Below, piece after piece: positions 1 to 32,042 of a stretch of DNA of 32,042 bases; within the stretch, counting starts at the first letter, position 1; the number at the start of each line of letters is the position of its first letter. Location: the NCBI RefSeq assembly GCF_018066915.1, contig NZ_JAGPVV010000091.1, positions 1 to 32,042 of the forward strand, written 5' to 3'. A program made the translations under genes and the position numbers. This DNA comes from Roseovarius sp. (lineage in GTDB: Bacteria > Pseudomonadota > Alphaproteobacteria > Rhodobacterales > Rhodobacteraceae). The notes under the pieces are model-generated. The model was not told the DNA's origin. It ran no database searches and was given only the letters and a program-made list of their open reading frames with translations.

Positions 1-571
1 GCAGGAATCCTGGGTGCCGCGTGACAAGCGGGTGCTGGGCGTTTTTGTGCCGCTGATCGAGGCGCTGACCGAGCGGCAATGGGGCGACAATTCCCCGCCC
101 CGCGAGGTGGCGGTCAAGAACGTTGCGCTCTTTGCCACACCCGCGACCGTGCGCAGCCGGGCGTTTCAACGCGAATTGGCGTTTCGCGCGATTGGCGTCG
201 ATGTCGAGGCGCAGGCCTGTGGCGGCGTGGTCGATGCCATTGAGGATGGTGATATGATCTTGGCCGAGGCCTTGGTACGCAGCCATGTTGACGCGCTCAA
301 GCGCAAGATGCCGCATCCCGAGGCGGCAGTGCTGGGGTGCACCCATTATCCGCTGGTGCAAGAGGTATTTCAGGATGCGCTTGGCCCCGATGTGGCGGTC
401 TATTCGCAGCCCAATCTGGTGGCGTCGAGCCTTGCCGATTATCTCGGGCGGCACCCGGACAAGATCGGGCCGGGCACCGAGGCTGCGTTTCTGACCACCG
501 GTGATCCCAAACGCGTCTCCTCGCGTGCCACGCAATTCTTGCGACGAGAAATCAAATTCTCTGCGGCCTGA
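1..571 (+). CDS. murI: Glutamate racemase, 3' part (5' end outside window)
   Basis: Interconverts L- and D-glutamate in the cytoplasm to supply D-Glu for peptidoglycan. The reading frame is open from base 2 (codons for Q-E-S-W precede the first GTG at 14), so the gene begins upstream of the window. The visible part includes the C-terminal catalytic cysteine in LGCTHYPL and the upstream [10 protein letters not shown] stretch. The first catalytic cysteine (D-S-G/C-N-T region) must lie outside. The protein ends 'REIKFSAA' followed by TGA. It is followed after 81 bp by argC on the same strand; that gap shows only a short leader and no obvious terminator. The assignment rests on the GCTHYPL motif and the overall C-terminal pattern of the Asp/Glu racemase family. 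Confidence 0.9.
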
Positions 572-652
572 GGAACAGGTCATGACCCCTGCGCTGCATT
601 GCGGCAGCAGGGAAATCCAACTATCCTAATCGCATCTGAAAGTGAGGTCACG

Positions 653-1681
653 ATGACCCATAAAATCGCCATTCTGGGGGCCTCGGGCTATACCGGGGCC
701 GAGCTTGTCCGGCTGATCGCCACTCATCCGGCCATGCAGATCACCGCACTCGCCGCCAATTCCAAGGCGGGGCAGAGCATGGGGCAGGTGTTTCCGCATT
801 TGCGGCACCTCGATTTGCCCGATCTTGTCACCATCGAAGAGATTGATTTCTCTGGAATTGACCTCTGTTTCTGCGCGCTGCCGCACAAGACCAGTCAAGA
901 GGTGATCGCAGCGCTGCCGCGCGACCTCAAGATCGTGGACCTGTCGGCGGATTTCCGGCTGCGTGATCCGGCCGCCTACCAGAAATGGTATGGCAATCCC
1001 CATGCCGCCCCCGAGGTGCAGAAAGAGGCGGTCTATGGCCTGACCGAATTCTACCGCGAGGATATTCGCGCCGCGCGTCTGGTGGCGGGCACCGGCTGTA
1101 ATGCTGCGACGGGGCAATATATCCTGCGCCCGCTGATTTCTGCCGGGGTGATTGATCTGGACGAGATCATCCTCGACCTCAAATGCGGCGTGTCGGGGGC
1201 GGGGCGCAGTCTCAAGGAAAATCTGCTGCATGCAGAGCTGAGCGAGGGCTATCACGCCTATTCGGTCGGCGGCACGCATCGGCACTTGGGCGAGTTCGAC
1301 CAGGAGTTTTCCGCCCTTGCCGGGCGCCCTGTCGAAATCCAATTCACCCCGCATCTTATCCCCGCCAATCGCGGAATTCTCGCCACCGGCTATGTCCGGG
1401 GCGAGGCGGCTCAAATTCACGCGACGCTGGCGGCGGCTTATGCGGACGAGCCGTTCATTGTGGTTTTGCCGATGGGCGAGACCCCCAGCACGCGCCACAT
1501 TCGGGGCAGTAATTTCTGCCATATCGGCGTGGTGGCGGACCGGCGTGCCGGCCGCACAATCGTCGTGGCGGCCCTTGATAATCTGACAAAAGGTAGCAGC
1601 GGGCAGGCGTTGCAAAACGCCAATCTCATGTTATCTGAATCTGAGACCGCGGGGCTGATGCTGGCCCCGGTCTTTCCGTAA
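653..1681 (+). CDS. argC: N-acetyl-gamma-glutamyl-phosphate reductase
   Basis: Catalyses the NADPH-dependent reduction of N-acetylglutamyl phosphate to the semialdehyde in arginine biosynthesis (cytoplasmic). The protein is 342 residues, the usual length. It opens with a Rossmann nucleotide-binding loop, [15 protein letters not shown]. The catalytic cysteine lies in [11 protein letters not shown], the form I recall for Rhodobacterales ArgC in place of the NPGCYPT seen in many other bacteria. Later conserved stretches are [20 protein letters not shown] and the C-terminal [11 protein letters not shown] chose ATG 653, which follows a GAGG ribosome site. An in-frame TTG at 599 would add 18 unconserved residues. 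The stop is 11 bp before ccmE, so the two probably share a transcript. Confidence 0.95.
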
Positions 1682-1692
1682 GGGTGACACCG

Positions 1693-2139
1693 ATGAAATC
1701 GCTCAAGAAAAAGCGCCGAGTGCAGGTCATCGCGATTGCCGCCGTGGCACTTGTGATGGCCACCGCGCTGATCGGATATGGCATGCGCGACGGGATCAAT
1801 TTCTTTCGCTCGCCAACCCAAGTGCTGGCGGAACCGCCCAGCCCCACCGAAGTGTTCCGCATCGGCGGGCTGGTGGAAGAGGGCAGTCTCAAACGCGGCG
1901 AGAGCGAGACCATCCGCTTCAACGTCACCGATGGTAATGGCGTGGTGCAAGTGACCTACAAGGGCGTGCTGCCCGATCTCTTTGAGGAAAATCAGGGCAT
2001 GGTCGGCACCGGCAGCTATCGCGACGGCGTCTTTGTCGCCTCCGAAATCCTCGCCAAACATGACGAGAGCTATATGCCCAAGGAAGTGGTTGACGCGCTC
2101 AAGGCGCAGGGCGTCTACAAGGACCCGAACGGCAGCTAA
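1693..2139 (+). CDS. ccmE: Cytochrome c maturation protein CcmE (heme chaperone)
   Basis: Membrane-anchored periplasmic heme chaperone that receives heme from CcmABCD and passes it to CcmF/CcmH for attachment to apocytochrome c. The protein is 148 residues. It has a basic N-terminus (KSLKKKRR), one membrane anchor at about residues 12-30, and an OB-fold domain including FRIGGLVEEGS. The heme-binding motif has His123 and Tyr127 in LAKHDESYMP, so this is the His-type rather than the Cys-type CcmE. ATG 1693 is preferred over the in-frame GTG at 1684, which would add three residues. It lies 11 bp after argC. Its partners ccmF and ccmH follow after an interruption by two lysis-type genes. Confidence 0.96.
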   Translation: MKSLKKKRRVQVIAIAAVALVMATALIGYGMRDGINFFRSPTQVLAEPPSPTEVFRIGGLVEEGSLKRGESETIRFNVTDGNGVVQVTYKGVLPDLFEENQGMVGTGSYRDGVFVASEILAKHDESYMPKEVVDALKAQGVYKDPNGS

Positions 2140-2177
2140 GGCGACCACTCGATTTGAGTATTTTTCCAAAATTTACG

Positions 2178-2230
2178 CCCCGGTCAGGAATGGCCGGGGT
2201 GCGCGCGTTCTGACAAGGCTGCGTTAACGC
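2178..2230 (+). promoter_or_regulatory. Hairpin and palindrome between ccmE and endolysin gene
   Basis: The 141-bp gap after ccmE holds a G/C hairpin (arms 2178-2185 and 2192-2199, CCCCGGTC against GGCCGGGG with one G-U pair). No T-run follows it, so it is at best a weak terminator or processing site. A perfect palindrome GCGTTAACGC lies at 2221-2230, about 50 bp before the endolysin start. TTAAC is a half-site of the CtrA consensus, but no second half-site follows at the required spacing. This is the only place where a separate promoter for the lysis cassette could lie. The call is tentative. Confidence 0.3.
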
Positions 2231-2280
2231 TTGGTCCTGATGCTGAGGCTCGTGTTTCACGAGAGAAGGCGGGCCAGCGG

Positions 2281-2889
2281 ATGCAAACTGTTGAGCAGAT
2301 AGCGCAAGAGATCGTCGCGCGTGAGGGCGGCTATGTCGACGACCCGGACGATCCGGGCGGGGCCACCAATTTTGGCGTGACAATCCACACCATGCGGCGT
2401 CTGGGGTTGGATCTCACGCGGGATGGGGTGGTGGATGCGCTGGATGTGCGGGCGCTCACGCGCGATCAGGCGGTGACGCTCTTTATCGACCACTATTATC
2501 AGCGCCCCGGCATCGCGCGCCTGCCAGATAGCCTGCACGCCAGCGTGTTCGACATGTATGTCAATGCCGGGGCCAATGCGGTCAAGATCCTGCAACGGCT
2601 CTTGCGCGAGATGGGGCAAGAGATTGCGGTGGATGGCCTCATCGGGCCGCAAACCGTGGCGGCGGCAGTGGTGGCAGCCAAGGCCGCGCCGGATCATATC
2701 GCCGATGCCTATGGCATTGCGCGGCGCAATTATTACCTGAGCCTCGCCGATGCCCGCCCCGCCAGCCGCAAATTCGCCCGCAGTCGCGCGGGCGGCAAGG
2801 GCGGCTGGATCAAACGCGCGGAAGAGTTCATCTCGCCGCGCTTTCATCTCAGTGAGACCCAGTTCAACGCGAGGATCAGCGCATGGTGA
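2281..2889 (+). CDS. GH108 N-acetylmuramidase, GTA-type endolysin
   Basis: Peptidoglycan-cleaving lysozyme-like enzyme of 202 residues. The glycoside hydrolase 108 motif is at the N-terminus: catalytic Glu15 in REGGYVDDPDDPGG, followed by ATNFGVT. A C-terminal peptidoglycan-binding-3-type segment contains VDGLIGPQTV (about residues 92-180). No signal peptide is visible, as expected for an endolysin that needs a holin to reach the wall. The stop overlaps the start of the holin gene by 7 bp (ATGGTGA), so the pair is translationally coupled. From established work, Rhodobacter capsulatus GTA particles are released by an endolysin/holin pair encoded away from the structural cluster, with a holin of the same type. 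I infer the same role here. A prophage remnant is the alternative, but no other phage gene is present. Confidence 0.85.
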   Translation: MQTVEQIAQEIVAREGGYVDDPDDPGGATNFGVTIHTMRRLGLDLTRDGVVDALDVRALTRDQAVTLFIDHYYQRPGIARLPDSLHASVFDMYVNAGANAVKILQRLLREMGQEIAVDGLIGPQTVAAAVVAAKAAPDHIADAYGIARRNYYLSLADARPASRKFARSRAGGKGGWIKRAEEFISPRFHLSETQFNARISAW

Positions 2890-3449
2890 TGGATATTCTA
2901 CGGGCGCTCTTTGGCAGCGGTGCCAATGTGGTGCGCGAAACCGCCGAGGTGTTTCGCGTCAACGCCGAGGCCGCCGATCAACGCAGCGTCGAGACGCAGC
3001 GCGCGGCCTTGGAGCAGATGGCGGGCGAGTTTCGGCTAGAAGGGCGCGGGAAGTTTGACCGGATCATCGACGGGCTGAACCGCATCCCGCGCCCGGCGAT
3101 GGCGCTTGGAACAATCGGCCTTTTTGTAGCGGCGATGGTTGATCCCCTGTGGTTTGGCGAGCGGATGGCGGGGCTGGCGCTTGTGCCTGAACCGCTCTGG
3201 TGGCTCTTGGGGGCGATTGTCAGTTTCTATTTCGGCGCGCGCTATCAGGCCAAGGGGCAGGATTTCCAACGCTCGATTGCCAGCACCATCGCCCGCGCGC
3301 CGCAGGTGGCGCAGAGCATCCAGAGCTTGCGCAGCTTGCGTCCCACCAGCCCCGGAGTGGCCGATAGCAGCAATGATGCGCAGGTCGCGCTGAGCGCGCT
3401 GACCCCGACCGATAATCCCGCGCTGTCAGAGTGGCGGCGGCAGGGCTGA
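2883..3449 (+). CDS. Holin family protein (GTA_holin_3TM type)
   Basis: Small membrane protein of 188 residues, coupled to the preceding endolysin gene. It has an N-terminal soluble amphipathic region with many charged residues (about 20-65). Hydrophobic segments follow at about residues 73-92 (PAMALGTIGLFVAAMV) and 102-120 (PLWWLLGAIVSFYFGA), then the conserved-looking GARYQAKGQDFQRS and a Ser/Ala-rich cytoplasmic tail. This layout fits the holin family associated with gene transfer agents, whose role is to form inner-membrane lesions that release the endolysin. The second in-frame Met (residue 3) is an alternative start. ccmF begins 75 bp downstream on the same strand. Family assignment is from pattern recognition and no search was run. 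Confidence 0.8.
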   Translation: MVMDILRALFGSGANVVRETAEVFRVNAEAADQRSVETQRAALEQMAGEFRLEGRGKFDRIIDGLNRIPRPAMALGTIGLFVAAMVDPLWFGERMAGLALVPEPLWWLLGAIVSFYFGARYQAKGQDFQRSIASTIARAPQVAQSIQSLRSLRPTSPGVADSSNDAQVALSALTPTDNPALSEWRRQG

Positions 3450-3524
3450 GACCCGCGACAATGTGATCCAAGTCCTGCGCCGTTTGCGATTGGCCGGGGC
3501 CATGTCCTGCCCTATACTCAGGGC

Positions 3525-5489
3525 ATGATTATAGAACTCGGTCACTTCGCCCTCATCCTCGCCTTCCTGGTGGCCTGTGTTCAGGCCACCGTCCCGCTGA
3601 TTGGCGCCTATAAACGCTGGCCGGGCTGGATGGCCATGGCCGAACCTGCGGCTACGATCCAGTTCTTGCTGACGGCTGTGGCCTTTGCCGCGCTGACATA
3701 TGCCTTTGTCACCTCGGATTTCTCGCTGCGTCTGGTGGTGCTCAACAGCCACACGGACAAGCCGATGCTCTACAAGGTGACGGGCGTCTGGGGTAATCAC
3801 GAAGGCTCGATGCTCTTGTGGGTGCTGATTGTCACGCTCTTTGGCGCGGCGGTGGCGTGGTTCGGCTCCAATCTGCCGCCGTCTCTGCGGGCACGGGTGC
3901 TGAGTGTTCAGGCCATGGTCGGCGTGGCGTTTTTCCTCTTTATCCTGCTCACCTCCAACCCGTTCCTGCGCATGGCGGTGCCGCCCTTCAACGGGCAGGA
4001 CCTCAACCCGCTCTTGCAAGACCCCGGTTTGGCCTTTCATCCGCCCTTCCTCTATCTCGGCTATGTCGGTCTTTCGATGACCTTCTCCTTTGCCGTGGCG
4101 GCGTTGATCGAGGGGCGTGTCGACGCCGCTTGGGGGCGGTGGGTGCGGCCCTATACGCTGGCGGCGTGGATATTCCTGACCATCGGCATCGGTCTTGGGT
4201 CTTGGTGGGCCTACTACGAATTGGGCTGGGGTGGGTTCTGGTTCTGGGACCCGGTGGAAAACGCATCCTTCATGCCGTGGCTCATTGCGGCCGCCCTGCT
4301 CCATTCTGCCATCGTCGTGGAAAAGCGCGAGAGCCTGAAAAGCTGGACCATCCTCTTGGCGATCATCGCGTTCGGCTTCTCCATGGTCGGTGCCTTTATC
4401 ACCCGCTCTGGCGTTCTGACCTCGGTGCATGCCTTTGCCACGGACCCCGAACGCGGTGTCTTTCTGTTGGCCATTCTGGCGGTGTTCATGGCGGGCGCGC
4501 TCACGCTCTTTGCGGCGCGGGCAGGTGTGATGCAGGCCAAGGGGGTGTTCAGCCTTGTCAGCCGCGAATCCGTGTTGGTGCTCAACAACCTCCTGCTGGC
4601 CGTGGCCTGTTTCGTGGTCTTTATCGGCACCATCTGGCCGCTGATTGCCGAAATGCTGTTTGACCGCAAACTGTCGGTGGGCGAGCCGTTTTTCAACGCG
4701 GCCTTTACCCCTTTCATGGTGGCGCTTGGCCTTATCCTGCCGGTGGGTGCCATGCTGCCGTGGAAGCGGGCCACCTTGGGTCGGGTCATTCGGCAATTGG
4801 CGCCTGTCTTTGCGCTGGCTGTGGCGGTTGGGGCGCTGGCTTGGGCAATGCAGACCGGGCGCTCGGCGCTTGGTCCCATGGGGCTCTTTCTGGCGGCGTG
4901 GCTGATTGGCGGCGCGATGGTCGATATCTGGACGCGCACGGGGCGCGGGGCGGGGCGGCTTGCACGTCTTACCCGATTGCCGCGTGCCGACTGGGGCAAG
5001 GCGGTGGCGCATGGCGGTCTGGGTGTGACCATGGCCGGGATTGCCGCGATGATGGCCTGGCAACAAGAAGACATCCGCGTCTTGCAGGTGGGCGAGCAAT
5101 TCGAAATTGCGGGCTATACCCTGCAACTCGACGAGGTGCATGACGAGCAAGGGCCGAATTACCTTGCCACCATGGCGACCTTTACCCTGTCCCAGGACGG
5201 GCGTGAAATCGCCAAGATGCAGCCGGAAAAGCGGGAATATCCCGTGGCGCAAATGCCCACGACCGAGGCGGCGCTCGATAACGGGTTTCTGCGCGACATC
5301 TATGTCGTGATCGGCGATCCGCAGATCGGCGGGGGCTGGGCGGTGCGCAGTTATTATAAACCGCTGGCCAATTGGATCTGGGGTGGCTCTATCCTGATGG
5401 CGCTCGGCGGGTTCCTGTCTCTCAGTGACCGGCGTTACCGGGTTGCGGCCGGGGCGCGCAAGCTGCCCCAAGGGGTGCCTGCGGAATGA
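3525..5489 (+). CDS. ccmF: Cytochrome c heme lyase subunit CcmF
   Basis: Polytopic inner-membrane heme-handling protein that, with CcmH, attaches heme to the CXXCH motif of apocytochromes c on the periplasmic side. The protein is 654 residues, the usual length. It has many hydrophobic helices, the conserved GVWGNHEGSMLLW (residues 87-99), and the periplasmic tryptophan-rich WWD domain at residues 227-252 (WWAYYELGWGGFWFWDPVEN). Conserved histidines include His92 and His172 (LAFHPPFLYLGY). A periplasmic soluble region precedes the last helix near the C-terminus. The ATGA at its end overlaps the ccmH start, giving translational coupling. It is separated from ccmE by the endolysin/holin pair. 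Confidence 0.97.
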   Translation: MIIELGHFALILAFLVACVQATVPLIGAYKRWPGWMAMAEPAATIQFLLTAVAFAALTYAFVTSDFSLRLVVLNSHTDKPMLYKVTGVWGNHEGSMLLWVLIVTLFGAAVAWFGSNLPPSLRARVLSVQAMVGVAFFLFILLTSNPFLRMAVPPFNGQDLNPLLQDPGLAFHPPFLYLGYVGLSMTFSFAVAALIEGRVDAAWGRWVRPYTLAAWIFLTIGIGLGSWWAYYELGWGGFWFWDPVENASFMPWLIAAALLHSAIVVEKRESLKSWTILLAIIAFGFSMVGAFITRSGVLTSVHAFATDPERGVFLLAILAVFMAGALTLFAARAGVMQAKGVFSLVSRESVLVLNNLLLAVACFVVFIGTIWPLIAEMLFDRKLSVGEPFFNAAFTPFMVALGLILPVGAMLPWKRATLGRVIRQLAPVFALAVAVGALAWAMQTGRSALGPMGLFLAAWLIGGAMVDIWTRTGRGAGRLARLTRLPRADWGKAVAHGGLGVTMAGIAAMMAWQQEDIRVLQVGEQFEIAGYTLQLDEVHDEQGPNYLATMATFTLSQDGREIAKMQPEKREYPVAQMPTTEAALDNGFLRDIYVVIGDPQIGGGWAVRSYYKPLANWIWGGSILMALGGFLSLSDRRYRVAAGARKLPQGVPAE

Positions 5490-5938
5490 AACGCCTGATC
5501 CTTGCGCTCTGCGTCATTGCGGCACCGGTTTTTGCCGTGCAGCCTGATGAAATCCTTGATGATCCGGCGCTCGAGGCGCGGGCGCGGGATATTTCCTCGG
5601 GCCTGCGTTGCCTTGTCTGCCGCAATGAGAGCATCGACGATTCCAACGCCGAACTGGCGCGCGATCTGCGTCTCTTGGTGCGCGAGCGTCTGGTGGCGGG
5701 GGACAGCAACGAAGAGGCGGTCGATTTCATCGTCGCGCGCTATGGCGAATATGTCCTGCTCAAGCCGCGTTCGGGCGGGGCCAATATCCTCTTGTGGTGG
5801 GCGGGTCCGCTCATGCTAGGGGCGGGTATTCTGATTGGCGCTGTCTATTTGCGGGGGCGGGCACGTTCGCCTGAAACCGAGGTGGCGCGGCTGAGCGAGG
5901 CCGAGGAACACCGCCTGCGCGAAATCCTGAAAGACTGA
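5486..5938 (+). CDS. ccmH: Cytochrome c maturation protein CcmH
   Basis: Periplasmic, membrane-anchored thiol-disulfide protein that reduces the apocytochrome CXXC and works with CcmF in heme ligation. The protein is 150 residues. A signal peptide (MKRLILALCVIAAPVFA, cut before VQPDE) is followed by the redox motif with Cys42 and Cys45 in RCLVCRNESI. A helical domain comes next, then a C-terminal membrane segment at about residues 99-121 and a short cytoplasmic tail. This matches the short CcmH/CycL form without a fused CcmI TPR domain; ccmI is not in this window. It overlaps the end of ccmF by 4 bp. Confidence 0.96.
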   Translation: MKRLILALCVIAAPVFAVQPDEILDDPALEARARDISSGLRCLVCRNESIDDSNAELARDLRLLVRERLVAGDSNEEAVDFIVARYGEYVLLKPRSGGANILLWWAGPLMLGAGILIGAVYLRGRARSPETEVARLSEAEEHRLREILKD

Positions 5939-5965
5939 CGCGCGGTTTCGCTTGGCGCGGAGGAT

Positions 5966-5995
5966 GGTCTGGGGTTTGATGCCGAAAACCAGACC
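5966..5995 (+). other. Hairpin between ccmH and the hydratase gene
   Basis: A 7-bp arm GGTCTGG (5966-5972) pairs with CCAGACC (5989-5995), and the inner GTTT/AAAAC can extend it with a bulge. It lies 15 bp upstream of the GTG start at 6011 and has no T-run after it on either strand. It is therefore not a classical terminator; it may be a processing or expression-tuning hairpin in the ccmH-hydratase transcript. Confidence 0.35.
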
Positions 5996-6010
5996 GAAAG
6001 GCCCGAATCC

Positions 6011-6790
6011 GTGAAAGATTATCAAACCATCACGCTCGAAATCAGCGACGGCGTGGCGCTCCTCTGCCTCAACCGCGCCGACAAGATGAACGCGCTCAAC
6101 ACCCAGATGCGGGCCGAAATCACCGATGCGATGATCCATGCGGGGCGCGCGGCGCGGGTTGTCGTGCTGACAGGGCGTGGGCGCGCGTTCTGCTCGGGGC
6201 AAGACCTGAGCGACGGGGGCAATGCCACGACGCTCGATCTCGAACGGGTGCTGCGCGAGGAATACGTGCCGATGCTGCGCGCCATCACCGATTGCCCGGT
6301 GCCCACCATCAGCGCCGTCAACGGGCCTGCGGCGGGGGCAGGGGCCAATCTGGCGCTGTCGGCGGATGTGGTGATCGCGAGCGAGAGCGCTTATTTCCTT
6401 CAGGCCTTTGCCCGGATCGGCCTCATTCCCGATGCGGGCGGCACCTATGCGCTGCCGCGTCAGATGGGCATGGCCAAGGCAATGGGCGCGGCGCTCTTTG
6501 CAGAGCCGATTTCCGCCCGGCAGGCCAGCGATTGGGGCATGATCTGGGAGGCGGTGGCCGACGACGGCTTTGACGCCCATTGGCGGGCGCGGGCCGCGCA
6601 ATTGGCCAAGGGGCCGACCCAGACCTATGGCGCGATCAAACAGGCGATCCGGGGCAGTTGGGACAATACGCTTGAAGGCCAGTTGGATCTTGAGGCCCGG
6701 CTGCAAGGGGAATGTGGGCAAAGCCGTGACTTCAAGGAAGGCGTGGTGGCCTTCCTTGAAAAACGCCCCCCGAGTTTCGAGGGGCGCTGA
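6011..6790 (+). CDS. Enoyl-CoA hydratase/isomerase family protein, PaaG-like
   Basis: Crotonase-fold acyl-CoA enzyme of 259 residues. The oxyanion-hole segments are FCSGQDLSD (residues 60-68) and NGPAAGAGANLAL (about 104-116). The acidic catalytic residue is Asp141 in GLIPDAGGTYALPR. The dehydratase-type first Glu is not at the usual place. The sequence best resembles PaaG, 2-(1,2-epoxy-1,2-dihydrophenyl)acetyl-CoA isomerase, with matches such as QAxDWGMIWEAV, QLDLEARLQ and DFKEGVVAFLEKR. No other phenylacetate genes are nearby, so the physiological substrate is open. I used the GTG at 6011, just before the conserved KDYQTITLE. It is co-oriented with ccmH 72 bp upstream. Confidence 0.85.
   Translation: MKDYQTITLEISDGVALLCLNRADKMNALNTQMRAEITDAMIHAGRAARVVVLTGRGRAFCSGQDLSDGGNATTLDLERVLREEYVPMLRAITDCPVPTISAVNGPAAGAGANLALSADVVIASESAYFLQAFARIGLIPDAGGTYALPRQMGMAKAMGAALFAEPISARQASDWGMIWEAVADDGFDAHWRARAAQLAKGPTQTYGAIKQAIRGSWDNTLEGQLDLEARLQGECGQSRDFKEGVVAFLEKRPPSFEGR
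6731..6760. repeat. Perfect 12-bp inverted repeat in the hydratase 3' end
   Basis: The arm TTCAAGGAAGGC (6731-6742) and its exact complement GCCTTCCTTGAA (6749-6760) enclose the loop GTGGTG. The repeat lies inside the coding region (residues FKEGVVAFLE) about 30 bp before the stop, next to the following terminator hairpin. On the + strand it could protect the 3' end of the ccm/hydratase transcript; there is no T-run. Confidence 0.5.
6757..6786 (-). terminator. Rho-independent terminator for the RTX gene
   Basis: On the - strand, CGCCCCTCGA (6786-6777) pairs with TCGGGGGGCG (6773-6764) with one mismatch and a 3-nt loop, followed by TTTTT (6763-6759). It lies 16-45 bp beyond the stop of the leftward RTX gene and inside the 3' end of the convergent hydratase gene. 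Confidence 0.6.
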
Positions 6791-6801
6791 GACTGTGACG
6801 G

Positions 6802-9048
6802 TTACGCGGCGGCGGCCGGTGCGCGCGCAATGAGCGCGACATCGGCGGCGGTCAGCGTGGTGCCTGCGCCGATCACGCGGGCCACAGCGACCCCATCCGC
6901 AAGAACGGTGACATCCCCGGCGGCGCTGGTCGTGAGGGTGATGACCGGCGGTGCCGCCTCGGGGCTGGCGGCCGTATAGACATAGGCGATCTGATCGTCG
7001 ACCCGGTTGAAATCGGTGATCGTGGCAACATCGGCACCGCGACCCCATTCGCCAAGCCAGAATTGATCGGCCCCGACACCGCCCGTTGCGGTATCATCCC
7101 CACCGATGACGAGCACGTCGTTCTCGCTGCCGCCAAAGAGGCTGTCATCGCCGCTTGTCTCGTCGGCCGGGCTGCGCGCAAAGTCATCGAGCAGCGCGCG
7201 CGGCGCGGCGGGGTCGAGACCTTGCGCCGCGATATCGGCGGCGCTGCCAGACCCGATGTCAATATCAATGCCGAGCACCAGATCATTGCCCGAACTGCCG
7301 AACAGGACATCGCGTAAGGCACCACCGATCAACACGTCATCGCCTGCTTCGCCCTGAAGATCGTCAGAGCCGCTGCCGCCGTCGATAACATCGTTGCCGC
7401 CGCCGCCGAACACCTGATCATCGCCACCGCGCGCGCCGACCACGTCATTGCCGTCCAATGCGCTGATTTCATCCCCGATCGAGCGCCCGGTGATCAGATC
7501 GTTGGCCGCGCTACCGGTGATTTCATTGAGAGCGGTCGCGCGTTCCACAACCACAATTTCGGCTGCGGTCAAGGTGCTGCCCGCACCCGTCACCTCGGCC
7601 ACGGCCACGCCATCCGCAAGAATGATCGCGTCGCCTGCGGCGTTGGTGGACAGGGTGATCACAGGGGCCGCTTCCCCGAGAGCCACGGGGCTGTGGTAAT
7701 AGACGATCTGATCCGCAGCCGGATCATAATCCGTGATCGTGGCCGTGTTCACGCCGCTCACCCATTCCCCAAGCCAGAAGCGATCATCCCCAGACCCGCC
7801 GGTCGCGGTATCGTCGCCGCCGATCACGAGCACGTCGTTGCCGCTACCGCCCAAGAGCGTGTCATCGCCGCTCAGCTCGTCAGCCGGGGATCGTGCGAGA
7901 CTGTCAAGGATGCTCAAGGGTGTTGCGGGGTCGAGGTTGAGAGCCGCGAGGTCTGCGGCGCTGCCGGACCCAAGGGGAATGTCGAGCCCGAGAATCAGGT
8001 CATCACCGGAATTGCCCTGAAGGGAATCGCCGCCCGCACCGCCAATGACCACGTCATTGCCGACACCGCCCCAGAGGACGTCCGCGGCATTGCCACCGGA
8101 AACGATATCATTTCCGTCCCCGGCAAAGACCACGTCCCGCCCGCCCGCAGCGGCGATCACATCGTTGCCGTCTTGGGCAGAGATTTCATCGCCCACGTCC
8201 CGCCCGTTGATGAGATCGGCCCCGGTTGTGCCGGTGATGATATTGGGGCCAGTGTCGGTGCTGTCGTCGCCTGCTCTCTCGACGAGAGTCACCGCCGAAG
8301 CGGTCAAAGTCGCGCCTGCACCAGAGACAAGCGCGACCACCACGCCATCGACACTCAGCAAGGCGTTGCCGTCTTCATCCTGTGTCACGCTGACTTGGGG
8401 CACCGTTCCCGTGCTGACATAGCTGTATTCCACAAAATCAGCGGCTGGGTCATAGTCGGTGATTGTGGTCACGCTTCCAGCCTCGATCCAGTCCCCGATG
8501 ATGAAGTTGTCTTCTGCTGCGCCACCGGTGCCAACATCGCCGCCCCCGAGGAAGAGCGCATCCTCTCCGTCGCCGCCAAGCAGGGTATCGGCCCCGTGCC
8601 CATCCTCGCCTTCATCAGGGAGCGAGGCATCACCGATCAGACCGCGTTGCAGCAAGTCGCTCAGTTGGCCGGTGGTCTGACTGTTCAGGCCGCGGTCGAT
8701 GCCAATAAGCACGTCATCGCCTGTGCCGCCGTCAAGAAGGTCGTTTCCGCCGCCGCCGATCAGAGCATCGTCGCCGCCGTCACCCGAGAGTGTATCGGCA
8801 CCATTGCCGCCAAGAATGAGATCGGTTCCAGCGCCACCCTGAACGAGGTCATTTCCCCCGCCCACCGACACGATATCGTCGCCAGCGCGGGCCTCGATGT
8901 TGTCCGCGCCCGATGTGCCGTCAATGGAATCATCGCCGGTTGTTTCGTTCGCATCATTGTCATCAGCATCGTCGCTGCCAGAATCGTCGATCACAAACGC
9001 TGCCAGACCGACACTGGCCAAAAGGCCCAGTAAAAGTAAACCACCCAT
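6802..9048 (-). CDS. RTX-like calcium-binding repeat protein, three modules
   Basis: Acidic protein of 748 residues. It starts with a hydrophobic N-terminal segment (LLLLGLLASVGLAAFVI, about residues 3-20), then an Asp-rich stretch. Three homologous modules follow, at about residues 36-265, 266-505 and 506-748. Each begins with RTX nonapeptides (GGxGxDxLx, such as LIGGGGNDLLDGGTGDD) that bind calcium in a parallel beta-roll. Each continues with a conserved block: GGDDTATGG, FWLGEW, TITDYDPAAD, DGVAVAEVxGAGxTLTAA. In Roseobacter genomes such proteins are generally exported by type I secretion or held at the envelope. No transporter genes are adjacent, and the N-terminal helix suggests either an anchor or a signal. 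Its specific role is unknown. ATG 9048 is the only start that keeps the hydrophobic segment. Confidence 0.85.
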   Translation of the reverse strand: MGGLLLLGLLASVGLAAFVIDDSGSDDADDNDANETTGDDSIDGTSGADNIEARAGDDIVSVGGGNDLVQGGAGTDLILGGNGADTLSGDGGDDALIGGGGNDLLDGGTGDDVLIGIDRGLNSQTTGQLSDLLQRGLIGDASLPDEGEDGHGADTLLGGDGEDALFLGGGDVGTGGAAEDNFIIGDWIEAGSVTTITDYDPAADFVEYSYVSTGTVPQVSVTQDEDGNALLSVDGVVVALVSGAGATLTASAVTLVERAGDDSTDTGPNIITGTTGADLINGRDVGDEISAQDGNDVIAAAGGRDVVFAGDGNDIVSGGNAADVLWGGVGNDVVIGGAGGDSLQGNSGDDLILGLDIPLGSGSAADLAALNLDPATPLSILDSLARSPADELSGDDTLLGGSGNDVLVIGGDDTATGGSGDDRFWLGEWVSGVNTATITDYDPAADQIVYYHSPVALGEAAPVITLSTNAAGDAIILADGVAVAEVTGAGSTLTAAEIVVVERATALNEITGSAANDLITGRSIGDEISALDGNDVVGARGGDDQVFGGGGNDVIDGGSGSDDLQGEAGDDVLIGGALRDVLFGSSGNDLVLGIDIDIGSGSAADIAAQGLDPAAPRALLDDFARSPADETSGDDSLFGGSENDVLVIGGDDTATGGVGADQFWLGEWGRGADVATITDFNRVDDQIAYVYTAASPEAAPPVITLTTSAAGDVTVLADGVAVARVIGAGTTLTAADVALIARAPAAAA
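6812..8940 (-). repeat. Three ~240-residue tandem modules in the RTX gene
   Basis: Modules two (about 8250 down to 7531) and three (about 7530 down to 6812) are alike throughout at protein level: GDEISAxDGNDV, GSGSAADxAAxxLDPA, ARSPADExSGDDxLxGGSxNDVLVIGGDDTATGG, FWLGEW. Module one (about 8940 to 8251) is more diverged but keeps TITDYDPAAD and the GAGxTLTAxxVxLVERA ending. This is internal duplication of a whole RTX-plus-cap unit, not just amplification of nonapeptides. Confidence 0.75.
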
Positions 9049-9237
9049 AAATCACGGTCCCCCCAGACCAAAGACCACTCGAAAAAAGGCGTGCGAATCT
9101 TGTCCTACACGCCCTCAGCTAGGCGGCAATGCTACTGAAAATCAAGGATAAAATCCTTGGCAGAGATGGTCCGAAGTGCCCGCGAAACAATCCCTTGAAA
9201 CGCGCAGGATTGTGTCGTGACGACGTCAGAGGCGGAC
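9049..9237. promoter_or_regulatory. RTX upstream region with two palindromes
   Basis: This 189-bp gap lies upstream of the leftward RTX gene and beyond the gltA terminator. It contains a perfect palindrome CAAGGAT-AAA-ATCCTTG at 9143-9159, about 95 bp upstream of the RTX start. It also contains TGACGACGTCA (5-bp arms) at 9218-9228. Either could be an operator; I cannot assign a regulator. No gene is seen here. Confidence 0.3.
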
Positions 9238-9267
9238 GCAAAAGCCCCGACCTTGAGGGTCGGGGCT
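9238..9267 (-). terminator. Rho-independent terminator of gltA
   Basis: On the - strand, AGCCCCGACC (9267-9258) pairs perfectly with GGTCGGGGCT (9252-9243) around a 5-nt loop. The T-run overlaps the end of the stem (CTTTTGCG, to 9238). It lies 26-55 bp after the gltA stop. Confidence 0.85.
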
Positions 9268-9292
9268 CTGTGGTAGTGCAAGCCCTATGGGC

Positions 9293-10588
9293 TCAGCGCT
9301 TTTCGATGTCCACGTAATCGCGCAACGTCGCCCCCTTGTAGAGCTGGCGCGGACGGCCAATCTTGAGCTGCGGATCGGCAATCATTTCCTTCCACTGGGA
9401 AATCCAGCCAATCGTGCGGCTGACCGCGAAAATCGGCGTGAACATCGAGGTCGGGAACCCCATCGCCTCCAGGATGATGCCCGAGTAGAAATCGACATTC
9501 GGGAAGAGCTTTTTATCCGCAAAGTAGGGATCAGCCAGAGCCTGACGCTCCAACTCCTTGGCAACCTGAAGCGTCGGGTTGTTCTCGACACCCAAGAGTT
9601 CCAGAACCTCATCGGCGGATTGCTTCATCACCTTGGCGCGCGGGTCGAAATTCTTGTAGACCCGGTGGCCAAAACCCATCAGGCGGAACGGATCGTCCTT
9701 GTCCTTGGCGCGGGCGATAAATTCCGGGATACGGTCCGGCGTGCCGATTTCCTGCAACATCTCGAGACAGGCCTGATTGGCACCACCATGCGCCGGACCC
9801 CAGAGACAGGCAATGCCCGCCGCGACGCAAGCAAACGGGTTGGCACCCGAAGACGAGGCCAGACGCACGGTCGAGGTCGAGGCGTTCTGCTCGTGATCGG
9901 CATGGAGCGTGAAAATGCGGTCCATCGCCCGGCTGAGGATCGGATTGACCACGTAATTCTCGGCCGGCACGGCAAAGCACATGCGCAGGAAATTCGACGC
10001 ATAGTCGAGTTCGTTGCGCGGATATTCGAACGGCTGGCCGATGGTGTATTTGAAGGCCATCGCCGCAATGGTCGGCATCTTGGCAATCAGCCGGATCGAG
10101 GCCACTTCGCGCTGCCAGGGGTCGGTGATATCGGTGCTGTCGTGATAAAAGGCGCTGAGCGCGCCCACCACGCCCACCATGATCGCCATCGGATGCGCAT
10201 CCCGGCGAAAGCCGCGGAAGAGGAAATGCATCTGTTCGTGGATCATCGTGTGATTGGTCACACGGCTCTCGAAATCCTCGAGCTGTGCGGGGCTCGGCAA
10301 CTCGCCGTAGAGCAGCAGGTAGCACACTTCGAGGTAATGCGATTTCTCGGCCAACTGGTCGATCGGATAGCCGCGATGCAGCAACTCACCCTTGTCACCG
10401 TCGATAAAGGTGATGGTGCTGTCACAGCTTGCCGTCGACGTATAGCCGGGGTCGTAGGTGAAGACGCCCGCGTCGGCATAGAGCTTGCGGATGTCGATCA
10501 CATCCGGGCCCGCCGTAGGCGAGTGCATCGGCAATTCATAGGTCTTGCCGTCGATTTCCAGCTTTGCCACTCTTTTGACTTCTGACAT
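9293..10588 (-). CDS. gltA: Citrate synthase
   Basis: Condenses acetyl-CoA and oxaloacetate to citrate, entering the TCA cycle (cytoplasm). The protein is 431 residues, typical of the hexameric type. The catalytic residues are visible: His267 in [11 protein letters not shown], His308 in [14 protein letters not shown] and Asp366 in NVDFYSG. The N-terminal [12 protein letters not shown] and [15 protein letters not shown] fit the family. It lies downstream of gltX on the same strand with a 76-bp gap and has its own terminator at 9238-9267. The gltX-gltA order with comEC-lexA beyond is, to my knowledge, common in Rhodobacterales. Confidence 0.98.
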
Positions 10589-10664
10589 CAGGGGTCCTCC
10601 CTCTCAGCGCCCGCTTGCGCCATGCGCGCATCGAGCTGAATAAACGTAGTGCCTTGCCAAGGGA

Positions 10665-12077
10665 TTAATCCCCCCCGCAGGCCGCATCGGTCAACCGGGC
10701 GATGGTTTCGTCCCGCCCCAGGACCAGCATCATGTCGAACACACTTGGTGTCGCACTGCGGCCCGCCAGTGCCGCCCGGAGGGGGCCTGCCAGCTTGCCG
10801 AATTTCATTCCATGGTCTTCGGCGAATTGGGTCGCCAGACCCTCGATAGCCTCACGCGTCCACGTAGCAGTTTGCAACTGCGGCGTCAATTCTTTCAGTA
10901 TACCACGGGATACTGTATCAAGCTGCTCGGCGGCCTTGTCTTCGGGCCGAATTGGCCGCGATGCTAGGATAAATGCCGCCTTATCAAGAAGTTCCGGAAA
11001 GGTCTTGGCGCGTTCCTTGAGACAGTACATGCCGCGCGCAAACAGCGTCAATTTCTCGTCATCCAGTGCGGGTTGCCCCGTCACCGCCAGAAAATCGCAC
11101 AATTCATGCAGCAGCGCAGCATCATCCGCCGCAGCGATATGCTGACCGCAGAGATTCTCGAGTTTCTTGAAGTCCAGACGCGCCGGGGATTTGCCGATTC
11201 CCTTGAGCTCGAACCAGGCCTGCGCCTGCGCATCGTCGAAGAATTCGGCATCGCCATGGCTCCAGCCAAGGCGCGCCAGATAGTTGCGTATCCCCGCCGC
11301 CGGATAGCCCATCTTCTGATATTCCTCGACGCCGAGCGCGCCGTGGCGCTTGCTCAGTTTCTTGCCATCGGGGCCGTGAATGAGCGGAATATGGGCGTAA
11401 ACCGGCAGGGGCCAGCCCATCGCCTGATAGATCATCATCTGTCGCGCGGCGTTGTTGAGGTGATCGTCGCCCCGAATGACATGGGTCACACCCATGTCGT
11501 GATCATCGACCGCCACCGCCAGCATATAGACCGGCGTGCCATCGCCGCGCAGCAGAACCATATCGTCAAGCTGATCGTTGCGGATGGTCACATCGCCCTG
11601 CACCTCGTCGCGGATCACGGTCACGCCGTCGCGGGGGGCCTTGATTCGGATCACATAGGGCACGCCTTCGGGGTGCTGATCAGGTGTCGCGTCGCGCCAG
11701 GGGCTTTGATAGAGGGTCGAGCGTCCTTCGGCGCGGGCAGACTCGCGGAAGGTCTCGATCTCATCCTGGGTTGCAAAGCATTTATAGGCCATGCCTTCCG
11801 CCAGCAATTTGCGTGCCACCTCGGCGTGACGGTCGGCGCGCTCAAATTGGCTGATCGCGTCGCCGTCGTGGTCAAGGCCAAGCCACGCCAGCCCATCCAG
11901 AATCGCTTGGGTCGCTTCGGGGGTCGAGCGCGCCCGGTCGGTATCCTCGATGCGCAACAGGAACTTGCCGCCGCGCCCGCGCGCAAAGAGCCAGTTGAAC
12001 AGCGCCGTGCGCGCCCCCCCGATATGCAGATATCCGGTGGGCGAGGGGGCAAAGCGGGTCACGACCTGTTGCGACAT
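10665..12077 (-). CDS. gltX: Glutamyl-tRNA synthetase
   Basis: Class I aminoacyl-tRNA synthetase that charges tRNA-Glu. Many alphaproteobacteria carry two copies and use one for tRNA-Gln misacylation; I cannot tell which this is. The protein is 470 residues. The ATP-binding HIGH-type motif is HIGG (residues 18-21) in [14 protein letters not shown]. The second signature is KLSKR (240-244) in [12 protein letters not shown]. Other conserved elements are [12 protein letters not shown] and [14 protein letters not shown]. The start ATG 12077 is the only one that keeps the [15 protein letters not shown] opening. comEC diverges 80 bp upstream. Confidence 0.97.
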
Positions 12078-12157
12078 GGGGCGGATTAACCTTTCGGTAA
12101 CGATGATGCGGCTAGCGTTGTCGCCTGTCTATCGGCCCGTCATGGGGGAAACAAGCC

Positions 12158-14188
12158 TTGGGCATCTGGCACCCGATCTGCCACCGGATTGAGGCGATCT
12201 GGCTGGCGCAGCGCGGCACGCTTTTCCCTTGGGTGCCGGTGGTTCTGGCCTGTGGCGTGGGGGCCTATTTCGCGCTGCGGCAAGAGCCATCCGAGGCGGT
12301 TCTCTGGGGCTGCGGCGCGGGCGCTCTGGTGCTGGCGCTGATGGCGACACGCGGGCGGGAATGGTCCGGTCCGCTTCTCTGGGCGCTCGCATTGGGGCTG
12401 GCGGGCTTTGCCCTTGCGGGCCTGCGCGCGCATGTGGTGGCGGGGCCGGTGCTGGGCTGGCGCTATTATGGCCCGGTCGAGGGGCGGATCGTGGGCATCG
12501 ACCGCTCGGCCTCGGATGCGCTGCGCCTGACGCTCGACCGCGTGGTTCTGGAACGCACTGACCCCGCGCGCACGCCACACGCTGTGCGGGTGTCCCTGCA
12601 CGGTGATCAGAGCCATTTCACACCGCAGGCCGGTCAACGCGTGATCCTGACGGCGCATCTCGGCCCGGCGGGTGGCCCGGTCGAGCCGGGGGGCTTTGAT
12701 TTCCAGCGCCATGCGTGGTTTCTGGGGATCGGTGCTGTGGGTTACACCCGCACACCGGTTCTGCGGCTAGAGGCCTCGCCGGGGGGCCAAGCGCTCTTCC
12801 GGGCGCGCATGGCCTTGTCGCAGCATGTGCAGAGCCGCCTGCCGGGGCAAACGGGTGCCTTTGCCGCCGCGATCATGACCGGCGACCGCGCGGGGCTGAG
12901 CCTTGCAACACTTGAAGCGATGCGCATTTCCAACCTCGCGCATCTCTTGGCGATTTCGGGGCTGCACATGGGGCTCTTGGCGGGGTTCGTTTTCGCTGCC
13001 TCCCGTTTGGGCTTTGCCGCGGTACCGCGCCTTGGCCTGCGCCTGCCGGCCAAGAAGCTTTCGGCGGCTTTGGCGCTCTTGGCCGGGGCAGGGTATCTGG
13101 GCCTCTCGGGCGGCAATGTCGCGACCGAGCGCGCCTTTGTCATGGTGGCGGTGATGCTGGGCGCGGTGATGCTGGAACGCCGCGCCTTCAGCCTGCGCGC
13201 GGTGGCAGTGGCGGCCATCCTTGTGCTGGCCCTGCATCCCGAGGCGCTGCTTGGTCCAGGCTTTCAGATGTCCTTTGCCGCGACAGTGGGGCTGGTTGCA
13301 GTCTTTGGCTGGATGCGGGATGCGGGGCTCGCGCGCGGACCCCGCTGGCTGCGCCCAGTGCTGGCGGTGGTGATTTCTTCTGCGGTGGCGGGGGCGGCGA
13401 CAGCGCCGGTGGCCGCCGCGCATTTCAACCAGTACTCGCAATTCGGCCTCTTGGCCAATCTGGTGAGCGTGCCCTTGATGGGGGTGCTGGTGATGCCTGC
13501 GGCGGTCATGGCCACGCTTTTGTTGCCGCTGGGGCTCGACTGGATCGCGCTGCGCCTGATGGAACTTGGCCTGCGCTGGATTCTGACGGTGGCAGAGTGG
13601 GTTGCGGCGTTGGAGGGCGCGCGCGTGCCGGTGGTGGCCCCCGGCCCTCATGTGCTGCCGCTCTTGGCGCTTGGGGCGCTCTTTGTCGTGCTCTGGCAGG
13701 GGCGCACACGGGCTCTGGGTATCCTGCCAATGACCTTGGGTGTCCTGCTCTGGGGGGGGGGCGAGCGGCCGGTGATGATCATATCCGATACGGGCACCCT
13801 GATCGGGATCATGACCGAGGCGGGGCGCGCGCTCAACAAACCATCGGGCGGTGGTTTCGTGGCCGACAACTGGCTCGAGAATGACGGCGATGATGCGGGT
13901 CGCGAGGTGGCCTTTGCCCGCTGGTCCGAGGATTTGGCCGTGGGTCATGGGATCAGGGTTGTGGCGGGCAAGGCTGCCGCTGCGATGCCGGTCATTTGCG
14001 ACGGGGCCAAACTTGTCGTCCTGAGTGTCGCGCCAGAGCAGCCCCCGGCGCAGGGCCGTGACTGTCAGATCATTACGCCCGACACGCTGCGCGCCACAGG
14101 CTCACTGGCGCTTCTTGCTGATGGGCCGGACCTGCGCCTTGTGACCGCGCGCGACCTGAGCGGCGCGCGGCTCTGGAATTCTCAGTAG
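12158..14188 (+). CDS. comEC: ComEC/Rec2 family DNA-uptake channel
   Basis: Polytopic inner-membrane channel that carries single-stranded DNA into the cytoplasm. In R. capsulatus ComEC is also needed by recipients of GTA DNA. The protein is 676 residues. An N-terminal DUF4131-like part with membrane helices has a soluble OB-like loop at about 100-190. The competence domain contains [14 protein letters not shown] (about residues 262-275) and many helices. The C-terminal 140 residues resemble the metallo-beta-lactamase-like tail but show no HxHxDH zinc motif, so nuclease activity is unlikely from this tail. I chose TTG 12158 because GGGGGA lies 8-9 bp upstream and no in-frame ATG is near. The 3' end overlaps convergent lexA by 7 bp. 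A G10 run lies at 13752-13761. Confidence 0.9.
13752..13761 (+). repeat. G10 homopolymer inside comEC
   Basis: Ten consecutive G residues encode the Trp-Gly-Gly-Gly junction (LLWGGGERP) between the last membrane helix and the soluble C-terminal tail of ComEC. Runs of this length are prone to slippage, so this is a possible phase-variation site or a sequencing-error hotspot. Confidence 0.9.
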
Positions 14189-14883
14189 CTGCGGATCAAG
14201 CCCACCAGCCGTCCTTGAACGCGCACCTGATCCTCGGGGAAGAGCCGCGTTTCATAGGCCGGGTTCGCGGCCTCGAGCGCGATGGCATTGCCCCGGCGGT
14301 AAAAGCGTTTGAGCGTCGCCTCCTGATCCTCGATCAGAGCCACGACGATATCGCCATTATCCGCCACCGAAGTTTCGCGGATGATCACCACATCGCCATC
14401 ATTGATGCCGGCCTCGATCATCGAGTCGCCACGCACCTCGAGCGCATAGTGATTGGCCGCCCCCCGGATCATGGAACTGGGCACCGAAACATTGTGCTGC
14501 ACATGGGCAATCGCCTCGATCGGCACACCGGCGGCGATGCGTCCCATCAGCGGCACCTCAAAGGCATGCGTCACCTCGACTGGCTGGGCATTGGCAGGGC
14601 GGGGGGTATCGGGCCGGTCGCCGTCGATCACGCGGGGGGTAAAGCTGTGGCGCGCCTCGCCCCCAAGGCTCTCGGGCAGACGCACGATTTCCAGCGCCCG
14701 CGCGCGGTGCGCCAGACGCCGGATAAAGCCGCGTTCCTCCAGCGCCGTGATCAGGCGGTGAATACCGGATTTCGACCGCAGATCGAGCGCTTCTTTCATT
14801 TCGTCAAAACTGGGCGGAACACCGTCCCGCTGCACACGCTTTTGGATAAACTCCAGCAAATCGAGTTGTTTCTTGGTCAGCAT
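14182..14883 (-). CDS. lexA: LexA repressor, SOS regulator
   Basis: DNA-binding repressor and self-cleaving serine protease that shuts off SOS genes until RecA filaments trigger autocleavage. The protein is 233 residues, typical of alphaproteobacteria. A winged-helix N-terminal domain ([32 protein letters not shown]) is followed by a linker. The cleavage site is Ala118-Gly119 (GRIAAGVP), and the catalytic dyad is Ser154 (RGDSMIEAG) and Lys192 (ATLKRF). ATG 14883 is used; an in-frame ATG at 14907 would add eight residues that are not part of the family. An SOS box lies at 14916-14930, so autoregulation is expected. In R. capsulatus LexA also affects GTA production. Confidence 0.97.
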
Positions 14884-14915
14884 GGGCTGCGTCCTCTCAC
14901 CGGTCAATTGCTTTT

Positions 14916-14930
14916 GTTCTACACATGTTC
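14916..14930 (-). promoter_or_regulatory. LexA operator (alphaproteobacterial SOS box)
   Basis: GTTC-TACACAT-GTTC matches the alphaproteobacterial consensus GTTC-N7-GTTC exactly and lies 33-47 bp upstream of the lexA start codon. This is where an autoregulatory operator overlapping the promoter would be expected. It also faces the divergent nspC gene, about 106 bp from that start. Confidence 0.88.
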
Positions 14931-15036
14931 CCGTTTTGTGTCAATCGGCGTGGCCGCTCTGCCATTGCATCGCGGGGCAGGGGGGGGTATGCGCTGCGCC
15001 AAACCGCTTGACCCTATGCCAGCAAAGGGGGGCCAG

Positions 15037-16131
15037 ATGATCCCGACACCCTATTATCTGATCGACGAAGAGCGTCTCTTGCAGAACATGCACAAGATCG
15101 AGCGGTTGCGCGCGCTCTCGGGGGCCAAGGCGCTTTTGGCGTTGAAATGCTTTGCCACATGGTCCGCCTTCCCGACCATGCGGCCCTATATGGATGGCAC
15201 CACGTCCTCCTCGCTTTTCGAGTTGCGTTTGGGGCGCGAAAAATTCGGCAAAGAAACCCACGCCTATTCCGTCGCGTGGTCCGATGCCGAGATTGACGAG
15301 GCGGTGTCCTATGCCGACAAGATCATTTTCAACACCGTGGGACAGTTGCAGCGCTATGACAACCAGTCTGCCGGGATAGAACGCGGCCTGCGCCTCAACC
15401 CGCGGTTCTCAACGTCGAGTTTCGATCTCGCCGATCCCGCGCGGCCCTTTTCGCGCTTGGGCGAATGGGAAGTGGACAAGATCCTTGGCGTGATCGACCG
15501 TATTTCCGGGGTGATGATCCATTACAATTGCGAGAACCGCGATTTCGACCTTTTTGACCAGCAGCTTGCCCGCATCGAGGCGGAATTCGCGCCGGTGCTG
15601 GAGCGGCTGCAATGGGTCTCGCTCGGGGGTGGCATCCATTTCACCGGCGACGACTATCCGCTCGAAGAACTGGCCGCGCGGCTCAAAGGCTTTGCCGAGC
15701 GGTTCGGCGTGCAGGTCTATCTGGAACCGGGCGAAGCGGCGATCACCGGGTCGACCACGCTCGAGGTGACGGTGCTCGACATTCTCGACAACGGCAAGGA
15801 ATTGGCCATCGTCGATTCCAGCACCGAGGCGCATATGCTCGACCTCTTGATCTACCGCGAGAGTGCCAAGCTGCCCCAAGAGGGGGCCCATGCCTATCAA
15901 ATCTGTGGCAAGTCCTGTCTTGCGGGCGATATTTTCGGCGAGGCGCGTTTTGCGGCACCCCTGACCGTGGGCGACCGCATTTCAATCGGCGATGCCGCCG
16001 GTTACACGATGGTCAAGAAGAACTGGTTCAATGGCGTAAACATGCCCGCCATTGCCATCAGGCGCCCCGATGGGACCGTCGATCTGATCCGCAGCTTTAC
16101 CTTCGAGGACTATGCTGCCTCGCTCTCATGA
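15037..16131 (+). CDS. nspC: Carboxynorspermidine/carboxyspermidine decarboxylase
   Basis: PLP-dependent decarboxylase of the alanine-racemase-fold group that releases spermidine (or norspermidine) from its carboxy precursor, the last step of the aspartate-semialdehyde polyamine route. The protein is 364 residues. The PLP lysine is Lys37 in KALLALKCFATW. Other family segments are SSSLFELRLG, HYNCENRDFD, SLGGGIHFTGDDYP, LEPGEAAI and CGKSCLAGDIFGEA. ATG 15037 follows an AAAGGGGGG ribosome site. The frame stays open far upstream but that part has no family similarity. The stop overlaps a micro-ORF (ATGA) leading to the dehydrogenase gene that supplies its substrate. Which polyamine is made cannot be read from the sequence; spermidine is usual in alphaproteobacteria. 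Confidence 0.95.
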   Translation: MIPTPYYLIDEERLLQNMHKIERLRALSGAKALLALKCFATWSAFPTMRPYMDGTTSSSLFELRLGREKFGKETHAYSVAWSDAEIDEAVSYADKIIFNTVGQLQRYDNQSAGIERGLRLNPRFSTSSFDLADPARPFSRLGEWEVDKILGVIDRISGVMIHYNCENRDFDLFDQQLARIEAEFAPVLERLQWVSLGGGIHFTGDDYPLEELAARLKGFAERFGVQVYLEPGEAAITGSTTLEVTVLDILDNGKELAIVDSSTEAHMLDLLIYRESAKLPQEGAHAYQICGKSCLAGDIFGEARFAAPLTVGDRISIGDAAGYTMVKKNWFNGVNMPAIAIRRPDGTVDLIRSFTFEDYAASLS

Positions 16132-16208
16132 GGACCACCCACACTCTTTCCCTGGGGCTGATCGCCCTCCTTCCCCTGTCCTGCAAGAAAAGGAGACAGC
16201 AGAAGTGA
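16128..16208 (+). CDS. Micro-ORF of 26 codons bridging nspC and the dehydrogenase
   Basis: ATG 16128 overlaps the nspC stop (ATGA), and TGA 16206-16208 overlaps the GTG start of the next gene (GTGA). The peptide begins MRTTHTLSLGLIALLPLSC, a short basic-then-hydrophobic run like a signal or membrane segment. It ends in seven residues rich in Lys, Arg and Gln. The Cys resembles a lipobox position, but Pro at -3 makes lipidation doubtful. The ribosome site of the downstream gene (AGGAG, 16191-16195) lies inside it, so its translation would directly affect dehydrogenase initiation. It could equally be a chance spacer. I know of no homologue. Confidence 0.45.
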   Translation: MRTTHTLSLGLIALLPLSCKKRRQQK

Positions 16209-17443
16209 AACGTAACGTGCTCATCATCGGTGCCGGTGGCGTGGCGCAGGTCGTCGCCCATAAATGCGCCCAGAACAACGATATTCTGGGCGATCTGCAC
16301 ATCGCCTCGCGCACGCAGGCAAAATGCGATGCGATCATCGCCTCGGTGCAAGAGAAATCCGCGATGAAGGTGCCGGGCACCTTTGCCAGCCATGCGATTG
16401 ACGCCATGAACAGCGCCGCCGTGGCCGCGCTCATCCGCGAGACAGGCGCGCAGATTGTCATCAACGTCGGCTCGCCCTTCGTGAACATGTCGGTGCTCGA
16501 CGCCTGTATCGAGACAGGCGCCGCCTATATCGACACCGCCATTCACGAAGACCCGGCCAAGATTTGCGAAACGCCGCCGTGGTATGGCAATTACGAATGG
16601 AAAAAGCGCGACCTCTGCGCGCAAAACGGCGTGACCGCCATTCTCGGCATCGGATTTGATCCCGGCGTGGTCAATGCCTTTGCCCGGTTTGCGGCGGATG
16701 AATACATGGACAAGGTCACGTCCATCGACATCGTGGATATCAACGCAGGCTCACACGGGCGCTATTTCGCGACCAATTTCGACCCTGAAATCAACTTCCG
16801 CGAGTTCACCGGCACCGTTTACTCTTGGCAGAATGGTGCCTGGCAAGAGAACAAGATGTTCGAGGTGGGGCGCGATTGGGACCTGCCGGTCGTTGGCACC
16901 TGCCGCGCCTATCTCTCGGGCCATGACGAGGTGCATTCGCTGGCCGTTAACTATCCGGATGCCGATGTGCGGTTCTGGATGGGCTTTGGCGAGCATTACA
17001 TCAATGTCTTTACGGTGCTCCAGAACCTTGGCTTGCTGTCAGAGCATCCTGTCACAACCGCCGAGGGGCTGGAAGTGGTGCCGCTCAAACTCGTCAAGGC
17101 GGTGCTGCCTGATCCGGCATCACTGGCCCCGAACTACACCGGCAAAACCTGTATCGGGGATCTGGTCAAGGGCACCAAGGACGGCGCGCCGGTCGAGGTG
17201 TTTGTCTACAACGTGGCCGATCACAAAGAGGCCTTTGAAGAGGTGGGCAGCCAGGGGATTTCCTATACCGCTGGCGTGCCACCTGTCGCCGCAGCCCTCC
17301 TGATCGCGCAGGGGGATTGGGACGTGGGCGCAATGCGCAATGTCGAGGAATTGGACCCCAAGCCGTATTTCACGGTCCTTGATCGTCTGGGCCTGCCCAC
17401 CCGCGTTCTTTTCAACGGCGTGGACAAGGCGTGGAACGACTGA
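16205..17443 (+). CDS. Carboxyspermidine/carboxynorspermidine dehydrogenase
   Basis: Saccharopine-dehydrogenase-family enzyme of 412 residues. It joins aspartate semialdehyde to putrescine (or diaminopropane) with NADPH, giving the carboxy-polyamine that NspC decarboxylates. The Rossmann motif is at the start (VLIIGAGGVAQVVAHKCA). Family segments follow: HIASRT, INVGSPFVNMSVLDAC, YIDTAIHED, LGIGFDPGVVNAFARFA and the C-terminal KPYFTVLDRLGLPTRV. GTG 16205 is chosen because AGGAG lies nine bases upstream and the Rossmann strand begins at once. The pairing with nspC makes the polyamine role far more likely than lysine metabolism. A bidirectional-looking terminator follows. Confidence 0.92.
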   Translation: MKRNVLIIGAGGVAQVVAHKCAQNNDILGDLHIASRTQAKCDAIIASVQEKSAMKVPGTFASHAIDAMNSAAVAALIRETGAQIVINVGSPFVNMSVLDACIETGAAYIDTAIHEDPAKICETPPWYGNYEWKKRDLCAQNGVTAILGIGFDPGVVNAFARFAADEYMDKVTSIDIVDINAGSHGRYFATNFDPEINFREFTGTVYSWQNGAWQENKMFEVGRDWDLPVVGTCRAYLSGHDEVHSLAVNYPDADVRFWMGFGEHYINVFTVLQNLGLLSEHPVTTAEGLEVVPLKLVKAVLPDPASLAPNYTGKTCIGDLVKGTKDGAPVEVFVYNVADHKEAFEEVGSQGISYTAGVPPVAAALLIAQGDWDVGAMRNVEELDPKPYFTVLDRLGLPTRVLFNGVDKAWND

Positions 17444-17451
17444 TCTGAAAA

Positions 17452-17485
17452 ATCGGGGCAGGCGGGTGTGCCGACCTGCCCCGAT
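17452..17485. terminator. Shared terminator of the polyamine genes and mcp1
   Basis: A perfect 11-bp stem, ATCGGGGCAGG (17452-17462) with CCTGCCCCGAT (17475-17485), has a 12-nt loop. It sits in the 49-bp gap between convergent genes. On the - strand the stem runs into TTTTT, a good terminator for the receptor gene. On the + strand no T-run follows, so it is weaker there. Confidence 0.75.
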
Positions 17486-17492
17486 CCGTTGG

Positions 17493-19187
17493 TCAGGCGC
17501 TTTCCTTGTGGCCAAACCGTGCATCCAGATCGTCGCCCATAGCGCCGAGGTCAAACTCGAAACCACTGTCCGACTTTACGCCGCTGGCCTTTTTCGACCG
17601 CGCAGGGGCCTTGCCGCGCTTGAGCGGGATCACGGAGCTAGACACAGCACTTGGGCTCTCGCGCCGCGTGACTGCCGCAGGTTGATCCGCCACCTTGAAG
17701 AAGCCCACAGTGACGGTCAGCTCCTCGGCGAGGCTGGCAAGCTGGGTTGCGCTGCTCGACAATTCCTCCGACGCGGCGTTATTGGTCTGGGTCACAAGGT
17801 CAAGCTGCTGAATGGACAGGGCGATCTGCGACGAGCCGCTCGAAAGCTCGCGCGAGGCATCGCTGATTTCCGTCACCAGCCCCGAGGTGCGTTCGATATT
17901 GGGCACCAGTTCTGCCAGCATCGTTCCGGCCCCGAAAGCCGTATTCACGGTGGTCGCGGAGAGAGAGGAGATCTCGGCGGCAGCAGTCTGGCTGCGTTCC
18001 GCCAGCTTGCGCACCTCGGCGGCGACCACGGCAAAGCCGCGCCCATGCTCGCCCGCGCGCGCGGCTTCGACGGCGGCATTCAGCGCCAAGAGATCGGTTT
18101 GCCGCGCGATTTCCTGAACCACCATGATGCGGTCCGCAATCGTCTGCATAGCGCTGACCGCATCGGCCACGGCGCGGCCACTGGTGCGGGCATCCTCGGC
18201 GGATTTGGTCGCGATCCCTTCGGTGATTTGCGAATTCTCGGCGCTTTGCTTGATATTCGCGGTCATCTGTTCCACGGCGGAAGAGGCCTCTTCTGTCGCC
18301 GCCGCCTGATCGGACGCCCCGCGCGCCAGTTCCTCCGAGGTTTCCGCCAGTTGCGCCGCGCCAGATGACACGTTGCGCACCGAGTTGCTCACATCAGCCA
18401 CGATATCGCGCAGACGCAGAACCATGTCGTTGATCGACGCCTGCAAGGTCGACACCTCATCGCGCCCGCGCACCTCGAGCGTATGACGCAAATCGCCTTT
18501 GGAAATGCCGTGGGCCAGTTCGGCGGCCTTTGCTACCCGTTTCGCGATCGAGAGCGTGATCACGGTTGCCGCGGCAAGACCGACCAGCAAAGAGAGAACC
18601 AACATCAGCACCAGATTGAACTTGGCCGTTTCATAGGCGACCGTGGCCTCTGCGGCGCGCTTACTAAGGTTGCCGATGATCGTCTCGCGCATCTGTTTGA
18701 GCGAGGCGCGGATCTCGACACCCATGTCCATCAGGTCGGTGTGAAAGAGCGTATTGGCCGCATCGCCATTGCCTGCGGATTCGAGTGCGATCACGCGGGT
18801 ATTCATGGCAAAGGCGCGTTTGTGCAGGTCTTCAAAGGCCGCCAACTCGGCCACCAGTTTGGGGTTTTTCGCCATGCCGCGCAATTCGATAATCTTTTCA
18901 TCAACGATAGAAGCCTGCGCCACAACGCCCGCTTTCATCTTGTCGAGGTGATCGGCGGGCGCATCGGGCAGGCCGATAAGATAAGAGGCGACACCGGTCA
19001 GAACCATGAGTTTTGCCTCGAACATCTCGTTGATGACGCCAAGCTCTGCGACTTCCAGACGCATGATGTCCTGAAGCTCGGCATCTGCCGCCCTGAGGTC
19101 TCTCAGGGCCATGACAACCGAGGCGCCGAACAAGGCAAAGATAAAGATATAGGTTCCGGCCAGTTTGGCTTTAATACTCAGTCTCAT
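17493..19187 (-). CDS. Methyl-accepting chemotaxis protein 1
   Basis: Transmembrane chemoreceptor of 564 residues. It has an N-terminal membrane helix (about 8-29) and a helical periplasmic ligand domain of the four-helix-bundle type (about 30-187). A second membrane helix (about 190-215), a HAMP linker ([19 protein letters not shown]) and a methylation/signalling coiled coil follow. The hairpin tip is nearly canonical: [21 protein letters not shown] and [20 protein letters not shown] linker then leads to a C-terminal tail starting SGFEFDLGA and continuing with DDLD, shared with receptor 2; it is not the NWETF-type CheR tether. ATG 19187 has AAAGGA upstream; an in-frame start ten codons earlier is less likely. 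It points away from the che operon and is transcribed separately. Confidence 0.94.
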
Positions 19188-19724
19188 AGTTGGTCCTTTG
19201 GTCAAGTCGCGTCGCAATCGGTGCCGGACGCGGAAAAATTAAAGAGTGTGAGAACACGGGAACCAGGCAAACTGGCGACACACAGAGGGCTTTCCGATCG
19301 CTCGGCGGTGGGGTTGCGGCAGGTGTTTGGCCCTAGGTCTGCTTTGGTGCGTTTCGTCACGGGTGATCATCCATGGCTGGGATGGGATGAGGCGCTCCTC
19401 AAGGATGTGAACGGCATGTGAACGCGGGGGGTTATCTATCCTCATGGGTAGACGGAACGCCGACAGGCGGGGCGAATGGCGCAAAACCCCGGATTTTCGC
19501 CCAGAATTGGGGGCGCAGGGGCCGCAACCGTTACTGACCAGCCGCGATAGATAGCGCTGCCATCTTTTGCGCTGAGGCGTGATCTTTCGTGGGCCAAAAC
19601 TGGCCTTTGGCGTTTGTAAACAATGCCAAGGCGCAACCGTTGAACGCGAAGACACATGTTGCAGCCGACATATTTGAAAAGATCACCGAGCGGGCCTTTT
19701 CAGATCTGTCCCCAAGTACGGACC
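19188..19724. promoter_or_regulatory. 537-bp divergent control region of the che island
   Basis: This gap separates receptor 1 (-) from the che operon (+). I see no convincing gene in it. It holds a tandem direct repeat ATGTGAACG at 19405-19413 and 19416-19424, exactly 11 bp apart (one helical turn). It also holds GGCCA-AAAC-TGGCC at about 19592-19605, and an imperfect dyad from TTGGC (19608) to GCCAA (19629) with TTGT-AA-ACAA inside it. Single TTAA and no spaced TTAA pair argue against a full CtrA site. Promoters for both directions must lie here. Confidence 0.4.
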
Positions 19725-20057
19725 ATGGACCCCATGACCAAGAAACTGCCTCTGACCGGGGATTTGAAGATCGCCTCGGCGGATGATCTTGCCCGGCAAT
19801 TGAACACCGCCCTGACCGCGGGCGATGTCAGCCTTTGCACCAAGAAACTCGTCAGCATTGATGCCGCCAGCATTCAGATCCTGGTGTCCGCGTTCGCGAC
19901 GGCGCAGGGCACAGGCCACAAGCTTGCCGTTGATATGCCCTCGGGCGGCGTTCTGGAAACCGCGTTTGAGCGTCTTGCGCTCTTGCCGCTGGCCGTTGTC
20001 GAGACGGGCGTTCTCGTCGGGATCACGGGCGTTCAAACCCTGCAGGTGGCTGCATGA
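19725..20057 (+). CDS. STAS-domain protein, first gene of the che operon
   Basis: Small soluble protein of 110 residues with the STAS (anti-anti-sigma/MlaB-like) pattern. A short strand GDLKIASADDLARQLNTAL is followed by the signature VSIDAASIQILVSAFATA, where SpoIIAA-type proteins carry their phosphorylatable Ser, and then KLAVDMPSGGVLETAFERLAL. It is coupled to cheY by ATGA. STAS proteins at the head of alphaproteobacterial che operons are known by annotation, but I know of no settled function; adaptor or scaffold are possibilities. The start is uncertain: ATG 19725 and ATG 19734 both fit, and ATG 19656 would add unconserved residues. None has a strong ribosome site. Confidence 0.8.
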   Translation: MDPMTKKLPLTGDLKIASADDLARQLNTALTAGDVSLCTKKLVSIDAASIQILVSAFATAQGTGHKLAVDMPSGGVLETAFERLALLPLAVVETGVLVGITGVQTLQVAA

Positions 20058-20416
20058 AAACGGTTCTGGCAGTCGACGATTCCCCGTCCATCCGGCAAAT
20101 GGTTGGCCTGACCCTGCGCGGGGCGGGCTATAATGTGATCGAGGCCGTGGATGGGCGGGACGCCTTGGAAAAGGCCACCACACTCAAGATCGACGCGGTT
20201 CTGACCGATCAGAACATGCCGAATTTGGATGGTCTGGGCTTTATCCGCGCCTTTCGCGCCCATCCAAGCAGTCAGGGTATTCCGGTGATCTTTCTGTCCA
20301 CCGACTCGGCGGATGCGCTCAAGCAAGAGGCGCGCTCGGTCGGTGCCCTTGGCTGGATGGTCAAACCCTTTTCACAGGCGCAACTTCTCAGCGTCATTCA
20401 GAAGGTTCTGGGATGA
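20054..20416 (+). CDS. cheY: CheY-type response regulator
   Basis: Single receiver domain of 120 residues without an output domain. The acidic pocket is Asp8/Asp9 (AVDDSPS), the phosphoacceptor is Asp52 in LTDQNMPNLDG, and the switch residues are Thr83 (FLSTDS) and Lys104 (MVKPFS). It should carry phosphoryl groups from CheA to the flagellar switch or serve as a phosphate sink. It overlaps both neighbours by 4 bp. It is the only stand-alone CheY here; others may exist elsewhere in the genome. Confidence 0.95.
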   Translation: MKTVLAVDDSPSIRQMVGLTLRGAGYNVIEAVDGRDALEKATTLKIDAVLTDQNMPNLDGLGFIRAFRAHPSSQGIPVIFLSTDSADALKQEARSVGALGWMVKPFSQAQLLSVIQKVLG

Positions 20417-22338
20417 TGGACAATGACATTGCTGCGGTCTTTCTCGAAGAGGCCAGCGAACTTCTCGAAAGCCTCGAACAGGGTCTCTTGAAGCTGCAAG
20501 CGGACCCGAACAACCTCGATCTGGTCAACGCGGCCTTTCGCGATCTGCACACGATCAAAGGCTCGGGCGCGATGTTCGGATTCACCGAACTCGCGGCCTT
20601 CATCCACAAATTCGAGACTGCGTTCGAGAAAATCCGGTCCGGGCAGATCAAGGTCAGCGCATCGCTCATTCGCGTGGCGCTGCGCGCCGCCGACGAAATC
20701 AAGGGGTTTCTCGCGGGCGACGCCGCAATGACCCCGGCACGTCAGGCGATCCTCGATGATCTGGAACAGGCTGTCAGCCCCGGTCAGGCTCCGGTGGAGA
20801 CACCCGTTTCTGCCTCTGACGCAGGCTGGCGGCTCTGCTTTCGGCTGGCCTCGGATGCCCTTGCCCTTGGCGCGCGTCCCGAGGCGCTCTTGGATGAATT
20901 GCGCGGGCTTGGGGCGTTCAACCTTGTGGCCGATCTGAGCCGCATTGCGCCCCTCGACCAGATCGAGACGCAGGCCTGTCTGTTGGGATGGTCCACGGAC
21001 CTGCCCGCATCGGCCCGTGAGGATGACATCAAGGCGGTCTTCATGTTCCACGAGGGCAACATGGAGTTCAACCTCGTCAACCTTGCCGCCCCCGCGCCAG
21101 AGGCCCCCGCCTCTCCCTTGCCCCTTGCCGAATCCGCTGGGACCGGGCCGCAGCCCGCCCAGCAAAGTGCGACCATGCGCGTGCCGGCCGAGCGTCTGGA
21201 CGAGTTGATGGATCAGGTGGGCGAGTTGGTCATCGCCGAGGCCCGCCTCTGCGCCTTGGCCAACACCAGCAAAGACCCCTCCATGATGGCCGCCGTCGAG
21301 GACATTCAGCGCCTCGCCTCACGGATGCGCGACACCACGATGAGCATCCGCATGGTGCCCATCAGCTCGATCATCGGCCGGTTTCGCCGCCTTGTGCATG
21401 ACCTCTCCGAAGGCTTGGGCAAGAGCGTCAACTTTGTCGTCACGGGGGCGGATACCGAGCTTGATAAAACCGTGATCGAACGTCTGGGCGATCCGCTTGT
21501 CCATATCATCCGCAACGCGATTGATCACGGGCTCGAGACAGACGAGGCTCGCGCCGCCGCAGGCAAACCGGATCGCGGCACCATCGAACTCAGCGCCGAG
21601 CATCTCGGGGCCGAGGTGGTGATCTCGGTCAAGGACAATGGCCGCGGTCTCGACCGCAGCAAGCTGCGCGCGCGCGCCATCGAACAGGGTCTTTTGTCCC
21701 CCGAGGCCACCCCATCCGAGGCCGAACTGTTCGCGCTCATCCTCGAGCCGGGATTCTCCACTGCCGCCAAGGTCACAGAGCTTTCGGGGCGCGGTGTGGG
21801 CATGGATGTGGTCAAGCGCACGGTCGAAGGCCTGAGGGGACGCATCGTGATCGCGTCCGAGCCGGGGCACGGCACGACCTTCACGCTGCGCCTGCCGCTC
21901 ACGCTGTCGATCATCGACGGGCTTTTGGTCGAGGTCGGCGGGGATCGCTACATCATCCCGATGGCGGCGGTGCAAGAGATTGTGGAGCTGCCCGCCAGTG
22001 ATGCCGGGGCCGATACAACCTCGAGCTTTCTGCAAATCCGCAACGCTCTGGTGCCGTTCCTGCGGCTCAGAACGCTTCTGGACTGCGCCGAGGAACGCAA
22101 CACGCTTCAGAATGTGATTGTGGTCTCTGCCTCCAGTATGCGCGTTGGGCTTGTGGTCGACCGTATCCTTGGCACCAACCAGACCGTCGTCAAACAGATG
22201 TCGCGCCTGCACGCGGGCGTCAAATCCATCTCGGGTGCCACCATCCTTGGCGACGGCTCGGTCGCGCTCGTGCTGGAAGTCGGCAATCTTGTCGAACTGG
22301 CCCGGACGGACCTCAGAAAAATCGAGAAAGCAGCATGA
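20413..22338 (+). CDS. cheA: Chemotaxis histidine kinase CheA
   Basis: Soluble kinase of 641 residues that autophosphorylates in response to receptor arrays and passes phosphate to CheY and CheB. Domains in order are: the HPt P1 with phospho-His46 in LHTIKGSGAMFGF; a divergent P2-like region (about 135-230); the dimerisation P3 (RVPAERLDELMDQVGELVIAEARL); the P4 ATPase with N box (LVHIIRNAIDHGLE), G1 (VKDNGRGLD) and G2 (GRGVGMDVVKR); and the CheW-like P5 (LSIIDGLLVEVGGDRYIIPMAA to the C-terminus). All catalytic boxes look intact. The start overlaps the cheY stop; a second ATG follows at once. CheW is coupled at the 3' end. Confidence 0.97.
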   Translation: MMDNDIAAVFLEEASELLESLEQGLLKLQADPNNLDLVNAAFRDLHTIKGSGAMFGFTELAAFIHKFETAFEKIRSGQIKVSASLIRVALRAADEIKGFLAGDAAMTPARQAILDDLEQAVSPGQAPVETPVSASDAGWRLCFRLASDALALGARPEALLDELRGLGAFNLVADLSRIAPLDQIETQACLLGWSTDLPASAREDDIKAVFMFHEGNMEFNLVNLAAPAPEAPASPLPLAESAGTGPQPAQQSATMRVPAERLDELMDQVGELVIAEARLCALANTSKDPSMMAAVEDIQRLASRMRDTTMSIRMVPISSIIGRFRRLVHDLSEGLGKSVNFVVTGADTELDKTVIERLGDPLVHIIRNAIDHGLETDEARAAAGKPDRGTIELSAEHLGAEVVISVKDNGRGLDRSKLRARAIEQGLLSPEATPSEAELFALILEPGFSTAAKVTELSGRGVGMDVVKRTVEGLRGRIVIASEPGHGTTFTLRLPLTLSIIDGLLVEVGGDRYIIPMAAVQEIVELPASDAGADTTSSFLQIRNALVPFLRLRTLLDCAEERNTLQNVIVVSASSMRVGLVVDRILGTNQTVVKQMSRLHAGVKSISGATILGDGSVALVLEVGNLVELARTDLRKIEKAA

Positions 22339-22817
22339 CCAAAGACCTCAACGGATCGGGCAAGACCCTCACGGTGGTTGCCCTGCGCCTTGGCGAACGG
22401 ATTTTCGCCATTGAAACCAGCGCGGTTCTGGAAATCCTTGCGCCCATCCCCGTGACCCGCGTGCCCCATGGCGGTGCCTTTGCGCAAGGCGTCATCAATG
22501 TGCGCGGCGGGGTTGTGCCGCTCGCTGATCTGCGCGTGATCTTCAGCATTCCCAAGCTGCCAGTCGATGAGGACACGCGCATTCTGGTTCTGCAAATCCC
22601 GATCGAGAACGAACAGATCACCGTGGGCATCACCGCCGACGAGGTTCTCGAAGTGGTGACGGTCGACTGTGATCGTATCGAACCCTTGCCGCCCGCAGGC
22701 ACGATCTGGCCCGCCGACTATGTTCGGGGCCTCATTCAGGGGCACGAGGGCATCACCATCCTGCCCGACCTCAACACCATCTTTGCTGCGCATATCGCGA
22801 CAGCCAACGCTCTCTGA
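22335..22817 (+). CDS. cheW: CheW coupling protein 1
   Basis: SH3-like scaffold of 160 residues that links receptors to CheA. The CheW pattern is VVALRLGERIFAIETSAVLEILAPIPVTRVP, then GVINVRGGVVPLADLRVIF and VGITADEVLEVVTVD. Compared with the second CheW (24505-25017) it has a different C-terminal third, suggesting the two are not interchangeable. It overlaps the cheA stop (ATGA) and is 18 bp before the receptor gene. Confidence 0.94.
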   Translation: MTKDLNGSGKTLTVVALRLGERIFAIETSAVLEILAPIPVTRVPHGGAFAQGVINVRGGVVPLADLRVIFSIPKLPVDEDTRILVLQIPIENEQITVGITADEVLEVVTVDCDRIEPLPPAGTIWPADYVRGLIQGHEGITILPDLNTIFAAHIATANAL

Positions 22818-22835
22818 GTAAAAGGTAATCATATC

Positions 22836-24494
22836 ATGAGACTGACCATCAAAGCGAAACTGGCCGCAACCTTCGTGTTGGTTCTGGGCATGGCGGGATT
22901 TGCCATGATCCTGGCGCTGAAGGATATGGCGGAGTTCAATCATAACCTCGACGTCATCGCGAACGAGGCGGGCGAGCGGGTTCACATGTCGGAGAAACTG
23001 ATTTCGGCGCAGGCCCGGTTTCAACGTGACACCCGGAGTTATCTGCTGGCCGAGAATGTCGTGACCAAACGTGAGATTCAGAAAGAGATTGAAGAGGGGC
23101 TGGACGCGAAAAAAGAGGCGTTTGACCGCCTTCTGTCCATTGCCACCCCTGAGGGGCAGACGCTCTTGGCAGAGTATAGCCGGATTGAGCAGGATCTTTT
23201 GACGATCAATGCCAAGGCCATGTCGATGAAGGACATGAACCAACAGCTTGAGGCGTTTCGATATCTTCAGACCGAGGGTGCGCCGAGTGCGCGCGCGATG
23301 CGCGATACGCTGAATGAAATCATCGGTATCAACGAAACGATGATGACCGAAATGCTCGCGGATGCCGATGTGCAGTATACGAATTCCCGCAACCTGCTGG
23401 TGGTTCTCATGTCAGCCGCCGCTGTCATCGGTATTGGTGCCGCCGCTTGGGTCACATTCTCGATTTCCAAGGGTCTGTCGAGCGCGATTGCCATCACTGG
23501 CCGGGTTGCCTCTGGCGACCTGACCGAAACTGCCGCCGTTCGCGGCAATGACGAGATCAGCGATCTCTTGCAAGCGGTCAACGCGATGGTTCTCAAGCTG
23601 CGCGATGTCGTGGGCGATGTCTCGTCAGCCATCCGCAATGTCGCCTCGGGCAGTCAGCAAATGGCCGCCACATCTGAGGAATTGTCGCAAGGGGCCACCG
23701 AACAGGCGTCGTCCACCGAAGAAGCGTCGTCCTCGGTCGAACAGATGTCGGCCAATATCAAGCAGAGCGCCGAGAACGCCGCCGAAACCGAGCGCATGGC
23801 CATCAAATCCGCGCAGGATGCCCGCGAGAGCGGCAAGGCCGTGGCCGAAGCCGTCACCGCCATGCAGGATATCGCCAATCGCATCATGGTCGTGCAGGAG
23901 ATTGCCCGCCAGACCGACCTCTTGGCCCTCAACGCCGCGGTCGAGGCCGCGCGCGCAGGCGAGCATGGGCGCGGCTTTGCCGTGGTTGCCGCAGAGGTGC
24001 GCAAGCTGGCCGAACGCAGCCAGACCGCCGCAGCGGAAATCTCTGCCCTCTCTGCCGCCACGGTCCGTTCGGCGGAAACCGCAGGCACCATGCTGCAGGG
24101 TCTCGTGCCTGATATCGAGCGCACATCGGCCCTTGTCAGCGAAATCTCTGCCGCGTCCCAAGAGCTGTCCGCCGGTGCCACGCAGGTCAATCTGGCCATC
24201 CAGCAACTCGACAAGGTGACGCAAGAGAACACCTCGGCAGCCGAAGAACTCTCGGCCACAGCCGAAGAGCTTTCGAGCCAATCCGAGCAGTTGCAAGACG
24301 CGGTGTCCTACTTTGTTCTGGCCGACAAAGGGGCCGCTCAGCCTCAGGAGAAATCCGCCCCGGCCCGTGCCGCCGTGCGTTCGGTCAAGCCGACCGCAGG
24401 CAAGACCGGGCGAAATGCCGGTGGGTTCACCTTCAGCCTTGGGGCGAACAAGGATGATCTCGACCATGGCTTTGCATCGCGCGACGCGGCGTGA
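22836..24494 (+). CDS. Methyl-accepting chemotaxis protein 2
   Basis: Transmembrane chemoreceptor of 552 residues, a close paralogue of receptor 1. Both start MRLxIKAKLA. Membrane helices lie at about 8-29 and 190-210, with a helical periplasmic domain between them, then HAMP and a signalling coiled coil. The tip is canonical ([40 protein letters not shown]), and [20 protein letters not shown] is in the methylation/bundle region. An Ala/Lys-rich linker leads to a tail starting GGFTFSLGA and continuing DDLD, shared with receptor 1. The start has AAAGG upstream. It lies between two cheW genes. Confidence 0.96.
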
Positions 24495-24504
24495 GGGCGG
24501 GACA

Positions 24505-25017
24505 ATGAACGAGAACACCCAAGTCGTCACCTTTCAATCGAGCGGCTCGCTCTTTGCTGTACCCGTGAACCGGGTCCAGCAGATCCTCGACACCCAGCCG
24601 ATTGCGGCGCTGCCCAACAGCCCCGCAGAACTCTTGGGTCTCATTGACGTGCGCGGCGAGAGCATCGCCGTCACTGACCTTTCAGAGCTTTTGTCGCGTG
24701 GACCGACCAAGGACACCTCCGAGACGCGCATTCTCATCCTGAGCCTCGTGAACGGCCCGCACAGGTCTACCGTAGGTCTGAAAACCGACCGCGTGATCGA
24801 GGTGACGGATCTCGACGAAGGCGGGGTCAAATCCCCCGCCGACGCAGGGATCACCACATGGGATGAAAGCGTGCTGACCGGCATTGGCCGCCGCAACGGC
24901 GATTTCGTCTGTATCCTCAATCTCGAAAAACTCTTTGGCGAAGGGGCGCGGCGCAAAACGCCCGAATTCGTCACCCAACGTCCCATCGAGACCACGGCGG
25001 AGTTTGCCCTGACATGA
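24505..25017 (+). CDS. cheW: CheW coupling protein 2
   Basis: Second CheW-like scaffold, 170 residues. The pattern is VVTFQSSGSLFAVPVNRVQQILDTQPIAALPNSPAELLGLIDVRGESIAVTDLSELL split over its first half, then TVGLKTDRVIEVTDLD and DFVCILNLEKLF at the end. ATG 24505 lies 10 bp after the receptor stop, preceded by a GGGCGGG ribosome site. The frame is open upstream only as a shadow of the receptor gene. It overlaps cheR by ATGA. Two CheW proteins in one operon suggest separate arrays or specialised roles for CheA and receptors. Confidence 0.93.
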   Translation: MNENTQVVTFQSSGSLFAVPVNRVQQILDTQPIAALPNSPAELLGLIDVRGESIAVTDLSELLSRGPTKDTSETRILILSLVNGPHRSTVGLKTDRVIEVTDLDEGGVKSPADAGITTWDESVLTGIGRRNGDFVCILNLEKLFGEGARRKTPEFVTQRPIETTAEFALT

Positions 25018-25856
25018 ACCTCTCCCGCGCCAAATCCTATCATGACCAATTTGCCGAGGTGATTTCCCGCGAGACCGGGATCAAACTGCCTTCAGGCAAG
25101 AAGGTGATGATCGAAAGCCGCCTGCGCCGCCGGGTGCAGACCCTGGGTTTTCCCTCGCTCGAGGATTATTTCCGTCATCTCTTTGAGGACGGCGGGTTTG
25201 GCGCGGAACGCGATGAGGTGATTGACCTCATCACCACCAACAAGACCGATTTTTTCCGGGAACCCGCCCATTTCCAATGTCTCATGAGCGAGATGCTGCC
25301 CCAGATCATCCAGCGCAAACAGCGCCTCAACCGGCCTGTCGATATCAAGTTCTGGAGTGCGGCCTGTTCGGACGGGTCCGAGGCCTATACGGCGGCGATG
25401 CTGCTGGAAGAGGCGGTGCGCAACGGGGCGGGGTTTCAATACGCCATCCTCGGCACCGATATTTCCACCCGCATGGTCGAGGCCGCCAAACGCGCGATCT
25501 ATACAACTGCGGCCCTCTCTCCGGTGCCCTCCGCCCTGCGCGCACGCTACACGATGCAAGGTCGCAGCGAGGACATGCGCGGGATGGCACGGATCGTGCC
25601 TGCTCTCCGGAGCAAGACAAACTTTTCCCACCTCAATCTGATGGACGACAGTTATCCGGTGGACGAGGACGTTGACATCATCTTCTTGCGCAACGTGCTC
25701 ATCTACTTTGAACCCGAAGATCAGGCGCGGGTCATTGCCCGCCTCGCGCGTCACCTCACCCCCCATGGCTATCTTGTGGTTGGACATTCGGAATCCATGA
25801 CCGTGAAACAGCCCAACCTCAGACAGCTTGCCACGGCTGTGTTTCAAAAAGAGTAG
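25014..25856 (+). CDS. cheR: Chemotaxis protein methyltransferase CheR
   Basis: SAM-dependent methyltransferase of 280 residues that methylates receptor glutamates for adaptation. The N-terminal helical domain contains KKVMIESRLRRRVQTLGF. The substrate-side motif is ITTNKTDFFREPAHF, the SAM domain has FWSAACSDGSEAYTAAMLL and ILGTDIS, and the catalytic-domain end is DIIFLRNVLIYFEPEDQ with YLVVGHSESM. The usual CheR SAM loop reads close to SxGEEPY; here it is SDGSEAY, a modest change at a normally strict site. It overlaps the second cheW by ATGA and is followed by cheB after 6 bp. Confidence 0.95.
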   Translation: MNLSRAKSYHDQFAEVISRETGIKLPSGKKVMIESRLRRRVQTLGFPSLEDYFRHLFEDGGFGAERDEVIDLITTNKTDFFREPAHFQCLMSEMLPQIIQRKQRLNRPVDIKFWSAACSDGSEAYTAAMLLEEAVRNGAGFQYAILGTDISTRMVEAAKRAIYTTAALSPVPSALRARYTMQGRSEDMRGMARIVPALRSKTNFSHLNLMDDSYPVDEDVDIIFLRNVLIYFEPEDQARVIARLARHLTPHGYLVVGHSESMTVKQPNLRQLATAVFQKE

Positions 25857-25862
25857 ACCGCG

Positions 25863-26969
25863 ATGCTGGACAGTGCCTGCAAACCTCAGATTTCCGTCTT
25901 GATCGTGGACGATTCCGCCTCGGCGCGCGCCATGCTGATGCGCATCGTGGAAACCGATCCGACGCTCAAACTGTTCGGCACGGCGGCGGATGCCTTTATC
26001 GCCGTGTCGAAAATGCAAGCGGGCCTGCCCGATGTCATGCTGCTCGACATGGAATTGCCGCGCATGTCCGGGCTCGATTTTCTGCGCAAGATCATGGCGC
26101 AACGGCCCATTCCGGTGGTGATCTGCTCCAGCCATGCCGAGGCGGGATCAGACCTTGCGCTGACCGCCCTTGCCAGTGGCGCGGTCGAGGTTGTCTCGAA
26201 ACCCGCGCCGAGGACCGATGCCGATTTTCAGGAGTCCGCCATCGCCATCTGTGACGCGATCCACGCCGCCGCCGAAACCGGCCACAAGGCGGCACGCAAG
26301 GTCACGCCCCCCCGCGAGACCGGCACCAAGCTCTTGGCGGATGCCCTCATTCCGCCCGCACGGCCCAAAGCCATCGCCCCGACAACGCCCATCGTCTGTA
26401 TCGGGGCGTCCACCGGCGGCACAGAGGCGATCCGCTCGATTCTGGTTGACCTGCCGGTGACATGCCCCCCGGTTGTCATCGTGCAGCACATGCCGGCCGG
26501 TTTTACCGCCGCCTTCGCGCGCCGCCTCAACGGCCTCTGCCGCGTCAGCGTGAAAGAGGCCGCTGATGGTGATATGTGCAACCCCGGCGAGGTGCTGATT
26601 GCGCCGGGCAATTTTCACATGATGCTGGCCCGCCATGGGCGCGGCTATAGCGTCAAGGTGGTGGATGGCCCCTATATCTGTCGGCATCGCCCTTCGGTCG
26701 ATATCCTCTTTCGCTCTGCCGCCCAGACCGCCGGCTCGAATGCGCTCGGGATCATCCTTACGGGTATGGGCGATGATGGGGCACGCTGCTTGCGCGAGAT
26801 GCGCGATGCCGGGGCCACGACCCTTGCCCAGAACGAGGAAACCTGCGTCGTCTTTGGCATGCCGCGTGAGGCGATCCGCATGGGGGCCGCGACGCGCGTT
26901 GTCGCGCTCTCCGAGGTTCCCGGCGCGATTGGCGCCTTTGCCAATACCCATCAACTCCGCGCGAGGTAG
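25863..26969 (+). CDS. cheB: Chemotaxis glutamate methylesterase CheB
   Basis: Response-regulator-controlled esterase of 368 residues that removes receptor methyl groups. The receiver domain has Asp16/Asp17 (IVDDSASARAM) and phosphoacceptor Asp62 (MLLDMELPRMSG). A linker (about 118-175) leads to the methylesterase domain with the catalytic triad: Ser183 (GASTGGTEAI), His209 (VIVQHMPAGFT) and Asp305 (LTGMGDDGA). Family segments RHRPSVDILFRSAA and VVFGMPREAI are intact. Together with CheR it gives a full adaptation pair; no cheD is present in the island. Confidence 0.97.
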   Translation: MLDSACKPQISVLIVDDSASARAMLMRIVETDPTLKLFGTAADAFIAVSKMQAGLPDVMLLDMELPRMSGLDFLRKIMAQRPIPVVICSSHAEAGSDLALTALASGAVEVVSKPAPRTDADFQESAIAICDAIHAAAETGHKAARKVTPPRETGTKLLADALIPPARPKAIAPTTPIVCIGASTGGTEAIRSILVDLPVTCPPVVIVQHMPAGFTAAFARRLNGLCRVSVKEAADGDMCNPGEVLIAPGNFHMMLARHGRGYSVKVVDGPYICRHRPSVDILFRSAAQTAGSNALGIILTGMGDDGARCLREMRDAGATTLAQNEETCVVFGMPREAIRMGAATRVVALSEVPGAIGAFANTHQLRAR

Positions 26970-26974
26970 ACCCG

Positions 26975-28687
26975 GTGCATCCTCACGTGCGAACCCTGTT
27001 GTGCAACGCCTATCTCGATTGTCTCGGCAAGGCGACCGGCACCATTGAAACGATCTTTCTCAAGGCCGGGCAGGGGCTTGGGATGAGCGTGGAAGACCTG
27101 ATGCAACTGCGCGCGGTCTTGGCCCGGCTCAGCGTGGTTCTTGGCCCGGAAGAAACCCAGACGCTGCGGGCGCTCTGCCTCAATTCGGTCGAGCACAGTG
27201 CAGAGATCAGCGTTGATGTGCAGGCCTTTGTTCAGATGGCCGAAACCCTGCGCGCGGGTATCCGCAAGATCCAGAGCAATGTCAGCCATCTGTCCGTGGT
27301 GATCCGCACCATGTCGGCCTCGGCCCCGATTTCGCGTATCTTGGGCAAATCCATGACGCGGCAGGAACCCAAGATCGACGAATTCTCGATCGAGCTGGCC
27401 CGTATCGCGGCCTCTGCCGACGCGCAGCTCAAATCGCTGCAAGCGCATATCGAGATCATCGAGGTCGAAATGGCCGATCTTGATCTCCTCTCTCTCAACC
27501 TCTCCCGCGACATGAAGGACAGGGCCGCCCCGGCCCTTGCCGGTCTCGAGGCGCTGATCCACGAAATTCAACGGGACCGGCACGAACTGGCCTCTGGCAA
27601 TGCCGTGATCGAAACCGGCATGCGGGATATCTTCGCCGAGGTGTCGGCCATCGTCGGGGAATTGCAGACAGGCGATTCCGTGCGGCAACGTCTGGAGCAT
27701 GTCGAGGTCATCACGCGCGCCTCTCTGGCCGCCGCCGTCGCCCAAGAGCGGCCAGAGGCAAGCGACGGGTTGTCCTATCTCGCGGTCTGTCAGGCCGACG
27801 CCAGCCGGGATGAGATTGCCCGCGATGTGGCCTCGGTGCTCCAGCGGCTTGCCGCCATCCGCGTCAAATCCGAGCAGGTTCTGGGCGCGGCGGATCAGGT
27901 CTATCTCGATCCGAACGACACCCAGAGAAAGCGGGTTGCGGCGATGATCGACTGTGCCAACCGCCTGTCGGCTGCGCTGCAGTCCAGCCAGACCAATCTG
28001 GATGTCCTGCACCGGATTGGGCACACCACACAGCACCATGTTGGCGCGATTCAGACCATCGCCGCCGAGATGGGGTTGCTGGATCATCATATCCGGATGC
28101 TGGGTCTGAATACCTTTATCGTCTGTTGCAACATGGGCTCCGAGGCGGGCGCGCTACAGGAGCTTTCGCGTCAGGTCTTGTCTCTGACCAAGATCTCCAA
28201 CGAAATCTTTGACCAGATCGCCACGACGACGGGCGCGCTGGCGACCACGACCATGCCCGATGTGTCGCGTGCGGCTGACAAGATGGCCCGCACGGTGGGG
28301 TTTGCGCAGGATATCTCTGACCGGCTCCGCGCCACCGATCAGGCGGTCATCGCCGCCAAAGAGGGCTGTGCCATCAAGGGCGACGCCCTCAAGATCGCGC
28401 TGCACGCAAGCCAGACATCGCTCGCCTCGCTTGACGCGGCCAAGGTTGATCTCGGCACCTTCATTTCGGGTCTCAGAGCGTTGATTTCAGGAGAAAATGC
28501 GGGGCGCTCGGTCTATGACAGCCTGCCGTCCGAGCAGGATCGCCTGAGCCAGCTTTACGCCATTTACACGATGGGCGCCGAGCGTCTGATCCATGACGGT
28601 ATTTTCGTAGGCACGCGCCAGATTACGCCGCCCCCCGACAGCGCGGCGCAGGCGAGCGGGGACGCGCTTGCCGATATCTTCTTTTGA
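26975..28687 (+). CDS. Unknown che-operon protein, candidate CheZ-like phosphatase
   Basis: A 570-residue protein, no membrane helix or signal peptide, mostly predicted helix; I do not recognise a named family. Visible elements: a helix with LQTGDSVRQRLEHVEVI (residues 230-246), in which Asp234 and Gln238 have the D-x-x-x-Q spacing of the CheZ active site (DLTGQ in E. coli CheZ). A segment at about 366-404 (MGLLDHHIRMLGLNTFIV, then GSEAGALQELSRQVLSLT) mimics the receptor hairpin pattern LLALNA...GxxGxxxxxxxxVxxL, but lacks the conserved Glu/Arg core. Near the C-terminus are YTMGAERLIHDG, a Pro/Ala linker and the end peptide DALADIFF, which resembles the CheY-binding tail of CheZ. GTG 26975 has GAGG upstream, and the gene is 5 bp after cheB. 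It may be a phosphatase, a soluble receptor-like protein, or both. Confidence 0.75.
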   Translation: MHPHVRTLLCNAYLDCLGKATGTIETIFLKAGQGLGMSVEDLMQLRAVLARLSVVLGPEETQTLRALCLNSVEHSAEISVDVQAFVQMAETLRAGIRKIQSNVSHLSVVIRTMSASAPISRILGKSMTRQEPKIDEFSIELARIAASADAQLKSLQAHIEIIEVEMADLDLLSLNLSRDMKDRAAPALAGLEALIHEIQRDRHELASGNAVIETGMRDIFAEVSAIVGELQTGDSVRQRLEHVEVITRASLAAAVAQERPEASDGLSYLAVCQADASRDEIARDVASVLQRLAAIRVKSEQVLGAADQVYLDPNDTQRKRVAAMIDCANRLSAALQSSQTNLDVLHRIGHTTQHHVGAIQTIAAEMGLLDHHIRMLGLNTFIVCCNMGSEAGALQELSRQVLSLTKISNEIFDQIATTTGALATTTMPDVSRAADKMARTVGFAQDISDRLRATDQAVIAAKEGCAIKGDALKIALHASQTSLASLDAAKVDLGTFISGLRALISGENAGRSVYDSLPSEQDRLSQLYAIYTMGAERLIHDGIFVGTRQITPPPDSAAQASGDALADIFF

Positions 28688-28723
28688 GCGGCCTCAGCCT
28701 CGCGCGCCCCGTCTGACCCAAAG

Positions 28724-28760
28724 AAAACCCGCTCTCGTTCTACATGCGAGAGCGGGTTTT
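28724..28760. terminator. Strong terminator ending the che operon
   Basis: A perfect 14-bp stem, AAAACCCGCTCTCG (28724-28737) with CGAGAGCGGGTTTT (28747-28760), and a 9-nt loop, then CATTTTTTAT. It lies 37 bp after the last che gene and 33 bp from the end of the convergent mttB-type gene. The A/T-rich outer stem makes it usable in both directions. Confidence 0.93.
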
Positions 28761-28792
28761 CATTTTTTATTCAATCTCTTGCCGCGCAAACT

Positions 28793-30331
28793 TCACGCGG
28801 GCAGGTGGATCTTGAACCGCTCGCGAATGGCCGCATCTGTTACCGGGTCAAACCGCGCCGCCGCCCGTTCCGACAAGATCTTCAACTTCTTTTCCGTGGC
28901 CTTGGCGATCAGGTCCGGCTTGCCCAACTCGTCCCACTCCTTGGGCGACGAGCGGTTGGCGATGCAGGGATAGAGGTAATCCGTCTGCATCCGCCCCAGC
29001 GTCTGTTCCGCCCCGAGGTAGTGGCCCGGCCCGCCGATGCAGGTGGCGCGGATCACCTCAAGGCTGAGCGTATCCTCATCCACCTCGATCCCGCGCGTGC
29101 AGCGCAGCGCCTGACCGATCAGGTCATCACCAAGGATGAGCGATTCAAGGCAAAACCCCAGCAAGGAGGCATGCATGCCCGCCGCCTCATAGACCATGTT
29201 GAGGCCCGAGAGCCCCGCCATGACATTCGAGGTCGCCTGTTCCCAGCCCGCCTGCATGTCGGGCAGCTTCGCATCGGCGATGCCCGCCGCAGCCCCGCCC
29301 GGCAGGCCGTAGTATTTGTGCATCTGCGCGCAGCCCGCAGTCAGCAGCGCCTGTTCGCCCGAACCGCCCGACATCGCCCCCGTGCGCAGGTCGCTCACAA
29401 ACGGCCAGGTGCCGAAAATGGCCGGGAACCCCGGTTTGATCGCGTTGACATAGACGAGGCCCGCCAGACATTCCGCCGTTGCCTGCACGATGGCCCCGGC
29501 GATTGGGGCAGGGGCGGTGGCCCCGGCCTGACCGGCCGAGAGCAGCAGCACCGGCATGCCCAAGCGGATACATTCCTCCATGACCAGACAGGATTCGGTG
29601 GCGAATTTCATCGGCGGCACGACAAAGCAGTTGGAATTGCTGACGAACGGCCGCTCGCGCCATTTATCCTCGCCGCCCGCGATCAGGTGCAGCATCTCGA
29701 TCGCATCGGCGACGAACCCCGGCTCGGTAAAGGAGGTGCCCACATGTTTCGTGGTCCCCGCGCAACAGGCATAGAGCGTGTTGAGGTCCATCTCGCGGTT
29801 GTCGACGATATCGCGGCAGACCATGGGGCGCTGCACGAAATGGATATTGTCGAGCTGATCCGCAATGCGCGCCGCGTCATGCAGATCCTGCACGGTGCTC
29901 TCGCGGTAGGTGCGGGTGTGGACATCGACCAGATGCACCGCTGCCCCGGCGGTGCCGTAATGCACCCGGCTGCCTTGGAGAAGCATGTCGTGGCGGGGAT
30001 CACGGCCAAAGAGCGTGATCTCGCGGTTGGCCTTGGCGATGGTGTCCTCGATCAGCGCGCGGGGAAAGCGGATACGCCCGTCAGAGCCGAGGATCGCACC
30101 CGCCCCCGTCAGATAGGCCACACCAGAGGGGGGCGCATCGGCCAGCCCGATCTGTTCGAGCGCGTCGAGAACGGCCTGATGAATGCGGTCCATCTGCGCT
30201 TGGCTCAGCGGGCGATAGGTGCCGCCCTCTTGGCCCGGATGCACAGGGCGCAGATTGGCGGCGAGCGGGTTGGAGCGGGCCTCACGGCGGGCAGCGCGGC
30301 CACCGGCGCGGCGCGTGATTGTCTCGGTCAT
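28793..30331 (-). CDS. Trimethylamine methyltransferase (MttB) superfamily, non-pyrrolysine
   Basis: A 512-residue member of the corrinoid-dependent MttB superfamily. Such enzymes take a methyl group from a quaternary or tertiary amine and load it on a corrinoid protein; the characterised non-pyrrolysine member MtgB uses glycine betaine. Visible segments: GTAGAAVHLVDVHTRTYREST, the Cys/Gly-rich AGTTKHVGTSF, SAGQAGATAPAPIAGAI, GTWPFVSDLRTGAMSGGSGEQALL and GGPGHYLGAEQTL. The frame is uninterrupted, with no amber codon, so no pyrrolysine is used. The N-terminus is unusually Arg/Ala-rich (RRAGGRAARREARS). No corrinoid-protein or reactivase gene is adjacent in the window, so the substrate is open. 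A 29-codon ORF lies 45 bp upstream on the same strand. Confidence 0.88.
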   Translation of the reverse strand: MTETITRRAGGRAARREARSNPLAANLRPVHPGQEGGTYRPLSQAQMDRIHQAVLDALEQIGLADAPPSGVAYLTGAGAILGSDGRIRFPRALIEDTIAKANREITLFGRDPRHDMLLQGSRVHYGTAGAAVHLVDVHTRTYRESTVQDLHDAARIADQLDNIHFVQRPMVCRDIVDNREMDLNTLYACCAGTTKHVGTSFTEPGFVADAIEMLHLIAGGEDKWRERPFVSNSNCFVVPPMKFATESCLVMEECIRLGMPVLLLSAGQAGATAPAPIAGAIVQATAECLAGLVYVNAIKPGFPAIFGTWPFVSDLRTGAMSGGSGEQALLTAGCAQMHKYYGLPGGAAAGIADAKLPDMQAGWEQATSNVMAGLSGLNMVYEAAGMHASLLGFCLESLILGDDLIGQALRCTRGIEVDEDTLSLEVIRATCIGGPGHYLGAEQTLGRMQTDYLYPCIANRSSPKEWDELGKPDLIAKATEKKLKILSERAAARFDPVTDAAIRERFKIHLPA

Positions 30332-30376
30332 GTCTTGGGTATCCTGAAGGAAAAGAACGGGTTGGTTTGGCTGGGC

Positions 30377-30466
30377 TCAGGCCGCCAAGGGGCGCCCGCG
30401 CGCGGCACGGCCCCGCTCCGCACCGATGGTGCGGACAACGAGCGCGATCTTGCTGCGTGGGTGCAT
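30377..30466 (-). CDS. Small ORF of 29 codons upstream of the MttB-type gene
   Basis: On the - strand, ATG at 30466 is preceded by ACGGAGAACACC, a strong ribosome site at good spacing (GGAGA seven to eight bases away). The peptide begins MHPRSKIALVVRTIGAERG and ends with a short Arg/Ala/Gly-rich stretch finishing in PLAA, then TGA. It is highly basic and has no signal or membrane segment. The stop is 45 bp before the MttB-type start. It could be a small protein cotranscribed with that gene or a regulatory leader peptide. I cannot name a homologue. Confidence 0.55.
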   Translation of the reverse strand: MHPRSKIALVVRTIGAERGRAARGRPLAA

Positions 30467-30722
30467 GGTGTTCTCCGTCAGATGCGCTGAGAGCATATGA
30501 TTCTGGGCCGTCTGTCTGTTCCAAATCCGACGCGTGTCGCAAATGCGACCTCGATCGTCGTGCTTGACGGGTGCGGCTCTGGGGTCTAGGACAGCGGCAT
30601 GAGCACCGCACCCTGCATTATCCGCTGCATTATCACCTGAGTTTTCTCAGGCGGGCCGGTCTTGTGTTTCCAAGTGATCACGAAGTTGCTAAGCCCGCCG
30701 CGGGACCGCGCGCGAGGACAAG
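30467..30722. promoter_or_regulatory. Divergent control region, small ORF/mttB versus cysS
   Basis: A 256-bp gap without a visible gene. It contains the perfect dyad GTCGCA-AA-TGCGAC (30536-30549), with CGAC-GCGT-GTCG overlapping it on the left (about 30529-30540). A direct repeat CTGCATTATC lies at 30613-30622 and 30625-30634 (12-bp period), and a small hairpin CCTGAG-TTTT-CTCAGG at 30636-30651. The dyad lies about 70-85 bp upstream of the small ORF and is the best operator candidate. Promoter elements for both directions should be here but I cannot pick them reliably. Confidence 0.4.
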
Positions 30723-32042
30723 ATGACGACGATCAAGCTGCACAACACCCGAACCCGGCGGAAAGAGGATTTCGCGCCTCTCGATCCAGATAACGTGCGC
30801 ATGTATGTCTGTGGGCCGACGGTCTATGACCGGGCGCATCTGGGCAATGCGCGCCCCGTGGTGGTGTTCGACGTGCTCTACCGCTTGCTGCGCCATGTCT
30901 ACGGGCCAGATCACGTGACCTATGTGCGCAACTTCACCGATGTGGATGACAAGATCAACGCCCGCGCGGCTGAGTCTGGGCGCTCGATTGGCGAGATCAC
31001 GGCGGAAACGACACAATGGTTTCTCGACGATATGGCGGCCTTGGGCGCGCTCAAGCCCGACCACATGCCGCGCGCCACGCAGTATATCCCGCAGATGGTG
31101 GCGATGATCGAGGGGTTGATCGCCAAGGGCCACGCCTATGAGGCCGAAGGCCATGTGCTCTTTGCCGTCGATAGCTGGCGCGAGGGGTATGGCAAGCTGT
31201 CGGGCCGCTCGGTCGATGACATGATCGCGGGCGCACGGGTCGAGGTGGCACCGTATAAACGCAACCCGATGGATTTCGTGCTGTGGAAACCGTCGAGCGA
31301 TGACCTGCCGGGATGGGCTTCACCTTGGGGCAGGGGGCGGCCCGGCTGGCACATCGAATGTTCGGCCATGGCGCATGAGCTCTTGGGCGAGAGTTTCGAC
31401 ATTCACGGCGGCGGCAATGATCTGATGTTCCCGCACCACGAGAACGAGATCGCGCAAAGCTGCTGCGCCCATCCCGAAGGTCAGTTCGCGCGCTATTGGC
31501 TGCATAACGAGATGCTGCAGGTCGAGGGCAAGAAGATGTCCAAGAGCTTGGGCAATTTCTTTACCGTGCGGGATTTGCTGGATCAGGGTGTGCCGGGAGA
31601 GGTGATCCGGTTCGTGTTCCTGAGCACGCATTACCGCAAGCCGATGGACTGGACGGCTGAAAAGGCGCGGGAGGCGGAGAAGACGCTAGGGAAGTGGCGT
31701 AATCTCACAAATTCGGCGCGAAGCGGTGGCAGGGCAGACCCTCGGGTTCTCGCAATGCTCTACGATGACCTCAATACTTGGGGGGCGATTTCGCTCCTCC
31801 ATGAAATGGCAAAATCCATCCAAGACTGTCAACGGGTGCAGGTTCATCAACAAGAAGTCGACGATTTTGCAGCATCTGCACGCCTTATGGGGCTTTTGGA
31901 GGACAATGCTGTGATGGGGTCTTGGATCTTTGATGGGGCAGTTGAGATTCTCGCCTCCAAAGCGACCATCGAAAACCTAGTTGCTCATTTCTCAGATGCG
32001 CGACTGAAAGCCATGGAAACAAAGGACTTTTCAGAAGTTGAT
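30723..32042 (+). CDS. cysS: Cysteinyl-tRNA synthetase (3' end outside window)
   Basis: Class I synthetase that charges tRNA-Cys; 440 codons are visible and the frame is open at the right edge. The start ATG follows GCGAGGACAAG. It opens with the zinc ligand Cys30 in [10 protein letters not shown] and the HIGH-type motif HLGN (39-42). Further landmarks are [21 protein letters not shown], the zinc-site [18 protein letters not shown] and KMSKS (271-275) in [13 protein letters not shown]. From about codon 322 (base 31690) the G+C content falls to roughly half and codon choice changes (CTA, CGA, GCA, TCA, AAA, GAA appear), while the frame and the DDLNT motif stay intact. This suggests that the C-terminal part has a different history. 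Confidence 0.95.

Follow-up and report, generated by a model that had tools for sequence, protein, structure and literature searches.

The che operon in the window, by which we mean the whole analysed stretch of 32,042 nucleotides from Roseovarius sp., ends in an open reading frame for a 570-aa protein that matched no Pfam or NCBIfam model over the cut-off, and the question is what such a protein does at the end of a chemotaxis operon. A preliminary description had read it, from motifs, as a possible CheZ-like phosphatase with a degenerate receptor-tip-like segment, in a cluster with no recognisable CheZ, CheX, CheC or FliY. The open reading frame (26975-28687, with GTG as its start codon), its length and the sequences quoted in that description were all found in their places. 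The operon consists of the following genes:

19656..20057, forward strand: STAS-like gene that opens the operon (anti-sigma antagonist model, weak match below the cut-off)
20054..20416, forward strand: cheY (domain match to Response_reg), the proposed substrate
20413..22338, forward strand: cheA
22335..22817, forward strand: cheW
22836..24494, forward strand: membrane mcp (4HB, HAMP and MCPsignal domains)
24505..25017, forward strand: second cheW, with a likely ATG start at 24505 inside the open reading frame 24313-25017
25014..25856, forward strand: cheR
25863..26969, forward strand: cheB
26975..28687, forward strand: TlpC-family gene (from the family alignment), 570 aa, last of the che operon, 5 bases past the cheB stop

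A STAS-like gene also precedes cheY in several related operons. Judged by its sequence, the terminal protein is soluble: no stretch of its 570 residues is hydrophobic enough for a membrane helix, and the maximum hydropathy over 19 residues is 1.08, compared with 2.37 for the MCP of the operon as a control. No HAMP domain is listed for it at E up to 1, and Pfam scans of the window protein and of 38 family members found no sensory domain. Matches such as those to ATG17_like and KNOX1, obtained with the open reading frame or its family, were below the Pfam cut-off and were rejected as identities.

In an initial search of 60 genomes the gene was present in 3, its own genome included; three named records contain a relative, namely those of R. 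mucosus, a Roseovarius MAG and Roseovarius sp. 217. A profile built from the Roseovarius proteins had matches in 20 of 394 Rhodobacteraceae genomes, and an enlarged family profile in 208 of the 394. With family membership defined as E < 1e-20 against the enlarged profile, and three candidates scored per genome, we identified at least 38 places in at least 35 genomes. The listed matches with E > 1e-20 cover mostly profile positions 269-513 and are read as ordinary MCPs, except for a broken copy in genome G276. The main alignment (A4) comprises 38 members of 528-602 residues, namely the window protein, a close Roseovarius protein (84% identity) and 36 proteins at 12-26% identity to the window protein. 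Four sequences were left out of A4, all of which carry the QxxDxxxQR motif discussed below: L126, cut at a contig edge, the broken G276 copy (L046), and L005 and L006 from close Roseovarius relatives. Alignment A6 is without L121, the C-terminus of which deviates. To check whether the family profile itself had selected for this motif, we searched 335 genomes with a C-terminal profile that starts at about residue 505 and does not overlap it. Of the 43 matches listed, 35 are known family genes and 3 are new members (one in G147, two in G148), all of which carry the motif and adjoin cheY; the remaining weak matches are in G137, G236, G367 and G370 (E 0.02-0.05), and a match in G141 was rejected as a family member, since the protein is unrelated and looks like a glycosyltransferase. 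The gene-carrying genomes known among the 394 thus number 37, that is, 35 from the family profile plus G147 and G148.

A che operon is the location of 37 of the 38 aligned genes, of which 23 lie directly after cheB, 12 sit in divergent orientation next to the cheY end of such an operon and 2 belong to a second operon type; the one remaining gene is at a contig edge with no visible che neighbour. A tblastn search of the plasmid collection gave no match to the gene. The second paralogue type (L035 and L036) is placed between an mcp-like gene and cheY and cheA genes, and G110 carries both types (L029 and L035); two family members each are also found in G281, G298 and G148. In L046 the gene is broken into several open frames, and the motif-bearing and tip-bearing pieces are still recognisable. 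In Roseovarius sp. 217 (L006:7779-9425) the family gene is fused in frame to the CheB receiver, of which about the first 88 residues are present; the joint is a shared VVI, after which the family sequence continues from about residues 108-111, so that the remainder of cheB and the beginning of the family gene are absent. The fusion reflects a natural deletion or else an error of assembly. L129 is probably from the same genome as L006.

One of these relatives provides a connection to a protein that already has a name. L029, a member from G110, has 580 aa from its first listed start codon and follows cheB in an operon of the order cheY-cheA-cheW-cheW-cheR-cheB that contains no mcp, and the CheA3 P1 domain of G110 is 98% identical to PDB 3kyi, which we take to be from R. 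sphaeroides. CheOp2 of that species presumably has the same layout (cheY-cheA-cheW-cheW-cheR-cheB, without mcp), with tlpC, as we assume, placed after cheB1. In the excerpts consulted, R. sphaeroides TlpC is a soluble protein of 580 aa encoded in CheOp2, without canonical receptor architecture (PMC3964821, PMC6829392). The window protein is homologous to L029 at about 26% identity, and it is through L029 of G110 that the link to TlpC runs. On these comparisons, TlpC from CheOp2 of Rhodobacter (Cereibacter) sphaeroides very probably belongs to the divergent Rhodobacteraceae family of the window gene, and the window protein is not an orphan, as its length and operon match those of TlpC: it too closes a CheOp2-type operon, and it has 570 aa vs. 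about 580 aa, both without a transmembrane domain. Two-hybrid tests show contacts of TlpC with itself, CheW4 and CheA3; TlpC sits in the cytoplasmic cluster, which becomes diffuse upon deletion of tlpC, and a model in which it acts through CheA3 has been proposed (all PMC6829392, in part). It differs from our reading of the window protein in being described there as a cytoplasmic receptor-like protein, with no mention of a duplication or of DxxxQ in the parts covered. Likewise, the consulted parts of PMC10924463, PMC3964821, PMC2829493, PMC6829392, PMC2924250, PMC7750401, PMC4692393 and PMC12363192, a set to which the original TlpC papers do not belong, do not describe TlpC as a phosphatase or as internally duplicated.

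The features that bear on the architecture of the protein are these:

26975..27748, forward strand: first hairpin (N half), residues 1-258, homologous to the C half
27308..27385, forward strand: degenerate first tip, residues 112-137, family consensus VAtNARI... (tip-only hhalign)
27749..28519, forward strand: second, MCP-like hairpin (C half), residues 259-515 (hhalign against MCPs of the same operons; solved MCPs)
28085..28180, forward strand: second, recognisable receptor tip, residues 371-402, with N379 invariant

By profile comparison, the window protein is a receptor signalling hairpin duplicated within one soluble chain. Comparison of the N half to the C half gave an hhalign E of 6e-10 (reversed control 1.4e-4), and comparison of the tips alone (residues 95-160 vs. 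355-420) gave 9.4e-8 (reversed control 0.044). The C half matched the MCPs of the same operons at E 2.6e-9 (reversed control 0.06; 39 of the 41 collected MCP sequences were used in the alignment), with N379 aligned with the Asn of the LALNA tip, and a 22-member family profile found solved MCPs at E about 1e-15, compared with 1.3e-5 for the best non-MCP coiled coil. The first hairpin compared directly to MCPs was not significant (E 0.0028), and the MCP homology of the N half is established only via the C half. PF00015 is not listed for the window protein in a Pfam scan at E up to 1; 15 of 38 family members match it at that level (best 3.4e-5). AF2 models residues 1-275 as a hairpin with the first tip as the turn, closest to MCP hairpins among the families listed, and models the full-length protein with no hairpin at the second tip, because a continuous helix of residues 316-424 runs on through it. 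The degenerate receptor tip that the preliminary description had seen at about 366-404 is genuine MCP homology, as shown by the family profile and the hhalign comparison; the MCP part goes well beyond a small segment and comprises two hairpins in tandem, of which only the second copy had been seen, and the more degenerate tip at about 112-137 had been missed together with a YTMxxERxxH signature at 531-540. The C half is clearly homologous to the MCP signalling domain (PF00015; Tsr 1qu7, Thermotoga 2ch7), whereas the window protein differs from MCPs in its two hairpins per chain, its degenerate first tip and its lack of a transmembrane stretch. Natural soluble single-chain MCPs, with two MCP signalling domains per soluble chain, are described from Rhodospirillum centenum and others; compared by that description, which we consulted in part, they share this arrangement with the window protein and differ from it in consisting of MCP signalling domains only (PMC4692393).

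The motif on which the phosphatase reading turns lies in the first hairpin, on its descending arm:

27662..27703, forward strand: residues 230-243, LQTGDSVRQRLEHV, with the invariant Q231-x2-D234-x3-Q238-R239 and a CheZ-like DxxxQ (41 of 41 members; helix-face phase)

D234 and Q238, located in LQTGDSVRQRLEHVEVI, are unchanged together with Q231 and R239 in all 41 members (38 aligned and 3 found by the C-terminus alone). Throughout the 38 members of A4, the invariant positions are M1, Q231, D234, Q238, R239, N379, Y531, E536 and R537. We compared the surroundings of the motif to those in 26 of 30 alphaproteobacterial CheZ loci (the four longest proteins, L096, L098, L102 and L106, were left out), the profile of which finds E. 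coli CheZ (1kmi) at 3.3e-19. Numbered from the Asp, the commonest residues are the same in the family (n = 41) and in CheZ (n = 26) at -5 (A), -2 (F, 11 of 41), 0 (D), +2 (T, 13 of 41), +4 (Q), +5 (R), +9 (V) and +13 (L), and at +6 the family has L in place of the I of CheZ; they differ at the other offsets from -8 to +12, among which are -1 and +3. Position -1 is G in 28, S in 6 and A in 4 of the 41 family members, whereas CheZ has Q in 26 of 26; the G at +3, found in 26 of 26 CheZs, is absent from the family, and the family-invariant Q at -3 is absent from CheZ. The CheZ motif is given, in the excerpt consulted, as AxxFQ directly before D-x3-Q (PMC7750401), a sequence that the TlpC family lacks. 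Membership of the CheZ family, as far as family models report it, did not hold up: besides the absence of Q(-1) and G(+3), PF04344 is over the cut-off in none of the 22 gene-carrying genomes tested (two sub-threshold matches were found). For the class, 68 out of 190 genomes have a CheZ above it.

The hydrophobicity profile of the CheZ active helix was moved along the family with three window sizes. With two of them (542 and 534 positions) D234 was the best-fitting position, and it stayed so when D, Q and R were excluded; with the shortest (550 positions) it came second, or third once D, Q and R were excluded. This fit indicates that the Asp and Gln probably lie, with respect to the core of the bundle, on the face that they occupy in CheZ. 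In an unguided hhalign comparison, D234 fell on the Asp of CheZ and Q238 on its Gln. The hhalign scores against CheZ were 32.9 and 33.4, compared with 29.4 and 29.2 for the reversed CheZ profile and a block-shuffled maximum of about 20; another cut of all 41 members gave 28.6 vs. 28.8 reversed, and short cuts gave 21.3 vs. 16.4 and 20.3 vs. 14.4 reversed. With the CheZ HMM, the two Asp residues coincided in the best domain for 7 of the 38 members and in any domain for 10, with a best score of 9.6 bits vs. 6.3 for reversed sequences; the 12 members that are aromatic at -2 also scored weakly, and CheZ is not among the 25 of 157 families listed for the 38 members. Homology to CheZ over the whole protein was thus rejected, as hhalign stays near the reversed control (once below it) and the CheZ HMM has no significant matches. 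We do not claim common descent with CheZ, because the whole-profile similarity hardly exceeds reversed controls; we take the resemblance to be that of an active-site helix, perhaps arrived at by convergence. The window protein and CheZ (PF04344; E. coli 1kmi) share D-x3-Q on a long helix with a matching helix face, an R after the Q, as in the 26 alphaproteobacterial CheZs, and a linker followed by an acidic-hydrophobic tail. They differ in length (570 aa vs. 214 in 1kmi), in the two receptor-like hairpins of the TlpC family and in the position of the motif, which in the window protein is much farther from the hairpin turn: D234 is about 102 residues from its own turn, and in E. coli CheZ the turn is about 40 residues from the catalytic Asp.

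The C-terminal part of the protein contains three further features:

28565..28597, forward strand: YTMGAERLIHD, residues 531-541, with Y531, E536 and R537 invariant, a family signature (family alignment)
28607..28657, forward strand: Pro/Ala-rich linker, residues 545-561 (model confidence <50 at 554-559)
28658..28684, forward strand: GDALADIFF, residues 562-570, an acidic-hydrophobic C-terminal peptide and proposed CheY-docking tail

As a DNA pattern, YTMxxERxxH occurs in 14 of 120 genomes, all 14 times inside family genes, and we know of no catalytic meaning for it. The Pro/Ala linker and the terminal DALADIFF are present as originally reported. The last column of the alignment is F in 31 of 37 rows (the close Roseovarius copy left out), the C-terminus is hydrophobic in 37 of 38 members, and at least two of the last ten residues are acidic in 36 of 38. 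Tails of alphaproteobacterial CheZs are SQDDIDALL-like, and both CheZ C-terminal peptides and the FliM N-terminus bind CheY. The preliminary description had named in advance what would speak against it, namely orthologues that lack Asp234 and Gln238 or the C-terminal peptide; with the Asp and Gln kept in 41 of 41 members and the tail preserved in the proportions just given, it survived this comparison.

Other routes of CheY-P dephosphorylation were looked for as well. None of the 22 gene-carrying genomes tested, which include one where the gene is broken and one where it is fused, had a match to CheX or CheC, or to CheZ over the cut-off. A phosphatase candidate does exist in the window genome, a CheA3-like gene that lies elsewhere. 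This gene belongs to a CheOp3-like cytoplasmic-cluster set in the window genome (L133, G000:C292:18000-37900), which includes a short CheA (CheA4-like), CheR, CheB, CheW, a TlpT-like MCP ending in GFHGF and a receiver-only open reading frame, and the open frame that matches CheA3 has 1260 residues. CheA3 of R. sphaeroides is, like the proposed TlpC activity, an unusual chemotaxis phosphatase of the same bacteria, and differs in being a CheA-type protein, with P1 and P5 joined by a long linker, that according to the excerpt consulted dephosphorylates CheY6 and no other CheY (PMC6829392). Only 8 of the 37 gene-carrying genomes showed a match to CheA3 P1 with an E of 1e-20 or lower, so CheA3 is not the general answer and is unlikely to be the general partner of the family. 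A relation of the window protein to the CheA3 phosphatase domain was rejected, as two CheA3-like proteins contain several DxxxQ but no QxxDxxxQR. According to the parts of PMC2924250 consulted, R. sphaeroides lacks a CheZ homologue, and no phosphatase has been identified for CheY3-P and CheY4-P. Their autodephosphorylation has half-times of 36 and 38 s, respectively, whereas responses are over in <1 s, and the model given there accounts for the fast decay by CheY6 acting as a phosphate sink.

A flagellar role of the operon is not universal, since 7 of the 37 gene-carrying genomes (G100, G133, G176, G212, G215, G317 and G336; G215 is 86% complete) have no match to FlhA; in these the operon may serve a non-flagellar purpose, or flagella may have been lost. 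The window genome has three FlhA-family genes (contigs C352, C350 and C231 of G000) and no PF02154 match for FliM, compared with at most two flagellar systems per genome in the part of PMC12363192 consulted, and this combination may be real, may involve a divergent FliM, or may reflect contamination (3.5%).

Of the readings considered, the one to which we give most weight, at a little under even, is that the window protein is an array-docked, CheZ-like CheY-P phosphatase. The intact second tip would dock the protein into the CheW/CheA array, and the tail would tether phosphorylated CheY in the manner of the CheZ and FliM peptides. In CheZ, the Asp contacts the active-site lysine of CheY and the Gln positions a water; if Asp234 and Gln238 act in the same way, CheY-P would be dephosphorylated at the array. 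The most likely substrate would be the CheY of the same operon (of the CheY3/CheY4 type in R. sphaeroides), and the activity would be an alternative or an addition to the CheY6 phosphate sink. Of the original proposal of a phosphatase on a receptor, the combination of a CheZ-like motif and a receptor tip in one protein is real and the conservation supports it, whereas CheZ family membership and the small MCP segment do not stand. A serious competitor, if a less probable one, is that TlpC is a soluble single-chain receptor with no enzyme activity that senses or organises the cytoplasmic array. QxxDxxxQR would then serve the structure of the bundle or the binding of a partner, such as CheW or another TlpC molecule. 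The MCP homology, which is the strongest signal, points this way, as do the resemblance of the modelled residues 1-275 to MCP hairpins above all, the place of R. sphaeroides TlpC in a cytoplasmic cluster that is diffuse without it (PMC6829392, in part), and the signature YTMxxERxxH, which at Y, E and R is as invariant as DxxxQ and has no known catalytic meaning. A receptor without activity would, however, hardly need the polar invariants Q, D, Q and R in one helix, in the phase of CheZ and with a CheZ-like tail, which go beyond the needs of a scaffold, and no sensory domain was found for it to sense with.

The two-hybrid contact with CheA3 and the published model (PMC6829392, in part) suggest another role, in which TlpC is an adaptor, its tail holding CheY near CheA3 or CheA while TlpC controls the CheA3 phosphatase or the kinase. 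The CheOp3-like set with a CheA3-like gene in the window genome is consistent with this, but a P1 match at the level given above was found only in the 8 genomes mentioned, and we consider an adaptor unlikely. It is most improbable that the motif is a chance occurrence in a coiled coil, functionally meaningless: DxxxQ is short and some members contain several copies, but this copy is kept in 41 of 41, 3 of which were found through an independent part of the protein. Returning to the phosphatase, we propose, with somewhat more reserve than for the activity itself, a history in which Rhodobacteraceae without CheZ turned a duplicated soluble receptor core into a single-chain CheY-P phosphatase, with its tip in the array, a FliM/CheZ-like tail and a convergent D-x3-Q.

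The residues D234 and Q238, the tail and the second motif (Y531/E536/R537) offer handles by which these readings are directly testable, and a non-pathogenic laboratory strain is available for it. R. sphaeroides is a main model for complex chemotaxis, and what is at stake is the role of TlpC and the switching-off of CheY3-P and CheY4-P (PMC2924250 and PMC6829392, in part). If the proposal is true, TlpC, for a long time regarded as a receptor, would be the missing phosphatase for CheY3 and CheY4, with receptor and phosphatase in one molecule; it would represent an auxiliary phosphatase architecture built on a receptor and would show one way in which D-x3-Q chemistry came about in a different bundle. 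Even without an enzymatic role, the duplication recasts TlpC as a single-chain receptor core, one tip of which is degenerate.
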